A program made the position numbers and the translations under genes. From Bacteroidales bacterium (GTDB lineage: Bacteria; Bacteroidota; Bacteroidia; Bacteroidales; F082), in NCBI GenBank assembly GCA_015709215.1, contig JACCQN010000005.1, forward strand, positions 1-64,000: DNA of 64,000 bases, read 5' to 3'. Position 1 is the stretch's first letter. Every line of letters starts with the position of its first letter. Shown here piece by piece: positions 1-64,000 of the stretch. A model generated the notes under the pieces. That model saw nothing but the letters and a program-made list of their open reading frames with translations. It was not told the origin of the DNA and searched no databases.

Positions 1-1
1 C

Positions 2-214
<213 letters not shown>

Positions 215-246
215 TTGAGGTATTTATTAATTAAGATAAATGTGAT

Positions 247-1209
247 ATGAGTGAATCATTAGCAGATTTTAGTTTGGGAAAGAGAATTCAGCCCAAAGGC
301 ATAATTCAGAAAGTTGGTGTAATTGGCTGCGGAGCAGTAGGGCAGGAAATTACGCGAGCTATAAGTCAGTATGGTATTGATGTGGTTTTTCTGGATCTGG
401 ACGAAGAGAGAATTAAACTGATATACAAACAGATAGATGAACAGCTGGACGATGTTATTAACCACTGGGGTCTTACACCAGGTGAAAAGCGTGCCATTAT
501 GAGTCGCATCAAAGGGACTACCAACTATAATGACTTGGCCGATTGCGACATTGTAATAGAATCAATCAGTTCGCGTAAAAGGGGAACAAGTATCGAAATC
601 AGAAAGGAAATCTTTTCGAAGGTTGAAGAAGTAGTGCGCGAAGATGCCATTATTTCTTCAAATATTGCCACCTTGATGATTTCTGATTTGGCTACTGTTC
701 TTAAACGTCCGGAAAGAGCAATCGGGATTCATTTTATCTTACCTGTTCACAGAAGTCATGTGATTGAGGTTGTTAGGGGAATCAATTCTTCGGAGGAAGC
801 TTATCAGCAGGTCATCAAATTTGCCGGTATGATCAATAAACGAATCATCCGGGTAAACGAATCACCGGGTAATATTGTAACCCGCATGCTTGTGACAACC
901 ATCAATGAAGCTTGCGAAATTTTAATGGAGGGTGTTGCCTCTGTTGCAGATATTGATATTGCAATGAAAGAATCGTCCGGCAATATTTATGGGCCTTTTG
1001 AAATGGCCGACCGCATTGGGTTGGACAAAATCCTGAAGTATATGGATAACCTTTATCAGGAGTTTGGCGACAAAAAATACAAGCCATCACCTATTATTAA
1101 AAGGTTGGTCAGGGCGAATTATTATGGCCGTATTACCAACCGCGGTTTTTATAATTATGAGAGTGGAAGGGCTGTTGATCAAACAGTTGTTTGTGCTGTT
1201 ATCAAATAA
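247..1209 (+). CDS. 3-hydroxyacyl-CoA dehydrogenase (3-hydroxybutyryl-CoA dehydrogenase type)
   Basis: This 320-residue protein has the two-domain layout of short 3-hydroxyacyl-CoA dehydrogenases. An N-terminal Rossmann fold starts with VGVIGCGAVGQEI (about residues 23-36) and is followed by an acidic residue in FLDLDEERI, which fits NAD. The catalytic His sits in GIHFILPVHRSHVIEVVRG and the NESPGN motif follows. The C-terminal dimerisation domain is present (GPFEMADRIGLD, ending RGFYNYE). It is about 35 residues longer at the N-terminus than the usual 282-residue enzyme. It sits 32 bases after pta and 17 before ackA, so co-transcription is likely. The expected reaction is acetoacetyl-CoA to 3-hydroxybutyryl-CoA, but no thiolase or crotonase is in view. 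Confidence 0.85.
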   Translation: MSESLADFSLGKRIQPKGIIQKVGVIGCGAVGQEITRAISQYGIDVVFLDLDEERIKLIYKQIDEQLDDVINHWGLTPGEKRAIMSRIKGTTNYNDLADCDIVIESISSRKRGTSIEIRKEIFSKVEEVVREDAIISSNIATLMISDLATVLKRPERAIGIHFILPVHRSHVIEVVRGINSSEEAYQQVIKFAGMINKRIIRVNESPGNIVTRMLVTTINEACEILMEGVASVADIDIAMKESSGNIYGPFEMADRIGLDKILKYMDNLYQEFGDKKYKPSPIIKRLVRANYYGRITNRGFYNYESGRAVDQTVVCAVIK

Positions 1210-1226
1210 TTAAAATTGTTAATATT

Positions 1227-2447
1227 ATGAAGATTATTGTGTTGAACTGTGGAAGCTCATCCATTAAATATCAGCTATTCGAAATGCCGTCAAAAACTGT
1301 GTTGGCCAAAGGTCTTGTTGATAAAATTGGTTTGAAAGGCGCTGCCATAAAGCATAAAAGGGAAGACGGAACCGAAGTAAAACTCGAAGGCGAAATCCTG
1401 GATCATCAGGCAGGGATTCAGTTTTTGCTTGGTATTCTGGTCAGCGAAAAATATGGCAGTATTAAATCTATCGAAGATATTGATGCTGTGGGCCATCGCG
1501 TGGTGCATGCCGGCGAAAAATTTAGTGGTAGTGTGTTTATTTCGGAGGAGGTAATTGATGCTTTGGAAGAATGCGTTGATCTGGCTCCTTTGCACAATCC
1601 GCCAAACCTTAAAGGTATTTATGCCATGAAAGAATTGTTGCCGGAAGTGCCGCAGGTAGGTGTATTCGACACAGCTTTCCATCAAACCATGCCTCCCTAT
1701 GCGTACCTTTATGGTATTCCTTATTCTCTTTACGAAAAGTATAAGATAAGACGCTATGGATTTCATGGAACAAGCCATAAATATGTTTCACACAGAGCAT
1801 GTGAAGTTTTGGGACTGGATATCAAAACACAAAAAATTATTACATGTCACCTCGGAAACGGCGCTTCAATGACTGCTATCAAATACGGTAAATCATTGGA
1901 TACCACTATGGGAATGACTCCAATCGAAGGTCTTATCATGGGTACACGCTGCGGCGATCTTGATGTAGGCGCCTTGCTTTATATTGCAGATAAAGAAGAA
2001 ACCAGCATTCAATATACCAGCACTTTGGTCAATAAATTTAGCGGTATGTTAGGTATTTCAGGTGTTTCATCTGATATGAGAGATATAGAAATTGCTGCTG
2101 AAGAAGGTAACGAAAGGGCAAAAGTTGCGATGGAAATGTATCAGTACAGAGTTCGCAAATACATTGGCGCTTATGCAGCTGCAATGGGCGGTGTTGATTT
2201 GATAGTATTTACTGGCGGAATCGGTGAGAATGATACAGTAACGCGTACAAAATCACTCGAAGGTCTTGAGTTTCTGGGAATTGATATCGATACCGAAAAA
2301 TCTTTGAATTCCAGAGGCAGGGAAGAGCTTGTGAGCAAGGCTGATTCTAAAGTTAAAGTGATTGTTGTTCCTACAGATGAGGAACTTATGATTGCCACTG
2401 ACACACATGAAATTGTTGAAAATCTAAGCGAGGCCAATACATTCTGA
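1227..2447 (+). CDS. ackA: Acetate kinase
   Basis: The product makes acetate and ATP from acetyl phosphate and ADP. At 406 residues it has normal family length. The ASKHA phosphate-1 motif NCGSSSIKYQ is at the N-terminus. Other family motifs are GHRVVHAGEKF, the catalytic region VFDTAFHQTMP, RRYGFHGTSHKYV, CHLGNGASM, and the adenosine motif FTGGIGEND. The ATG at 1227 is chosen because MKIIVLNCGSSS is the conserved start; the open frame 12 codons further upstream only overlaps the preceding gene. A strong hairpin terminator follows. Confidence 0.95.
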   Translation: MKIIVLNCGSSSIKYQLFEMPSKTVLAKGLVDKIGLKGAAIKHKREDGTEVKLEGEILDHQAGIQFLLGILVSEKYGSIKSIEDIDAVGHRVVHAGEKFSGSVFISEEVIDALEECVDLAPLHNPPNLKGIYAMKELLPEVPQVGVFDTAFHQTMPPYAYLYGIPYSLYEKYKIRRYGFHGTSHKYVSHRACEVLGLDIKTQKIITCHLGNGASMTAIKYGKSLDTTMGMTPIEGLIMGTRCGDLDVGALLYIADKEETSIQYTSTLVNKFSGMLGISGVSSDMRDIEIAAEEGNERAKVAMEMYQYRVRKYIGAYAAAMGGVDLIVFTGGIGENDTVTRTKSLEGLEFLGIDIDTEKSLNSRGREELVSKADSKVKVIVVPTDEELMIATDTHEIVENLSEANTF

Positions 2448-2465
2448 ATGTAAGGCCTTTACAGC

Positions 2466-2504
2466 AAAAAACCACCCCGGAATCATTTCTGAGGTGGTTT
2501 TTTT
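2466..2504. terminator. Bidirectional intrinsic terminator between ackA and the GIN-domain gene
   Basis: The arms AAACCACC and GGTGGTTT enclose a loop of about 16 bases. There is an A-run before the left arm and a T-run after the right arm, so it can stop transcription from both converging genes. Confidence 0.8.
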
Positions 2505-2524
2505 CGTTTGAAGCATTTTAGTTT

Positions 2525-4090
2525 TTACCAGCTGGAAACTGCAATTCCTACAGCAAAAGGATAGAGTTCCGGCCCTTTGTCTTTGATGAATAAAGTGGTA
2601 AGCGAATAGTTTGCATAAAGGTTCACAATTCCCCATCCCATTCTGATTCCAGCATCCAGTTTGAATGGCCGCATATGGAAGCTGTCGTAATCTTTGGTGA
2701 TATTTCGGTTTGTATTTCCGGGACTCTGCATGCTTCCAGCAAGCAAATTTCCGGTTTCAGGATCGCGAAGATTGAATACCTTGTTGGATTCATTATAATA
2801 CACTTTGGTATGACTGCTTATTCTCCATCCGGCAACAATACCGGCGGCGAAATGTAATTTTTCTTTGTTTTTGTAAGATTTTGACTGGAACTCAAAAAAC
2901 AGGGGAAGCGTAAGGTATAGGTTTGTCAGTTTACTTTTTCTAACTGATATGCCTTCCATCAGATAACCTTTAAAAATAATTGAATCACCTGTTAGAAAGG
3001 TGGAATTTGCAAAGCGGTAGTTATTCCAACTAAGACCTAATCCGCCAAACATACCAAAGGTGCCTGATTTGTTGAGATTGATGTTTTGCTCATAAAAATT
3101 TAGATTCACATTGATACTTTTTTCCATGCGCAAATCGAGGTAGCTTTGGTTTGCAGGATAGCTCATGTTGAAATCGGGTGTAAGCAAACCGTTAAGTCCA
3201 ATTTCAAAACCTGCCCAATGCCCGTTGAAACGGTGTTTTTTCGTGCGCGTCACAGTTACGTTTCCATTGTTGTCAACAACAATAGTGCGGCTTCCAATAA
3301 CAATTTTTGTGGAGTCGTCATCAATCACTTTAACGTCCAGATTGCCTAATTTAATGCGAACACTATCGGCTCTTTGTGAATTATAGCCTTCGCTGATCGA
3401 AATCACATCACTTTTTTTTTCATACATGGCAGGCGCTTTGTCATAACTCACATTGGAGGCTCCGCTTGTATTGCTGTATAGCGCTTCGGTAGCCCATACC
3501 TTGGCATCGCTGGCACCGCTGGCTTTGATATTTGAAGTATTGGTTTTAAAATCAGTAGCATGAAGACGGGCAGCTCCACTTAAATTAGATTTATGCGTTT
3601 CAGCTGAACCACTGAGCGTTAATCTGCCGGCACCTGAAACGTCCGATACTAATTCCTTAACCCTAAGGCGGGCAATTACTGTTGAGGCACCACTAACCTT
3701 GATTATAAACTGGTCGGCTTCATAAGTTTCGGGAATATCTACTTTGCTTGCACCAGAGGCTTCAATTTCTATAAGTTCCGGAGCTGTTATTGTAGCAATC
3801 ATACGGGTGGGTTTCCTGATATGGCTGGTAGCCAGCTTTAATGTTTTGTTTTCAACTTTTACTTCAATGTGTTCAAAAAGGTTGTCATCTGTTTCGATAG
3901 TCACAGTTTGATCTGCAGAGGGAACAAAAACCAGTTGAAAGTTTCCGCTCACAGCAATTTTATCAAAAGTGCTCAGATCAAAAGTGCGTTCTGCAAGATT
4001 TCCGTTTCCGTAATACTGCGCTGACAGCGTTATTGACAATCCCATCAAGAGGATCAGTATCAGGCTTATGGTGTAAGATTTTGATTTCAT
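2525..4090 (-). CDS. Secreted GIN-domain (DUF2807-like) protein fused to an outer-membrane beta-barrel
   Basis: A signal peptide (LILILLMGLSITLSAQ) is followed by a head GIN domain, about residues 30-230. It starts with FDLSTFDKIAVSGNFQLVF and carries repeated SGAS/SGAG/SGAA turns, for example EASGASKVDIPE and IKASGASDAKVW, as in DUF2807 beta-helical proteins. The C-terminal half (about 290-521) has alternating aromatic and polar strands such as GLGLSWNNYRFA, LTLPLFFEFQSK and YANYSLTTLF, ending VGIAVSSW, like PorT-type barrels. GIN proteins are usually 230-300 residues without a barrel, so the 521-residue fusion is notable. The function is unknown; a surface-exposed, barrel-anchored domain is inferred. 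No TAnnTTTG element was found upstream. Confidence 0.7.
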   Translation of the reverse strand: MKSKSYTISLILILLMGLSITLSAQYYGNGNLAERTFDLSTFDKIAVSGNFQLVFVPSADQTVTIETDDNLFEHIEVKVENKTLKLATSHIRKPTRMIATITAPELIEIEASGASKVDIPETYEADQFIIKVSGASTVIARLRVKELVSDVSGAGRLTLSGSAETHKSNLSGAARLHATDFKTNTSNIKASGASDAKVWATEALYSNTSGASNVSYDKAPAMYEKKSDVISISEGYNSQRADSVRIKLGNLDVKVIDDDSTKIVIGSRTIVVDNNGNVTVTRTKKHRFNGHWAGFEIGLNGLLTPDFNMSYPANQSYLDLRMEKSINVNLNFYEQNINLNKSGTFGMFGGLGLSWNNYRFANSTFLTGDSIIFKGYLMEGISVRKSKLTNLYLTLPLFFEFQSKSYKNKEKLHFAAGIVAGWRISSHTKVYYNESNKVFNLRDPETGNLLAGSMQSPGNTNRNITKDYDSFHMRPFKLDAGIRMGWGIVNLYANYSLTTLFIKDKGPELYPFAVGIAVSSW

Positions 4091-4316
4091 GGTTTTTGGT
4101 GTTTAAGGATTAAATTTTCTGTTTCTTTTGTTGTGTGACGTTTGTTTAGGTCTTGAAGTTACAACTCGTTTAATTTTTTTAGATATCTGCTTTCCACAGC
4201 AACATTTATTTGGGTTTTTCGTTCATTTACAATGGATTTTTATTTACGAAACAGCCATTCAATGGATGGAATAATTGTTTTAATCTTGAGTTTATATTTT
4301 CAGTTTTTTAATTCCG
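4091..4316. other. Divergent intergenic region
   Basis: AT-rich spacer between the minus-strand GIN gene and the plus-strand permease. Apart from the permease -7 element just beyond it, I see no gene, hairpin or clear minus-strand promoter. Confidence 0.5.
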
Positions 4317-4324
4317 TAAATTTG
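4317..4324 (+). promoter_or_regulatory. -7 promoter element for the LptF/G permease
   Basis: TAAATTTG matches TAnnTTTG exactly. A transcript would begin near 4331, about 17 bases before the TTG start at 4348, which supports that start. No clear -33 TTG at the usual spacing. Confidence 0.65.
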
Positions 4325-4347
4325 CCTCACAAACGCAGAAATTTACC

Positions 4348-5844
4348 TTGAAAAAAATATATGCTTTTACGCTTAAGTCCTACCTTGGCCCTTTGGTGCT
4401 TACTTTTTTCATAGCACTTTTTATCTTGTTGATGCAGTTTTTGTGGAAATACATCGACGATCTGGTGGGGAAAGGTTTGGAAGGAGCTATCATTGCCCAG
4501 TTAATGTTTTATGCCAGTGCAACTTTTGTTCCACTGGCTTTGCCTCTTGCGATTTTATTGTCCTCACTGATGACGTTTGGGAATTTGGGAGAAAATTACG
4601 AACTTGTAGCAATGAAAGCTGCCGGGATTTCTGTGTGGAAAATTATGCGTCCACTCATGATATTGTCTTTAGCAATCAGTATGTTGGCATTTTTGTTTTC
4701 TAATTATGTTCAACCTTATGCCAACCTCAAGTTTCAATCGTTGCTGTATGATGTACGCCAGCAAAAACTGGCTTTTGATATTACAGAAGGTGTATTTTAT
4801 CATGGCATTGAGAATTATGTGATCAGGGTTGGAAGCAAAGAAAAAGACGGTCGTACAATTCATGATGTGAAAATTTACGATCACACCGACAGGCTTGGAA
4901 ATATCAAGGTAACAACAGCGCAATCAGGTTATATGGAAATGAGCCCTAATCAGGAGTATATTATTTTTACACTATTCGATGGATATTCTTATACCGACAT
5001 TGTTTCGGAGCGTAACTATCGAGATAACAGACCTTTTGACAGAACTGCTTTCAAGCAGCAACGGATTCGCTTCGATCTTTCTGAATTTAACATGAACCGA
5101 ACCAAAGAGGAACTTTTCAAAAGTCACTACACCATGCTGAATATCAAACAGCTTAATATGTCTGTAGATTCTTTGGAGCAGCGTTTTGAAGAACGCAAGA
5201 AACGCTATAAGACAAGTTTTGCACAACGTTACCAGAATTTTGCTACCCTGGATACAACTTCGAAAGCGATGCTGGCAATGAAAAAACCAACCGAAGAAGT
5301 TGTTGTGGATACCACAAAATCTTTTATTGATCACGACTCTACATTCCATCTGGAATGGCCCTTTATCGCAAATTTTGATAAGAAAGAGAAAGGCAACCTC
5401 CTGGAAATGGCACTAACAGCTGTCCGATCAGCGCGCGATAATGTGATCTTTAATAAAAATGATTTTAACTATCAGCAGGAAAATATTCGCAAGCATCTGA
5501 TTGCCTGGCATAAGAAGTTTACACTGAGCATCGCCTGTTTAATTTTGTTTTTTATCGGTGCCCCAATGGGAGCAATAATTCGAAAGGGAGGTTTGGGATT
5601 GCCGGTTGTGATTTCAGTTTTGTTTTTCGTGATCTATCATATCACAAGCATAACAGGCGAAAAAGCAGCTAAGGTTGGCGATTTGGATGTTGTGACCGGT
5701 GTGTGGCTTTCGTCGCTGGTACTTTTTCCAATGGGGCTGTTTCTTACCTTTAAAGCAACAACTGATGCTGGTTTGCTCGATATTGACAGTTGGAGAAAGA
5801 TATTCCGGAAGTTATTCCCGGCAAAAACTAAAACCATAGCATGA
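4348..5844 (+). CDS. LptF/LptG (YjgP/YjgQ) family lipopolysaccharide export permease
   Basis: This 498-residue inner-membrane protein belongs to the permease family of the Lpt ABC exporter that pulls LPS out of the inner membrane. The N-terminus (YLGPLVLTFFIALFILLMQFL, then KYIDDLVGKGL) gives TM1. Two more helices follow near residues 60-80 and 100-120. A long periplasmic beta-jellyroll region (about 130-370) comes next, then three C-terminal helices (CLILFFIGAPMGAIIRKGGLG, VVISVLFFVIYHI, WLSSLVLFPMGLF). The start is TTG at 4348; it preserves the conserved family N-terminus and fits the promoter 24 bases upstream. LptF and LptG cannot be told apart here. Its stop overlaps the next start by 4 bases. 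Confidence 0.88.
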   Translation: MKKIYAFTLKSYLGPLVLTFFIALFILLMQFLWKYIDDLVGKGLEGAIIAQLMFYASATFVPLALPLAILLSSLMTFGNLGENYELVAMKAAGISVWKIMRPLMILSLAISMLAFLFSNYVQPYANLKFQSLLYDVRQQKLAFDITEGVFYHGIENYVIRVGSKEKDGRTIHDVKIYDHTDRLGNIKVTTAQSGYMEMSPNQEYIIFTLFDGYSYTDIVSERNYRDNRPFDRTAFKQQRIRFDLSEFNMNRTKEELFKSHYTMLNIKQLNMSVDSLEQRFEERKKRYKTSFAQRYQNFATLDTTSKAMLAMKKPTEEVVVDTTKSFIDHDSTFHLEWPFIANFDKKEKGNLLEMALTAVRSARDNVIFNKNDFNYQQENIRKHLIAWHKKFTLSIACLILFFIGAPMGAIIRKGGLGLPVVISVLFFVIYHITSITGEKAAKVGDLDVVTGVWLSSLVLFPMGLFLTFKATTDAGLLDIDSWRKIFRKLFPAKTKTIA

Positions 5845-7055
5845 TGAAAGTGCTTTTCATTTGTAATAAATCCCCTTTCCCCGCACATGAAGGTGGTCCC
5901 ATCGCTATGAAAAGTATTATAGATGGCTTGCTCGAATCAGGTCATCAGGTTAAGGTACTGGCTGTTAATTCAGAAAAATATAATGTAAATCTCGATGACA
6001 TTCCGGAGGATATTAAGCAAAGAACAGGGCTAAAACTGGTTCAATTAGATTTGCGCATAAAAGTTTTCGGCGCTTTGAAAGCATTTTTTAGAAATCGCTC
6101 GTATCACGTGGAGCGTTTTGTTTCAGATTTGTTTAATCGTGAACTGATGGCAATACTTAAGGCTGATCAGTACGATGTGATTCAACTCGAAACTGTATTT
6201 ATGGCTCCTTATATTTCGACCATTAGGGAGCACTCAAAAGCCGTAATTGTGTTGCGGGCTCACAATATTGAGCATCTGATATGGAAACGGCTCGCACGGC
6301 AAACACTCTCCATTGTTAAAAAGTTTTACCTTAATCATCTGAGTAAAACACTGCAGCGTTTCGAATTAGACAGTTTGAACGAAGTTGATGGCGTTGCAGC
6401 AATAACACGCAAGGATGCTGCATTTTTCAGAGGATATACACACAAACCTGTTGTGGATATTCCGTATGGAATTGATCCGCATGGTTTTAATCCAGCCTTT
6501 GAAATGGATGAGTTACCCGTTTTTTTTCATTTAGGATCTATGAATTGGATTCCTAATATCGAAGGTATTCGTTGGATGTTGGATAATGTATGGCCATTAG
6601 TGATAGCAAAAATACCTCAGGCTCGTTTTGTGCTTGCAGGGCGCTTTATGCCCGAATGGCTTTTAAACTATAAAGCTCCCGGAATTGAGGTGGTTGGTGA
6701 AGTGATAAATGCAACTGAATTTGTGCAAAACAAGCATATTGCCGTAGTGCCTTTATTGTCGGGAAGTGGAATACGGATAAAGATTATCGAGGCTATGGCG
6801 TTGGGAAAAACAGTTGTTACAACACGCATTGGGGCCGAAGGAATTAATTATACTGACCAGTCAAATATTTTTATTGCTGATGATGCAGCCAAGATGGCAG
6901 CAATAATGGTGCAGTTGCTTCAGTATCCTCAAAAAGCCTTCGATTGTGGAAAAGCTGCCCGAAAATTGGTTGAAATGCAACACAATAGCAATAAAGTAAA
7001 CGTTAGGTTGCTAAAATTTTATACTAATCTTAAAGATAATACCTGCACAAATTGA
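5841..7055 (+). CDS. Family 4 glycosyltransferase
   Basis: This 404-residue cytoplasmic GT-B fold enzyme starts MMKVLFICNKSPFPAHEGGP, with the glycine-rich acceptor loop. An N-terminal domain is followed by the nucleotide-sugar domain (PVFFHLGSMNWIPNIEGIRW). The GT4 motif with paired glutamates is GIRIKIIEAMALGKTVVTT, then IGAEGI. The ATG overlaps the permease stop (ATGA), so the two genes are translationally coupled. Linkage to an LPS export permease suggests envelope glycan assembly, but the sugar and acceptor cannot be read from sequence. A second ATG three bases later is an equally possible start. Confidence 0.85.
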   Translation: MMKVLFICNKSPFPAHEGGPIAMKSIIDGLLESGHQVKVLAVNSEKYNVNLDDIPEDIKQRTGLKLVQLDLRIKVFGALKAFFRNRSYHVERFVSDLFNRELMAILKADQYDVIQLETVFMAPYISTIREHSKAVIVLRAHNIEHLIWKRLARQTLSIVKKFYLNHLSKTLQRFELDSLNEVDGVAAITRKDAAFFRGYTHKPVVDIPYGIDPHGFNPAFEMDELPVFFHLGSMNWIPNIEGIRWMLDNVWPLVIAKIPQARFVLAGRFMPEWLLNYKAPGIEVVGEVINATEFVQNKHIAVVPLLSGSGIRIKIIEAMALGKTVVTTRIGAEGINYTDQSNIFIADDAAKMAAIMVQLLQYPQKAFDCGKAARKLVEMQHNSNKVNVRLLKFYTNLKDNTCTN

Positions 7056-7144
7056 ATGGTATGTCATATTGTCCTGTTCTGTTTTCGGTTTTTTTACTAA
7101 TTCAACCAACAACAAATAGCAAATTAATCTCCTGTAAAATCATT

Positions 7145-7152
7145 TACCTTTG
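7145..7152 (+). promoter_or_regulatory. -7 promoter element for the second glycosyltransferase
   Basis: TACCTTTG is an exact TAnnTTTG match 29 bases before the ATG at 7181. It shows that this gene can be transcribed independently of the permease operon. Confidence 0.65.
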
Positions 7153-7180
7153 TTCGCAAATATAAACCTGAAACAGTTTG

Positions 7181-8356
7181 ATGAAGATTTTTGTGCTGCT
7201 CTCACGAATTCCGTGGCCTCTCGAAAAAGGTGACAAACTGAGAGCTTATAATCAGTTGAAACAGCTCTCGAAAAACAATGATATCATTCTTTGTGCCCTG
7301 AACACAGATCGTAAAGCAAACAAAAAGGAGGCTTTTAGCGCACTGCAACCTTATTGTAAATCTATCAATTTTATCGATTTGCCCGGAATCGGGATATTGC
7401 TTAATCTGATGGCAGCATGGCTCAACGGAAATCCGCTCCAGGCAGGTTATTTTTTTAATGCAAGAGCAGCCAAACGCATTCACAATTTAATTGCCGAACA
7501 TCAACCTGATTTGCTTTATGGCCAATTGTTGAGGGTTGCATCCTATTTGAGAAAAGAAAACCTCCCTAAAGTTTTGGATTATCAGGATGTTTTTAGCATG
7601 GGGATGAAGCGGCGGCTGGATGTTTCTTCCTGGCTGATGAAGCCTTTTTTGATGACCGAATACCACAGATTACAGCGTTACGAAGCAGCTGTTTTTAAGG
7701 ATTTTGAACTGAAAACAATTATAAGCGAAACAGATCGGAAATTGATTCCACATCCAAAACGTGACGAAATTCTCGTTATTCCCAATGGTGTTGATCATGA
7801 ATATTTTAGCCCGATTTTAGGAGATAAAAAATACGAAATCGTCTTTACCGGAAATATGGCCTACCCGCCCAATGTTAATGCTGCAGCTTTTTTGGTGCAG
7901 GAAATTATGCCGCTGGTTTGGAAACAACTTCCTGATGCTAAGCTTTTATTGGCAGGAGCTACTCCGGATATAACGATACGGCAGGTAGCTTCAAAAAAGG
8001 TGATTGTTACCGGATGGATGGACGATATCCGTGATGCGTATGCCCACTCAAAAGTTTTTGTGGCGCCAATGCGAATTGGAACCGGACTTCAAAATAAATT
8101 GCTGGAAGCCATGTCGATGGCTTTGCCTTGTGTTACTACTTCGTTGGCTAACAAACCTTTAAACGCCAAGTTGAATCATGAATTATTGGTTGGTGATAAC
8201 GCAGTAGAAATTGCCGGCCATTTGGTAAAACTTTTAAGTAACTCTGAATTTGCTGATCAAATAGCGTCAGCTGGCTATGAATTTGTTCGCCGACAATTTA
8301 GTTGGGATACGGCTAACGAAAAGCTTGAAAATGCCATGAAAAGGCTTGTTCAGTAA
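7181..8356 (+). CDS. Family 4 glycosyltransferase (exopolysaccharide/Stp1-like)
   Basis: This 391-residue GT-B enzyme starts MKIFVLLSRIPWPLEKGDKLR. The donor domain begins near YEIVFTGNMAYPPNVNAAAF and carries the GT4 motif RIGTGLQNKLLEAMSMALP. The PPNVNAA and IGTGLQNKLLEAM signatures resemble glycosyltransferases of exosortase-associated polysaccharide clusters, though no exosortase is in this window. ATG at 7181 is preferred to the TTG one codon earlier. It is probably a paralogue of the preceding GT4 acting on a related envelope glycan; the substrate is unknown. Confidence 0.85.
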   Translation: MKIFVLLSRIPWPLEKGDKLRAYNQLKQLSKNNDIILCALNTDRKANKKEAFSALQPYCKSINFIDLPGIGILLNLMAAWLNGNPLQAGYFFNARAAKRIHNLIAEHQPDLLYGQLLRVASYLRKENLPKVLDYQDVFSMGMKRRLDVSSWLMKPFLMTEYHRLQRYEAAVFKDFELKTIISETDRKLIPHPKRDEILVIPNGVDHEYFSPILGDKKYEIVFTGNMAYPPNVNAAAFLVQEIMPLVWKQLPDAKLLLAGATPDITIRQVASKKVIVTGWMDDIRDAYAHSKVFVAPMRIGTGLQNKLLEAMSMALPCVTTSLANKPLNAKLNHELLVGDNAVEIAGHLVKLLSNSEFADQIASAGYEFVRRQFSWDTANEKLENAMKRLVQ

Positions 8357-8434
8357 ATCTTTTTATCAGAAACCGAAACTTAAATTTCAGGTTGAAGGAG
8401 TGAGTATTGTTATGATTTAGAGATTTTCTCCGGC

Positions 8435-8465
8435 TTTCTCTGGGGTAAAAAGATTTGTAGTTTTG
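8435..8465 (+). promoter_or_regulatory. Promoter for ettA
   Basis: TTTC, 19 bases, then TAGTTTTG (8458-8465), an exact match to TAnnTTTG with a near-match -33 element. It lies 39 bases before the ATG. Confidence 0.6.
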
Positions 8466-8504
8466 CTGCTCATTAATTAAGTCATTAAACTAATAATCAA
8501 TTAT

Positions 8505-10184
8505 ATGTCGGACGACAAAAAAATCATTTTTTCTATGGTGGGGGTGAGTAAAATTATCCCGCCTTCCCGTCAGATTTTAAAGGATATTTACTTGTCATTT
8601 TTCTATGGAGCTAAAATTGGCATTATTGGTCTGAATGGTTCCGGAAAATCTACCTTGTTGAAAATTATTGCCGGAAAAGATAAATCCTATAATGGTGAGG
8701 TGGTCTTTTCGCCGGGTTTTTCAGTAGGTATGCTGGATCAGGAACCGGATCTGGATGAATCAAAAACGGTTCGCCAGGTTGTGGAAGAAGGAGTGCAGGA
8801 AGTAGTTGATTTGCTAAAGGCTTATGAGGAGCTTAACAATAAGTTTATGGATCCGCTTTCTGACGATGAAATGAATAAACTCATTGAGGAACAAGGACGT
8901 TTGACAGATTTGATCGAGCAGAAAGATGCCTGGGAGTTGGATAGTAAGCTTGAACGTGCAATGGATGCTTTGCGCTGTCCGGAAAGTGACGCATCAATTA
9001 AGAATCTTTCAGGTGGAGAACGTCGTCGGGTGGCTTTGTGTCGTTTACTGCTCAGCGAGCCGGATATTCTTTTGCTGGATGAGCCCACCAACCACCTGGA
9101 TGCTGAATCTGTGGAATGGCTCGAAAAGCACCTGCAGCAATATAAAGGAACTGTTATTGCAGTAACCCACGACCGTTATTTCCTTGATCATGTTGCCGGG
9201 TGGATACTCGAACTCGACAGGGGAGAGGGCATTCCCTGGAAAGGTAATTATTCATCATGGCTCGAACAGAAAACAAAGCGTATGGAACAGGAAGAAAAAA
9301 CGGCATCCAAAAGGCGTAAAACACTTGAACGGGAGTTGGAGTGGGTGCGAATGGCTCCTAAAGCGCGCCACGCAAAGTCAAAAGCGCGTTTATCGTCTTA
9401 CGAGAAAATGCTTAACGCAGATGTCAAACAAAAAGAGGAAAAACTCGAGCTTTTTATTCCCGATGGACCTCGTTTGGGGAATAAAGTTATTGAGTTTAAT
9501 CAGGTTTCGAAAGCGTTTGGCGAGAAGGTTCTTTTCGAAAACCTTAGTTTTAATCTTCCACCTGCCGGAATTGTTGGCATAATTGGTCCTAATGGTGCCG
9601 GAAAAACAACCCTTTTCCGCCTCATGATGGGGCTTGAAAAGCCTGATAAGGGTAGCTTTGAAATTGGCGAAACGGTTCAAATAGGATATGTGGATCAGGC
9701 TCATGCAGATATCGATCCCGAAAAAAGTGTTTATGAAATAGTTTCTGGCGGACATGATGATATCAAGCTGGGCAACAGAATTATGAATGCCAGAGCGTAT
9801 GTATCACGTTTTAATTTTAGCGGAACAGATCAAAATAAAAAGGCTGGTGTGCTCTCGGGAGGTGAACGAAATCGACTGCACCTTGCACTCACACTAAAAC
9901 AGGAAGCTAATGTTTTATTACTTGATGAGCCAACCAACGATATTGACGTAAACACACTTCGGGCTCTTGAAGAGGGAATTGAAAACTTTGCTGGTTGTGC
10001 CGTTATCATCTCTCACGACCGCTGGTTTCTGGATCGGGTTGCAACCCACATCCTTGCCTTTGAGGGCGACTCACAAGTATATTTCTTCGAAGGAGGCTAT
10101 ACAGAATATGAAGAAAACAAACGGAAACGATTGGGCGATAAAGGCCCATCGCGAATCAGGTATAAGAAACTAACAGCAGATTAG
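8505..10184 (+). CDS. ettA: Energy-dependent translational throttle protein EttA (ABC-F ATPase)
   Basis: This soluble ABC-F protein has 559 residues; E. coli EttA has 555. Two ATPase cassettes are present: Walker A GLNGSGKST with signature LSGGERRRVAL and Walker B LLLDEPTNHLD; then Walker A GPNGAGKTT with signature LSGGERNRLHL and Walker B LLLDEPTNDID. The basic linker between them (about residues 250-320, with MAPKARHAKSKARL) is typical of EttA. There are no transmembrane helices. The family binds the ribosomal E site and gates entry into elongation according to the ATP/ADP ratio. It is monocistronic, with its own promoter and a strong terminator. Confidence 0.93.
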   Translation: MSDDKKIIFSMVGVSKIIPPSRQILKDIYLSFFYGAKIGIIGLNGSGKSTLLKIIAGKDKSYNGEVVFSPGFSVGMLDQEPDLDESKTVRQVVEEGVQEVVDLLKAYEELNNKFMDPLSDDEMNKLIEEQGRLTDLIEQKDAWELDSKLERAMDALRCPESDASIKNLSGGERRRVALCRLLLSEPDILLLDEPTNHLDAESVEWLEKHLQQYKGTVIAVTHDRYFLDHVAGWILELDRGEGIPWKGNYSSWLEQKTKRMEQEEKTASKRRKTLERELEWVRMAPKARHAKSKARLSSYEKMLNADVKQKEEKLELFIPDGPRLGNKVIEFNQVSKAFGEKVLFENLSFNLPPAGIVGIIGPNGAGKTTLFRLMMGLEKPDKGSFEIGETVQIGYVDQAHADIDPEKSVYEIVSGGHDDIKLGNRIMNARAYVSRFNFSGTDQNKKAGVLSGGERNRLHLALTLKQEANVLLLDEPTNDIDVNTLRALEEGIENFAGCAVIISHDRWFLDRVATHILAFEGDSQVYFFEGGYTEYEENKRKRLGDKGPSRIRYKKLTAD

Positions 10185-10190
10185 TTGAAT

Positions 10191-10227
10191 AAAAAAGGCT
10201 GGAAATCAATTATTTCCAGCCTTTTTT
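10191..10227. terminator. Bidirectional intrinsic terminator, ettA / ion transporter
   Basis: A near-perfect 16-base stem (AAAAAAGGCTGGAAAT with its complement) closes a 5-base loop, flanked by A and T runs. It serves both converging genes. Confidence 0.9.
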
Positions 10228-10249
10228 ATTTGTTATTGGATCAGTTTTA

Positions 10250-11575
10250 CTAGATAAATAGCAATTGTGTGAGTATGTAAACCGGTAATAGTACTACAAC
10301 CGAAAACTTAAAGATATACCCGAAGAAGCTTGGCATTGGAATTTTATTTTCCTCAGCAATAGCTTTAACCATAAAGTTAGGGCCGTTTCCAATATAAGTC
10401 ATGGCGCCAAAGAATACAGCTCCTATCGAAATAGCAGTAAGCAGTTCTTCCGGAATACCTGCCACATATCCCTGTGCTGCAATTGCAACGCCACCCTCGT
10501 TCATCCCCAGGGCTAAATTATGAAATGCTAATGCAGTAGGAGCATTGTCGAGAAAGGCGCTTAATCCACCGGTGGCATAATAAAAGATGGCCGCACTGTT
10601 AATCCCCAGAGAGTCGGCATTGGCATTTAGCCATAATAGGGCAGGTACCATTGTGGCAAAAATGCCTAAGAAAAGGAAGGCCACTTCGATAATTGGTCCC
10701 CAAGTAAATTTATTGTCAATGCGCAATTGTTTTTTGGTGAAAACGAGTGAAAGTGCGGCAAAAAACAGCATTGCACCTTCACGAATAAACCCGATATACG
10801 GGTTTTCTTGGATGATAGCAATGTAATTTTGGTTTAAAAAAGCCACAGAAAATACAACGCCGAGCAGGAAAAAAAAGTTGAAAGTTCCTTTTAAACTGAT
10901 AGGGACAGTCTCCATATGATCTTTTACGACATTTTTGATGGGTTCTTTTTTGTGGTAGTAGGTGTCGAGCAGATAGTAGATCAGCAATAAAACGCCGTTA
11001 GCAAAAGCCCACTCTTTGGTAAGACTAAAGAACCATTCAAATGGTGCACCGCGTAAATAAAGCAGGAAAAGTGGCGGGTCACCAAGCGGGGTAAGCATAC
11101 CACCGGCATTAGCTACGATGGCGATAAAAAACAGAATCGTATGAACCTTGAATTTTCTTTCGGAGTTGGTTCTTATCACCGGACGAATCAAAAGCATCGC
11201 TGCTCCTGTTGTCCCCATAAAACTTGCCAGCACGGCTCCAATCCCCAAAAATAATGTGTTGATAGCAGGTTTCGCTTCAATATCACCCTTGAGATGAATA
11301 CCTCCTGTAATGACAAACAACGATCCCAAAAGGATGATAAATGGCACGTAATCAAACATCATCTGGTGAATGAGATTGTGTGATAACCCATTATAAATAA
11401 GCCAGATAGATGTTGGGATACCCAAAGCCAGAGAAACAATTAATTTGTTGCGATTGTTTTCCCACCAATGATGAAAAAGCAGTGGCCCAATAGCAATAAA
11501 GAGTAATATAATCGCAAAGGGAATTGAAGCCCAAAGCGGAATAAATTCAAGTTGGTGATGATCCATAAGTTTCAA
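10250..11575 (-). CDS. Na+/H+ antiporter-like ion transporter (NhaD/CitMHS superfamily)
   Basis: This 441-residue inner-membrane protein has about 11-12 hydrophobic helices, for example ASIPFAIILLFIAIGPLLFHH, LGIGAVLASFMGTTGAAMLL and FAALSLVFTK. Two re-entrant-type segments are visible: VANAGGMLTPLGDPPLFLLYL, and SAFLDNAPTALAFHNLALG with YIGNGPNFMVKAIAEE. The GDPP and DNAPT motifs are shared with NhaD-type antiporters and the wider ion-transporter superfamily. Homologues in this phylum are commonly labelled sodium:proton antiporters. Exact ion specificity is inferred. An alternative ATG lies three codons in. Confidence 0.75.
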   Translation of the reverse strand: MKLMDHHQLEFIPLWASIPFAIILLFIAIGPLLFHHWWENNRNKLIVSLALGIPTSIWLIYNGLSHNLIHQMMFDYVPFIILLGSLFVITGGIHLKGDIEAKPAINTLFLGIGAVLASFMGTTGAAMLLIRPVIRTNSERKFKVHTILFFIAIVANAGGMLTPLGDPPLFLLYLRGAPFEWFFSLTKEWAFANGVLLLIYYLLDTYYHKKEPIKNVVKDHMETVPISLKGTFNFFFLLGVVFSVAFLNQNYIAIIQENPYIGFIREGAMLFFAALSLVFTKKQLRIDNKFTWGPIIEVAFLFLGIFATMVPALLWLNANADSLGINSAAIFYYATGGLSAFLDNAPTALAFHNLALGMNEGGVAIAAQGYVAGIPEELLTAISIGAVFFGAMTYIGNGPNFMVKAIAEENKIPMPSFFGYIFKFSVVVLLPVYILTQLLFI

Positions 11576-11766
11576 TTTTTTGAATGAAGGCGCTAAAATA
11601 ATATCTTTCGCATTTCTGGCAATCTACAAATATTGATATTAAAGTCAATTTAGAATGAGTTTTAATAATTATAGCTATTTTTCATGTGTAATTACCTGAT
11701 TCTATTTGTTATATGCTTTAACATCACAAGTAAGACCGAAATTTAACTTTTCATAAATTCTTACGG
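11576..11766. other. Intergenic spacer
   Basis: AT-rich spacer between divergent genes. I see no confident promoter or hairpin in it. Confidence 0.4.
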
Positions 11767-12348
11767 ATGGCCGAGATCCTTATTGAAATAATTGAACTTT
11801 TTTGCAATAACAGAAGCTACAGAAAATTCTTATAATATCCGGTGCCTGATGAAGAGCTGTTGAAACAACTCGTTGGACTAACGCGTTTTGCGGCTTCTTC
11901 AAAAAACATGCAGCCGCTTAAATACCTGTTGTTTTCAGGGAAATAGGAACTTGATTTTACTTTTGATCAGCTTGAGTGGGCATGGTACTTAAAAAATGCG
12001 GAAAGCTCTTCCCCTAATGAGCGTCCTAAGGCTTATTTTATTGTAATGCTGGATAAAAACTTAAGCGAACATGCTGAATTTGATGGTGGTATCACGGCTC
12101 AAACTATTTTGCCTGGCGCCACAGCAGCAAGATTTGGCGGCTGTATTATCAGACTGCAAAATAAATTTACCTTATCAAGGCATTTTAATTTAGATAAAAA
12201 ATCGGTAATTTTGATAATGATTGCTTTGGGCAAACCAAATCAAATCTTTGTGCAGAAAGATTTAATAGCTGATGAGTCAATTGATTATTAATCAGATAAA
12301 TCTGGAAAACAAATCGTTCCCAAGGGAATTTTAGACGAAATAATTTGA
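11767..12348 (+). pseudogene. Nitroreductase-family pseudogene (three in-frame stops)
   Basis: One continuous frame from ATG 11767 to TGA 12346-12348 encodes a recognisable nitroreductase, interrupted by TAA at 11833, TAG at 11944 and TAA at 12289. Family features are still readable: CNNRSYRKF near the N-terminus, PVPDEELLKQLVGL, SSKNMQPLKYLLF, an ERPKAYFIVMLD strand, GITAQTILPGATAARFGGC, LIMIALGKPNQ, and beyond the last stop KQIVPKGILDEII, the usual C-terminal end. No frameshift is needed to align it. The first two stops could each arise by C-to-T change of a Gln codon. The longest remaining piece (12046-12291) lacks the FMN-binding N-terminus, so no active enzyme is expected. Confidence 0.85.
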
Positions 12349-12367
12349 GCAAAACAAATAAAAAGCT

Positions 12368-12838
12368 ATGATTAAAATCGACGAAAGCCTGCTTAACAGT
12401 GTTTCCGAAAAGGCAAAGCAATCAAGCAGGATGCGGATGAATCTGAATTTCCATGATAAGCCCGAAGCGCTCATGCAGCGGATGCTGAATGCCATGGAAC
12501 CGGAAACGTATATCCAGCCTCATAAGCATGAAAACCCGGATAAATATGAAGCTTTTTTTTGTCTTCGGGGAAAAATTTTAGTCGTCGAATTTGAAGCCGA
12601 TGGCCGTGTTAGGGATCATATTTTACTGGATGCCTCTTTGGGTAATTATGGTTGTGAAATCCCGCCCCGCACCTGGCATAGCATTATCTCTTTAGAGCCC
12701 GGATCGGTGGCTTATGAGGTGAAAGACGGGCCATATGATCCAAAAATTGATAAATATTTTGCTGCCTGGGCACCTGCTGAAGGAGATCAAAGAGCGACAG
12801 CATATTTGCAAAATCTTAAAGCAAAGCTCGGTTACTGA
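12368..12838 (+). CDS. WbuC-family cupin-fold metalloprotein
   Basis: This 156-residue cytoplasmic cupin has metal-binding motif 1 in QPHKHENPDKYEAFFCLRGK, with the HxH and downstream Glu. Motif 2 is near EIPPRTWHSIISLEPGS. The C-terminal KYFAAWAPAEGD is typical of the WbuC family, which is often linked to surface polysaccharide gene clusters; the reaction is not established. It starts at ATG 12368, 20 bases after the nitroreductase remnant. Confidence 0.8.
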   Translation: MIKIDESLLNSVSEKAKQSSRMRMNLNFHDKPEALMQRMLNAMEPETYIQPHKHENPDKYEAFFCLRGKILVVEFEADGRVRDHILLDASLGNYGCEIPPRTWHSIISLEPGSVAYEVKDGPYDPKIDKYFAAWAPAEGDQRATAYLQNLKAKLGY

Positions 12839-12907
12839 CTTTACTTGTTTATTTTCAGGGTTTTTATCCTAAGCAGTTTGCAGATAGTTTGCCAACTGGC
12901 TTTTTCT

Positions 12908-12915
12908 TACCTTTG
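12908..12915 (+). promoter_or_regulatory. -7 promoter element for hisS
   Basis: TACCTTTG matches TAnnTTTG exactly, 26 bases before the ATG at 12941. A TTTG at 12888 is somewhat close for a -33 element. Confidence 0.65.
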
Positions 12916-12940
12916 CGGCTCTTAGAAAAATAGGCATACT

Positions 12941-14302
12941 ATGGCTCAAAAACCTACGATACCAAAAGGAACGAGAGATTTTGGCCCGGCCGTCATGGCG
13001 CGACGGGATTATATTTTTAATACCATAAAAGAGGTGTTCAAACTTTATGGTTTTGAACCGATTGAGACGCCTGCAATGGAAAATCTTTCCACGCTTACCG
13101 GAAAGTATGGCGATGAAGGTGACAAACTCTTATTTCGGATTTTAAATTCAGGTGATTTTCTTTCTGGTATAGAAGATATTGAAAGTCAATCGTTTGAAAA
13201 TTTGAGCCCGAAAATTACCGAAAAAGGTTTGCGTTATGATTTAACGGTTCCGTTTGCCAGGTTTGTAGTGCAATATCGCAACGATATCAGTTTTCCCTTC
13301 AGAAGATATCAGATTCAACCAGTTTGGCGTGCCGACAGGCCACAGAAAGGTCGCTATCGCGAGTTTTATCAATGTGATGTTGATGTGGTTGGAAGTGATG
13401 CGCTTATCAACGAAGCTGAATTGGTTCAACTGGCGGATGATGTTTTTAACAGGTTGAAAATTAATGTTGTAATCAAAATTAATAATCGTAAGGTTTTGGC
13501 CGGATTAGCAGAGTATATCGGCAGACCCGATGCCTTAATCGACATTACAATTGCGATTGACAAACTGGATAAGATTGGAATTGATCAGGTGAATGCTGAA
13601 CTTCGTGAAAAGGGATTGAGTGATGAAGCTGTCGAATTGCTTCAGCCTGTGCTTTTTATGGAAGGAACTACCACCGAAAAGCTGACAAGTCTGGAGCAAT
13701 TGATCGGGCAAAATGAAATTGGTGCAAAGGGAATTGCGGAATTAAGGCAACTCTTTGCCTATCTCGAAAACATGAATATTGAAATGCCCGTTGAGCTCGA
13801 CCTCACGCTGGCAAGAGGTTTAAATTATTATACCGGAGCAATTTTTGAAGTGAAAGCACTGGATGTCCCTATGGGAAGTATCTGTGGAGGAGGAAGATAT
13901 GATAACCTTACCGGAGTTTTTGGCATGCCTGATGTTTCGGGAGTGGGTATCAGCTTTGGCGCCGATCGGATATTTGATGTGATGCAAAGCCTGGACCTTT
14001 TTCCTGAAAAAGCCATGCAATCAACGCAAATTATTTTTTTAAATTTTGGTGCTAAAGAACTGGCCTACTGTTTGCCTTATCTGCAAAATTTGAGGTCAAA
14101 TGGGTATAGTGCCGAAATTTATCCGGATGAAGCCAAAATCAAGAAGCAACTCCGTTATGCTGATCAAAAGCAAATTCCAATTGTAATCATGGCTGGTGAA
14201 TCAGAAATGGATAACAATCAATTTACAGTTAAACAGATGCAATCAGGCCAACAATGGACTGTTTCAAAAGATGACTTGATTGAAAAGCTTTCCGACTTGT
14301 AA
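12941..14302 (+). CDS. hisS: Histidyl-tRNA synthetase
   Basis: This 453-residue class II aminoacyl-tRNA synthetase charges tRNA-His. Motif 1 region: PKGTRDFGP and [10 protein letters not shown]. Motif 2: [19 protein letters not shown]. The histidine-specific loop is [15 protein letters not shown]. Motif 3 is [15 protein letters not shown]. The C-terminal alpha/beta anticodon-binding domain spans about residues 360-453. Length and motif order are normal. It is followed at 133 bases by histidine ammonia-lyase on the same strand. Confidence 0.95.
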
Positions 14303-14435
14303 AAAACAGCTCATGACCATTGCCTTAATGCTTGACTTTCTTATTAACGTTAACAGAACTGCTTTATTTGTATGGGCTTTAGGTCGTTAAAAACTTATGC
14401 TTTAACATTTCTTGTTCACCAAAATTTTAAACATC

Positions 14436-15953
14436 ATGCAAACACATTATATTTCATCTGATAAATTAACTTTTCAAAGAATTTTCGACATTATAGAGCA
14501 AGGGTATAAGATTGCGCTTTCGGAGGAGTCTGCTGCTAAAATAGAGAAGTGTCGCTCCTATCTCGATCAAAAAATTGCCAGTCAGGAAGAGCCCGTTTAT
14601 GGCATTACCACCGGATTTGGTTCGCTTTGCGATACCAGCATTTCAAAATCAGAGTTAGGACAGCTCCAGGAAAACCTTGTGATGTCGCATGCTTGTGGCA
14701 CAGGAGATTTGGTTCAGCCGCCAATTGTTAAGCTGATGCTTTTGCTCAAAGTTCAAAGTCTATCCTATGGGCATTCCGGAGTGCAAAAGCTCACAGTCGA
14801 AAGACTAATAGATTTCTATAACAATGATGTGATTCCGGTGGTTTACGAAATGGGTTCTTTGGGAGCTTCAGGCGATTTGGCTCCGCTGGCTCATCTTTCT
14901 TTGCCTTTGCTGGGGAAAGGGGAAGTGTATTATCAAGGAGAGCGTCAGCTGGCAGAAAAAGTGCTGCAAAACTTTGGATGGAAACCGATTAAATTGCAAT
15001 CCAAAGAAGGCTTGGCCCTGCTTAATGGAACCCAGTTTATGAGTGCGTACGGTGTTTTTACCTTGCTCAAAACCTTCAGGCTTTCCATGTTGGCTGATAT
15101 CATTGGTGCCTTATCCCTCGAAGCTTTTGATGGACGTCTTGAACCTTTTTACGATCAGGTGCATCAAATCAGGCATCACAAAGGCCAGATAGCCACAGCA
15201 GAACGCTTCAGGAAATTACTCGAAGGTAGTGAGTTGATTTCCAGAAAAAAAGCACATGTTCAGGATCCTTATTCTTTCAGGTGTATTCCGCAGGTTCATG
15301 GCGCTTCCAAGGATTCAGTGAATTATGTTGCTTATGTTTTTAGCAATGAAATCAATGCCGTAACTGATAATCCAACCATTTTTCCGGACGACGATCTGAT
15401 TATTTCGGCTGGTAATTTTCATGGCCAGCCACTGGCACTTGCCTTGGATAATCTTGCAATTGCACTAAGTGAATGGGGAAATATCAGCGAACGCAGAACC
15501 TATCAGCTTTTGCATGGCAAACGTGGCTTACCCCCATTTTTAGTTGCAAATCCCGGCCTGAATTCAGGATTTATGATTCCACAATATACTGCTGCAAGCT
15601 TGGTGAGCCAAAATAAGCAATTGTGCACGCCTGCTTCGGTAGATTCCATCGAGTCGTCGCAAGGACAGGAAGATCACGTGAGTATGGGCGCAAATGCTGC
15701 TACCAAAGCTTTACGTGTAGTTTTAAATCTGGAGAAAATCCTGGCTATTGAGCTTTTCAATGCAGCCCAGGCACTTGAGTTCAGAAGACCTGCCAGATCA
15801 TCTGATATTATTGAAGATTTTGTGCGTGCATACCGCAAAAAAGTAGATTTTATTGAAAATGACAAGGTAATGTATCCCGAAATAGCCAATTCTGTCGAAT
15901 TTCTAAGGGAAGTGCCACTCAAAATCCCTGACGCATTGATGATAGGAATTTGA
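14436..15953 (+). CDS. hutH: Histidine ammonia-lyase
   Basis: This 505-residue enzyme deaminates L-histidine to urocanate. The self-forming MIO cofactor comes from Ala144-Ser145-Gly146 in GSLGASGDLAPLAHL. YGITTGFGSL holds the catalytic Tyr. SHACGTG gives the Ser-His pair typical of histidine specificity, and the QEDHVSMG motif is also HAL-like. NAVTDNPTIF completes the active site. ATG 14436 is chosen because MQTHYISSDKL is the usual start in this phylum; the longer frame from 14412 adds only eight unrelated residues. No hutU, hutI or glutamate formiminotransferase is nearby, so the rest of the pathway must lie elsewhere. Confidence 0.9.
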   Translation: MQTHYISSDKLTFQRIFDIIEQGYKIALSEESAAKIEKCRSYLDQKIASQEEPVYGITTGFGSLCDTSISKSELGQLQENLVMSHACGTGDLVQPPIVKLMLLLKVQSLSYGHSGVQKLTVERLIDFYNNDVIPVVYEMGSLGASGDLAPLAHLSLPLLGKGEVYYQGERQLAEKVLQNFGWKPIKLQSKEGLALLNGTQFMSAYGVFTLLKTFRLSMLADIIGALSLEAFDGRLEPFYDQVHQIRHHKGQIATAERFRKLLEGSELISRKKAHVQDPYSFRCIPQVHGASKDSVNYVAYVFSNEINAVTDNPTIFPDDDLIISAGNFHGQPLALALDNLAIALSEWGNISERRTYQLLHGKRGLPPFLVANPGLNSGFMIPQYTAASLVSQNKQLCTPASVDSIESSQGQEDHVSMGANAATKALRVVLNLEKILAIELFNAAQALEFRRPARSSDIIEDFVRAYRKKVDFIENDKVMYPEIANSVEFLREVPLKIPDALMIGI

Positions 15954-15958
15954 TTTTT

Positions 15959-16285
15959 CTAGTCGATTAATAAACTGTAAGGCCTGTTGATCGCAGCATC
16001 AAGTTGTGGTATGGCAACGTATTTGCTGAGTCGCTGATGTTCGTGGCCATCAAAAATCAGTAAAAGCGTAGGACTGGAAAAAACGCCAAAGTGCCCTGCA
16101 ATTTCTGGTTGACTCTCCGAATCAATGTAAATCAGTTTCATGGCCGGATAATTATTACTGAGCAATTGCTCAACTTTCGGCCGTAAGCTTATACAGGGAG
16201 CGCATTTGTCGCTGAAAAAATAAAGGAGCAAAGCCGGCGTGGTATTGATTTGATCCTGAATGGAGTGAAGGCTTTCTTTTTGCAT
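15959..16285 (-). CDS. Thioredoxin-fold protein with CAPC active site
   Basis: This small 108-residue cytoplasmic protein has no signal peptide. FSDKCAPCISLRPKVEQLL provides the redox pair Cys-Ala-Pro-Cys, and FGVFSSPTLLLIFDG gives the cis-Pro loop (SPT). It is probably a thiol-disulfide exchange protein. ATG 16285 is preferred to TTG 16312 because an exact -7 element (16310-16317, minus strand) overlaps the TTG and would place the transcript start near 16303. It converges on hutH with only 5 bases between stops. Confidence 0.8.
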   Translation of the reverse strand: MQKESLHSIQDQINTTPALLLYFFSDKCAPCISLRPKVEQLLSNNYPAMKLIYIDSESQPEIAGHFGVFSSPTLLLIFDGHEHQRLSKYVAIPQLDAAINRPYSLLID

Positions 16286-16309
16286 TGATATCGGTTTGAT
16301 TTGAAAGTG

Positions 16310-16317
16310 CAAAATTA
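16310..16317 (-). promoter_or_regulatory. -7 promoter element for the thioredoxin-like gene
   Basis: On the minus strand this reads TAATTTTG, an exact TAnnTTTG match, and it decides the start of the gene at 16285. Confidence 0.6.
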
Positions 16318-16396
16318 CAAATCTTTGCTTGCATAAGCTTATTTCTCTAATTTAGCTTGTTGAAAATGGAACGTTTAACAAAAAACTAATACTTAA

Positions 16397-17926
16397 ATGA
16401 AATCAAATCTTATTATTACAGGAGCTGGTCTTACCATTGAAGATGTTGTTGATGTTGCCCGTCATCACCGTAAGGTTGAACTTGATCCCCTTGCTATTGA
16501 GCGTATTGAAAAATGCCGTGCCATGCTTGAGCAAAAAATCAAAGCCAAAGAAATTATGTATGGTGTAAACACTGGTATTGGAGAGTTCTCTGAAATAGTG
16601 CTGGATGATGATCAGGTAAAGGATTTTCAGAAGTACCTGATTTATAACCATGCTGCAGGAATAGGCGAACCCATGCCCGAAGATTGGGTTAGGGGAGCAA
16701 TGCTCGGACGAATCAATGTACACGCTCATGGACATTCGGGTTGCAGACCAGAAATTACTCAGACTTTGATCGAAATGTTAAATAAAGACGTAACACCTTT
16801 TGTTTGTCGTAAAGGAAGTGTAGGTGCTTCCGGCGACCTGGCGCCAATGTCGCAGATCGCACTGCTGATGATGGGTGAAGGAAAAGCCTATTATAAAGGT
16901 GAATTGCTTTCCGGAAAAGAAGCAATGGATCGTGCAGGCATTGAAATCCCGGGATTACAAGCCAGAGATGGATTAGCCACCATAAACGGATCGAATGTGC
17001 TTACAGCTATGAGTGCATTGTTTTTGTATGATGCAGATCGGTTTTTACGTCAGGCAGAAATAGCCGCTGCTATGTCGCTTGAGGCGCTTAAAGCTAATAT
17101 GAAACCTTACGACCGTAAAATTCACGAAGTGAGAGGTTTTGCCGGTGCTGTTCGTTCTGCAATGGCAATCAATAAAATTGTCAAAGGTGGCGATTTGGCC
17201 GAAGGAAGGGTAAAATGCAAAGTACAGGATGCTTATAGTATGCGTTCAACACCTCAGGTAATTGGTGCAGCTCATGATGCTATGGCCTGGGCTCGCTCGC
17301 AGGTTGAAATTGAACTCAACGGCGTTGGCGACAATCCAATTTTTTTCCCGGATGAAAACCTGCAACTCTCAGGAGCGAATTTTCAGGGTTCTCCTGTTTC
17401 CTTGCCAATGGATATGGCCGGTGCAGCTATCACAATGGTGTGTGTTCTGTCGGAAAGACGCATGAATCGCTTGAATAATCCCGCTTTGAGCGTTGGCCTT
17501 CCGGCTTTTTTGACAAAAGGTGCCGGTATGTTTTCTGGTTTGATGCTGTCGCAATACACGGCTGATATGCAGATTGTTGAACAGCGTATTCTATCTGCTC
17601 CGGCAAGCATTCAGTCGATCCCTGCCGCTGCCGATCAGGAGGATTTTGTGTCGATGGGCATGAATACTGCTTTAAAGAACTTTCAGATCATGGATAATGC
17701 CTACGGAATTTTGGGTATCGAACTGATGGCAGCAGCGCAGGCACTCGACTTTAGAGAGTATCAATTTGGTGCAGGAACAAAAAAAGCTCATGATGTTATC
17801 CGTCGTTATGTTAAGTTTCTCGAAGTAGATCGTCCACTGTTTGATGACCATAATGCGATGAAAGCTCTGGTGGAGTCAGCAGAATTGTTGGAAGAAGTGG
17901 AAGCATTAATTGGTAATCTCGCTTAA
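16397..17926 (+). CDS. HAL/PAL/TAL family MIO-dependent ammonia-lyase or aminomutase, substrate uncertain
   Basis: This 509-residue paralogue of the upstream lyase carries the MIO triad Ala144-Ser145-Gly146 in GSVGASGDLAPMSQ. The catalytic Tyr loop is YGVNTGIGEF, and ELNGVGDNPIFF is present. Specificity positions differ from HutH: NHAAGIG replaces SHACGTG, and QEDFVSMG replaces QEDHVSMG. Clear tyrosine-lyase signatures are also absent. It may act on histidine, an aromatic amino acid or a related substrate, or it may be an aminomutase. Two small membrane-protein genes follow, the first after 15 bases. Confidence 0.8.
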   Translation: MKSNLIITGAGLTIEDVVDVARHHRKVELDPLAIERIEKCRAMLEQKIKAKEIMYGVNTGIGEFSEIVLDDDQVKDFQKYLIYNHAAGIGEPMPEDWVRGAMLGRINVHAHGHSGCRPEITQTLIEMLNKDVTPFVCRKGSVGASGDLAPMSQIALLMMGEGKAYYKGELLSGKEAMDRAGIEIPGLQARDGLATINGSNVLTAMSALFLYDADRFLRQAEIAAAMSLEALKANMKPYDRKIHEVRGFAGAVRSAMAINKIVKGGDLAEGRVKCKVQDAYSMRSTPQVIGAAHDAMAWARSQVEIELNGVGDNPIFFPDENLQLSGANFQGSPVSLPMDMAGAAITMVCVLSERRMNRLNNPALSVGLPAFLTKGAGMFSGLMLSQYTADMQIVEQRILSAPASIQSIPAAADQEDFVSMGMNTALKNFQIMDNAYGILGIELMAAAQALDFREYQFGAGTKKAHDVIRRYVKFLEVDRPLFDDHNAMKALVESAELLEEVEALIGNLA

Positions 17927-17941
17927 TACAAAAATAGTAGG

Positions 17942-18370
17942 ATGGATCAGATTGAACCTCAAAAAAAGCGACCAGCATTGCTTACTTTTCTTTGCGTGTT
18001 GAGTTTCTTAGGAGCTGGCCTGGCAACCGTGAGTAACTTCTTTGTTTATTTTAATTATGCCATGATTGTTGAAATGATTGAGCAGGAAACCATAGAAACC
18101 ATGGGCTTTGATCTTGGTTTTTTCGGCAGGATCGATCGCGCCTATTTTTTAATTTCGGCTTTGCTCCAGGTGATTTCATTTAATGGTGTAAGATTAATGT
18201 GGAATTTGAGGAAAGCAGGATTTCACCTGTATGCCATTTCACAGTTGTTGATTTTAATTGTTTCGACAATCTATATCTATAAACCGGTTGATATGTTTCC
18301 GATGTTTGATTTGCTGCTTGCTACTGTTTTTATATTGTTGTACCTTCGCTTCAGAGATTTAATGGACTAA
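17942..18370 (+). CDS. Small integral membrane protein, unknown function
   Basis: This 142-residue protein has four predicted membrane segments: ALLTFLCVLSFLGAGLATVS, AYFLISALLQVISFNGV, FHLYAISQLLILIVSTIYI and FDLLLATVFILLYLRF. A short charged N-terminus precedes them. There is no enzymatic motif. The 15-base gap from the ammonia-lyase suggests one transcript. I do not recognise a named family. Confidence 0.65.
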   Translation: MDQIEPQKKRPALLTFLCVLSFLGAGLATVSNFFVYFNYAMIVEMIEQETIETMGFDLGFFGRIDRAYFLISALLQVISFNGVRLMWNLRKAGFHLYAISQLLILIVSTIYIYKPVDMFPMFDLLLATVFILLYLRFRDLMD

Positions 18371-18447
18371 CCATTTTTTCTTAAAAAAAACGCAATACAA
18401 TATACTATATACTATGAGATCATAGCAAACAAAGGCCTCAAAAAGCA

Positions 18448-18915
18448 ATGACGACAATCGGGCAAAAAAATAATAAGAAGAGCATTCGGGTTTTACCGTG
18501 GATCGTTGGAACGTTTGCGCTAACCTATTACTTAACTATTTCGATACTGGCTTTGACAGCTTTAATACTTAACAGATATATTTTGGAGTGGGCAGGATTG
18601 AGTAACAGGCCAGAAACCTTTCAAATAGTTCCGTCTTGGATCGTAATCTTAATAGTGTTTTTGCTCAATGCAATGGTTGTTGTCGGAATTGTAAGATACC
18701 TCAGGGCAGGAAAAAGAATGATTTTCGTTCTATTTGGAATTTCATTCTTAGTTGTTCAAATTACTATTGGAGGGCTTGACGGCTGGCAAAAACTAGTTCT
18801 TGAAGGGTTTTTGATAAGCCTGATTTCGTTTTTACCTTATGGCAAAACTGCCTCAAAAAACGAAAATAGCGCTAAAATTAAAGTTGATACACTGCCAACC
18901 GGGCAAAAAAAGTAA
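18448..18915 (+). CDS. Small integral membrane protein, unknown function
   Basis: This 155-residue protein has a basic N-terminus and about four helices: WIVGTFALTYYLTISILALTA, PSWIVILIVFLLNAMVVVGIV, MIFVLFGISFLVVQITIGGL and LEGFLISLISFLPYG. The tail is charged and cytoplasmic-looking. It is unrelated in sequence to its upstream neighbour. A perfect inverted repeat CTATGA-GA-TCATAG (18412-18425) lies just before the ATG. Function not recognised. Confidence 0.6.
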   Translation: MTTIGQKNNKKSIRVLPWIVGTFALTYYLTISILALTALILNRYILEWAGLSNRPETFQIVPSWIVILIVFLLNAMVVVGIVRYLRAGKRMIFVLFGISFLVVQITIGGLDGWQKLVLEGFLISLISFLPYGKTASKNENSAKIKVDTLPTGQKK

Positions 18916-18997
18916 AAAATGTTTTAATCTAAGAACTTGTAAACCTGTAAAATAGCATGTACATATTATGAAAATTAAAATATTTTTTGATTAATTT

Positions 18998-19028
18998 TTT
19001 GTTAAATACACAGATGTTTATAACTTGC
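18998..19028 (+). promoter_or_regulatory. Possible promoter of the susCD operon
   Basis: TTTG, 19 bases, then TAACTTGC. The spacing is right but the -7 element is imperfect. It would give a leader of about 80 bases before the SusC ATG. Confidence 0.3.
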
Positions 19029-19114
19029 ACGCTTAAATGCAATCGTTTTAGCTCTTTTTTATGAAACGAAAAATATGTTAAATTTAATCAATTCACTAAC
19101 CAAAAATCACCATT

Positions 19115-22100
19115 ATGAGAAAAATTACGATTATGTTAGTGTTCTTACTGATCGCAGGTGTGAATTTTGCATTTGCCCAGTCGAGAACAATTACTGGTAA
19201 GGTTACCAGTGCACAGGATGGGATGGGAATTCCCGGAGTTACCGTGATGGTAAAGGGTACTACTATTGGTACAACCACCGACCTTGACGGTATCTACTCT
19301 ATTGATTTACAGCCTGAACATCAGGTATTAATTTTCCGCTATGTTGGGATGACCACGCAGGAAATTAATGTAGGAAATCAAACCTCTATCAACGTTGTGA
19401 TGCAGGCCGACGTTCTTCAAATTAATGAAGTAGTTGTTACTGCTCTTGGTATTCCCAAAGAAAAACGTACACTCGGATATTCTGTACAGGATGTAAAAGG
19501 TGATCAGTTGTCACAAACTGATAACTCAAATTTTATTACATCATTGTCGGGCAGGGTATCTGGTGTTCAGATTTCTAATTCTGCCGGTGCAATGGGTGGT
19601 TCATCCAGGGTATTGATTCGTGGAGCGAATTCAATTACCGGCAACAACTCTCCTTTGTATGTAGTTGATGGAGTTATCGTTGATAACTCTGATTTTAACA
19701 GCGCAAACACTGCTCGCGGTGGAGGTGGTTACGATTATGGTAACATGGCTCAGGACATCAATCCTGATGATATTGAATCAATTTCTGTACTTAAGGGTCC
19801 TGCTGCATCTGCACTTTATGGCTCGCGTGCAGCAAACGGTGTTATCCTTATCACTACCAAGAAAGGACAAATGACTAGCGATAAAAGTATTGGTGTCACT
19901 TTTTCTACTGGTGTAGCTATGGATAAGGTTTCCTATCTGCCTAAATATCAGAATTTATATGGTGGGGGATTGATTTATGATGGTCCCGGAACTTACAATG
20001 GTTTTCAGGTTCAGAATATTGATGGAACTGACTATCTGCTTGTAGATTATGGTATGGACGAAAGCTGGGGTCCTGCTTACTCAACAGACCTGAGTGCTTA
20101 TGGCGGTGTTTTACCTTGGAATGCTTTTGATGAATGGGATACTGAAAATTATATGAAACCCAAACCATGGAAAGCTCCCGAACATGATGTGAAAGACTTT
20201 TTTGAAACCGGATTGATCTTTTCAAACAGTGTTGCTTTAACTGGTGGTTCTGATAAAGCTACTTTCAGACTTTCTTATGCTAATCAGTCAGGTGATGGAT
20301 ATATGCCTAACAGTAATATGGATCGTCACTCTGTAAGTTTGAATGCTGATGCAAACTTGTCTTCCAAGCTTAAAACTTTTACAAGCTTTAACTTTGTAAG
20401 CACAAAATTTACCGGCCGTCCTGAAACAGGCTATGGAGACAATAACCCAATGGTTCGTTTCAATCAATGGGGTCAACGTCAGCTTGATATGGAAGAACTG
20501 AAGTCTTACATAAATCCTGACGGAACCCAAAGATCCTGGAACAGGAGTTCGTGGGATGATGGCACTCCAGTTTATTCCAATAACCCTTATTGGTCACGTT
20601 ACAAAGATTATCAGAATGACCAGCGTAATCACTATTTTGGTAATATTGGATTAATCTATCATATCACTGACTGGTTAAGTGTACAGGGTAGATTTAACCT
20701 CGATCAATATGATTTCAAAACCTATGAAAGAATAGCAGTCAACTCGGCATTTGTTTCTTCTTACAACCAAACTTTCCGTAACAACAGTGAGTTAAATATG
20801 GAGGGAATGTTGCTTGCTGATAAAGAATTGAGCGATAAATTTACTATTAGTGGTAACCTGGGCGTAAACCAGATGAAGCGAAATTATGAAAATATGTATG
20901 GTACTACAAACGGAGGATTAGTTGTTACAGATCTTTATAATCTAAGTAATTCAACTGACCCGGCCACGGTTACCAATCGTCAGGAAGAGAAAAAAATAAA
21001 CAGTATTTTTGGTAGTGTTACTCTGGATTATATCAGGATGCTTACTCTTAATGTAACAGGCCGTAACGACTGGTCGTCAACATTACCTGATGGAAATAAC
21101 TCCTATTTTTACCCTTCTGCATCATTAAGTTGGGTATTTACCGAACTTCCAGGATTAAAGGATAATACTATTTTACCTTTCGGTAAAGTTAGATTAAGCT
21201 GGGCACAGGTTGGTAATGATACTGATCCTTATAGATTGGCATATAACTATATTCCGGTAGATAACTTTGGAAACAATCCTAACTACCGTCTTTCATTCCA
21301 ATTAAATAATCCTGATCTTGTGCCTGAAGAAACTACATCACTGGAATTTGGATTGGATTTAAGATGGTTGAATAATCGCCTTGGGTTAGATTTCACCTAT
21401 TATGATATGGAAACTACCAATCAGATTATTCCGGTTGCTACCTCAGCTGCTTCGGGTTATACTACTCAGTTAATTAATGCAGGGAAAATGACCAACAAAG
21501 GTATTGAAGTTCAGTTGTATGGTACTCCAATACTGGCTAAAAAGAAAGGTGATTTTAACTGGGATATAACTGTTAACTATTCGCAAAATGACAACGAAGT
21601 TGTTGAATTGGCCGAAGGAGTTGATTCTTACCGTCTGGGTTCTATATTTGGTGCCGAAGTTCATGCAGAAGTTGGTAAACCTTTTGGTTCAATTCGTGCT
21701 AATAATTTTGTTTTTGACCAGGATGGAAATAGAGTTGTTGGAACAAATGGCCGTTACCTGAATGGCCCGATCGAAAGCATTGGCTCAGTATTACCTGACT
21801 TCAATATGGGATTCTTGAATGAGTTTAAATACAAAAACTTTGATATGTCTGTGCTTATCGACTGGCAAAATGGTGGCTCTTTATTCTCATTAACTCATAT
21901 GTGGGGTATGTATAGTGGTATTCTTGAAGAATCTGCTGCAACTAACGACAATGGCATGAATGTGAGAGACGATATTGCAGATGGCGGTGGTGTATTGGTT
22001 GAAGGTGTTTACGGATATACTGATTATGATAGCGAAGGTAATTTGGTTGTTCACTTGACTGACGCAGAAGGTAACCCATCGGATGTTCCGGTCGCTAACA

Positions 22101-22411
22101 GCACTTATATTGATGCTATGACATGGGCAGCCGACCATTATTCAAGAGCCAGAGGTGGCCAAAACGTTTTTGACGCCGATTATTTCAAGCTTAGAGAAGT
22201 TAAAATTGGATATACATTCAACTTTAAAAGCTCCAACATTATTAACAGACTTAACGTTGCAGTTTATGGCCGTAACCTCGCTATTTGGGGACGAGATATT
22301 GATCATATTGATCCCGAATTTGCCACAAGTGCTGGTAATGTTCAGGGTATTGAAGGTGGTCAATTGCCTGGGCTGCGCTCATTCGGTGTTAACTTAACTT
22401 TCAACTTCTAA
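19115..22411 (+). CDS. SusC/RagA family TonB-linked outer-membrane transporter
   Basis: The protein has 1098 residues. A signal peptide (IMLVFLLIAGVNFAFAQ) is followed by a carboxypeptidase-regulatory-like domain (about 25-105; ITGKVTSAQDGMGIPGVTV, then GTTTDLDGIYSI). The plug domain has the SusC hallmarks LSGRVSGVQIS, RVLIRGANSITGNNSPLYVV and SVLKGPAASALYGSRAANGV. A large 22-strand-type barrel follows, ending in Phe (GVNLTFNF), as expected for barrel assembly. It forms a TonB-driven pedal-bin importer with the SusD-like lipoprotein encoded 19 bases downstream. No glycosidase, protease, sulfatase or sigma/anti-sigma pair is adjacent, so the substrate cannot be assigned. Confidence 0.93.
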   Translation: MRKITIMLVFLLIAGVNFAFAQSRTITGKVTSAQDGMGIPGVTVMVKGTTIGTTTDLDGIYSIDLQPEHQVLIFRYVGMTTQEINVGNQTSINVVMQADVLQINEVVVTALGIPKEKRTLGYSVQDVKGDQLSQTDNSNFITSLSGRVSGVQISNSAGAMGGSSRVLIRGANSITGNNSPLYVVDGVIVDNSDFNSANTARGGGGYDYGNMAQDINPDDIESISVLKGPAASALYGSRAANGVILITTKKGQMTSDKSIGVTFSTGVAMDKVSYLPKYQNLYGGGLIYDGPGTYNGFQVQNIDGTDYLLVDYGMDESWGPAYSTDLSAYGGVLPWNAFDEWDTENYMKPKPWKAPEHDVKDFFETGLIFSNSVALTGGSDKATFRLSYANQSGDGYMPNSNMDRHSVSLNADANLSSKLKTFTSFNFVSTKFTGRPETGYGDNNPMVRFNQWGQRQLDMEELKSYINPDGTQRSWNRSSWDDGTPVYSNNPYWSRYKDYQNDQRNHYFGNIGLIYHITDWLSVQGRFNLDQYDFKTYERIAVNSAFVSSYNQTFRNNSELNMEGMLLADKELSDKFTISGNLGVNQMKRNYENMYGTTNGGLVVTDLYNLSNSTDPATVTNRQEEKKINSIFGSVTLDYIRMLTLNVTGRNDWSSTLPDGNNSYFYPSASLSWVFTELPGLKDNTILPFGKVRLSWAQVGNDTDPYRLAYNYIPVDNFGNNPNYRLSFQLNNPDLVPEETTSLEFGLDLRWLNNRLGLDFTYYDMETTNQIIPVATSAASGYTTQLINAGKMTNKGIEVQLYGTPILAKKKGDFNWDITVNYSQNDNEVVELAEGVDSYRLGSIFGAEVHAEVGKPFGSIRANNFVFDQDGNRVVGTNGRYLNGPIESIGSVLPDFNMGFLNEFKYKNFDMSVLIDWQNGGSLFSLTHMWGMYSGILEESAATNDNGMNVRDDIADGGGVLVEGVYGYTDYDSEGNLVVHLTDAEGNPSDVPVANSTYIDAMTWAADHYSRARGGQNVFDADYFKLREVKIGYTFNFKSSNIINRLNVAVYGRNLAIWGRDIDHIDPEFATSAGNVQGIEGGQLPGLRSFGVNLTFNF

Positions 22412-22430
22412 CCCTTAACACATCTTAAAT

Positions 22431-23936
22431 ATGAAAAAATTTAATTTCAAATCAATATTCGTTCTGGTGCTTTTAACCCTAATGCTGGGTTGTACCAAGA
22501 ACTTTGACGAAATCAACAAAGACCCCAATAACCCTGAAGAAGTAGCTACCGGTTATATCTTTACATATGTTCAAAAGAATGTGATGGATAACCTTCGCGA
22601 TGAGTGGGCTGGTGGTCGTATGTTTTTCCTGCTTCCACAGTATTGGTCACAGATCAACTATACTGATGAAGATCGTTATGCATTCCGTACAACAGTAACT
22701 GACGGTTTTTGGCGTGCAATGTACACTTCCGCGATGAATCTTCAGAATATTATCAATCTTAATACAAATGAAGACACGAAAACGGATGCTTTAGCCTCTG
22801 GTGCAAATGAAAATCAGATTGCCGCTGCAACTATTCTTCAGGCATACATATTTTCTGTATTGACTGATGCATTTGGTGATATTCCTTATTCAGAAGCCTT
22901 CCTTGCTAACGAAAACAGAACGCCAAAATATGATGCTCAATCAGAAATTTATCCTGACCTGATTAATAAACTGAAGGAAGCTACAAATATGATTAATCTC
23001 AATGCCCAAGGAATTCGTTTTGGAGATATCATGTATGGTGGTGATATGCTAAAATGGAAAAAGTTTGGTGCCAGTCTCGCTCTTCGCCTTGCCCAACGCA
23101 TGGAGAAAAGAGACGGCGGTGCGGCTCTGGCAGATATCGTAAGTACTTATGGAATTGATGGATTCTTTACTTCTAACGATGATAACGCCAAGTTTGTTTA
23201 TGTTGGTGCAGGGGATAACGGCCCCTTATATGATGCCTGGTTTACTGAAAATCGTAATGACTTCACCCTTTCAAAAGCCTTTGTTACTTTGTTAAAAGGT
23301 GAAAACGATGATCTTAATGGTAAGATTAATCCTTTTGCCGGTATTTCAGATCCAAGACTTCCAATTTTTGCTCCAGGCTATGACGACATAATTGGTATGC
23401 CTTATGGTATGCCCGATGGTGAAACACAGGCCTTTGCTGAAAACTGTCCCGACTTCAGAAATAATCCTTCTGTAGTTCAAGCTGCTACCTTTGGTTATAC
23501 TTATATGGATTATGCAGAAGTTTGCTTTATCCTTTCAGAGGTAAATAATTGGGATCAAACCTGGTATGAGAAAGGCGTGAGAGCAAGTATGGAAGACTGG
23601 GGTGTTGCTAGTGCTGATATTGATGCATTTATTGCTGCTATGCCAGCTGCTTCTGAAGCAACTGTATTAACACAGAAATATCTTGCCCTCTACATCCAGG
23701 GTGAGCAAGCTTGGTTTGAATACCGTCGTACTGGCCAACCGGAAATGCTTCTTAAACCAGGCGAAATTGCTAATGGCTCAATCGTTTTTGAACCACTGGA
23801 AGGTGGCGGACAGGCTATCCCAAGAAAGATTCCATTCCCTGTTGAAGAGTATAATATAAATCGTGAACGTGTTCAGGAAGCTGTTGCTGCAATGGGTGGT
23901 GATGGTCTTGATGTTCGTGTTTGGTGGGATCAATAG
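22431..23936 (+). CDS. SusD/RagB family substrate-binding lipoprotein
   Basis: This 501-residue surface lipoprotein has the signal peptide FVLVLLTLMLGC with the lipid-attachment Cys at position 20. NFDEINKDPNNPEEV follows, the typical SusD-like-2 start. TPR-type helices follow (ILQAYIFSVLTDAFGDIPYSEAF), then the conserved C-terminal region KYLALYIQGEQAWFEYRRTG and IPRKIPFPVEEYNINRERVQ. It caps the SusC barrel. It ends the operon at a strong terminator. DAFGDIPYSEA is typical of the SusD-like group that is often not tied to glycan loci. Confidence 0.92.
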   Translation: MKKFNFKSIFVLVLLTLMLGCTKNFDEINKDPNNPEEVATGYIFTYVQKNVMDNLRDEWAGGRMFFLLPQYWSQINYTDEDRYAFRTTVTDGFWRAMYTSAMNLQNIINLNTNEDTKTDALASGANENQIAAATILQAYIFSVLTDAFGDIPYSEAFLANENRTPKYDAQSEIYPDLINKLKEATNMINLNAQGIRFGDIMYGGDMLKWKKFGASLALRLAQRMEKRDGGAALADIVSTYGIDGFFTSNDDNAKFVYVGAGDNGPLYDAWFTENRNDFTLSKAFVTLLKGENDDLNGKINPFAGISDPRLPIFAPGYDDIIGMPYGMPDGETQAFAENCPDFRNNPSVVQAATFGYTYMDYAEVCFILSEVNNWDQTWYEKGVRASMEDWGVASADIDAFIAAMPAASEATVLTQKYLALYIQGEQAWFEYRRTGQPEMLLKPGEIANGSIVFEPLEGGGQAIPRKIPFPVEEYNINRERVQEAVAAMGGDGLDVRVWWDQ

Positions 23937-23962
23937 AATTTTGATCTGCACTTCTACTTAAT

Positions 23963-23992
23963 AAAAGGAGCCTCAAAAGGGCTCCTTTTTTT
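23963..23992 (+). terminator. Intrinsic terminator of the susCD operon
   Basis: Stem AAAAGGAGCC/GGCTCCTTTT with a 7-base loop and a T-run, 27 bases after the SusD stop. Confidence 0.88.
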
Positions 23993-24037
23993 ATTTCAGT
24001 GATATTGACCTGATTTTTTATAATTTTCCGAAAATAA

Positions 24038-24068
24038 TTTGGTTGAATGGTTTCATGTCCTATTTTTG
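24038..24068 (+). promoter_or_regulatory. Consensus promoter for the secreted unknown/barrel pair
   Basis: TTTG, 19 bases, TATTTTTG. Both the -33 and -7 elements match the Bacteroidota consensus at ideal spacing. Expected transcript start is near 24075. Confidence 0.75.
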
Positions 24069-24100
24069 TAGCTTAGAATTAATCTAAATAACCATCAAAA

Positions 24101-24784
24101 TTGAATTCCATTAAAATCAAAAATTTTAGTGTATTGTTTTTGTCTTTTTTGTTTTCGATGATAGCTTCTGATACCTATGCAGACATACGCAATGGACAGA
24201 TGATAGCCTCAGAAAGTGATGCAACCATTTACGTTGATGCTGTAAAAATGGGTATCGATCGCTTGGATATTGTTGTTTTAGATAATAGCTGGGTTACTGT
24301 AAAAGCCGAAAAGGTTGGCTTTTTGGAAGATGCCCTTATTTTATGCAATAGGAAGAATTCTCCCAAGTTACTAAAGACGTATTATTATATTGAAAAGCGC
24401 GGGGATGATCAGCATGAAGCATCAGTGCAGCTAGATATTGCCAATATTGATAGGGAGATACGAACCAATAAGCCTTACGAAGATGCCTGGAAGCTTATTA
24501 ATCAAATAGGTATAAGTTATTCTGATGCTATTGAAATTATGGATAAGGAAACGGGTTATTTCAGGACTTCCTGGGGCGTTCAATCCTATACCCAAAACAC
24601 TATCCGTACAAGAATTATTGTAAAGTTGGGTTCAGAATATCCTTTGTCATTTAAAATAAAACGGGTAAGCGAAATCTCGTGTCAACCGCTAACCATTGTA
24701 AAAGCTGATGAATTATTTAGAGAATGTGATCGCGTTTTGCGTAAATATGCCAGCTTAAATTCGGAAATTCAATGTCGTTTGTAA
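24101..24784 (+). CDS. Secreted protein of unknown function
   Basis: This 227-residue protein starts at TTG 24101. That start preserves a full signal peptide (NFSVLFLSFLFSMIASDTYA) and sits 33 bases after a consensus promoter; the first in-frame ATG would cut the signal in half. The mature region is mixed alpha/beta, with a pair of Cys residues near residues 90 and 200, and no motif I recognise. The outer-membrane barrel gene begins 17 bases downstream, so the two are likely expressed together. Confidence 0.6.
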   Translation: MNSIKIKNFSVLFLSFLFSMIASDTYADIRNGQMIASESDATIYVDAVKMGIDRLDIVVLDNSWVTVKAEKVGFLEDALILCNRKNSPKLLKTYYYIEKRGDDQHEASVQLDIANIDREIRTNKPYEDAWKLINQIGISYSDAIEIMDKETGYFRTSWGVQSYTQNTIRTRIIVKLGSEYPLSFKIKRVSEISCQPLTIVKADELFRECDRVLRKYASLNSEIQCRL

Positions 24785-24801
24785 TCCTAAAAAATTAAAT
24801 C

Positions 24802-25581
24802 ATGAAAAGTTTGATTGCATCATTTTTAATAACTATCGGTTTACCTTTAGTTACTTTTTCTCAGGTATTTACAGGTGAGGAAGCTACTGCCGAGCCCCAA
24901 CAGCAAACTCAAGCACCTAAAGATCATTCAAAAGGTGGTTCGAGAGCATTTAAAACAAAATATATACATTTTATATATTTTATGCCCGATATGACCTCCG
25001 AGATTAACTATACTTATGGTCCTTTTAAAACCGGGGCAGGGCCTAAGTGGGGTGCTATGATTGAAAGTGGTGCCTTCCGATTTTTTGATGATAACTTTAT
25101 GTTTAAAGGTGCTGGAAATATTGGTTTGTATTCCAGTTTTGGTTTTGGTGTTTCCATTCACGATTTTAATGTACCGCGTGATTTTGATGGCTTGAAACTA
25201 CCTTTTTTCTTTGCTGACCTTAAACTCGGACCTGATATCAGGCTTGAGTTTATTGATTTTGCCAAAGTTGATCTTTATGGAAATATTGGCGTCTTGGCCA
25301 GTTATGGTGGTTTAGTGGGTAATATTGATCAGGATTTTACATTTTATAAACCTACAAAACCAGTTTTTGCGCTTCAAACAGGGGTGGGGCTAAATGTTGC
25401 GCTCGGACGTTTTGTGCTTGGCGTTCAATATACAATGGCTAAGGGGAGTTACGAATTTGAGGTTACCGAAGATTTGACAGTTTATCCAAATGGCCCTGTT
25501 GAGGACACGCAGCAATATGATGTAAATCTTAACAGCCTAAGGCTGCATATTGGTATTTATACCGAGCGAAGAAGAAGATAA
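24802..25581 (+). CDS. Outer-membrane beta-barrel protein, unknown function
   Basis: This 259-residue protein has the signal peptide LIASFLITIGLPLVTFSQ and a short Gln/Glu/Pro-rich linker (EEATAEPQQQTQAPKD). About eight amphipathic strands follow, for example AGNIGLYSSFGFGVSIHDF, VDLYGNIGVLASYGG, FALQTGVGLNVALGRFVLGV and SLRLHIGIY. The shape resembles PorT or OmpW-sized barrels, but there is no named signature. It follows the secreted unknown after 17 bases. Confidence 0.65.
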   Translation: MKSLIASFLITIGLPLVTFSQVFTGEEATAEPQQQTQAPKDHSKGGSRAFKTKYIHFIYFMPDMTSEINYTYGPFKTGAGPKWGAMIESGAFRFFDDNFMFKGAGNIGLYSSFGFGVSIHDFNVPRDFDGLKLPFFFADLKLGPDIRLEFIDFAKVDLYGNIGVLASYGGLVGNIDQDFTFYKPTKPVFALQTGVGLNVALGRFVLGVQYTMAKGSYEFEVTEDLTVYPNGPVEDTQQYDVNLNSLRLHIGIYTERRRR

Positions 25582-25631
25582 GCACTAAAGGTTTCAGCAA
25601 AAAATAAGTCACCTCAATGTGGGATAACTTT

Positions 25632-26972
25632 TTAGCTTTTGGGGTTTACTTCTTCAGCGTTATCTTTGCTTTTTCTTGTTTCATCAGCTATTGTTTTTAA
25701 AAGATTAAGCTTCGATTGCCAGTTTAAAACATGATCGTTATACTTGGACAAATTAGTTGAATCAACAGGTTTGGCCGGAGGAGATTCAACAGTAAGTGGA
25801 TTTACAGCATTCCCGTTTCTGAAAAACCTGAAATCAAGGTGTGGGCCGGTCGAAAGTCCTGTACTGCCCACATAACCTATCAGTTGCCCCTGACTTACCC
25901 TTACGCCTTGCCCTATTCCTTTGGCAAATCCCCTGAGATGCATATAGGCTGTTGTATAAGTGCCATTGTGCTTGATATACAGGTAGTTTCCGCCTCCACC
26001 TTTTTGGTATCCTTTCTTTGTAATTATACCGTCGCCAATAGCATAAACGGGAGTACCCAAAGGGGCAGCATAATCAACGCCATGATGAGGGCGGTATCTT
26101 TTTAGAACAGGATGATAACGGGCATTGGAAAAGCCTGAACTGATACGACTGTATTTTAAGGGTGCTTTCAAAAAAGTACGCATCAAGCTTTGTCCATTTT
26201 CGTCAAAATAATCTCCAACGCTATCTTGCTCAAAATAAAAAGCAAACAAGTCTTTGTTGCGATGCTGGAATCTGGATGCCAGGATTTTCCCAATTCCAAT
26301 TGGTTTGTCATCAACATAAAGCCTTTCATACATTAGCTCAAACTGATCGCCTTTTTGGATCCCAAAAAAGTCGATGGTCCAGGCATATACTTCTGACAAC
26401 TTATTGGCAAGATTAGGGTCGTATTGTCCATCCACCATGGCATTCCATAAGGAGGAAGTTATTGTGCCAAAGGCTGTTTCAGTTTTCTTATAAATTGGTT
26501 TATGGCCTTTGCGGGCAGTGAGACTGTCAGTTAAGCTAAATACTACATAATCAGTATGATCAATTTCGTAAATAAAATACAAAGGTGTTTGAATAGAGTC
26601 GTTGGCCGAAATAAAAGTGTACTGATTTCCTGCTCTTATTTTTCTAACATCAAATACAGCTTTATGGTTGCGGGCTATGTTGTCAATAAGATTGTAATTA
26701 ACTCCTTTCGAAAGCAATATATCTGCCAGAAACTGGTTACGTTGCACTTGTTCCTGCTCAACAATTAAGGAATCAACAGGGATTTCGAACAAAAAAGTTT
26801 GTTGCTTTTCTACCTCAGCTACAGCAGTTTGAGGTGGAATAGCTGATGTTTTTTCTTCGGAAGAGTTGCAAGCAGTAAAGCTAAGTATAACTAACCAAAT
26901 GAAAATGAAATATTTATAGTGAAACGATAGCGATTGTAGCGGTGTATTTGGCATAGTAAGCAATCCTGGCAT
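25632..26972 (-). CDS. M23-family peptidase lipoprotein with altered HxH motif
   Basis: This 446-residue envelope protein has a lipoprotein signal ending FIWLVILSFTAC. The middle region (about 60-280) is an OapA/LysM-like opioid-growth-factor-type N-domain seen in long M23 proteins. The M23 domain is C-terminal: His296-x3-Asp300 in HHGVDYAAPLG gives two zinc ligands, TAYMHLRGF is present, and GLSTGPHLDFRF has His378-Leu-Asp380 where the family normally has HxH. The second His is a zinc ligand in LytM-type enzymes, so activity is uncertain. It is expected to cut or regulate cutting of peptidoglycan cross-links. A second ATG at 26954 is possible. Confidence 0.8.
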   Translation of the reverse strand: MPGLLTMPNTPLQSLSFHYKYFIFIWLVILSFTACNSSEEKTSAIPPQTAVAEVEKQQTFLFEIPVDSLIVEQEQVQRNQFLADILLSKGVNYNLIDNIARNHKAVFDVRKIRAGNQYTFISANDSIQTPLYFIYEIDHTDYVVFSLTDSLTARKGHKPIYKKTETAFGTITSSLWNAMVDGQYDPNLANKLSEVYAWTIDFFGIQKGDQFELMYERLYVDDKPIGIGKILASRFQHRNKDLFAFYFEQDSVGDYFDENGQSLMRTFLKAPLKYSRISSGFSNARYHPVLKRYRPHHGVDYAAPLGTPVYAIGDGIITKKGYQKGGGGNYLYIKHNGTYTTAYMHLRGFAKGIGQGVRVSQGQLIGYVGSTGLSTGPHLDFRFFRNGNAVNPLTVESPPAKPVDSTNLSKYNDHVLNWQSKLNLLKTIADETRKSKDNAEEVNPKS

Positions 26973-26994
26973 GTGTAAGTTTATTTTCTTGTTG

Positions 26995-27002
26995 CAAAAA
27001 TA
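26995..27002 (-). promoter_or_regulatory. -7 promoter element for the M23 gene
   Basis: Minus-strand TATTTTTG, exact TAnnTTTG, 23 bases before the ATG at 26972. Confidence 0.6.
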
Positions 27003-27056
27003 CCATAAGCAGGTGTAAATTTCCAGTTCGAATTATTTAAAACATTAGAAATAATT

Positions 27057-27094
27057 AAAAAAGTAAACTGCATCAGAATTACCAATGCAGTTTA
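27057..27094 (-). terminator. Intrinsic terminator of iorAB
   Basis: Stem AAACTGCAT/ATGCAGTTT with an 11-base loop. On the minus strand it is followed by a T-rich tract, 25 bases after the iorB stop. Confidence 0.75.
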
Positions 27095-27118
27095 GTGGAA
27101 TTCGATTACAAAGATATA

Positions 27119-27700
27119 TTATATTTGTTTAAGTGCGTGATTGCGGCCAGCTCGTAGGGCTTTCAGGTTTAGTTCTACTATTTCGTTTCCTTTATTTTTA
27201 AAAAGATTTTTCACAGCAGTTTCGATGCTGTTTTGTTCTAATCCCAGAAAAGGAGTAGCAGCCCCCAGCACTACCATATTGGCTGCCTTTATACTGCCAC
27301 AGTCTTTGGCCATTGAATTGGCATCCAGAGTAATATAGCGGGGCAATTTCCAGATTTCCTTCATCAGATGTTCCATTTCGGGATAATCTGGAATATTGAC
27401 AAAAGGATTGATACTTGTTATAATCCAGCCATTAGGATCAAGCATAGGGAGGTATCTCAACGACTCCATTGGTTCAACAGCTACAATAAGGTCTGCTTTT
27501 CCGGCTGGTATCAAGTCAGAGGCAATAGGATCAGACGAGAGTCGCAGGTTGGATTGCACTGCACCACCACGCTGGCTCATGCCATGCACTTCGGCTTGTT
27601 TGAGGTATAGCGTTTCTTCAAGAGCGGCTAAACCAATACAGGCAGCTATACTTAAAATTCCTTGTCCTCCAACACCGGCAAGTATGATGTCTTTTTTCAT
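27119..27700 (-). CDS. iorB: Indolepyruvate:ferredoxin oxidoreductase beta subunit
   Basis: This 193-residue gamma-type 2-oxoacid oxidoreductase subunit starts KKDIILAGVGGQGILSIA with the glycine-rich family motif. AEVHGMSQRGGAVQSNLR and ADLIVAVEPMESLRYL follow, both typical of IorB. With IorA it oxidatively decarboxylates aryl pyruvates to aryl-acetyl-CoA and reduces ferredoxin. It lies 18 bases after iorA. Confidence 0.9.
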   Translation of the reverse strand: MKKDIILAGVGGQGILSIAACIGLAALEETLYLKQAEVHGMSQRGGAVQSNLRLSSDPIASDLIPAGKADLIVAVEPMESLRYLPMLDPNGWIITSINPFVNIPDYPEMEHLMKEIWKLPRYITLDANSMAKDCGSIKAANMVVLGAATPFLGLEQNSIETAVKNLFKNKGNEIVELNLKALRAGRNHALKQI

Positions 27701-27718
27701 TTCTTTGCGTTTTTATAA

Positions 27719-29335
27719 TTAAATATTCATGGTTTTGGCCTTGGCTTTCTGGCGCATGCGACGACTAAGCGTTTGGATGCACTCACGACGAGGTATAATT
27801 ATTGAAACACCTTGGTATTCAATCTCTTCTTTGATTACAGCTACATTTTCATTATGATATTTACGTAGAGGTTTTAGCACTTTGATATGCTCCTCGGGCA
27901 CGCCAAGCCCCCGTACAATGTTCTCAATCTTACCAAAAGCCGACGAGGTCTGTCCACCAGTCATACCAGTAGTGGAGTTATCGAGAATGATTATGGTTAT
28001 CGGGCTGTTATTATTAACAGCATCCAGCAAACCAGTCATACCTGAATGGGTAAAAGTAGAATCCCCTATGGCTGCCACAGCAGGCACTAGTCCGGCGTCA
28101 GCTGCGCCAATTGCCATCGAAATGCTGGCACCCATATCCACACAGCTGTTGATGGCTTCCAGAGGTTCTAAAGCACTGAGCGTATAACAGCCAATATCGC
28201 TGAAAACACGGCCTCGACCGTAAGAAGCAAGGGCTTCATTTAAAGCCAGAAAGGCATCGGTATGAGCACAACCATCACAAAGTTTTGGAGGACGGTTTTT
28301 TACCAGCTCAGGAACGGCTTGGCCTTGTGGATATTTTTTGCCCAGGGCATTTCCAACAATCACAGGGTTTAGTTCTCCATCACGCGGTAAAGTGCCGTCG
28401 AGCCTGCCTTTAATTGGTTTACTCTTGTTTAACAAACCACGCAAGAGCTCCTCAATAATGGGGTAACCTTCCTCTAAAACAAGTATTTCCTCGCAGCTTT
28501 CATAAAGTTCGTTTACCAAATCAAGCGGTAGTGGATATTGACCTATTTTTAGTACCGGATTTTCAATTTTTCCATCAGTATAATTTTCAAGCAAATAGTT
28601 GTATGACAATCCGCAGGCAATAATTCCAAGGCTTTTGTCAGATCTCTCGATGATACGGTTGTAGCCACTTTCGGCCGAAATGGCTTCCATTTGTGTTTGT
28701 TTGCCCAATAATTCGCGATACTGTTTTCGCGCGATGGCCGGAAGCAAAACAAACTGACGTAGATTGTCCGGGAGTTTCAGATCGTTTTGCTTTACTGGCT
28801 CGCTGCAATCAACTCCGGTGCGTGAATGAGCCAATCGGGTTGTTATCCTAAGTAAAACCGGAATACGCATTCTTTCCGAAAGTTCAAAAGCATAACGTGT
28901 CATATCATAGGCTTCTTGCTGATTTGATGGCTCAAGAATCGGAATGAGCGAGAATTTACCGTAGAACCTTGAGTCTTGCTCGTTTTGGCTTGAATGCATT
29001 GAAGGATCATCGGCAGCAACAACTACCAAACCGCCATTGGCACCGGTTATTGCAGCATTAATGAAGGCATCGGCGGCTACATTGAGGCCTACATGTTTCA
29101 TGCAAACCATTGCCCGCTTTCCGGCATACGACATGCCTAGCGCTGATTCCATGGCTGTTTTTTCGTTTGCAGACCATAATGCTCTGATATTGTTTTCTTT
29201 AGCAGCTTTTGAAGCTTGCACATATTCCATGATTTCGGTTGATGGTGTGCCCGGATAGGCATAAATCCCCGACATGCCACCATCGATGGCAGCCTGGGCT
29301 ATCGCTTCATCTCCCAGTAAAAGTAGTTTTTGCAT
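27719..29335 (-). CDS. iorA: Indolepyruvate:ferredoxin oxidoreductase alpha subunit, without C-terminal ferredoxin domain
   Basis: This 538-residue protein has an N-terminal pyrimidine-binding domain (LLGDEAIAQAAIDGGMSGIYAYPGTP region), a central transketolase-C-like domain, and the TPP-binding domain. The latter carries CDGCAHTDAFLALNEAL and DIGCYTLSALEPLEAINS, then AIGDSTFTHSGMTGLLDAVNN and LDNSTTGMTGGQ. Classical IorA is about 600-650 residues and ends with two 4Fe-4S ferredoxin motifs. Here the protein stops shortly after IIPRRECIQTLSRRMRQ with no CxxCxxC cluster motifs. An exact -7 element lies 51 bases upstream. Confidence 0.88.
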   Translation of the reverse strand: MQKLLLLGDEAIAQAAIDGGMSGIYAYPGTPSTEIMEYVQASKAAKENNIRALWSANEKTAMESALGMSYAGKRAMVCMKHVGLNVAADAFINAAITGANGGLVVVAADDPSMHSSQNEQDSRFYGKFSLIPILEPSNQQEAYDMTRYAFELSERMRIPVLLRITTRLAHSRTGVDCSEPVKQNDLKLPDNLRQFVLLPAIARKQYRELLGKQTQMEAISAESGYNRIIERSDKSLGIIACGLSYNYLLENYTDGKIENPVLKIGQYPLPLDLVNELYESCEEILVLEEGYPIIEELLRGLLNKSKPIKGRLDGTLPRDGELNPVIVGNALGKKYPQGQAVPELVKNRPPKLCDGCAHTDAFLALNEALASYGRGRVFSDIGCYTLSALEPLEAINSCVDMGASISMAIGAADAGLVPAVAAIGDSTFTHSGMTGLLDAVNNNSPITIIILDNSTTGMTGGQTSSAFGKIENIVRGLGVPEEHIKVLKPLRKYHNENVAVIKEEIEYQGVSIIIPRRECIQTLSRRMRQKAKAKTMNI

Positions 29336-29385
29336 GGCATTAAGTATATGATTTATAGCTTTTATAATTAATTCGTAAAGTGTTA

Positions 29386-29393
29386 CAAAAATA
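29386..29393 (-). promoter_or_regulatory. -7 promoter element for iorAB
   Basis: Minus-strand TATTTTTG, exact TAnnTTTG, 51 bases before the iorA ATG. Confidence 0.55.
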
Positions 29394-29484
29394 ACAAAAC
29401 CAGCGGTTTCAACAATCGGTTGCAGTAAATCAGAACCTTTCTAAATAATATTTATTGGAGAATCAACTTCTTGGGCATATTCCG

Positions 29485-29492
29485 TATTTTTG
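29485..29492 (+). promoter_or_regulatory. -7 promoter element for the AcpH-like gene
   Basis: TATTTTTG, exact match. It overlaps the TTG at 29490, so that codon cannot be the start; the GTG at 29514 fits a transcript beginning near 29499. Confidence 0.65.
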
Positions 29493-29513
29493 CCCTATAA
29501 GAATAAATTAATC

Positions 29514-30116
29514 GTGAATTTTTTAGCGCATGCTTTTTTGTCTGGTGATGATCCCCAAATACTTATAGGGAATTTTGTAGCCGACAGTATCAAGGGTAAG
29601 ATGTTTGAACAATACAATGGCGGTATCCGAACTGGTGTTTTTTTGCACAGGGCTATTGATACCTATACCGATCAGCACGAAGTTGTTAGAGGCAGTGTTG
29701 CTCGTCTGCAACCGGTTTTTTTTAAGTTTTCTCCCGTGATTGTTGATATTTATTTTGACCATTTTTTGGCCGTAAATTGGGAAGATTATAGTTCAACCGA
29801 ATTGTCAGCTTTTTCGGCTGGTATATATAAAACACTTATTAAAAATTTCTCGAGCCTACCTCCGCGCTCAAAACGAATTTTGCCTTGGATGATTGCTCAA
29901 AATTGGCTTACCGGTTATGCTAATTTATATGATTTGCAGCGGGTGTTTAACGGGATGTCGCAACGTACGCGATTCGATTCGGGAATGGAACACGCGGTTG
30001 AGTTTCTGAAGTATAATTACCAGGATTTTGAACAGGATTTTCGATTGTTTTTCCCTGATCTTGAAAGAGAAAGCGCTCAAGTTTTGGAACGTTTGAAAAA
30101 TGGTTCAAACATATAG
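29514..30116 (+). CDS. Acyl carrier protein phosphodiesterase-like (AcpH, DUF479) protein
   Basis: This 200-residue cytoplasmic protein begins NFLAHAFLSGDDPQILIGNF, matching the AcpH start NFLAH. Other family positions are ADSIKG, GVFLHRAIDTYTDQHEVV (the His-x-x-Ile-Asp-x-x-Thr-Asp metal-site region) and VDIYFDHFLAVNW. AcpH removes phosphopantetheine from acyl carrier protein; that reaction is assigned by family. The GTG at 29514 is chosen over the upstream TTG because of the promoter position and the conserved N-terminus. Confidence 0.8.
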   Translation: MNFLAHAFLSGDDPQILIGNFVADSIKGKMFEQYNGGIRTGVFLHRAIDTYTDQHEVVRGSVARLQPVFFKFSPVIVDIYFDHFLAVNWEDYSSTELSAFSAGIYKTLIKNFSSLPPRSKRILPWMIAQNWLTGYANLYDLQRVFNGMSQRTRFDSGMEHAVEFLKYNYQDFEQDFRLFFPDLERESAQVLERLKNGSNI

Positions 30117-30227
30117 TTATAGCTGGATAAATTTATGAAATAGATCAATTTTATTGAATGTAGCATGAATAGCAAGGCAGATGCGGCATATTAATTTTAC
30201 ATTTTCTAAACACAATTTGCATAACTC

Positions 30228-31436
30228 ATGGATGAAATGTTGATCGAAACAACAAAACGCGCAGAATTATTGAGTAGGATTTCTGTTTTTAGTGCCTTGA
30301 GCACACAAGCCTTAACTGAATTGGCAAGCGCTCTTCAAGAACATAAATTCAAGGCTCAGGAATTGGTTTTTAGAAAAGGGGATCAAGGCGAAAATATGTT
30401 CATATTAGCCGAAGGAGAAGTTCGCGTACACGATGGTAATCATGTGATTGCCCGACTGAAGGCCGGTGAAGTTTTTGGAGAGTATGCGCTATTTGATACT
30501 GAAAACCGCTCGGCTTCAGTAACTACTGAAAGTCAATGTATTGTTCTGGTTTTGAACCGGTCAACATTGATGATATTTTTAAAGGATTATCCTGAGCTCC
30601 TGACGGGAATGCTTCAGCTTCAAATTAAACGCATGCGTGATATGAATGATTTGGAAGAAAAACTTTCCAAAAGCTATTTAAAGATCAGTAAGCAAAAGCA
30701 AGAAATTGAAGCCCAGAACGAAGCAATTAAAGATCAAAAGGCTCAGCTTGTAATACAAAATGAAAGCCTGGAGGAGCTTAATAACCAAAAGAAACAGTTG
30801 TTGAGTGTCATTATCCATGGATTAAAGAATCCGATGACAAGTGTGAAAAGCATGGCTGAAATGATCGATTCATCTAACGACCTCCACCCAGACGTAAAAG
30901 AGTATGCCTCAATATTATTACATGCTGTTGGCAGAATGGATATGGTGATTAATGATTTGATTAGAACAAATCAGGCAAGCGAGTTTCAGGAAGGTAAAGC
31001 ACTCCAACGTTTTGATTGGTCGGCTTTGATTCAAAGCCTTGCAAATGAAAAAACCATGGCTTTTGAAGAACGAAATCTGAAATTGAATCTGCCTTCTTCA
31101 GCTCAAATGCTTAATAAAAACCAAACTTTAGTTCAGCTTATAACAGAACAGCTTTTGAGTTGGATTCTCATTTTCGCTGATCAGGATCAAACTGTTGAGC
31201 TCTCTATTTTAACGCTGGAAAGTAAGTTTGCTTTGCAGATTTCTTTCATTCCCAAACTAAAGATTGAATCTTTATTAGAGAAAAATACTTTAAGCTGGTG
31301 GCAGTTATTGGTTCTTGTAGAAGGTGAACAGTTTGAAAAGTTTAGTTTTTCAAAACGTCTTTTTGATGACGCTAATGCAGATTTAAGCTTTGCTTGCCGG
31401 CACAAACTAATGACTATTGAACTAACTTTAAATTAG
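30228..31436 (+). CDS. Cyclic nucleotide-binding domain / degenerate histidine kinase protein
   Basis: The protein has 402 residues and no membrane segments. Residues about 17-130 form a cNMP/Crp-like domain: FSALSTQALTELASALQEHKF, then GDQGENMFILAEGEVRV and LKAGEVFGEYALFDTENRSA, close to the phosphate-binding cassette. A Lys/Gln-rich coiled coil (about 140-190) leads to a HisKA-like segment LLSVIIHGLKNPMTSVKSMA with His197. The expected HATPase domain (about 265-402) is recognisable only by position: no N-box Asn pair and no glycine-rich G1/G2 boxes are visible. It may be a pseudokinase or a dimerising sensor. No response regulator is adjacent. Confidence 0.7.
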   Translation: MDEMLIETTKRAELLSRISVFSALSTQALTELASALQEHKFKAQELVFRKGDQGENMFILAEGEVRVHDGNHVIARLKAGEVFGEYALFDTENRSASVTTESQCIVLVLNRSTLMIFLKDYPELLTGMLQLQIKRMRDMNDLEEKLSKSYLKISKQKQEIEAQNEAIKDQKAQLVIQNESLEELNNQKKQLLSVIIHGLKNPMTSVKSMAEMIDSSNDLHPDVKEYASILLHAVGRMDMVINDLIRTNQASEFQEGKALQRFDWSALIQSLANEKTMAFEERNLKLNLPSSAQMLNKNQTLVQLITEQLLSWILIFADQDQTVELSILTLESKFALQISFIPKLKIESLLEKNTLSWWQLLVLVEGEQFEKFSFSKRLFDDANADLSFACRHKLMTIELTLN

Positions 31437-31499
31437 GCTTTTCTCTATTCGGCTCTTACTTGCCTCGTGTACTATTATTGTTTTAGTTTTAAAGTCCGC

Positions 31500-31909
31500 C
31501 TAGCTTATTACTGAAAGTATAAGATTTTGCGATCCTTTAGGATTCCTGAATTCACAGAGATAAATTCCCTGCCAGATACACAATCCTAGCCGTCCGTTTA
31601 CAATTGGTATGGATAAACTGTTTCCGGGTTACATATTTTTAATATGTGCAGGCATATCATCATGGCCTTCAAACATATGCCTGAAACAGCCTTCATTTTC
31701 AGGAACGATTTTATTCAGAAAAGCTACCATATCTTTTCTTACACCAGGATAGGCATTTTTATTGATTAATAAAACTGCAGAGGTGTGTTTGATGAAAATA
31801 TGCAACAATCCATTAGCAGGCAAACCGATCAATTCTTTTGTTAATAATTTGAAAGGAGGTGGATACTACGTTTTAGAGCTGGAAGCTGAATGGTTTTATG
31901 TGTGACCAT
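31500..31909 (-). pseudogene. yjbQ: YjbQ (UPF0047) pseudogene
   Basis: Three pieces of a YjbQ protein lie in order on the minus strand. ATG 31909 opens VTHKTIQLPALKRSIHLL, which hits TAA at 31843-31841. A shifted frame then gives TKELIGLPANGLLHIFIKHT, then NEGCFRHMFEGHDDMPAHIK, and stops at TAA 31631-31629. The same frame resumes with LSIPIVNGRLGLCIWQGIYL, then CEFRN, and ends at TAG 31502-31500. So there is one frameshift and one in-frame stop. YjbQ proteins are about 135-140 residues with a conserved His site in HTSA and in the C-terminal half, which is cut off here. Confidence 0.85.
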
Positions 31910-31920
31910 TGAAAATATTA

Positions 31921-31972
31921 AATTAAAAAAGCTGAAAGCTACAGGAAGGTATTTCAAGCAACTTTCAGCTTT
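31921..31972 (-). terminator. Intrinsic terminator of icd-gltA
   Basis: Perfect 11-base arms AAAGCTGAAAG/CTTTCAGCTTT with a 23-base loop and a minus-strand T-run, 18 bases after the gltA stop. Confidence 0.75.
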
Positions 31973-31989
31973 AAGAAAATGGAATGATT

Positions 31990-33315
31990 TTACTCTTTTT
32001 CTGTTTCTTTCTTTTTGATTCCAACGATTTCTTCGAGCATATCCGTAGTAAGTGATTTTGGTCTTTCCAATGGATAAAGTAATGCTCTGTCCCAGATCAA
32101 ATTTGCGGTAATACCGATGGCGCGTCCAATTCCAAATAAAACAGTATAAAAATCATATTCGGTAAGGCCGTAATGCCATTGGATAACACCGGATTGCGCA
32201 TCTACGTTAGGCCATGGGTTTTTCGCCTTTCCCTGTTCTTGAAGGATTGGCGGAACAACCTTATAGAGCAGATCAACATACTTAAAGATTGGGTCATCGG
32301 GAATATGTTTCAGGCTAAATTCGCGCTGAATCATATATCTGGGGTCAGTTTTACGCAATACAGCATGTCCAAAACCTGGAATTACCTGTCCACTGTGAAG
32401 CGTGTCCCAGACATATTGTTTCATTTCGCTTTCGGTAGGTGTTTCGCCACCCATTTTATCCATCAGCTCTTGGAGCCAACGCAAAACTTCCTGATTAGCC
32501 AATCCGTGAAGTGGACCGGCTAGGCCGTTAATCATGGCAGAAGTTGAAAGATAAACATCAGATAATGAGCTTGCCACTAAATGTGCTGTATGAGCACTTA
32601 CATTGCCACTTTCGTGATCAGCATGGATGATAAAGTGCATACGCGAAACATCGTCATAAGGTTTAGCTTTGCCCATCATATGAGCAAAATTAGCGCCCAG
32701 GTCGAGATCGGGATTGCCCACAATACGTTTTCCGTCACGGTATAATTTGGCATAAATGTAAGCAGCAATTTCGGGTAGTTTGGCCAGCATATTCAACGAG
32801 TCTTCATACATAGGCTCCCACAAGTCCATTTTACTAATACCGGCTTTGTATTTCTTGGCGAAGAAAGATTCGCGTGCCATAGCCAGAATTGCTGAGCTAA
32901 ATATTGCCATTGGGTGACTACAACATGGCCAGGCATCAATAACTTCATACACATAGCGTGGTAAAATCCTACGTTTCGAAAACTCATCAATCAGATCATC
33001 AACTTGCGAGTTATTGGGTATATCGCCTGTAAACAGCAGATAAATCAAGCCCTCAACATAAGGCATTTCGGCACCTTTGGCTTTTGGGAGTTTCTCAAAT
33101 ACTTCGGGAAGGGTGTAGCCACGGTAGCGGATGCCTTCTTTTGGATCGAGATAGGAAATATCCGTAACAAGGCATTTTATGCCGCGCATACCACCCAATA
33201 TCTGACCCATTGTCACTTTATCAACAACAAAATCACCAAATTCATCATTTAGCCTTTGGGTGCGCGGACGCCATTCATTTATTTTTTCTCTTAATACTTC
33301 TTTTAAGTTCGACAT
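31990..33315 (-). CDS. gltA: Citrate synthase, mitochondrial-type
   Basis: This 441-residue TCA-cycle enzyme condenses acetyl-CoA and oxaloacetate. The motif INGLAGPLHGLANQEVLRWL carries a catalytic His and closely matches the eukaryotic-type enzyme. PGFGHAVLRKTDPRY holds the second catalytic His, and the Asp region is near VDAQSGVIQWHYGL. It is not the hexameric AbrB-like E. coli type. It lies 21 bases downstream of icd and ends at its own terminator. No aconitase gene is in this window. Confidence 0.93.
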   Translation of the reverse strand: MSNLKEVLREKINEWRPRTQRLNDEFGDFVVDKVTMGQILGGMRGIKCLVTDISYLDPKEGIRYRGYTLPEVFEKLPKAKGAEMPYVEGLIYLLFTGDIPNNSQVDDLIDEFSKRRILPRYVYEVIDAWPCCSHPMAIFSSAILAMARESFFAKKYKAGISKMDLWEPMYEDSLNMLAKLPEIAAYIYAKLYRDGKRIVGNPDLDLGANFAHMMGKAKPYDDVSRMHFIIHADHESGNVSAHTAHLVASSLSDVYLSTSAMINGLAGPLHGLANQEVLRWLQELMDKMGGETPTESEMKQYVWDTLHSGQVIPGFGHAVLRKTDPRYMIQREFSLKHIPDDPIFKYVDLLYKVVPPILQEQGKAKNPWPNVDAQSGVIQWHYGLTEYDFYTVLFGIGRAIGITANLIWDRALLYPLERPKSLTTDMLEEIVGIKKKETEKE

Positions 33316-33336
33316 AGCACAATGTATTATATTTTT

Positions 33337-34566
33337 TTATTTACTTAATTTCGCTTGCAGGCCTTCGTTAATGGCATTTAAAAAATCCTGGGTATATAAG
33401 TAATGTTCAGGTTTTAGCGCATTTCCATGAATGAGCAAAGCCAGGTCTTTGGTCATTTTACCTGATTCAACCGTTTCAATGCAAACTTCTTCAAGTTTTT
33501 TACTGAAATCAACCAATTCCTCATTTCCATCTAATTTTCCTCTGTGAGCAAGGCCGCGGGTCCAGGCAAAAATAGACGCAATCGGGTTGGTAGAAGTGGG
33601 GTTTCCTTTCTGGTGTTCGCGGTAATGACGTGTAACTGTTCCGTGGGCAGCTTCTGCTTCCATAGTTTTGCCGTCGGGCGTCACCAAAACGCTGGTCATC
33701 AATCCTAAAGATCCAAATCCCTGCGCAAGCGTGTCTGATTGCACGTCGCCATCGTAATTTTTACAAGCCCATATAAATTTCCCACTCCATTTTAAAGCTG
33801 CGGCTACCATATCATCTATCAGCCTGTGCTCGTAGATAATACCATTGGTCTCAAACTGGGCTTTGTAATCTTTTTGATAGATCTCTTCAAAAATATCTTT
33901 GAAGCGACCATCATATTTCTTCAGGATTGTATTTTTTGTAGATAAATAAAGCGGCCAGCCTTTTTGCAATGCCATATTAAAGCATGAATGTGCAAATCCC
34001 CGGATTGATTCGTCGGTATTGTACATGGCTAATGCAACACCATCACCTTCAAAATCATATACGTTATACTCCTGAGGTTCACTGCCGTCATCAGGTGTGT
34101 AAGTGATGGTAAGCCTGCCTTTGCCTTTGGTCAAAAAATCTGTAGCCCGGTATTGATCGCCAAATGCGTGACGGCCAATTACTATCGGGTCTTTCCAACC
34201 AGGAACCAATCTTGGAATATTGTTGATTAAAATGGGTTCGCGAAAAACTGTTCCGCCTAAAATATTTCTGATTGTTCCGTTTGGAGAGCGGTACATTGTC
34301 TTGAGATTAAACTCTTCCACGCGTTTTTCATCTGGCGTAATAGTAGCGCATTTTATCCCAACATTATACTTTTTGATGGCTTCGGCAGCATCAATAGTTA
34401 CCCGATCATTGGTGGCATCACGATGTTCCATGCCCAAATCATAATATTTGATATCCAAATCAAGGTAGGGGAGTATTAACTTTTCTTTGATAAACGACCA
34501 GATGACTCGCGTCATTTCGTCTCCATCTAGCTCAACAACAGGATGGGCAACTTTGATTTTTGTCAT
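33337..34566 (-). CDS. icd: NADP-dependent isocitrate dehydrogenase, eukaryotic type
   Basis: This 409-residue enzyme makes 2-oxoglutarate and NADPH. The N-terminus [13 protein letters not shown], then [15 protein letters not shown] and [18 protein letters not shown] match the IDH1/IDH2-like subfamily II. The substrate loop is [13 protein letters not shown]. The NADP-binding region is [17 protein letters not shown]. The metal-binding Asp residues lie in [20 protein letters not shown]. It is the first gene of an icd-gltA operon. No TAnnTTTG was seen in the first 100 bases upstream. Confidence 0.93.
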
Positions 34567-34943
34567 GTTTATTCCAGTTTTTTTTAATTAATAAATATTT
34601 TTTTGTTTGCAATCCCTTGATTTTTCCATTTTTCCGCAAGATAATATTATGGCCTTAACTTTTCAGAATACAGTTTTTCAGGCTTTTGATCTCAATTGCT
34701 GCATGTAGAAAACATTGTTTTTTCTAAAATCAACAGGTGTAATTCAAGCGTAAAAAAGGAATGTAAAAATACAAAAATCTTTGTCATTACAGCCTTTTAA
34801 TTGCGCTAAATGCTTAATTTATACAATCTTTTAAATAATTTCAGTGTTTATTTTTTCACAAAAGGTGGCTACTTCAAATAAAACATCGAAATTTGTTGCA
34901 TAACAATTTGATGTTTTAGGGTTAATTTTAAATTTTTTGATCT
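34567..34943. other. 377-base divergent intergenic region, icd / pspC
   Basis: Very AT-rich. I see no open frame with coding character. The only notable structure is the imperfect palindrome at 34881-34915, listed separately. Confidence 0.5.
34881..34915. promoter_or_regulatory. Large imperfect inverted repeat upstream of pspC
   Basis: Arms AAACATC(g)AAATT(t)GTT and AACAATTTGATGTTT pair over 15 bases with two single-base bulges and a 4-base loop (GCAT). It ends 28 bases before the pspC ATG and has no upstream co-directional gene, so an operator or leader hairpin is more likely than a terminator. No binding protein can be named. Confidence 0.4.
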
Positions 34944-35366
34944 ATGGAAAATCAACCTAATGGTCTATACCGACTCAGCTCATCCAAAGTTATTGCTGGT
35001 GTATGTGCCGGTTTGGCCAAACACTTTAAGATGGATCCTACAATAGTCCGATTGATTTTTGTGTTTCTCGCAGTCTTTGCCTTGGGCGGTGTTATTGCTT
35101 ACATTGTGCTGTGGATTGTGTTGCCTGAAGCTTCTGTTTATGGAGAGGTTTCAGTATCGGAAAATGCTAAAAATGATGCGATAACAACAGAAAAAGACGC
35201 AAAAGGTAAAGGACAGCTTGTTATTGGACTAACACTAATAAGCATTGGTGCATTATTGCTTATAACAGCATTTATACCCAGGTTTAATGTGCTGGACCTT
35301 TGGCCGGTAGTTTTGATTGTAGTTGGAATATTACTTTTGCAGCAAAGTGGTAAAACCATTAATTGA
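34944..35366 (+). CDS. PspC-domain membrane protein
   Basis: This 140-residue protein has an N-terminal PspC domain (about 5-65): LYRLSSSKVIAGVCAGLAKH, then MDPTIVRLIFVFLAVFALGG and a helix ending VLWIVLPE. A charged linker and two further helices follow (VIGLTLISIGALLLITAFI, WPVVLIVVGILLL). PspC proteins take part in envelope-stress sensing. It is followed at 89 bases by a LiaF-like protein, suggesting one stress module. Confidence 0.8.
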   Translation: MENQPNGLYRLSSSKVIAGVCAGLAKHFKMDPTIVRLIFVFLAVFALGGVIAYIVLWIVLPEASVYGEVSVSENAKNDAITTEKDAKGKGQLVIGLTLISIGALLLITAFIPRFNVLDLWPVVLIVVGILLLQQSGKTIN

Positions 35367-35455
35367 CTTTGAGAGTAATCAACACAATTACAGATAGTTT
35401 ATAGTTAAAATCGCATCTGCCGGGCAGCAGATTAATTACAGATAAAATTGATGTC

Positions 35456-36379
35456 ATGAAACAACAAAATGTTTTTTGGGGAATTTTACTCATTGCTTTG
35501 GGGACACTGTTTTTACTCGACCGATTAGATATTTTTGAATTTCAATGGGGGGTGTTGATCAGGCTTTGGCCGTTGCTTCTTATTTTGTGGGGCGTTTCGA
35601 TCCTTCCGGTTAGGAATTTCTTTAAGCTGTTGTTGGCCATTGCTGTTGGAGTTTTGGGGATTGTGATGTATGGGCAGCAGGTCGAGAAATACGGAAATAA
35701 ACAGTCCGTTTTTCGTTATGATGATGACAAAGATGAAGCACGTATTCAGGATACACTGGTAAGGCAAACTTTTAGTCATGAACTGGGAGCTGAAATTTCC
35801 ATGGCAACGCTTGAGCTGGAAGCCACAGCAGGAACATACAAGCTTTTGGGAACCACAGCTGAATTGATTCGGGCTGACAAAAGTGGATCAAGGATAGCTT
35901 ATAATTTTAGGGTAGAAGAGTTAGGTGAGCATTGTAAAGTGATTATCGAGCAAGTTGATGATAAGATTGTGCTCAATAGCAATAAGTTGAATAAATTTGA
36001 TTTGATGCTCAATGCGGATATTAACTGGAGTTTTGATTTGGAGGTAGGAGCAGCTGAGCTTGATTTTGATTTAAGAGATTACAAGGTTCAGGAAATCGTG
36101 ATTGATGGAGGTGCTGCTGCCATCGACTTAAGATTTGGAGATAAACTCGACGAAACAACTGTAAATATCGATGCGGCTGCGTCAGCTATTAATATCGTAA
36201 TTCCAGCCGGGGCTGGTTGTCGCGTTACTGGCTCAACTGTTCTATCAAGCAAAACACTAAGTGATTTCGAGAAAATAGATCAGGGTGTTTACGAGACTGC
36301 GGCTTTTGCAGATGCCAGTCAAAAGATTTTCATCAAACTTGATGCAGCAGTTTCAAGTATTAAAGTGATACGGGAATAG
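35456..36379 (+). CDS. LiaI/LiaF-like membrane protein with C-terminal beta-rich domain
   Basis: This 307-residue protein starts with two or three helices of LiaI/DUF5668 type: WGILLIALGTLFLLDRL, then LWPLLLILWGVSILPV and a third ending VLGIVMYGQQ. The C-terminal 200 residues are beta-rich with repeating acidic turns (LEVGAAELDFDLRDYKVQEI, IDGGAAAIDLRFG, NIDAAASAINIVIPAGAG), like LiaF/toastrack domains. In Firmicutes, LiaF restrains a cell-envelope stress kinase; a similar role with the PspC protein here is inference. There is no kinase next to it. Confidence 0.72.
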   Translation: MKQQNVFWGILLIALGTLFLLDRLDIFEFQWGVLIRLWPLLLILWGVSILPVRNFFKLLLAIAVGVLGIVMYGQQVEKYGNKQSVFRYDDDKDEARIQDTLVRQTFSHELGAEISMATLELEATAGTYKLLGTTAELIRADKSGSRIAYNFRVEELGEHCKVIIEQVDDKIVLNSNKLNKFDLMLNADINWSFDLEVGAAELDFDLRDYKVQEIVIDGGAAAIDLRFGDKLDETTVNIDAAASAINIVIPAGAGCRVTGSTVLSSKTLSDFEKIDQGVYETAAFADASQKIFIKLDAAVSSIKVIRE

Positions 36380-36498
36380 CCGTCCTTGCTTTTTCTTAGT
36401 CTTTTGCAGGGTGTGATATTGTCATAATGACAGGTAATTCCAAAAATGGGAATTGGCATGCTATTTGACTGCTAAACAAAGCTATGGATTAAAATGCT

Positions 36499-37419
36499 AT
36501 GGATTACAAGGACTACTATAAAATATTAGGTGTGGATAGGAAGGCTACTGCTGATCAGATTAAGAAGCAGTACCGTAAATTGGCCGTTAAATATCATCCG
36601 GATAAAAATCCGGGGAACAAGGCGGCTGAGGATCGTTTTAAGGAAATTAGCGAAGCCTATGAAGTTCTTGGCAATGCCGAAAAGCGTAAAAAGTATGATG
36701 ATCTGGGTTCTAACTGGAAGCAATACGAGCAGCAGGGATTTGAAGGTTTTGGGGGGTTTAGAGGAGGCCGTGCTTCAGGCCGGCAACGCGGTTACGAAGA
36801 GTTTTTCGGTGGTTCGAGCGGGTTTTCCGATTTTTTCGACGCCTTTTTTGGCGGAGGCTTTGGCGCTAAGTCACAGCGCAGCCGTCATCGACAATCGCAA
36901 AATGTTAAAGGTCAGGATTTAAGTGCAACGATTAGCCTGAGTTTGCAGGAAGCTTACACAGGTTCTGAGCAGTTAATCAGCCTTAATGGTCAAAGGCTTA
37001 AGCTCAAAATAAAACCTGGGGTAAAAGATGGCCAAACTTTACGTATCAAGGGGAAAGGTCAGCAATCTCCTCTTGGTGGTGAACCGGGTGATTTGCTCTT
37101 GAAAGTTCACGTGAAGCCTCATGCAGGAATGGTCCGTGACGGAGACGATCTTATTGCTGATTTACCGGTAGATATATACACAGCAGCATTAGGAGGTAAA
37201 GTTCCATTTAAAACTTTTAAGGGTGTTGTGCAGGTGCCGGTAAAAGCCGGTCAGCAGAATGGCAGTATTTTGAGGCTCAAAGAAATGGGTATGCCAGTGT
37301 ATGGATCAACTAGTTTTGGAAATTTATTATTAAAAGTTCAGCTTCGTCTGCCGGATAAGATGACAGAAGCTGAGAGGGATTTGTTGAGGCAGGCAGCCGT
37401 TCTGCACGCTCATCAGTAA
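36499..37419 (+). CDS. CbpA-type DnaJ family co-chaperone
   Basis: This 306-residue class-B J protein has the J domain at residues 1-70 ([23 protein letters not shown] in [18 protein letters not shown]). A Gly/Phe region follows ([19 protein letters not shown]). There is no Cys-rich zinc-finger. Two beta-sandwich substrate domains follow ([39 protein letters not shown]). This is the CbpA layout; it stimulates DnaK. An 11-base direct repeat GCTATGGATTA spans 36481-36491 and the start codon region 36497-36507. Confidence 0.88.
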
Positions 37420-37566
37420 AGTGATTTGTTTGCCTGAAACTGGCTAATACAGCCATTATTCTTATTTATTTCATATTTCTCCGTACTTTTTAGTTAATTT
37501 GCGCGTTCTTTTCTGAATCCAGAAATGCTCGGTTTTCAAAGGATATTATTAAATTAAAATGCTGTT

Positions 37567-39903
37567 ATGCAACAAATTATACCCTTCAACAAATTATTTA
37601 TCGCCTTATTTTTTGTCGTTTCAATATTTTCTGCTGCGCATGCTCAGGATGCCTCCGTTCGTGGTTTTGTATATGAAGCCAGTACCGGCGAACCAGTGAT
37701 TTTTTCCAATGTTTATCTCGAGGGTACAAGTCATGGGGGTTCCACAGATATTAATGGTTATTTCAGCATCACAAAAGTTCCTCCAGGCGATTATGTAATG
37801 TTGGTAACGTTTTTAGGTTACGACACAATTCGTGAACCTATTACGCTTGTTGAGGGAGTTGTGCTAAACAAACGCTTCAACCTTACCGAAGGCAGCGTGA
37901 GCTTACAAACCGTTAATATCACTGGTGATAAGATGGAAGCCAGAACTGAGACTAAAACATCAGTTATCAATATCACCCCTAAAACACTTAAGAAAATTCC
38001 ATCCATTGGAGGCCAAAGCGACTTAGCTCAATACCTGCAAGTGATTCCCGGCGTGATTTTTACTGGTGATCAGGGTGGACAATTGTATATCAGAGGTGGT
38101 TCGCCTATTCAGAACAAGGTGTTGCTTGATGGGATGATTGTTTATAATCCTTTCCACTCAATAGGTTTGTTTTCTGTTTTTGAAACAGATATTATTCGCA
38201 ACGCTGAAGTCTTTACAGGAGGGTTCAGTGCCGACTATGGCGGCCGTATTTCTTCTATAATGGATATCACTACCCGAGACGGAAATAAAAATCGAATAGC
38301 CGGAAAAGTTGGTGCCAGCACTTTTGGTGCGCGTGTTTTGCTTGAAGGGCCTTTAGTAAAGGCTAAAACCCAAAATGGATCCAGTTCTAGTTTTGTGATT
38401 TCCGTGAAGAACTCTTACCTGGAGCAAACCAGCAAAAACCTCTATAGCTATATCGAAGAAAATGGTTTGCCTTTTAACTTTCTGGATATTTATGGTAAGG
38501 CATCAATTAACTCTGCTAACGGAAGTAAAATCAATTTCTTTGGATTTAGCTTCGATGATCAGGTAAACAACTATAAAGCGCTATCCGATTTTAGCTGGAA
38601 TGCTGCCGGTGGAGGGACAAACTTCCTTGTGATCCCTGCTAAATCACCGGTTTTAATTGAAGGAAATCTTGCTTATTCCAGTTATAAGGCAACTCTGGCC
38701 GAAACTTCATCACCCGACCGATCCAGTGCTATCAACGGATTTAACATGGGATTTCATTTCACTTATTTTCTTGGAAAAGACCTTGTGAAATATGGTGTTG
38801 AATTGCTGGGATTCAAAACAGAATTTGATTTTACCAATGGCGTGGGACGTAATATTAATCAAACCGAAAACACAACCGAACTGGCAGCCTATGTGCGCTA
38901 CAAAGGAAGTTTTGGTAAATTACTCTTTGAGCCCAGTCTCAGAATGCAGTGGTATGCTTCTTTATCAAATATTTCGCCAGAGCCACGCTTGGCAATGAAA
39001 TATAAGGTGAACGACTGGCTCAGGATAAAACTGGCAACTGGGATGTATTCACAAAACCTGATCGCAGCCAACTCTGACCGTGATGTCGTTAACCTGTTTT
39101 ACGGATTCTTGTCAGGCCCCGATAATCTTCCTGCACGTTTTGATGGCGAAGATGTAACCCATAAACTACAAAAGGCTAATCACTATATTTTGGGAACGGA
39201 GATTGACCTTACAAACCGCATCAATCTTAATATAGAAGGTTATCTGAAAGATTTTACGCAGCTTACAAATCTCAACCGTAACAAGCTGTTTGATGAAACA
39301 ACTGCTCCTTTTGACACCCCGGATATCTATAAAAAAGATTTCATAATAGAACGCGGAAAAGCATATGGTGGCGATATAGCCTTGAAATATGAAGACAATA
39401 AATGGTACATATGGACGGTATATTCGCTGGGGTATGTTACTAAAGAATTTGAAGAGCGTCCAGGAGAATTGATTTCTTACCGACCGCACTATGATCGCCG
39501 CCACAATGTGAATGTGATTATTTCATACACGGCTGGAGATCGCCAGCAATGGGAATTTAGTGGCCGTTGGAATTTTGGTTCCGGTTTTCCTTTCACACAG
39601 GTGCAGGGATATTATGAATACCTCAATTTAGCTGGAGGTGTAAATGCTGATTATAGCACTGCCAATGGTGATTTGGGTTTGATTTACGGCGATTTGAACA
39701 AGGGAGAGTTGCCCAGTTATCACCGCCTTGATTTTGATGTTAAACGCCGAATCTTCCTGAGTGAAAGGACAGAACTCGAACTTAATTTGAGTGTAACAAA
39801 CCTCTATGATCGCGAAAATGTTTTTTATGTGGATCAGATAACTAGCGAAGTCGTTCGCCAATTACCGTTGATGCCTAGTTTCGGAATGACACTGAGTTTC
39901 TAA
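37567..39903 (+). CDS. TonB-dependent receptor with carboxypeptidase-regulatory-like domain
   Basis: This 778-residue outer-membrane protein has the signal peptide LFIALFFVVSIFSAAHAQ. The CarboxypepD-reg-like domain (about 28-105) is VRGFVYEASTGEPVIFSNVY with GYFSITKVPPGDY. The plug domain has QVIPGVIFTGDQGGQLYIRG and VFTGGFSADYGGRISSIMDI. The barrel ends in Phe (SFGMTLSF). It lacks SusC features and has no SusD partner. Ligand unknown. An oligopeptidase gene follows after 16 bases, which hints at peptide uptake but does not prove it. A near-match -7 (TTAATTTG) lies at 37494-37501. Confidence 0.9.
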   Translation: MQQIIPFNKLFIALFFVVSIFSAAHAQDASVRGFVYEASTGEPVIFSNVYLEGTSHGGSTDINGYFSITKVPPGDYVMLVTFLGYDTIREPITLVEGVVLNKRFNLTEGSVSLQTVNITGDKMEARTETKTSVINITPKTLKKIPSIGGQSDLAQYLQVIPGVIFTGDQGGQLYIRGGSPIQNKVLLDGMIVYNPFHSIGLFSVFETDIIRNAEVFTGGFSADYGGRISSIMDITTRDGNKNRIAGKVGASTFGARVLLEGPLVKAKTQNGSSSSFVISVKNSYLEQTSKNLYSYIEENGLPFNFLDIYGKASINSANGSKINFFGFSFDDQVNNYKALSDFSWNAAGGGTNFLVIPAKSPVLIEGNLAYSSYKATLAETSSPDRSSAINGFNMGFHFTYFLGKDLVKYGVELLGFKTEFDFTNGVGRNINQTENTTELAAYVRYKGSFGKLLFEPSLRMQWYASLSNISPEPRLAMKYKVNDWLRIKLATGMYSQNLIAANSDRDVVNLFYGFLSGPDNLPARFDGEDVTHKLQKANHYILGTEIDLTNRINLNIEGYLKDFTQLTNLNRNKLFDETTAPFDTPDIYKKDFIIERGKAYGGDIALKYEDNKWYIWTVYSLGYVTKEFEERPGELISYRPHYDRRHNVNVIISYTAGDRQQWEFSGRWNFGSGFPFTQVQGYYEYLNLAGGVNADYSTANGDLGLIYGDLNKGELPSYHRLDFDVKRRIFLSERTELELNLSVTNLYDRENVFYVDQITSEVVRQLPLMPSFGMTLSF

Positions 39904-39919
39904 AATAATCCCTCCTTTT

Positions 39920-42067
39920 ATGAAAAAATCATCACTTAAATCGTTGAATTTCACGATGAAATCAATATTTTATTCTTCACTGATCCTACTGTCATTCAGT
40001 GGTTGCGATCAGCCAAAAAACGAAGCCATGCAGCCTCCGATAGCCCAACAAAAACCCCAGGAACTTACAAAGCACAATCATACGCGTATTGACAACTATT
40101 ACTGGCTCAACGAGCGCGAAAATCCTGATGTTATTGCGTATCTCGAAGCTGAAAATGCCTATACCGATACTGCGTTGGCGCATACCAATGAATTGCAGCA
40201 TGAACTGTATGACGAAATGCTGGGGCGCATCAAACAAACCGATATTTCTGTGCCCTTCAAACGTAATGGATACTATTACTACACACGTTACGAAGAAGGT
40301 AAGGAATACCCAATCTATTGCCGCAAAAAAGGCAACCAGGATGCCGAAGAGGAAATCATGCTTAATGGCAATGAAATGGCAGAAGGATATGCGTATTTTC
40401 AAATTGGTGGCTGGGAAATCAGCAGTAACAATAATTTGCTGGCCTTTTCTGTAGATACAGTCAGTCGCAGGCAATACACTATTTATATTAAAGACCTTGC
40501 TACTGGTGAGATTTACCCGGAAAGTATTCCAAATACTTCGGGGAATATGGCCTGGGGAAATGACAACACAACCCTTTTTTATAGTGTAAAGGATGAAACA
40601 TTAAGACCTTATAAAATTGTGCGGCACATGCTGGAGGATACCTATGAAAAAGATGAAGTAGTTTTTGAGGAAAACGATCCCACTTTTTATGCCTTTGTTT
40701 TCAAAACCAAATCAAACGCTTATGTGATGATCGGTTCCGTGAGCACACTTTCAGCAGAGTATCGTTTTATTGATGCAAATACGCCAGGCAAAGATTTCAA
40801 AATGGTGCAGGAACGCCAGCCAGATATGCTCTATGGAGTTGATCATTACAAAAATGATTTTTATATCCGTTCCAATCTCAATGCTCAGAATTTCCGCTTG
40901 ATGAAAACCAGTATTAATGCGCCCACGATGGAAAACTGGAAAGAAGTGATTCCTCATCGCGAAGAAGTGCTGCTCGAGGATTTTGAGATTTTCAATAACT
41001 ATTTGGTTGTGAGCGAACGGCAAAAAGGATTGCTAAATCTTCGTGTGATGAGCTGGGACAAAAAACAGGATTATTACCTCGATTTTGGTGAGCCGGCCTA
41101 TACAGCTTATACCAGCACAAATGTAGATTTTGATACGGATATTTTACGTTATGGCTACACGTCGCTTACCACACCCAATTCTGTTTTCGACTTTAATATG
41201 GTTGATAAAACCAAAACATTGCTAAAACAACAAGAGGTTTTAGGGGGGTATAATCCTGACGATTATCAATCCGAAAGGCTTTATGTTCCTTCACATGATG
41301 GTGTGATGGTTCCTGTTTCGATGGTTTATAAAAAAGGCCTCGAAAAGAATGGTAAAAATACACTTGTGCTATATGGCTATGGGTCTTATGGTGCCAGTAT
41401 GGACGCGTATTTTTCGTCCACACGTTTAAGTTTGCTCGACAGGGGTTTTATTTGGGCTATCGCTCATATCCGCGGGGGCGAAGAGCTTGGCCGGCAATGG
41501 TATGAAGATGGTAAATTACTCAACAAGAAGAATACCTTTTACGATTTCATCGCTTGTGGCGAATACCTTATTGATCAGAAATTTACGGATAGTGAACATC
41601 TTTTTGCTATGGGTGGAAGCGCCGGTGGATTGCTTGTTGGTGCTGTTGTAAATATGCGTCCCGAGCTGTGGAAAGGCGTTATTGCTGCCGTTCCTTTTGT
41701 GGATGTGGTAACGACTATGCTTGACGAAAGCATTCCGCTTACAACAGGCGAATATGACGAATGGGGCAATCCAAATGAAAAGGAATATTACGATTATATG
41801 TTGTCCTATTCACCTTACGATAATGTGAAACATACAGCCTATCCCGCAATGCTTGTTACTACTGGCTTGCACGATAGTCAGGTGCAGTATTGGGAACCCG
41901 CAAAATGGGTTGCTAAGCTCAGAGCCTATAAAACAGACGACAATCTTTTGTTGCTAAAAACTAATATGGATTTTGGACATGGCGGTGCCTCAGGCCGCTT
42001 TGAACGCTTGAAAGAAACAGCTTTGGAATACGCTTTTATGATGAATGAGTTGGGGATGGTAAAATAA
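39920..42067 (+). CDS. ptrB: Oligopeptidase B (S9A prolyl oligopeptidase family), lipoprotein
   Basis: The protein has 715 residues: an N-terminal seven-blade propeller, then an alpha/beta hydrolase domain. The nucleophile Ser is in AMGGSAGGLLVGAVVNMRP. VPFVDVVTTMLDESIPLTTG and EYDEWGNPNEKEYYDYM closely match PtrB. The acid is in TGLHDSQVQYWEPAKW and the His in DFGHGGASGRFE. PtrB cuts short peptides after basic residues. Unlike cytoplasmic E. coli PtrB, this copy has a lipoprotein signal ending LSFSGC, so it is probably periplasmic. ATG 39956, just before the hydrophobic segment, is an alternative start. Confidence 0.9.
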   Translation: MKKSSLKSLNFTMKSIFYSSLILLSFSGCDQPKNEAMQPPIAQQKPQELTKHNHTRIDNYYWLNERENPDVIAYLEAENAYTDTALAHTNELQHELYDEMLGRIKQTDISVPFKRNGYYYYTRYEEGKEYPIYCRKKGNQDAEEEIMLNGNEMAEGYAYFQIGGWEISSNNNLLAFSVDTVSRRQYTIYIKDLATGEIYPESIPNTSGNMAWGNDNTTLFYSVKDETLRPYKIVRHMLEDTYEKDEVVFEENDPTFYAFVFKTKSNAYVMIGSVSTLSAEYRFIDANTPGKDFKMVQERQPDMLYGVDHYKNDFYIRSNLNAQNFRLMKTSINAPTMENWKEVIPHREEVLLEDFEIFNNYLVVSERQKGLLNLRVMSWDKKQDYYLDFGEPAYTAYTSTNVDFDTDILRYGYTSLTTPNSVFDFNMVDKTKTLLKQQEVLGGYNPDDYQSERLYVPSHDGVMVPVSMVYKKGLEKNGKNTLVLYGYGSYGASMDAYFSSTRLSLLDRGFIWAIAHIRGGEELGRQWYEDGKLLNKKNTFYDFIACGEYLIDQKFTDSEHLFAMGGSAGGLLVGAVVNMRPELWKGVIAAVPFVDVVTTMLDESIPLTTGEYDEWGNPNEKEYYDYMLSYSPYDNVKHTAYPAMLVTTGLHDSQVQYWEPAKWVAKLRAYKTDDNLLLLKTNMDFGHGGASGRFERLKETALEYAFMMNELGMVK

Positions 42068-42090
42068 TTTCCTGATCTTCTCTAAAATTT

Positions 42091-42125
42091 GATGCCGGTG
42101 ATTTTAATTGCCGGCATTTTTTTTT
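42091..42125 (+). terminator. Intrinsic terminator after ptrB
   Basis: Arms ATGCCGG/CCGGCAT with a 12-base loop followed by a run of T, 24 bases after the ptrB stop. Confidence 0.8.
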
Positions 42126-42194
42126 GACTGAAACTAAGTTAATCACTAAATATTATACAGGAATTCCTTATCTTGCTATTTAAATATTTAGCTG

Positions 42195-42644
42195 ATGTCT
42201 CGAAATAAATCATTTAACCCTGATCACAAAGCACTTGAAAAAGAGATTATCGAAGTGTTCAGATCTTGTTATACTGATTTCCCAAGAGCACGCATAAAAC
42301 CACACGAATCACCTGATTTTAAACTCATTATCAACAGACATAAAACTATAGGGTTGGAAGTTGTTCGTTATGTGTTGGATTCGCAGAATTATACTAAAAC
42401 AGATACTTACCTGATTGATTCTGATATTTTAAACGGTTTAATCCAAAAGAAAGAAAAAAAGTCAACGGGTTATCAGCGTATGCGTTATACAGCTTTGTGG
42501 CTGTTGATTGTGAGCGGCTCAAATCTCTCCGAGCCACTTCTTTTTCATCCGGAAACTTTTGATTGGACACAATTTTCTTCCTCAGTGTTTGACAAGGTTT
42601 TTTATCTCGATATGCGCCGCAAACAGCTTTTTCAGTTGCAGTAA
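42195..42644 (+). CDS. Hypothetical protein, possible PD-(D/E)XK nuclease fold
   Basis: This 149-residue soluble basic protein contains SPDFKLIINRHKTIGLEVVRY, which has the spacing of a restriction-endonuclease-like core (PD, a beta hairpin, then GxEV). The C-terminal VFDKVFYLDMRRKQLFQL is another strand pattern seen in small orphan proteins of this type. The usual Lys of ExK is replaced, so catalysis is unsure. It has its own terminator-isolated position between ptrB and the crt operon, with no methylase or toxin partner. I do not recognise a named family. Confidence 0.5.
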   Translation: MSRNKSFNPDHKALEKEIIEVFRSCYTDFPRARIKPHESPDFKLIINRHKTIGLEVVRYVLDSQNYTKTDTYLIDSDILNGLIQKKEKKSTGYQRMRYTALWLLIVSGSNLSEPLLFHPETFDWTQFSSSVFDKVFYLDMRRKQLFQLQ

Positions 42645-42886
42645 CTTGTTTTTCCGGTTGGATTTCCCGATGAAAATATGTTTTTACTTTAGAGTCTTTC
42701 TAAAGTTACCTTACGTATTGATATAATTGAAATTACATGGAATTAGACAGGAGTTAATACAAGTTTTTTGATTGAAATTTTTACAAACGCTTCAAGTGCA
42801 TTAAAGTATTTTAATCAGGTTATTTCAACACAGTTTAATTTGATTTATAATACGTTGTGGAACTTTTTAATGGTTAGGTTGGCTCA
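42645..42886. other. Non-coding AT-rich spacer
   Basis: I see no gene, promoter match or terminator here. The adjoining 42887-43017 is described separately. Confidence 0.4.
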
Positions 42887-43017
42887 TCACATTTTCTTTG
42901 CCTGCATCTCGAAGTAGGTCAATACATCTTCGATTTGTCGTTTTTGAATACTTCTGTTGAGCGGAGAGATGCGGCATGGAGTACGACCGACTTTTGGGCA
43001 TGCCCTAAATAAAACGG
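42887..43017 (-). other. Coding-like remnant overlapping the end of crtZ
   Basis: On the minus strand a frame offset from crtZ stays open for about 43 codons and ends at TGA 42889-42887. It reads VGRTPCRISPLNRSIQKRQ, then IEDVLTYFEMQAKKM, which has protein-like composition but no start codon of its own. It may be the tail of a lost gene or part of a dispersed repeat; it could also be chance. The palindrome GGGCATGCCC (42996-43005) touches the crtZ stop. Confidence 0.3.
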
Positions 43018-43478
43018 TCAGTTTTTTTTGTTTTTTGCCATTCCGATTGATAATATTTCATTGGTGCTATCAAAAAGCCATAATTATAATGTGCATTTGG
43101 TTTATGATGATCCAGGTGTGCTGTAATGGTAGCTCTCAGGTAGCGGTTGCTTAAATTTTGAAGCAGAGGAAGCCTCCCATGAACCAAAACGTCATGAAAC
43201 ATAAAATAGGCAAGACCATATAGTGCGATTCCTAGTCCGATATAGAATTTCCAGTCGAAGCCATGTTGAGCACCATAATATATAAACAGGAAACTTGGAA
43301 TGGCAAAAATCACAGCAAAAAGGTCGTTCCATTCAAACTTGCGGCCATCGCGGATGTGGTGATCTTTGTGCAGAATCCATAAGAAACCATGCATCACATA
43401 TTTGTGTGTGAACCAGGCCATAAATTCCATAAATAGAAAGGCTCCAAGTATGAGCGCTGAAGCGATAATCCAATTCAT
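43005..43478 (-). CDS. crtZ: Beta-carotene hydroxylase
   Basis: This 157-residue membrane di-iron hydroxylase has the four conserved His clusters of CrtZ: HKYVMHG, HKDHH, HDVLVHGR and AHLDHHK. Four hydrophobic segments lie between them. It adds 3-hydroxyl groups to beta-ionone rings, giving zeaxanthin from beta-carotene. It is the last gene of the crt operon, with one base between its ATG and the idi stop. Confidence 0.92.
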   Translation of the reverse strand: MNWIIASALILGAFLFMEFMAWFTHKYVMHGFLWILHKDHHIRDGRKFEWNDLFAVIFAIPSFLFIYYGAQHGFDWKFYIGLGIALYGLAYFMFHDVLVHGRLPLLQNLSNRYLRATITAHLDHHKPNAHYNYGFLIAPMKYYQSEWQKTKKTDRFI

Positions 43479-43479
43479 G

Positions 43480-44007
43480 TTAATTCATGTTAAATTTTTT
43501 TAAATAAGCATCCACTTCATCAAATGCGATGCGAAACCATACAGTATATTTTTCCGGATTTTTGGAAATATCAATTCTAAGATCGTCCATTGTGGCATAT
43601 TCCCATGAGGCAACTTCTTCGCGGTTTATTACCGGGATATCATCTGAATGTCCAATAAAAACATGATCAAATTCGTGTTCAATCAATCCCTGACCCACCT
43701 CGGCTTTATAGATAAATGAAAAAGCTTCGTGTATATCGCATTGCATTCCCATTTCTTCTTGCAACCTGCGACTTGTGGCTGCTTCGAGACTTTCGTTTTC
43801 GCGGGGATGCGAGCAACAGGTATTAGTCCACAAGCCGGGCGTATGGTATTTTGATAATGCCCTCTGCTGCAATAGAAGTTCGTTTTTGCTGTTAAAAATA
43901 AAAATAGAAAATGCTCTGTGAAGCACTCCTTGCTCATGAGCCTGCATTTTTCCCATCACACCCTGGGGTTCGTCTTTGGTGTTTACCAAAACAACTTTTT
44001 CCTCCAT
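43480..44007 (-). CDS. idi: Isopentenyl-diphosphate delta-isomerase, type 1
   Basis: This 175-residue Nudix-fold enzyme interconverts IPP and DMAPP, the precursors for carotenoids. The catalytic Cys is in TNTCCSHPRENESLEAATSR, the Nudix-like acidic region is RLQEEMG, and the Glu in FIYKAEVGQGLIEHEFDHVF completes the site. It sits within the crt operon, 8 bases after the hypothetical gene. Confidence 0.92.
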   Translation of the reverse strand: MEEKVVLVNTKDEPQGVMGKMQAHEQGVLHRAFSIFIFNSKNELLLQQRALSKYHTPGLWTNTCCSHPRENESLEAATSRRLQEEMGMQCDIHEAFSFIYKAEVGQGLIEHEFDHVFIGHSDDIPVINREEVASWEYATMDDLRIDISKNPEKYTVWFRIAFDEVDAYLKKFNMN

Positions 44008-44015
44008 AAATAGTT

Positions 44016-44534
44016 TTATTTGTCGTTTAACATTTTACGTAGCACATCAGCTTGTTGGTCAGTCGTTCCGGAATAAGCTAGCAAAAATTTGATTACGTTG
44101 TTTTTGAAAGTCTCCTCCTGCCATTGATCATTTTTGTCTGCTAATGAACTGATAATAAGATCGAAATCTTGATCCACAGCGTCAGTGTAATTTAAAAAAC
44201 CGGGAGCTTTGGATTGAATACTAAACCTTAAAAACCTGATTTCAGCGTTGAATGGATCATTTTTCACAGCTTGTTCCAATTTGCCTTTCCCCTGATTAAA
44301 GCGCTTCAGTTTAGCAAAAGGAAAAGTGGCACAATCTGCCGAACTGGCTTCAGCGGCTCCCTGATAGGCTAATAAAACATCAGATTTTTCAGCTGTTTGC
44401 TGCAACATTTCAAAAAGCTTCTCCGAAACACATCCCGGCTGCTCGAACTCAAAAAAGAGCTTTCTGGCTTTGGATAGCGCTTCGCTTTCTTGCGTTGGTA
44501 AAACTAATAAAATTAATGCCAAAAAAAATGTCAT
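44016..44534 (-). CDS. Conserved crt-operon protein of unknown function
   Basis: This 172-residue protein starts with a hydrophobic segment (TFFLALILLVLP), probably a signal peptide. The rest is helical, with TPR-like spacing (ALSKARKLFFEFEQ, LEQAVKNDPFNAEIRFLRFS). It has three Cys residues and no enzyme motif. It is inserted one base after crtB and 8 before idi, so it is certainly co-transcribed with carotenoid genes. I do not recognise a named family; export or assembly of pigment is only a guess. Confidence 0.6.
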   Translation of the reverse strand: MTFFLALILLVLPTQESEALSKARKLFFEFEQPGCVSEKLFEMLQQTAEKSDVLLAYQGAAEASSADCATFPFAKLKRFNQGKGKLEQAVKNDPFNAEIRFLRFSIQSKAPGFLNYTDAVDQDFDLIISSLADKNDQWQEETFKNNVIKFLLAYSGTTDQQADVLRKMLNDK

Positions 44535-44535
44535 G

Positions 44536-45372
44536 CTACATCAAGTTTAGTCTGTAACGAAGGTAAGAACTAACAAGCATGCCATATTTTGCCGGATTGG
44601 GAACCCGAATACGCTCCTTTAATAATTTTTCGGATTGAATTTTTCTTATCTTTTTGAAGAGATTGTGGTAATAAACATATGCTACATAAACGCCATAGCG
44701 CGCGCTATTTGGAAGTTTTCGGATGCCTTCAAGACCATCTTGAAAGTCTTTTTCGATATCCATTTCAATGCTTTCTTTCATTTCCTGATTGAAGTAATTC
44801 ATATCGAGATTTGGAAAATAGGTACGTCCCAGATGAAGGTGATCTGCATGCAAATCACGCAAGAAGTTTATTTTTTGAAACGCTGAACCTAAACGCATGG
44901 CTGGTGTCTTCAGTTCTTGATACATAGCTTCATCCCCCTCCGTAAACACTCTTAAACACATCAAACCAACCACTTCAGCCGAGCCAAGAATGTATTCTTC
45001 GAAAAGTTGTTGATCGTATTCCAAATCGTCCAAATCCATTTCCATGCTTTTCAGGAAGCGGTCAATCAATGGCCATTCTATATTATATTTGTTCACGGTT
45101 TCCTGAAAACTTTGCAAGATAGGATTGAGGCTTATGCCGCGTTCTATTGCCAGCACGGTATCCCGGCGAAATTCCCTGAGCAGGCTTTTTTTGTCATATT
45201 CGTGAAAAGTATCGACTATTTCATCTGCCAGACGAACAAAACCGTAAATGGCATAAATCGGATCATGATACTTTTGGTCGAAAAGTCTGATTCCCAATGA
45301 GAATGAAGTACTGTAAGCTTGCGTAGTTATTTTGCTGGCTTTGCGGGAAATGTGATCATAAAGTGCTTTCAT
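44536..45372 (-). CDS. crtB: Phytoene synthase
   Basis: This 278-residue squalene/phytoene synthase-family enzyme joins two geranylgeranyl diphosphates to phytoene. The two Asp-rich Mg-binding motifs are visible in FVRLADEIVDTFHE and INFLRDLHADHLHLGRTYFP. It begins 12 bases after the crtI stop. No geranylgeranyl diphosphate synthase is in this window. Confidence 0.93.
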   Translation of the reverse strand: MKALYDHISRKASKITTQAYSTSFSLGIRLFDQKYHDPIYAIYGFVRLADEIVDTFHEYDKKSLLREFRRDTVLAIERGISLNPILQSFQETVNKYNIEWPLIDRFLKSMEMDLDDLEYDQQLFEEYILGSAEVVGLMCLRVFTEGDEAMYQELKTPAMRLGSAFQKINFLRDLHADHLHLGRTYFPNLDMNYFNQEMKESIEMDIEKDFQDGLEGIRKLPNSARYGVYVAYVYYHNLFKKIRKIQSEKLLKERIRVPNPAKYGMLVSSYLRYRLNLM

Positions 45373-45384
45373 AGTTTGAAATAG

Positions 45385-46866
45385 TTATCGGGTAGGTTTT
45401 TGTGCTTTTTCAAGAATCTGCCTGGCAGCTACTTGCCCGGAAATAATTGCCGGGGGTACACCAGGCCCGGGAATTGTTAATTGCCCCGTATATAGTAAGT
45501 TTTTTAACTTTTTATTGAACATGGATGGTTTTAGAATAGCTGTTTGCATCAATGTGTTAGCCAAACCATACGCATTTCCTTTATAAGCATAATAATCTTT
45601 GGCAAAATCTCTGTTGGAGTACATTCTCTTGTAAATTATATCTTCTTTAAACTGGATGCCAAGTGTTTCTTCAATGCGTTTTACTGAAAAATCAAAATAA
45701 TGATTACGAACTTCATCAGTATCCTGAAGCCCGGGTGCAACAGGAATAAGGATGAACAGGTTTTCTTTCCCGGCGGGAGCTGTAGTAGGATCAGTTTGTG
45801 AAGTACAGCTTAAGTAAACAGAAGGATTTTCAGGCCATTGGGGTTGTTCATAAATTTGTTGGGCGTGCTTTTCAAAATCTTTGTTGAAAATCAGTGTATG
45901 GTGTTGCATGCCGTCCAGTTTTTTATCTATACCCAGGTAATATATCAAAGATGATGGCGACATGGTGCGCGATTCCCAATAGGATGAAGAATAGTTTCGG
46001 TATTTTTCAGGAAGTATTTTTTGCTCAATATGATGATAATCAGCACTTGCAATCACATAATCAGCTTGGTACGTTCCTTTGTCTGTTTCAACAGTTTTGA
46101 TGTTTTTGCCAGAAATATCAAAGCTTTTTACTTCTTCATTAAACCGAAAACGAACACCTTGCTCTTCTGCTAATTGCTGAAATCCTTCAATAATTTTATA
46201 CATCCCACCTTCGGGATACCAGGTTCCCAGCATCATGTCGCCATAATTCATCAGGCTGTAAAGTGCAGGGGTTTTTTCGGCTGTAGCTCCCAGAAACAAA
46301 ATTGGAAATTCTAGGATTTTGAGTAATTTGGGATGTTTAAAAAATTTACGAATGTAGCTGTGAAACGAAGTTAGTACATGCAGGCGCAGCGCTGACCGTA
46401 TGATCTTCCAGTCAGCAAATTCCAAAATACTTTTTGAGGGTTTGTAAACAAAATTTTTGATTCCTATTTCATATTTAAAGGCAGCCTCATCAAGGAATTT
46501 TTTCAGTTTATTACCACTACCTGCTTCAATACTATCAAAAAGTTGATACAAGGCTTGCGGATCTGCTGGCAGATCAACTTTATCGCCGGGGCCAAAATAG
46601 ATGGTGTAGGAAGGGTCTAGCCTGATAAGCTTGTAATAATCGGATACTTTTTTGCCGAAAAGCTCAAAAAAACGTTCGAAAACATCGGGCATCCAATACC
46701 AGCTTGGACCCATATCAAAAGTGAAGCCTGCCTCACTGAATTTTCTTGCTCTGCCTCCAGCCATATCATGTTTCTCAATCACTTCAACTTCAAACCCGTC
46801 TCTGGCTAAAACGGCGGCAGCCGAAAGTCCTGAAAACCCGGCTCCAATGATAATAACTTTTTTCAT
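45385..46866 (-). CDS. crtI: Phytoene desaturase
   Basis: This 493-residue FAD-dependent CrtI introduces the conjugated double bonds to form lycopene. The N-terminal dinucleotide motif is KVIIIGAGFSGLSAAAVLAR, with ARKFSEAGFTFDMGPSWYWM following. The C-terminal CrtI signature is LYTGQLTIPGPGVPPAIISG. ATG 46866 is chosen because the FAD motif starts right after it; the 13 codons further upstream are not family-like. It is the first gene of the crt operon. No TAnnTTTG was found upstream. Confidence 0.93.
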   Translation of the reverse strand: MKKVIIIGAGFSGLSAAAVLARDGFEVEVIEKHDMAGGRARKFSEAGFTFDMGPSWYWMPDVFERFFELFGKKVSDYYKLIRLDPSYTIYFGPGDKVDLPADPQALYQLFDSIEAGSGNKLKKFLDEAAFKYEIGIKNFVYKPSKSILEFADWKIIRSALRLHVLTSFHSYIRKFFKHPKLLKILEFPILFLGATAEKTPALYSLMNYGDMMLGTWYPEGGMYKIIEGFQQLAEEQGVRFRFNEEVKSFDISGKNIKTVETDKGTYQADYVIASADYHHIEQKILPEKYRNYSSSYWESRTMSPSSLIYYLGIDKKLDGMQHHTLIFNKDFEKHAQQIYEQPQWPENPSVYLSCTSQTDPTTAPAGKENLFILIPVAPGLQDTDEVRNHYFDFSVKRIEETLGIQFKEDIIYKRMYSNRDFAKDYYAYKGNAYGLANTLMQTAILKPSMFNKKLKNLLYTGQLTIPGPGVPPAIISGQVAARQILEKAQKPTR

Positions 46867-46966
46867 AATGGTTTTGTTTAAGAATTTATGTAAAAGATTA
46901 AACAAGATTTGAAGTTTTTTGTTCAGGAGATTAAGATTGTTTTTTTAAGCTTCTAAAAATAAGTCA

Positions 46967-46981
46967 ATTACATTTTGTAAT
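46967..46981. promoter_or_regulatory. Palindrome ATTACA-TTT-TGTAAT in the crtI / thioredoxin-like divergent region
   Basis: Perfect 6-base arms with a 3-base spacer, about 100 bases before crtI and 45 before the -7 element of the opposite gene. It could be a dimeric regulator operator. No regulator gene lies nearby, and the match may be chance in an AT-rich region. Confidence 0.35.
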
Positions 46982-46988
46982 GTTTTAG

Positions 46989-47019
46989 TTGATTTTTGAT
47001 ATTGTATGTTGTAAATTTG
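46989..47019 (+). promoter_or_regulatory. Promoter for the secreted thioredoxin-like gene
   Basis: TTG, 20 bases, TAAATTTG (47012-47019), exact -7 match; 50 bases before the ATG. Confidence 0.65.
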
Positions 47020-47069
47020 GGCTGATCAACCGGAATTAAGTTCAGCTTCCCTCCAAATATTAAAATAAA

Positions 47070-47594
47070 ATGAAATGCTTCATTATTACACTGTTAAGTG
47101 TTTTTTCAGTGTCATTACTTCAGGCACAACAGCAAAAAACAGATTTCTCAGAGATTAGCCTGAGGGATGCAAATGAGAGTAAAGTTTTGGTTTCAGACCT
47201 GCTAAAGCTTAACAAGGCAAACTTGCTTGTTTTTTTTAGGTTGGATGATGGGAAATCTTGTGCATTAGTAAACGAGCTTTATGAAGCTGCGATGGAATCG
47301 CTTCACGACATGGATTTTCAGCTTATTACAGTTATTGAAACTTCAACCTCAATGGCTCAGCTCGAACAAAGTTATCTGCGGGCTAATGCGCCTGAAGTGA
47401 AATGTTTTACTGATGAAAATGGGGTTCTGAAGCGCCATTTGGCTATTACAGAACTCCCTTACTCTATACTTTTTAATTCTGATGGAGTTAAAGTATGCAG
47501 CCAGCGTGGTTATTGCGTCGATGCCAGTGAGCAGTTGTGCCGGAAGGTTCGTACTTATTTGTCGGAAATGGATCAGCTTAATTTAGTGAAATAA
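47070..47594 (+). CDS. Secreted thioredoxin-fold protein lacking the CxxC pair
   Basis: This 174-residue protein has the signal peptide IITLLSVFSVSLLQAQ. The fold is thioredoxin/TlpA-like: LNKANLLVFFRLDDGKSCAL lies where FWATWCxPC would be, and ITELPYSILFNSDGVKVCSQ carries the cis-Pro position. Only one Cys remains at the active-site loop, with further Cys residues later. Redox activity by the classical mechanism is therefore unlikely. It is divergent from crtI and has its own promoter. Confidence 0.6.
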   Translation: MKCFIITLLSVFSVSLLQAQQQKTDFSEISLRDANESKVLVSDLLKLNKANLLVFFRLDDGKSCALVNELYEAAMESLHDMDFQLITVIETSTSMAQLEQSYLRANAPEVKCFTDENGVLKRHLAITELPYSILFNSDGVKVCSQRGYCVDASEQLCRKVRTYLSEMDQLNLVK

Positions 47595-47614
47595 ATTGCT
47601 GATTGTTTTTCATT

Positions 47615-47622
47615 TATATTTG
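47615..47622 (+). promoter_or_regulatory. -7 promoter element for the cation/proton antiporter
   Basis: TATATTTG, exact TAnnTTTG, 50 bases before the ATG. Confidence 0.65.
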
Positions 47623-47671
47623 CCGTCTCGAAAAGAGATTTTTTTAACGGTATCTCCTTTTTTGATCAAAT

Positions 47672-49090
47672 ATGGATGATTCAATAAACATTGCAGTCAC
47701 TGTTGTAGGTGTTGGATTGCTTGTATTTCTGGCACATGTTTTTGCTGAGGTTTTTAGCCGTAAACGTGTTCCGGATGTTTTGTTGCTCATATTAATAGGA
47801 CTGGCAATTGGTCCGCTCTTGGGAATTGTAACGCCTGGTCATCTGGGATTGGTTGGGCCGGTTTTTACGACAATTACCTTGGTTACCATATTGTTCGAGG
47901 GAGGAACGGAGCTTAAATATGATACCTTACGTCATTCTCTCAGAGGCACAACCTTACTAACATTTCTTAATTTTTTTGCAACGCTAATTGTTATTGGGTT
48001 TTTAGCCTGGTTATTTCTCGACTTGGAACCTCTAGTTGCTTTTATGTTAGGCGCAATAATCGGAGGAACTTCATCGGCTGTTGTAATTCCGCTTGTGAGG
48101 CAACTAAATATCTCAAACAACAGCAGAACCATTCTCATCCTTGAATCCGCCTTTAGCGACGTGCTTTGCATCGTTTTCGCTCTTGCTTTTATTGAGGCTG
48201 CTCAGCTTGGTCAGATTCAGGTAGGAACAACAATTGGTCAGATATTAGCCAGTTTTATCCTGGCTTCAATAATGGGATTGATAGGTGCGTTTTTTTGGTC
48301 GGTTGTGCTGCATAAAATCCGGAATATTAAAAACTCAATTTTTACTACACCTGCTTTTGTTTTTATCATTTATGGATTGAGTGAGCTGCTGGGTTATAGC
48401 GGAGCCATTAGTGCATTGGCTTTTGGAATTGGTTTGGCAAATACCGATTTGATCAAAGGAACAGCTTTGAGTAAGTTCTTTACTAAAGAACCTGACTCGC
48501 TCAACGAAACTGAACGCATTCTTTTTGGTGAAGCTGTTTTCCTACTCAAAACATTTTTCTTTGTTTATATAGGTGTCTCCATGCAATTAACTGAATGGGT
48601 GCCCATTTTAATTGGTTTTGTGATTACACTCATATTGTATCTGATTCGAATTCCGATTGTGCGAGCTTCCATGCCTATTTCGGATGTAAATAACCCAAAT
48701 CAGGATTTGATATTTATGTCGTCTATCGTTCCCAAAGGTTTGGCGGCTGCTGTTTTAGCAACTATTCCTATGCAGCAGGGCATTGCTGGGGGTGAGTTGA
48801 TAAAAGATATTGTGTTTTCAGTAATTCTTTTCAGCATTGTTTTTACTTCTGTTTTGATTCCTTTGATCGAAAAGTCGGAGGGTTTACGCAATTTTTACAC
48901 AAATTCGTTAAACTTTAATAGGTGGATCAGAGAAAAAATTCAGTATTACCAACAGAAAAGAGCCCAAAAAAAAGCTACTAAACCAGTAGAAGGTTCAAGC
49001 AAAAGGAAGCCGGAATCAAGCGATGAAATAGTTTCCGAAACAGCTCCTAATGAGCAGAAAAAAAAAGATTCTGCAAATGAAGTTGTTTAG
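47672..49090 (+). CDS. Cation:proton antiporter (CPA1/NhaP-like)
   Basis: This 472-residue inner-membrane protein has about 12-13 helices in the Na_H_Exchanger layout. Examples are RVPDVLLLILIGLAIGPLLG, ITLVTILFEGGTELKYDTL and AFMLGAIIGGTSSAVVIPLV. SAFSDVLCIVFALAFIEAAQ holds the membrane Asp, and LKTFFFVYIGVSMQL follows. The last 55 residues are a hydrophilic, Lys/Glu-rich cytoplasmic tail (KRAQKKATKPVEGSSKRKPE). The ion (Na+ or K+) cannot be told from sequence. Confidence 0.85.
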   Translation: MDDSINIAVTVVGVGLLVFLAHVFAEVFSRKRVPDVLLLILIGLAIGPLLGIVTPGHLGLVGPVFTTITLVTILFEGGTELKYDTLRHSLRGTTLLTFLNFFATLIVIGFLAWLFLDLEPLVAFMLGAIIGGTSSAVVIPLVRQLNISNNSRTILILESAFSDVLCIVFALAFIEAAQLGQIQVGTTIGQILASFILASIMGLIGAFFWSVVLHKIRNIKNSIFTTPAFVFIIYGLSELLGYSGAISALAFGIGLANTDLIKGTALSKFFTKEPDSLNETERILFGEAVFLLKTFFFVYIGVSMQLTEWVPILIGFVITLILYLIRIPIVRASMPISDVNNPNQDLIFMSSIVPKGLAAAVLATIPMQQGIAGGELIKDIVFSVILFSIVFTSVLIPLIEKSEGLRNFYTNSLNFNRWIREKIQYYQQKRAQKKATKPVEGSSKRKPESSDEIVSETAPNEQKKKDSANEVV

Positions 49091-49113
49091 TTTAAAAAAT
49101 AGTTTTATTTTTG
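49083..49113 (+). promoter_or_regulatory. Promoter for rpsO
   Basis: TTG, 20 bases, TATTTTTG (49106-49113), overlapping the end of the antiporter gene and 28 bases before the rpsO ATG. Confidence 0.7.
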
Positions 49114-49141
49114 CAGCCCAAAAAATCGAAAAGAAGTAGCT

Positions 49142-49411
49142 ATGTATTTAACAGCTGAAAAGAAGACAGAAATTTTTAACGAGTACGGTAGCAAGGCTGC
49201 TGATACTGGTTCAGCAGAGGGTCAGATTGCTTTATTTACCTTCCGTATCAAGCATCTTACCGAGCACATGAAGGAGAACAAAAAAGACCTTTCAACAATG
49301 CGTTCGCTGGTTCGTATGGTAGGTAAAAGAAGGAAACTTCTCGATTATTTAAAGAAAAAAGATATTGAAAGATACCGGGAAATCATCAAAAAGCTAGGTA
49401 TCAGAAAATAA
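49142..49411 (+). CDS. rpsO: Ribosomal protein S15
   Basis: This 89-residue 30S protein binds 16S rRNA helices. The S15 signature region is DTGSAEGQIALFTFRIKHLT, with MRSLVRMVGKRRKLLDYLKK and a normal C-terminus. Adjacent pnp is the classic rpsO-pnp arrangement; a hairpin terminator lies between them. Confidence 0.96.
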   Translation: MYLTAEKKTEIFNEYGSKAADTGSAEGQIALFTFRIKHLTEHMKENKKDLSTMRSLVRMVGKRRKLLDYLKKKDIERYREIIKKLGIRK

Positions 49412-49433
49412 TCCTGATCCTGATGTAGGTCCG

Positions 49434-49465
49434 AAAAAAGGCAATTTACTTGATTGCCTTTTTTT
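49434..49465 (+). terminator. Intrinsic terminator between rpsO and pnp
   Basis: A perfect stem AAAAAAGGCAAT/ATTGCCTTTTTT with a 7-base loop. It probably lowers pnp readthrough; no separate TAnnTTTG was seen before pnp. Confidence 0.85.
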
Positions 49466-49512
49466 GTATTTAAAAAGCCTGATCCCAAACGAATTACATT
49501 TAAAGAAAATAT

Positions 49513-51663
49513 ATGAGTCCCAAAGGAATTACACAAACGATTGAAATGGCTGACGGAACGGTTATTACGATCGAAACCGGCAAGCTGGCCAAACAAGCAC
49601 ACGGTGCAGTAGTAGTAAAAACAGGAAAAACAATGTTGTTGGCTACAGTTGTTTCGGCTAAAGAGGCAAGAGAAGATGTAGATTTTTTACCACTTTCTGT
49701 TGATTATAAAGAAAAATATGCTGCTACCGGTAAATTTCCGGGTGGTTTTTTTAAGCGCGAAGGACGTCCTTCAGACTATGAAGTTTTGATCTCAAGATTA
49801 GTTGACAGGGCTTTACGACCACTTTTTCCGGACGATTATCACGCTGAAACACAGGTTTTGATAAACTTGATTTCTGGCGAAAATGATGTTGCACCTGATG
49901 CATTTGCTGCTTTAGCTGCTTCTGCGGCTTTATCAGTTTCTGATATTCCTTTCAACGGACCTATATCGGAAGTGCGCATAGCTCGAATCAATGGCGAGTT
50001 TGTTGTAAATCCTTTATTCAGTGCTTTGGAAGATGCAGATTTGGATTTGATGGTTGCTGCTAGCAAAGATAATATCATGATGGTTGAGGGTGAATCAAAA
50101 GAGGTTTCAGAAACTGTTATGCTTCAAGCACTTAAAATTGCTCACGAAGCTATAAAAGTACAGTGTGAAGCACAGATTGAACTGGCTGCTAAAGTTGAAT
50201 CGGCTCAACAAAAACGTGAATATTCGCATGAAACTAATGATGATGAATTGCGTGAGGCTATTCAGGAATTTGCTTACCAGCCCTGCTATCAAATAGCTTT
50301 GCAAGGCAATCCTAACAAACATGAAAGATCTGAAGCGTTTGCATCTGTTTTGGAAGATTTTATGTCACGTTTCTCCGAAGAAGAACAGGAGGACAAGTTG
50401 ATGCTGGCCAAGCGTTATTTCCACGAAGTGGAGAAAAAAGCTGTTCGAGCTGTTATTTTGAACGAGCGCACTCGCCTCGATGGTCGAGCGTTGGATGAAA
50501 TTCGTCCGATTTGGTCTGAGGTTGATTATTTGCCTTCGGCACATGGTTCGGCTATTTTTACCCGTGGAGAGACTCAAGCTCTGGTTACCATTACACTTGG
50601 AACAAAAATGGATGAGCAAACCATTGATGGTGCTGTTTTGGAAGGCAAATCCAATTTTATGCTACATTACAACTTCCCCAGCTTTTCAACTGGCGAAGTA
50701 AAACCATTCCGGGGAGTAAGTCGTCGCGAAGTGGGTCATGGTAATTTAGCAGAAAGAGCTCTTAAACCGATGATTCCAGGCGTTGATGAAAATCCCTACA
50801 CCATTCGTGTTGTTTCCGATATTCTGGAATCAAACGGTTCGTCTTCTATGGCCACTGTGTGTGGTGGTACTTTGGCGCTTATGGATGCCGGTGTTAAAAT
50901 CAAAAAACCAGTTGCCGGTATTGCAATGGGTTTGATTACCGAGCCAGGCAATAATAAGTATGCTGTGTTGTCTGATATTCTTGGTGATGAGGACCATCTT
51001 GGTGATATGGACTTTAAAGTAACCGGTACTGCTGATGGGATTACAGCCTGCCAAATGGATATCAAAGTCGACGGGCTTTCATTTGAGGTGTTGGAAGAAG
51101 CTCTTGAGCAAGCTCGCAAAGGCCGTCTTCATATTTTGAGTGAAATGGCTAAAACCATTACCGAACCTCGTGAAGATTATAAAGAACATGTTCCGCGTAT
51201 TGAGAAAATGGTTGTGGATAAAGAGTTTATTGGTGCTATTATCGGGCCTGGAGGGAAAATAATTCAGGAGATGCAGCGCGAGACCAATACTACCATTGTA
51301 ATCGAAGAAAAAGGCGAGTATGGAATGATTGATATTGTTTCGGCAGATAAAGATTCTATTGAAGCTGTAAAAGCACGTATTCGTGCAATTGTTGCTATTC
51401 CTGAGGTAGGAGAGATTTACCTGGGTACTGTTAAAACTATCACTCCGTTTGGTGCTTTTGTTGAAGTGCTGCCCGGAAAAGATGGTTTGTTGCACATTTC
51501 GGAGATTGAGTGGCGCCGACTCGACACGGTAGAAAGTGTGCTTAAAGTAGGGGATAAAATTAAAGTGAAATTGATTGGTATTGATCCTAAGACTAATAAG
51601 ATGAAACTTTCCCGAAAAGTGCTCCTTCCACGTCCCGAAGGTGATGGTAAACGAAACAATTAA
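49513..51663 (+). CDS. pnp: Polyribonucleotide nucleotidyltransferase (PNPase)
   Basis: This 716-residue 3'-to-5' phosphorolytic exoribonuclease has two RNase PH domains (first: [20 protein letters not shown]; second: [16 protein letters not shown] and [20 protein letters not shown]). A KH domain follows ([20 protein letters not shown]) and then an S1 domain ([20 protein letters not shown]). Length and domain order are normal. rpoD follows after 37 bases. Confidence 0.96.
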
Positions 51664-51700
51664 TGATAATTTGCGTAAAAAGCCAAATAAAGCATAAAGC

Positions 51701-52564
51701 ATGAGGCAACTAAAGATAACTAAACAGGTTACGAACAGGGAAACTGCTTCACTTGACAAGTATCTTCAGGAGATTGGTAAGGTTGAACTTATCACGGCAG
51801 ATGAAGAAGTAGCCTTGGCTCAGCGCATTAAACAAGGAGATCGCATTGCGCTGGAGAAACTCACCAAAGCCAATCTTCGTTTTGTGGTGTCAGTATCAAA
51901 ACAATATCAAAATCAAGGTCTTAGTCTTCCTGATTTGATTAATGAAGGCAATCTCGGATTGATAAAAGCAGCACAGCGTTTTGATGAAACCAGAGGTTTT
52001 AAATTTATCTCTTACGCAGTGTGGTGGATTCGACAATCCATTCTTCAGGCTTTGGCCGAACAATCGCGTATTGTAAGGCTTCCGCTCAACAAAATTGGAT
52101 CGATCAATAAAATCAACAAGGCTTATGCTCGTTTGGAGCAGGAATACGAGCGTGAACCTAATGCTGAAGAAATTGCCGATATTCTCGAAATTACTGAAAA
52201 TGAAGTAAAAGAATCTATGAAAAATGCCGGACGGCACGTTTCAATGGATGCACCGCTCATTCAGGACGAAGAGAATAATATGTATGATGTGCTTAAAAGT
52301 GATGAGGCACCAACGCCTGAAACAGAGTTGTTGTATGAATCGCTTCGCAAAGAGATTGATCGTGCTATTTCAACACTCACACAGCGTGAAGCTGATGTGA
52401 TCAGGTTGTATTTTGGTCTCAACGGCAGTCATCCTATGACGCTTGAAGAAATAGGTGAAAAATTTGATCTAACGCGCGAACGTGTGCGTCAAATTAAAGA
52501 GAAAGCTATCCGAAGACTAAAACATACAAGCAGAAGCAAGATTCTGAAAAGTTATCTTGGTTAA
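51701..52564 (+). CDS. rpoD: Primary sigma factor, Bacteroidota type (RpoD/sigma-ABfr)
   Basis: This 287-residue sigma-70 family protein lacks region 1.1 and the non-conserved insert, as usual in the phylum. Region 1.2: [20 protein letters not shown]. Region 2: [12 protein letters not shown]-like block ([20 protein letters not shown]) and [20 protein letters not shown]. Region 3: [20 protein letters not shown]. Region 4: [20 protein letters not shown]-type helix-turn-helix ([20 protein letters not shown]). It directs transcription from TAnnTTTG promoters. A clear terminator follows. Confidence 0.95.
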
Positions 52565-52570
52565 GTTTTT

Positions 52571-52597
52571 AAAGCACCTAAGGGTGCTTTTTTTATT
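52571..52597 (+). terminator. Intrinsic terminator of rpoD
   Basis: Stem AAAGCACC/GGTGCTTT with a 4-base loop and a run of T, seven bases after the stop. Confidence 0.9.
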
Positions 52598-52612
52598 TTT
52601 GTTGTGCCGTAG

Positions 52613-52620
52613 TATTTTTG
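52613..52620 (+). promoter_or_regulatory. -7 promoter element for rpe
   Basis: TATTTTTG, exact. A second copy at 52594-52601 overlaps the rpoD terminator tail; the closer one fits the ATG at 52641. Confidence 0.6.
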
Positions 52621-52640
52621 TCAATCCATAAATCTTAATT

Positions 52641-53294
52641 ATGAACCGTTTACTTGCTCCTTCACTTTTGTCAGCTGATTTTCTAAATCTGGAAAAAGAG
52701 ATTGACATGATCAATGCCAGCGAGGCCGACTGGTTTCATCTTGATATAATGGATGGCGTTTTTGTTCCAAATATATCGTTTGGGTTGCCTGTTGTTGATG
52801 CAATAAAACGTAAAGCAAAAAAGCCGCTTGATGTGCATTTGATGATAGTAGAGCCCGATCGTTATGTTGATGCTTTTCGGAACGCCGGTGCTGATATCCT
52901 TTCTGTTCAATATGAGGCATGTACGCATTTGCATCGTGTTTTGCAGCAAATTCGCAATGCAGGTATGAAAGCCGGAGTTGTCTTAAATCCGCACACACCT
53001 GTTCTCCTGCTCACTGATATTTTGGCCTATGCCGATTTAGTGCTGGTCATGTCAGTAAACCCGGGTTTTGGCGGACAAAAATTTATTCCGGAAACTTTTA
53101 ATAAAATTGTTGAATTGAGATCTATGATCGACAAAAGGGGACTAGAAGTATTGATTGAAGTAGATGGTGGAGTAAATATTTCCAATGCTAATCAGCTTTA
53201 TAAAGCGGGTGCAGATGTTTTGGTTGCCGGTAATGCTGTTTTTAAGTCAGAAAATCCCACGGAAACGATTAGAAATTTAAAAAAGATTGCATAA
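52641..53294 (+). CDS. rpe: Ribulose-phosphate 3-epimerase
   Basis: This 217-residue TIM-barrel enzyme of the pentose phosphate pathway starts LLAPSLLSADFLNLEKEIDM. WFHLDIMDGVFVPNISFG holds metal-binding His and Asp. LDVHLMIVEPDRY, VLVMSVNPGFGGQKFIPETF and IEVDGGVN complete the active site. Length is normal. Confidence 0.95.
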   Translation: MNRLLAPSLLSADFLNLEKEIDMINASEADWFHLDIMDGVFVPNISFGLPVVDAIKRKAKKPLDVHLMIVEPDRYVDAFRNAGADILSVQYEACTHLHRVLQQIRNAGMKAGVVLNPHTPVLLLTDILAYADLVLVMSVNPGFGGQKFIPETFNKIVELRSMIDKRGLEVLIEVDGGVNISNANQLYKAGADVLVAGNAVFKSENPTETIRNLKKIA

Positions 53295-53317
53295 GACTAA
53301 TTACTTAGTTAGCTTTG
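53287..53317 (+). promoter_or_regulatory. Promoter for the receiver-domain gene
   Basis: TTG, 20 bases, TAGCTTTG (53310-53317), 29 bases before the ATG at 53346. Confidence 0.6.
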
Positions 53318-53345
53318 TAGTGAGAATAACCATATCCCGCATCCA

Positions 53346-53816
53346 ATGATTTTTGCTGCTTTTATTCATGCAGGCACTGATAGCACTGGCAAGCCGAAAG
53401 CTTCCGATTTTGTATCGGGAGCTGATAAAACTAACAGTTTCAAAGATGCTTTTATTGGAAAGAAAATATTAATTGTTGAGGATATCTCATCAAATTTTCA
53501 GTTGTTAGAAGCCTTTTTGGCACCAACCGGAGTGTCCCTTATACATAAAATTGATGGTGAAAGTGCCTTTAAAGCTTTTCAGGATAATCCTAACTTTGAT
53601 TTGATTTTGATGGATATCCGCCTGCCGGATATAAGCGGTTTGTTGATTACTAAAATGATTCGTGAAGTTTCGTCCGACGTTCCTATCATTGCCCAAACGG
53701 CTTATGCGCTTCACACCGATCGAATCCAGTGTTTGGCAGCCGGTTGTAACGATTATATTGCAAAACCAATTCGCAGAAATGATTTATTGAGTATTATCAG
53801 TAAATACCTTTCCTGA
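53346..53816 (+). CDS. Stand-alone response-regulator receiver protein
   Basis: This 156-residue protein has a 35-residue unrelated N-terminal extension, then one receiver domain (about 38-155). The acidic pair is in KKILIVEDISSNFQLLEAFL, the phospho-acceptor Asp in FDLILMDIRLPDISG, the Thr/Ala switch near PIIAQTAYAL, and the Lys in NDYIAKPIRRNDLL. No output domain follows. The sequence resembles receiver domains of hybrid kinases. No kinase is adjacent; the degenerate kinase at 30228 is 23 kb away. The N-terminal extension is accepted because the promoter is just upstream. Confidence 0.8.
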   Translation: MIFAAFIHAGTDSTGKPKASDFVSGADKTNSFKDAFIGKKILIVEDISSNFQLLEAFLAPTGVSLIHKIDGESAFKAFQDNPNFDLILMDIRLPDISGLLITKMIREVSSDVPIIAQTAYALHTDRIQCLAAGCNDYIAKPIRRNDLLSIISKYLS

Positions 53817-53839
53817 TCCTCCTAAAACCCTTATTTTTG
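53809..53839 (+). promoter_or_regulatory. Promoter for pepD
   Basis: TTTC, 19 bases, TATTTTTG (53832-53839), 23 bases before the ATG at 53862. Confidence 0.65.
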
Positions 53840-53861
53840 TGCTTCATCAAAAATTAGAAGC

Positions 53862-55328
53862 ATGAATGAAGTACTAAATACTTTAGAGCCTAAGGTAATT
53901 TGGCAGTATTTTGCTGAAATATTAATGATTCCCAGGCCAAGTAAGAAAGAAGATAAGATTCTGGCATATCTGATTGATTTTGCCAAAAAACATCAATTGG
54001 AATATCAACAGGATAAAGTAGGTAATGTATTGATCAAAGCTCCGGCCAGTCCCGGCTATGAGAATCGAAAGACAGTTATTTTACAAAGTCATGTGGATAT
54101 GGTTTGCGAAAAAAACAGCGATACCATACATGATTTCGAAAAAGACCCCATTGAAGTTTTTGTCGAAGACGGCTGGGTAAAAGCTAAAGGAACAACCCTT
54201 GGTGCTGATGACGGCATTGGTGTGGCAGCCCAGCTTGCACTGCTTGCAGACGAATCTGTTCAGCGTGGTGCTATTGAATGCTTGTTTACTGTAGATGAAG
54301 AAACCGGACTTACTGGTGCATTTGGCTTAGAACCTGATTTTTTGGATGGAAAAATTTTGCTCAACCTTGATTCGGAAGATGAAGGTGAATTGTTTATTGG
54401 CTGTGCAGGAGGAAAAGATACCGTTATCACACTTCCTTATACAACCGAGGAAGCTGGAAAAGATGCTGTTTTTTATCGCATTGATGTAAAAGGACTTAAA
54501 GGTGGTCATTCAGGTGATGATATTCACAAAGGCTTGGGAAATGCAAATAAACTTTTAACCCGGATTGTGTGGAAAGCAGCCAAAGATTTTGGGTTGCGAC
54601 TGGCCTATTTCGAAGGAGGAAACTTGCGCAATGCTATTGCCCGAGAAGCTTATGCGATAGTTGCAGTGGATAAGCAAGCAGCAAAAACACTTCAAGAATT
54701 TGTTGCAAAAAGTGCTGACGAAATGATTTATGAATATGCTGTTACAGAACCCAGGCTTCAAATTACGATTGATGTTGTGAAAGTAGATTCGAATCTGGTG
54801 TTGAAAGTTGAAGATCAGAACAAATTGTTGAATAGTCTTTACGCCTGTCCGCATGGTGTTATGGCCTGGTCGCAGCGCATTCCAAATTTTGTTGAGACCT
54901 CAACTAATTTGGCGGCTGTAAGGATGGAAGACGGCAGGACGGTGATTACCACCAGTCAGCGAAGCTCTGTGGAATCAGCGAAGGAAGATATTGCTCAAAT
55001 GGTTGCCGCCTGTTTTAATTTGGCAGGAGCAGAGGTAAACCATAGTAATGGATATCCTGGATGGGCTCCCAATCCGAACTCGGAGATCCGTGCTATTACG
55101 GTAAAAGCTTATCAGGATTTATTTGCTCAGGAGCCTGATGTTAAAGCTATTCATGCAGGACTGGAGTGTGGTTTGATAGGTGATAAATATCCCGGAATGG
55201 ATATGATTTCTTATGGTCCTACCATAAAGGGAGCACACTCACCTGATGAACGGATTCAGATTGAAACGGTTATGAAGTTTTGGAATTTGACGCTGGAAAT
55301 ACTCAAACGTATTCCCGAAAAACACTAA
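53862..55328 (+). CDS. pepD: Aminoacyl-histidine dipeptidase (peptidase D, M20)
   Basis: This 488-residue cytosolic metallo-dipeptidase has the M20C layout. The zinc site is in ILQSHVDMVCEK and TTLGADDGIGVAA, with catalytic Glu in FTVDEETGLTGAF and later ligands in NLDSEDEGELFIG and near GAHSPDERI. The dimerisation domain is inserted at about 210-390 (GLKGGHSGDDIHKG). It hydrolyses Xaa-His and other dipeptides. Confidence 0.93.
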   Translation: MNEVLNTLEPKVIWQYFAEILMIPRPSKKEDKILAYLIDFAKKHQLEYQQDKVGNVLIKAPASPGYENRKTVILQSHVDMVCEKNSDTIHDFEKDPIEVFVEDGWVKAKGTTLGADDGIGVAAQLALLADESVQRGAIECLFTVDEETGLTGAFGLEPDFLDGKILLNLDSEDEGELFIGCAGGKDTVITLPYTTEEAGKDAVFYRIDVKGLKGGHSGDDIHKGLGNANKLLTRIVWKAAKDFGLRLAYFEGGNLRNAIAREAYAIVAVDKQAAKTLQEFVAKSADEMIYEYAVTEPRLQITIDVVKVDSNLVLKVEDQNKLLNSLYACPHGVMAWSQRIPNFVETSTNLAAVRMEDGRTVITTSQRSSVESAKEDIAQMVAACFNLAGAEVNHSNGYPGWAPNPNSEIRAITVKAYQDLFAQEPDVKAIHAGLECGLIGDKYPGMDMISYGPTIKGAHSPDERIQIETVMKFWNLTLEILKRIPEKH

Positions 55329-55331
55329 AAG

Positions 55332-55368
55332 AAAAGCCCCTGTATTTCATAAGATCGGGGGCTTTTTT
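55332..55368. terminator. Bidirectional terminator, pepD / glycogen operon
   Basis: Stem AAAAGCCCC/GGGGCTTTT with a 17-base loop and T/A runs on both sides. It overlaps the stop codon of the minus-strand fusion gene. Confidence 0.85.
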
Positions 55369-58300
55369 AGCCAATCCACTTCACTAGCGGCAAGTCCTGC
55401 CTGTGAGGTAACAGTCTGTTTGTAGGATAAATTCTGAAAGTATAATCGTAAACCCCGGCTCTGTATATGGGCACGTTAATTTTGTAGGTAGCCCACCCAT
55501 CACCTGATTCAATAAGATCCATTTGTTCAACAAAAACAATCTCATCAATTTTATCGAAAAGTTTACGGCCAAAAAGCAACTCGATAGAAACATCGCCTGC
55601 CTGCAATCCAGGTGTATCCAACGTTATTTCAGCAATAAAGTTCTCTCCGAAATTGAGAGGTCGAATAGTTGGATCAGGAACTTTGATAGATTTTACGTCC
55701 AGCTGATCCCAGTGTTGCCTTATTTTTGTCTTCCAGTTATCAATTTCAAAAGCCGCCTCATAGCGGTTGGCATGCAGATGCTTTGCTCTTTCGGTTAGTT
55801 TATTATAGAAGCGATCGTAATAATTATCGAGCATGCGTTTCATAGTGAAATGAGGCGCAATTTCTGCTATATTGTTTTTGATAAATTGAATCCATTTATT
55901 AGGAATTCCGTTTTCGTTGCGGCTGAAGTAAGCGCTTGTGATATCATTTTCGAGTAAATTGTAGATCGTTTCAGCATCCAATTCATCTTGATATTGTTGG
56001 TTTTGATAGGTACGACCTTCCTGAATGGCCCATCCGGCATTTGGGCGATAACCTTCGGCCCACCAGCCATCGAGCACCGAAAAGTTTAAAACCCCGTTCA
56101 TAACAGCTTTTTCGCCACTGGTACCCGAGGCTTCGAGTGGACGTGTAGGCGTATTAAGCCAAACATCCACGCAATTTGTGAGCTTTTTCCCAAGCTCCAT
56201 ATCATAGTTCTCAATAAATAAAACCTTACCAATGAAATCAGGCATACGGGCAATTTCCATGATTCTTTTAATCAGGTCTTGTCCGGCTTTGTCATTTGGA
56301 TGGGCTTTGCCCGCAAAGAGGAAAAGAACAGGTTTTTCATTGTCATTAACGATTTGACTCAATCGCTCAAGATTGGCAAACAACAGGTAAGCCCGCTTAT
56401 AGGTTGCAAACCTACGGGCGAATCCAATAATCAGCGCATCTTTATTGAGATTTTCAAGTGTTTTCAGGATCAGTTTCGGGCTTTCCTGACGCTTCGTCAT
56501 ATCCTGTTTAACACGATATTTCACGAAGTGTATCAGCTCTTCTTTTAGCTGTGTTCTTATTGCCCAGATTGTTTCGTCCGGAACTTCTTTAATTTTACTC
56601 CATAGACTGGCATTTGACTGATTGTTAACAAAGTCTTCACCAAAAGTTTTCTGATAAAGTTGCTGCCAGGCCGAATCGGTCCAGGTGGGATAATGCACAC
56701 CATTTGTTACATGACCAATATGCAGCTCATTAGGAAAATATCCAGGATAAAGTGGTTGGAACATTTCTCTGGATACTCTTCCGTGAATTTGGCTTACACC
56801 ATTCATTTCCTGGCTTAGATTGGCTGCAAGCACACTCATTGAGAACTTCTCTGTTGGATCATCCGGGCGGAATTTACCTAAATTCATAAACTCGTTCCAG
56901 CTGATATTTAACCTGTTAGCATAATGTGGCATATAAGTTCGCAACAAATGTTCTTCAAAAGCATCGTGACCGGCCGGAACAGGTGTATGTGTGGTGAACA
57001 AACTGGAAGAACGAACCAGCTCGCGGGCAACATTAAAACTCAGGTTGTGACGTTCGATGTATGTTCTCAATCTTTCAAGACCAATAAAAGCTGAATGACC
57101 TTCATTACTGTGATAAATCAATGGTTTAAGATGCAGTTTCCACAATAATCTGATACCTCCAACACCAAGAATCATCTCTTGTTTGAAGCGCATTTCGTTA
57201 TCTCCTCCATAAAGCTGATGCGTGATACCGCGATCTTCTGGCTGGTTTTCTTCGATATCAGTATCAAGCAAATAAAGTGGAATACGACCCACGCTTACTT
57301 TCCATGCTTTGGCTACCACATTTCTTCCAGGAAAAGCAATGCTGATAGTGACCCAATCACCATTTTCATCTCGAACTGGTTCAAGAGGCAGGTGCGTGAA
57401 TTTCTGTGGAATATAGTTTGCCAGCTGATCACCAAAAAGAGAAATGTTTTGCGTAAAGTAACCATAACGGTAAAGCAATCCAATAGCCAGGAGGTTAGCG
57501 CCTGAGTCACTGGCCTCTTTAAGGTAATCACCAGCCAGGATACCAAGGCCTCCGGAGTAAATTTTCAAACTTTTTTGTAAGCCGTACTCCATACTGAAAT
57601 AAGCAATAAGATCCTCATAACGAGGTGCTTGTTTCATATAGCTTTTGAAAGAATCGTAAACTTTGTCTAGCTTTTGAATAAAAATAGTATCGTTTTCGAG
57701 TGCTTCCATTTGGTTTTTTGAAAGGCCCTCCATCATCGAAATGGGGTTTTGTTCAGATTTTTCCCATCCTTCCGGATCAATGGATTCAAAAAGCGAGTGA
57801 GCTTCATAATTCCATGACCACCATAGGTTTTTTGAGAGTTCCTGTAGTTTCTTGAGCCTTTTGGTATAAACGGGTTGGATAAGGACTTTTTTCCAGTTGG
57901 GTTGATCCTGCTTCCGGTAGTCAAAATTACGCAGGGTTTCAGTTTGGCGTTTTAGCTCAAACTGATCAGCCCGACCGGCCGATTTTTCTATGGCTTGATG
58001 CCAGGCTTGCTGATAATTTTGAATCAGGTCGGGCCACAGTGCTTTTGTTGCTGTTTGAAGGGAGGCTGTTCCCAAATTTTCCAGTTGTTGCTTCGATAAA
58101 CGGGAAAACTCTTCAATTACTTTTGAAATTTGATTAACAACGTCTTCATAATTATCTTCATCGCGGTGAATTACGGTTACAGCGTCTTTGGATGCTTCCG
58201 TTTGCTGAGCCCAAATACCAAAACCCGCCAGGTCAGTTGTGATAGTTGGGATAGCAAAAGCAATACTTTCGAGTGGTGTATAGCCCCATGGTTCGTAATA

Positions 58301-59596
58301 GGACGGGAAAACAGAGAGATCGAAAGCCGTTAGAAAATCGTAATAAGTAATATCGAAAATACCATCATTGCCATTAAGATAGGCGGGGACGAAAATTAAC
58401 TTCACCTTATCGGAAGGCTGATTATTGAGGCCGTTTTCCCTCATCTTACGAATCACCATATCTGAACCATCTTCAAAGAGGTGATGTGTAGCAGGTTCGT
58501 CAGTAGGATGCTTGGCTATTTCGGGCTCCGACAATCTTTTTTTCAAATCTTTTGAGGGGCCACTTATATTAGCAGGTACAGCTATTATGCCTAAGATGGT
58601 TTTTTTAAGTTTTTCGCTTTTGTTAAGCTTTGCCAAGGCATCAATAAAAACATCTATGCCTTTGTTTTTGAATTCATACCGTCCGCTGTTAATAACAAAA
58701 AGACTGTCTTCTGGCAAATTTTCGCCAACCAAAGCGCTAGCTATATTCAATATTTTATTGCGTGCGAGCTGACGTTTTTCTTTGAGCACTTCCCGATCTG
58801 CCATAAAATCCTTATCAAACCCATTGATGGTGATAACATCAGGTTTACGTCCCAGGAACTGTTCACATTCGGCAGCAGTACTTTCACTTACAGTTGTAAA
58901 GGAATCTGCCTCCTTCGCAGCTGTGTACTCGAGTGATTGTTGCGCAACGATATTCAACCGGTTAGCCATTACTGTTGGATTGTACTGTTTCAGATCTCTG
59001 TATAGCGGAAGTCCGTTGCCAGCTATTGATCGCCCAAGGTAGGTAGCATGCGTAGTGAAAACTGTGGCAATTTGTGGACAATGTCCTTTTACGTATAAAA
59101 CACCTGTGCCAGTCATCCATTCATGGAACTGGGCTACAACGTCTTCGGTTGGGTGAAGATAGGTGTCGTAAAAATTCTCTATCACCTGTCCGGCAGCATA
59201 GCCAAACATAGCAGGTTCGATATAGTCCCAGTGGCCATGGATAGAATCCAGTTTGAATTTTTCCCACAATTCAGTAAAAATAGTATCTTTTTGTACAAAT
59301 AAGGGTGTAAAATCTATCAAAATTGCTATTGGACGGCTTTTAATCGCCCATCGTCCAATTCTCACTTTAAGGCCTTTGGCAGCCAGTTTTTTTCGCCAAA
59401 CGGCATAAAGATTCAAATCTTCAATAAAATAAGGGTTTTCACTGGTTTCTTTCCACACATCCGGTCCAATGGTAATATAATGATCTCCGAAGAGATTGGT
59501 CATCTGGTTAGCTTTAGTCGAGAGCACAGTATAAATACCGCCGACCATATTGCAGACTTCCCAACTCGTTTCGAAAATGTAAGATGGTTTCTTCAT
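55367..59596 (-). CDS. Fused GT3-type glycogen synthase / GT35 alpha-glucan phosphorylase
   Basis: This 1409-residue cytoplasmic protein contains two complete enzymes. Residues about 1-560 are a GT3-like glycogen synthase: FETSWEVCNMVGGIYTVLST at the N-terminus, FTTHATYLGRSIAGNGLPLY, and the donor-site Glu region SVFPSYYEPWGYTPLESIAF. Residues about 578-1290 are an alpha-glucan phosphorylase: a DUF3417-like lead LQELSKNLWWSWNYEAHSLF, FSMEYGLQKSLKIYSGGLGI, and the PLP-lysine Lys1163 in EASGTSGEKAVMNGVLNFSV. The last 110 residues are beta-rich. The frame is continuous, with no internal stop. It combines glycogen synthesis with phosphorolysis and lies last in the glycogen operon. Confidence 0.9.
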   Translation of the reverse strand: MKKPSYIFETSWEVCNMVGGIYTVLSTKANQMTNLFGDHYITIGPDVWKETSENPYFIEDLNLYAVWRKKLAAKGLKVRIGRWAIKSRPIAILIDFTPLFVQKDTIFTELWEKFKLDSIHGHWDYIEPAMFGYAAGQVIENFYDTYLHPTEDVVAQFHEWMTGTGVLYVKGHCPQIATVFTTHATYLGRSIAGNGLPLYRDLKQYNPTVMANRLNIVAQQSLEYTAAKEADSFTTVSESTAAECEQFLGRKPDVITINGFDKDFMADREVLKEKRQLARNKILNIASALVGENLPEDSLFVINSGRYEFKNKGIDVFIDALAKLNKSEKLKKTILGIIAVPANISGPSKDLKKRLSEPEIAKHPTDEPATHHLFEDGSDMVIRKMRENGLNNQPSDKVKLIFVPAYLNGNDGIFDITYYDFLTAFDLSVFPSYYEPWGYTPLESIAFAIPTITTDLAGFGIWAQQTEASKDAVTVIHRDEDNYEDVVNQISKVIEEFSRLSKQQLENLGTASLQTATKALWPDLIQNYQQAWHQAIEKSAGRADQFELKRQTETLRNFDYRKQDQPNWKKVLIQPVYTKRLKKLQELSKNLWWSWNYEAHSLFESIDPEGWEKSEQNPISMMEGLSKNQMEALENDTIFIQKLDKVYDSFKSYMKQAPRYEDLIAYFSMEYGLQKSLKIYSGGLGILAGDYLKEASDSGANLLAIGLLYRYGYFTQNISLFGDQLANYIPQKFTHLPLEPVRDENGDWVTISIAFPGRNVVAKAWKVSVGRIPLYLLDTDIEENQPEDRGITHQLYGGDNEMRFKQEMILGVGGIRLLWKLHLKPLIYHSNEGHSAFIGLERLRTYIERHNLSFNVARELVRSSSLFTTHTPVPAGHDAFEEHLLRTYMPHYANRLNISWNEFMNLGKFRPDDPTEKFSMSVLAANLSQEMNGVSQIHGRVSREMFQPLYPGYFPNELHIGHVTNGVHYPTWTDSAWQQLYQKTFGEDFVNNQSNASLWSKIKEVPDETIWAIRTQLKEELIHFVKYRVKQDMTKRQESPKLILKTLENLNKDALIIGFARRFATYKRAYLLFANLERLSQIVNDNEKPVLFLFAGKAHPNDKAGQDLIKRIMEIARMPDFIGKVLFIENYDMELGKKLTNCVDVWLNTPTRPLEASGTSGEKAVMNGVLNFSVLDGWWAEGYRPNAGWAIQEGRTYQNQQYQDELDAETIYNLLENDITSAYFSRNENGIPNKWIQFIKNNIAEIAPHFTMKRMLDNYYDRFYNKLTERAKHLHANRYEAAFEIDNWKTKIRQHWDQLDVKSIKVPDPTIRPLNFGENFIAEITLDTPGLQAGDVSIELLFGRKLFDKIDEIVFVEQMDLIESGDGWATYKINVPIYRAGVYDYTFRIYPTNRLLPHRQDLPLVKWIG

Positions 59597-59691
59597 ATTC
59601 AGACAATTTAATATAAGTCCGGAAACACTTTGTTTTCGGGTGTTTAATGTTTTAGTTAATTAAGTTAATTTGTGTGATTAGGTGACAATTA

Positions 59692-61275
59692 TCAGAAAAA
59701 ATTTTTCAGTTTTTCTTCCACTTTTTTGCGCATAGCTTGTATATCTTTTTGTTTGATTTCAGTCATTTTTTGCTGAAGATCTTCCATTTGCTTTTTAGCT
59801 TTCTGCGTGAGGTTTGGTATTACTTTCCCGCGTATTTCTTCGCTGGCATCTTTTAGGGCAACAGCTAGTTGCTCTGCCTCCAATTCCTTGATGAGTTTTT
59901 TTACCTTTGCATCAGAAAGATGCATGATATCTTCAAAAACGGGCTTACTTTTGGCTTTAGTTTGTTGGTATTTTTCTTTGACAGACTTTTCAGCTTCCTG
60001 AATTTTTTTTGAAGCCATTTTCCCCAATTCCTTCCCCAGTTTGCTTGTGTTTTTAAGCACATTATCCATTATTTCGGCTGCTCCAGGAGATTTTTCTTCA
60101 AGCCTGATTGCAAAGTCTGAAAGCACGTTCATATAATTTATATAAGCTTCGTAGGGAGAAGGGTATGGATTATAATATTTATGTACATCACCATCCGAAA
60201 GCCATTTGGTGCACATATAATAAAAATGGTCAGATGATTGCAAATAGTTCCAGTCGCGTTTCAAATCAACATCATCAACCTCCTCAATTTTTTCGGATAA
60301 GGCCGAGAGTTTTTCCAAGGCATCATCCTGAAGATTATTGCCAATCCAAGCCGAAAGATCACGTTCTTCATCTGCCCACGAAATGGGGTAGGGCACATGA
60401 ATGGAAGATACCGGTTGATGTTTTTTGGTAATTTCGTCGGGTGTGCGAAAGCGATAGGGGGAGTTTTTGATTACTGCCGAAGGAAGCGCTTTCATAAAAT
60501 CAAAAATACCTGAAGCGGCAGGTTGATGCTCACCAAAGGTTTCATAATCTACAAAGATATTGATAATTTCTTCTTTTTCAGGAAACTTATTCAGCCATCC
60601 AACCATTTTTTCAGCAGTAATTGGCCATTCCGACCAGTTTTGCTGCGAAAATCTGAAGGTGATATCGTCGCTTAGCCTGAAATTCCTAAGAAGTACTTTG
60701 AGCTTTGGATTGATGGCGTTTGTGTACATGAAATTAGGACTTTTCCATCCCAAAATATGTTTGGCGCCTTCGGTGAGCATCACTTTGTAGCCCATGGCAG
60801 CAACACGCTCGCCAATTTCATCAGAATAAATCAATTCTGTATTGCGGAAACTTGTTGGTTTTATGCCAAATAACTGCTTTACTTTTTGGGTATGTGCTTT
60901 CACCTGACGTTCAAATTCACCATTATTGCGCAGTGAACTTAGCGAATGCGCATAAGTTTCTGAAAGCACTTCGACATTACCGGTAGCAATTAATTTTCTG
61001 AAACTTTCCAGTACTTCGGGAGTATATAATTCCATCTGTTCCAAAACAAGGCCTGTAAACGAAAAGCTTAGCCTGAAATCTTTTGGATGTTCCTTTATGA
61101 TATTTAGCAGGATTTCGTTCATTGGCAAGTAGCTTTTTTCTGCTACTCTCCTTAAAATGAGTCGATTGAAATATTCATCGAAGTAATGATGGTTTTTGCC
61201 GATATCAAAGAATCGATAAGTTCGCAGACGAAATGGCTGATGAACTTGAAAATAAAGACAGATAGACTTATTCAT
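59692..61275 (-). CDS. GH57 family glycoside hydrolase with C-terminal coiled-coil tail
   Basis: The protein has 527 residues. The GH57 domain (about 1-385) begins ICLYFQVHQPFRLR. The probable nucleophile is Glu147 in SFRNTELIYSDEIG and the acid is Asp243 in IFVDYETFGEHQ. Residues 400-527 form a Lys/Glu-rich coiled coil (KELGKMASKKIQEAEKSVKE, MEDLQQKMTEIKQKDIQAMR) that is not part of the catalytic fold. The family acts on alpha-glucans as alpha-amylase or transferase. It begins 20 bases after the GT4 gene. No signal peptide is present, so it acts on internal glycogen. Confidence 0.88.
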   Translation of the reverse strand: MNKSICLYFQVHQPFRLRTYRFFDIGKNHHYFDEYFNRLILRRVAEKSYLPMNEILLNIIKEHPKDFRLSFSFTGLVLEQMELYTPEVLESFRKLIATGNVEVLSETYAHSLSSLRNNGEFERQVKAHTQKVKQLFGIKPTSFRNTELIYSDEIGERVAAMGYKVMLTEGAKHILGWKSPNFMYTNAINPKLKVLLRNFRLSDDITFRFSQQNWSEWPITAEKMVGWLNKFPEKEEIINIFVDYETFGEHQPAASGIFDFMKALPSAVIKNSPYRFRTPDEITKKHQPVSSIHVPYPISWADEERDLSAWIGNNLQDDALEKLSALSEKIEEVDDVDLKRDWNYLQSSDHFYYMCTKWLSDGDVHKYYNPYPSPYEAYINYMNVLSDFAIRLEEKSPGAAEIMDNVLKNTSKLGKELGKMASKKIQEAEKSVKEKYQQTKAKSKPVFEDIMHLSDAKVKKLIKELEAEQLAVALKDASEEIRGKVIPNLTQKAKKQMEDLQQKMTEIKQKDIQAMRKKVEEKLKNFF

Positions 61276-61295
61276 TTCGTATATTTTTTGGTTGT

Positions 61296-62591
61296 TTATC
61301 TATTTTTAAAATCTTCCAGGGCTGAGGTATAAACTTCTTTTACTTTAGCAGCGGCGTGCTCCCATTTGAGGTTTTCCACCTCTTGTTTGCCATATTTGAT
61401 AAAATCCTCACTGAGTGCCTGATAATGACACAAACCATAGATGGCATCGGCAAGTCCGTCGATGTCCCAAAAATCAACTTTAATGGCATGCTTCAAAATT
61501 TCAGAAACACCGGATTGTTTAGAAATGACAACCGGAACATTAGAACGCATGGCTTCGAGTGGCACAATACCAAAAGGCTCAGAAATAGATGGCATCACAA
61601 AAACATCTGTCATGGCAAACATCTGATCCACATCATCGCCTTTCAGGAAACCGGTAAAATGAAATTTATGTCCAATCCGAAGTTGCGCCACACGCATCAC
61701 CATACGATGCAACAGATCGCCTGTTCCTGCCATCACAAAACGCACATTGTTATCTCTTTTCAGAATCTTATTGGCTGCTTCCACAAAATATTCAGGTCCT
61801 TTTTGAAAGGTAATCCGACCCAGAAAGGTCACCACTTTTTCTTTGATCTGCTTTTCTGCATCAGACAGTTCCTTTTCTTTAGGATCAACGGCATTGTGGA
61901 CGGTGACTACTTTGGAAGGGTCAATACCGTAGCGTTCAATCACGATACGACGGGTAAGATTACTTACAGTTATCACGCGATCAGCCGCTTCCATGCCACG
62001 TTTTTCAATGGCATACACATCAGAGTTGATGTTTTCGCCGGAGCGATCAAATTCTGTAGCATGCATATGCACCACCAAAGGCTTTCCAGTGGTTTCTTTA
62101 GCCGCAATACCAGCTAAATAAGTAAGCCAGTCGTGTGCATGGATAACATCAAAATCCTGTTTGGTTGCTATGGCACTTCCAACGAGTGCATAGCGTGCCA
62201 CTTCTTCCATCAGGTTGAGGCCGTATTTGCCCGAAAACTCATATTTCTGAGAAAAAACCTTGCTCTTGAAGTTTTCGCTGGCACGTTTTTCCAACTCAGT
62301 CACTTTGTTAAATTCTTCCGGACCAACATAAGGAATGATATTGGAACCCACTTCCATGTATTGCACCCTGTCCCAGTATTCGCGTTCTTCATCAATTTCC
62401 AGATTAATAGTTACTTCACTGGCATTAACAATGCGCACAGCTTCCTGGTTTTCGTCGCCGTAGGCTTTTGGAACCACAAAAATGATGTCGGTATCATGTT
62501 TTACCAGTCCTTTTGTCAATCCAAAGCAGGCAGTTCCGAGCCCGCCGGTGATGTGAGGTGGAAATTCCCAACCGAACATAAGTATTTTCAT
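61296..62591 (-). CDS. GT4-family glycogen/alpha-glucan glycosyltransferase
   Basis: This 431-residue GT-B enzyme starts MKILMFGWEFPPHITGGLGT, the KTGGL-like loop of glycogen-synthase relatives. FDVIHAHDWLTYLAGIAAKE, FLGRITFQKGPEYFVEAANK and the GT4 donor motif SISEPFGIVPLEAMRSNVPV are all present. ATG 62591 is chosen as the family-conserved start; the frame extends 22 codons upstream into the debranching-enzyme gene. It lies 11 bases from the debranching-enzyme stop. Its role is probably glucan priming or elongation alongside the GT3 domain. Confidence 0.88.
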   Translation of the reverse strand: MKILMFGWEFPPHITGGLGTACFGLTKGLVKHDTDIIFVVPKAYGDENQEAVRIVNASEVTINLEIDEEREYWDRVQYMEVGSNIIPYVGPEEFNKVTELEKRASENFKSKVFSQKYEFSGKYGLNLMEEVARYALVGSAIATKQDFDVIHAHDWLTYLAGIAAKETTGKPLVVHMHATEFDRSGENINSDVYAIEKRGMEAADRVITVSNLTRRIVIERYGIDPSKVVTVHNAVDPKEKELSDAEKQIKEKVVTFLGRITFQKGPEYFVEAANKILKRDNNVRFVMAGTGDLLHRMVMRVAQLRIGHKFHFTGFLKGDDVDQMFAMTDVFVMPSISEPFGIVPLEAMRSNVPVVISKQSGVSEILKHAIKVDFWDIDGLADAIYGLCHYQALSEDFIKYGKQEVENLKWEHAAAKVKEVYTSALEDFKNR

Positions 62592-62602
62592 AGGGTGTCG
62601 TT

Positions 62603-64000
62603 TTATTGGTTTTGCTGGATAAGGTAGTTCAAACGAAGCAAAGCTGCAACATTCCATGCCTGCGAAATAGCTCCTCTTGCGGCATGGGGCGGGTCGCCAT
62701 CGTAAACCTCTGAAACTGAGCCTAGTCCGCTTTCGTGCATAACTTCCTCAAAGTTGTGATAGAGTTCTTCAATAAAAGGAAGCGCCCCCTTGCCATGAAG
62801 TTTGAGCCAGGCTTCTGCGAAATGATCGATCAGCCACGGAAATACAGTTCCCTGATGGTAGGCATGGTCTCTTTCCTCCTGATTGCCCCAGAGAATCCCT
62901 TTATATTTCGGGTTTTTGGGCGAAAGACTTCGCAATCCTCTTGTAGTAAGTAATTCGGAGCGAACAGTATTAAGTATTTTAGCTTTAATCTCGTCGCCCA
63001 GCGGACTAAAAGGCAAAGAAACAGCAAAAAGCATATTTGGCCGAACGGAGAAGTCTTTCTTATTGTCATTTACAACATCAGCCATGCGCGAATTTTCTGC
63101 ATCCCAAAATACTTCAACAAAAGCATTCTGGATGATTGACGGGAGATTTTTCCACTGTTTAATAAACGACTCGTCTTTGGCCTCAGCAGCAAAATCAAGC
63201 GCCATCCGAACGGCATTATACCAAAGGGCATTCACTTCAACGGCAAGTCCGTCGCGTGGTGTAACTGCTTTGCCTTTCGAAACAACATCCATCCAAGTGA
63301 GTGCCTGACCATTTTCTCCGGCGTGGATCAAGCCATTTTGGAGCATCCGGATATTATAAACCGTACCATTGCGATAGTTGTCCAGAATTATGATGAGCGT
63401 GCTGCCATATGTTTTCCAGATGAATTTTTTGCTTTTTCCACTAATCTCATGATATTGCTGAAGCGTCCAGAAAAACCATAGTGGAGCATCCACAGCTGCA
63501 AATGCTTCGGGGTTTCGCCTGTTGAAGTTCGGAAAAAGCGGACCTTGCATGCTTTGAATCATGGTATCGAGCACGGCTTTGAAACTTTTTTCGTCATTCC
63601 GAGTCAGGGTTATTCCTGGAAGGGCAATAAATGTGTCGCGACCCCAAGTCCCAAACCATGGGAAACCAGCCATTAATGTGGTTTTATCGGAGCTTTTAAC
63701 AATAAATTGTTCAGCTGCATTGAGCAAACAATTTTTAAAATTATTCCGTGGAGTACGTTTCTTAATTTCAGCAGAAAACTGTTGTTTAAATCGTTCTGGT
63801 TCTTTAGCTTCCAGCCCGGCCGACACGATGACACTTTCACCTTTTTTGAGTGGCATTTCAAAAAATCCGGGGACCAATAAGTCTTCCTGATATGCAAATC
63901 CACGCTCTTTTTCGCGGATGTATTCTATATTGAAATACCAGTCGGGGACATGAGTATATTCATTTGCCTTTGAAAGCTGGAAAAATAGTGGCGAATAGCC
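62603..64000 (-). CDS. Glycogen debranching enzyme (amylo-1,6-glucosidase type), 5' end beyond window
   Basis: 465 codons are visible; the frame is open to the right edge (YSPLFFQLSKANEYTHVPDW), so the start lies outside. The N-terminal GDE domain tail reads DLLVPGFFEMPLKKGESVIV. The catalytic (alpha/alpha)6 barrel carries AGFPWFGTWGRDTFIALPGI, with the catalytic Asp region DMVPRDGLAVEVNALWYNAV-like (TPRDGLAVEVNALWYNAVRM). The end is GAISQAWNVAALLRL. It removes alpha-1,6 branch stubs of glycogen. It is the first gene seen of the operon that continues with GT4, GH57 and the GT3-GT35 fusion. Confidence 0.92.
   Translation of the reverse strand, partial: GYSPLFFQLSKANEYTHVPDWYFNIEYIREKERGFAYQEDLLVPGFFEMPLKKGESVIVSAGLEAKEPERFKQQFSAEIKKRTPRNNFKNCLLNAAEQFIVKSSDKTTLMAGFPWFGTWGRDTFIALPGITLTRNDEKSFKAVLDTMIQSMQGPLFPNFNRRNPEAFAAVDAPLWFFWTLQQYHEISGKSKKFIWKTYGSTLIIILDNYRNGTVYNIRMLQNGLIHAGENGQALTWMDVVSKGKAVTPRDGLAVEVNALWYNAVRMALDFAAEAKDESFIKQWKNLPSIIQNAFVEVFWDAENSRMADVVNDNKKDFSVRPNMLFAVSLPFSPLGDEIKAKILNTVRSELLTTRGLRSLSPKNPKYKGILWGNQEERDHAYHQGTVFPWLIDHFAEAWLKLHGKGALPFIEELYHNFEEVMHESGLGSVSEVYDGDPPHAARGAISQAWNVAALLRLNYLIQQNQ

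Follow-up and report, generated by a model that had tools for sequence, protein, structure and literature searches.

A glycogen synthase and a glycogen phosphorylase joined in one polypeptide, widespread in sampled Bacteroidales genomes

Glycogen synthase and glycogen phosphorylase are a textbook pair of opposing enzymes that are kept apart and counter-regulated. In the 64,000-nucleotide stretch of Bacteroidales DNA analysed here (the window), both are encoded by a single gene, and we confirmed that its product is one chain with a GT3 glycogen synthase followed by a TIGR02094-type GT35 phosphorylase. The GT3-GT35 junction is real and widespread in sampled Bacteroidales genomes. In this order, whose members include inhabitants of the gut and rumen, the opposing pair is often one chain or two tightly linked genes, and this bears on how Bacteroidales initiate, regulate and turn over glycogen, also where such turnover drains energy in the rumen. 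In protein databases, such long Bacteroidota proteins go under the name alpha-glucan family phosphorylase. The literature searched, including passages of PMC11046441, PMC10395257, PMC4432691 and PMC5702140, contained no description of a GT3-GT35 fusion.

Results

Gene and domain organization

An ORF check of the window gave one unbroken minus-strand frame (Table 1), while the plus-strand reading of the same interval is full of stops. The first-pass annotation had described a single uninterrupted 1409-residue GT3 and GT35 frame without naming its strand, a synthase start FETSWEVCNMVGGIYTV and a PLP lysine at K1163; the frame was borne out, and the start and lysine are both as it stated. Pfam matches on the fused protein are Glycogen_syn from residue 9, DUF3417 at 579-677 and Phosphorylase at 828-1177. 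PF05693 scored 334.1 bits in two stretches (curated cut-off 27) and the NCBIfam profile TIGR02094 scored 844.3 bits at residues 664-1266 (curated cut-off 191.7). The classical GlgP/MalP profile TIGR02093 (89.5 vs. 552.9 bits) and the GT5 glycogen synthase GlgA profile TIGR02095 (27.4 vs. 328.45 bits) were below their cut-offs, and the Pfam search found no pyrophosphorylase domain in the fused protein. Within the window's genome, the fusion is the sole gene found with PF05693 (its two stretches lying in one frame) and the sole gene with TIGR02094.

Table 1. Positions of the fusion gene, its parts and its upstream neighbours in the window.
Feature	Coordinates	Strand	Basis
Whole GT3-GT35 fusion gene	55367..59596	-	Open frame, 1409 codons + stop; both halves in one intact frame in 77/80 best relatives
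GT3 glycogen synthase half, residues 1-545	57962..59596	-	PF05693; nearest solved kin by sequence and fold are human, worm and yeast glycogen synthases
R306...K312, presumed donor-phosphate residues	58661..58681	-	R306 in 79/84, K312 in 80/84 fused proteins
E435-x7-E443, presumed GT3 catalytic motif	58268..58294	-	84/84 fused proteins
Linker, about residues 546-571	57884..57961	-	pLDDT <50 in both models; no in-frame ATG, GTG or TTG in window
DUF3417, N-terminal domain of phosphorylase half, residues 579-677	57566..57862	-	PF11897
GT35 catalytic part, residues 664-1266	55799..57607	-	TIGR02094
K1163, presumed PLP lysine	56108..56110	-	84/84 fused proteins; aligned with E. coli maltodextrin phosphorylase
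C-terminal beta domain, about residues 1300-1409	55370..55699	-	Aligned to end of 9l6i (solved S. copri phosphorylase); strands in second model
GH57 protein with FliG_C-like tail, upstream of fusion	59692..61275	-	PF03065, PF01706
GT4 glycosyltransferase, upstream	61296..62657	-	PF00534/PF13439; TIGR02149 below cut-off
GH133 debranching enzyme	62603..64000	-	PF06202; open to window end; 648 aa in contig; whole gene in L265

Occurrence of the fusion

The 80 best relatives lie on separate contigs. In 77 of them a single undisrupted frame encodes both halves; the remaining three share the junction, but their phosphorylase portion is truncated or interrupted. Frames of 1300 codons or more occur in 97 of the 136 Bacteroidales genomes having a TIGR02094-type phosphorylase. 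The earlier annotation had suggested that related fusions may occur elsewhere in the phylum, and the fusion does recur across this order. A GT3 match was confirmed inside such a frame for at least 48 of the 97 genomes; the other 49 long frames fall outside the matches listed for GT3, and none contradicts fusion. No frame of more than 910 codons was found outside the order among the matches listed. The sorting into fused and split states left out 7 genomes with frames of 900-1299 codons and 2 with frames under 800, as well as G527 and G536 from the 30 genomes with frames of 800-899. The frame in G429 is 1878 codons long; some 470 of these precede the fusion and overlap a 479-codon ORF in another frame, and we take this extension to be open by chance.

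Split and synthase-less relatives

In one clade of Bacteroidales relatives, GT3 and GT35 are encoded by adjacent genes (27 loci, gaps of 1-168 bp) with the gene order and strand of the fusion. Eight genomes carry a phosphorylase without GT3 directly upstream, and five of these (G398, G489, G496, G497 and G515) have no PF05693 match among the matches listed; in some lineages the phosphorylase seems to have been retained after loss of the synthase. A full-length GT3 of another type is the best match in 11 of 339 order genomes with GT3, among the matches listed, and the window's genome has no GT3 of that type.

The split state forms a single clade of 27 rows in the GT3 tree (SH-aLRT 100), and in the GT35 tree a 29-row clade at SH-aLRT 100 consists of the 27 split rows plus 2 of phosphorylase alone. 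Dropped before tree building were L144, L157, L158 and L159 (cut at contig ends or broken) and, by thinning, 38 of the 84 fused proteins; the outgroup included L241, a phosphorylase with no adjacent GT3, as well as L245 and L246, which are second copies. A quick GT35 tree nested the split clade inside the fused rows. A constraint placing every fused row in a single clade could not be rejected for GT35 (p-AU 0.613, with the 8 phosphorylase-only rows and 4 outgroup rows left out) or for GT3 (p 0.874), the constrained tree being higher in likelihood each time; the joined alignment, with 26 fused, 15 split and 8 outgroup rows, did not reject it either (p 0.219). The trees are compatible with either fusion or fission as the direction of change.

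Active sites of both halves

Both glutamates of the E435-x7-E443 motif, which we take to be catalytic in GT3, are kept in all 84 fused proteins; R306 and K312, presumably the equivalents of yeast R320 and K326 with a donor-phosphate role, are kept in 79 and 80. On the phosphorylase side, K1163, which we take to be the PLP lysine, and H870, R1062, K1067 and E1155, taken to be phosphate-site residues, are each kept in 84/84. Judged from these alignments, key active-site positions are conserved in both halves, as the first-pass annotation had proposed to check, and loss of catalytic residues in one half is ruled out for the window protein by the conserved positions. The synthase half is the less conserved: identity to the window protein is higher in the GT35 half in 83 of 83 comparisons. 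In four fused relatives (L058-L061), R306 is replaced by Pro and K312 by Arg.

Glu in place of Met in the SGEKAVMNG motif had been singled out in the earlier annotation. The residue is real, but it is no oddity of the window protein: the position before the PLP lysine is Glu in 77, Met in 4 and Gln in 3 of the 84 fused proteins. It is Met in 14/14 outgroup phosphorylases of the long type, and Gln in 14, Glu in 13 and Met in 3 of 30 loci of the shorter phosphorylase type of the phylum. The solved structure 9l6i, from Segatella copri, has Glu here as well.

Comparison with known systems

The S. copri glycogen phosphorylase (PDB 9l6i, 20yr; TIGR02094/DUF3417 type) shares 54% identity with the model over the aligned part, and 9l6i aligns with the whole phosphorylase half (residues 564-1408, SGEKA included). 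Unlike the fused protein, its solved chain has 852 residues and no synthase half. Human GYS1, yeast Gsy2p and worm 4qlb have in common with the synthase half a GT-B type fold match, E-x7-E and the donor Arg/Lys, at about 28% identity; these eukaryotic GT3 synthases have no phosphorylase half, and they differ in their arginine control helix. The human R579-R591 cluster, which we take to be the control helix of the eukaryotic G6P-controlled synthase, has positions that align to K502, Q503, L505, G509, A511 and Q514 of the window protein. These positions are mixed across the 84 fused proteins, with Arg the commonest residue at one only (509, 31/84), while the other GT3 type of the phylum has a basic helix there in 12/12 rows. 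As aligned, the fused family does not conserve the arginine control helix known from eukaryotic synthases.

The Bacteroidales tandem pairs are the same two proteins in the same order and strand, but as two separate genes. Other fusions within glucan metabolism, TreS-Mak/Pep2 and GlgB-MalQ, are described in PMC11046441. They are made up of other enzymes, and TreS-Mak joins consecutive steps, whereas the GT3-GT35 fusion joins opposing ones.

Linker and predicted structure

With pLDDT below 50 in both models, the linker is predicted to be disordered, and the span from A535 to W568 is 34 residues in 68 of 84 fused proteins (range 32-36). A length that hardly varies, together with the predicted disorder, is best read as the mark of a tether. 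The model holding the whole synthase half has a pTM of 0.56, and the halves are not confidently placed relative to each other. A hidden internal start yielding a separate phosphorylase was considered and rejected: the window linker has no start codon, and such starts are not a conserved feature (in-frame linker starts are absent in 20 of the 84 fused genes, ATG in 27 and GTG/TTG only in 37).

Proposed role and alternatives

We propose, with about an even chance of being right, that the fusion co-targets synthesis and phosphorolysis in a 1:1 ratio to one granule, with direction set by metabolites. The N-terminal half would extend chain ends with glucose taken from a nucleotide sugar, probably UDP-glucose; the C-terminal half would take glucose off ends of that kind, releasing it as glucose 1-phosphate. 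Joining would fix the ratio and hold both halves at the same glycogen granule; net direction would follow phosphate, nucleotide sugar and glucose 1-phosphate, and the price would be that glycogen is to some extent built and degraded at once (glycogen cycling). In favour of this role are the domain matches, the conserved catalytic positions, the conserved frame, the upstream GH133-GT4-GH57 row, the tether-like linker, the unconserved control helix, and a GlgB-like branching enzyme in the absence of any GlgC match over its cut-off. A bolder extension, which we regard as possible but hold only tentatively, is an order-wide glycogen turnover machine in which, given the 1:1 tie and no conserved control helix, metabolite ratios alone would set direction and continuous cycling would provide an inherent buffer or spill for energy. 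Fused, split, synthase-less and synthase-site-changed relatives form a natural series that makes the role of the link testable.

Because a relative clade does without fusion, the covalent link is not essential. The five genomes with no PF05693 match, the changed donor residues of L058-L061 and the lack of a GalU match over its cut-off among the four PF00483 matches also weigh against the proposed role. The fusion may be mere fixed-ratio co-expression, equivalent to the split clade's tandem pair, with no further role for the link; the close spacing, order and strand of those 27 loci and the predicted disorder of the linker are consistent with this. We consider it a serious but rather doubtful alternative, since the fused state and a 32-36-residue linker are kept across deep divergence and a neutral link needs neither. 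It is unlikely that the phosphorylase half works synthetically or as a trimmer, supplying the synthase half with suitably sized primers in place of glycogenin: PMC11046441 describes eukaryotic GT3 synthases as needing a glycogenin primer and phosphorylases as reversible, but a phosphorylase of this kind persists in genomes whose synthase is separate or missing. The lower conservation of the synthase half and the changed donor residues of L058-L061 would suit a synthase half that chiefly binds glycogen for the phosphorylase or controls it; with E435 and E443 invariant, no listed substitute synthase in most genomes and none in the window's, this is quite improbable.

The first-pass annotation had put forward channelling between facing active sites, or an intramolecular switch between synthesis and breakdown. 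Physical proximity is all that speaks for these, and we rate them very improbable. Glucose 1-phosphate is not a substrate of the synthase, the protein lacks a detectable pyrophosphorylase domain in the Pfam search, and channelling is unlikely because the halves share only the glycogen chain, with no small-molecule intermediate in common, and the linker is predicted disordered (the low linker pLDDT and the pTM given above); a built-in switch finds no support in the sequence, the control helix not being conserved. An assembly error joining two genes, finally, has a negligible chance: nothing was found in its favour, and it is refuted by the conserved junction.

Genomic neighbourhood

Promoter and terminator scans near the fusion gene gave counts close to those of shuffles. 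Among four PF00483 matches, none was over the cut-off for GlgC (best 52.6 vs. 424.9 bits) or for GalU (best 84.1 vs. 326.8 bits); the UDPGP-type pyrophosphorylase profile PF01704 matched no control, which makes its result uninformative. A GlgB-like branching enzyme is present. No GH57 neighbour was seen in the 1.1-1.7 kb upstream of the tandem pairs. The fusion gene stands at the end of a GH133-GT4-GH57 row, which lies upstream in 56 of the 61 loci with more than 5 kb of upstream sequence. The GT4 gene probably starts some 66 bases into the listed ORF, which would give a protein of 431 aa, as in L002.

The fusion gene and its distribution

An open-frame reading of the window yields 1409 residues without a stop for the fusion gene, and both of its halves belong to known families (see table). 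The nearest solved proteins to the synthase half are the human, yeast and worm glycogen synthases (∼28% identity), and the nearest to the phosphorylase half is the Segatella copri glycogen phosphorylase (54% identity across the portion of the model that aligned). In the source genome, which is 97% complete, PF05693 and TIGR02094 each match one gene, and in both cases it is the fusion gene.

Features of the fusion protein and its upstream neighbors
Feature	Position	Strand	Basis
Fusion gene	55367-59596	-	Open-frame reading
GT3 glycogen synthase	first 545 residues of fusion	-	Profile match
DUF3417/TIGR02094-type phosphorylase	residues 579-1409 of fusion	-	Profile matches
GH57 protein with FliG_C-like C-terminal tail	59692-61275	-	Tail: PF01706, E 3.9e-13
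GT4 glycosyltransferase resembling glgA_Coryne	61296-62657	-	TIGR02149, 138.1 of 302.4 bits, below cut-off

The fusion described in the first-pass annotation is genuine, as the relatives of the gene show. In a scan with one genome per species, from which the best 80 of 578 relatives were examined, the closest relatives were Bacteroidales records; the junction was joined in 80/80, and 77 held both halves in one intact frame of >1350 codons. The other three were cut by a contig end (one) or broken inside the phosphorylase (two). We rate the combination as unusual and well conserved, though its parts are ordinary. One locus with the fusion, L079, is titled Chlorobiota bacterium and falls firmly within the Bacteroidales rows of the tree; the title may reflect a binning or naming error.

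A TIGR02094 phosphorylase was found in 136 of 149 sampled genomes of the order, in an open frame of at least 1300 codons in 97, 900–1299 codons in 7, 800–899 codons in 30 and fewer in 2. We take the 97 to be fused: 48 have a GT3 match within the frame among the matches listed, and the remaining 49, outside those matches, are classed by frame length. Among the matches listed for 198 genomes of the phylum, which are the strongest, the weakest lying outside them, no frame of >910 codons other than the window's own was present. GT3 of any type occurred in 339/393 genomes of the order and in only 21/395 of the phylum sample, where 13 had a eukaryote-like, longer-scoring type, 3 fell below cut-off and the 5 with the fused-family type all belonged to Bacteroidales. 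This second, eukaryote-like synthase of some Bacteroidota (loci L082-L094, L103 and L110-L120) has frames of ∼610–800 codons, and a basic control-type helix was present in 12/12 rows examined. No description of a GT3-GT35 fusion was found in the portions covered of open-licence full texts; a 2024 review of alpha-glucan enzymes (PMC11046441) treats Bacteroidetes GT3 and, in the parts covered, does not mention the fusion.

Active sites and linker

In an alignment of 84 fused proteins, E435 and E443 (E-x7-E), H870, R1062, K1067, E1155 and the PLP lysine K1163 were invariant, and R306 and K312 were kept in 79 and 80, respectively. We take these residues to have the roles of their counterparts in yeast synthase and in E. 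coli and rabbit phosphorylase. The Glu preceding the PLP lysine, earlier singled out as unusual, is present but is not special to the window protein: this position is Glu in 77 fused proteins, Met in 4 and Gln in 3. It is Met in 14/14 long-type outgroup phosphorylases, and Gln (14), Glu (13) or Met (3) at 30 loci of the phylum's shorter phosphorylase type. In four fused relatives (L058-L061) Pro replaces R306 and Arg replaces K312, so their synthase may be impaired; their phosphorylase site is intact.

Structures were predicted for residues 1-1200 and 330-1409, each from an alignment of 47 sequences (the window protein and 46 fused relatives). Mean pLDDT was 84.3 in each model, with both halves mostly well predicted; pTM was 0.56 for the first and 0.74 for the second, which includes only part of the synthase. 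In the linker, pLDDT fell below 50 at residues 552-571 of the first model and in two stretches, 546-560 and 565-570, of the second. Linker length nevertheless varies little: the A535-W568 segment has 34 residues in 68/84 fused proteins (range 32-36). Together these features fit a tether rather than a fixed face-to-face placement of the halves.

Split and synthase-less forms

At 27 loci, all in one clade of the order, the halves are separate genes with a gap of 1-168 bp and unchanged order and strand. This tandem clade does without the covalent link and shows that it is dispensable. The trees put the split state on one branch (SH-aLRT 100), and the change may have been either fusion or fission. 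One family code, f75 (L239 versus L143 and L147), includes fused as well as split forms, and these are separated in the GT35 and the GT3 tree alike; the code may stand for a broad family, or transfer may have occurred.

Among 28 genomes fetched from the order sample with frames of 800-899 codons, 20 had tandem pairs and 8 lacked a GT3 directly upstream. Five of these eight (G398, G489, G496, G497, G515) had no PF05693 match at all and three (G435, G465, G480) had one elsewhere in the genome, the only match in G465 being of the eukaryote-like type, with fused-type GT3 absent. In four of the eight loci (L230, L237, L243, L244) the phosphorylase directly follows GH57. In the GT35 tree a clade of otherwise fused rows includes L243 (support 99), and L230 clusters with L244 and one fused row (support 95); these placements point to synthase loss. 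The GT35 half was also the better conserved in 83/83 comparisons. This asymmetry, with the synthase lost or altered and the phosphorylase better conserved, suggests that, of the two activities, phosphorolysis is the harder to dispense with.

Possible role of the fusion

We favor a reading in which the fusion would bring both activities 1:1 to the same granule, with direction set by metabolite levels and cycling as either price or purpose. Two considerations lead us to infer this. Substrate channelling, proposed initially, is unlikely for small molecules, because conversion of glucose 1-phosphate to a nucleotide sugar requires a separate pyrophosphorylase and a profile search found no such domain in the fusion; the glycogen chain end is the sole element common to both reactions. 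Moreover, eukaryotic synthase is controlled via an arginine-rich helix, whereas the fused family shows no conservation at the corresponding positions.

Gene neighborhood

The genes for a GH133 debranching enzyme, the GT4 glycosyltransferase and the GH57 protein precede, in that order, the fusion gene, which ends the row. The same row lies upstream in 56/61 relatives with >5 kb of upstream sequence; none of the three neighbors was found at the 27 split pairs within the 1.1-1.7 kb fetched upstream. None of four nucleotidyltransferase hits in the source genome exceeded the GlgC or GalU cut-offs (best 52.6 of 424.9 and 84.1 of 326.8 bits, respectively); GlgC is absent from Bacteroidetes according to the part of PMC10395257 covered. 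A GlgB-like branching enzyme is encoded elsewhere in the source genome, its best matches being GlgB models, below curated cut-offs, with the frame cut in the locus. Because the GT4 resembles the glgA_Coryne type, it may provide a second glucan-building route beside GT3. The FliG_C-like tail of the GH57 protein recurred in three of five relatives tested (present in L056, L005 and L008; absent from L061 and L022).
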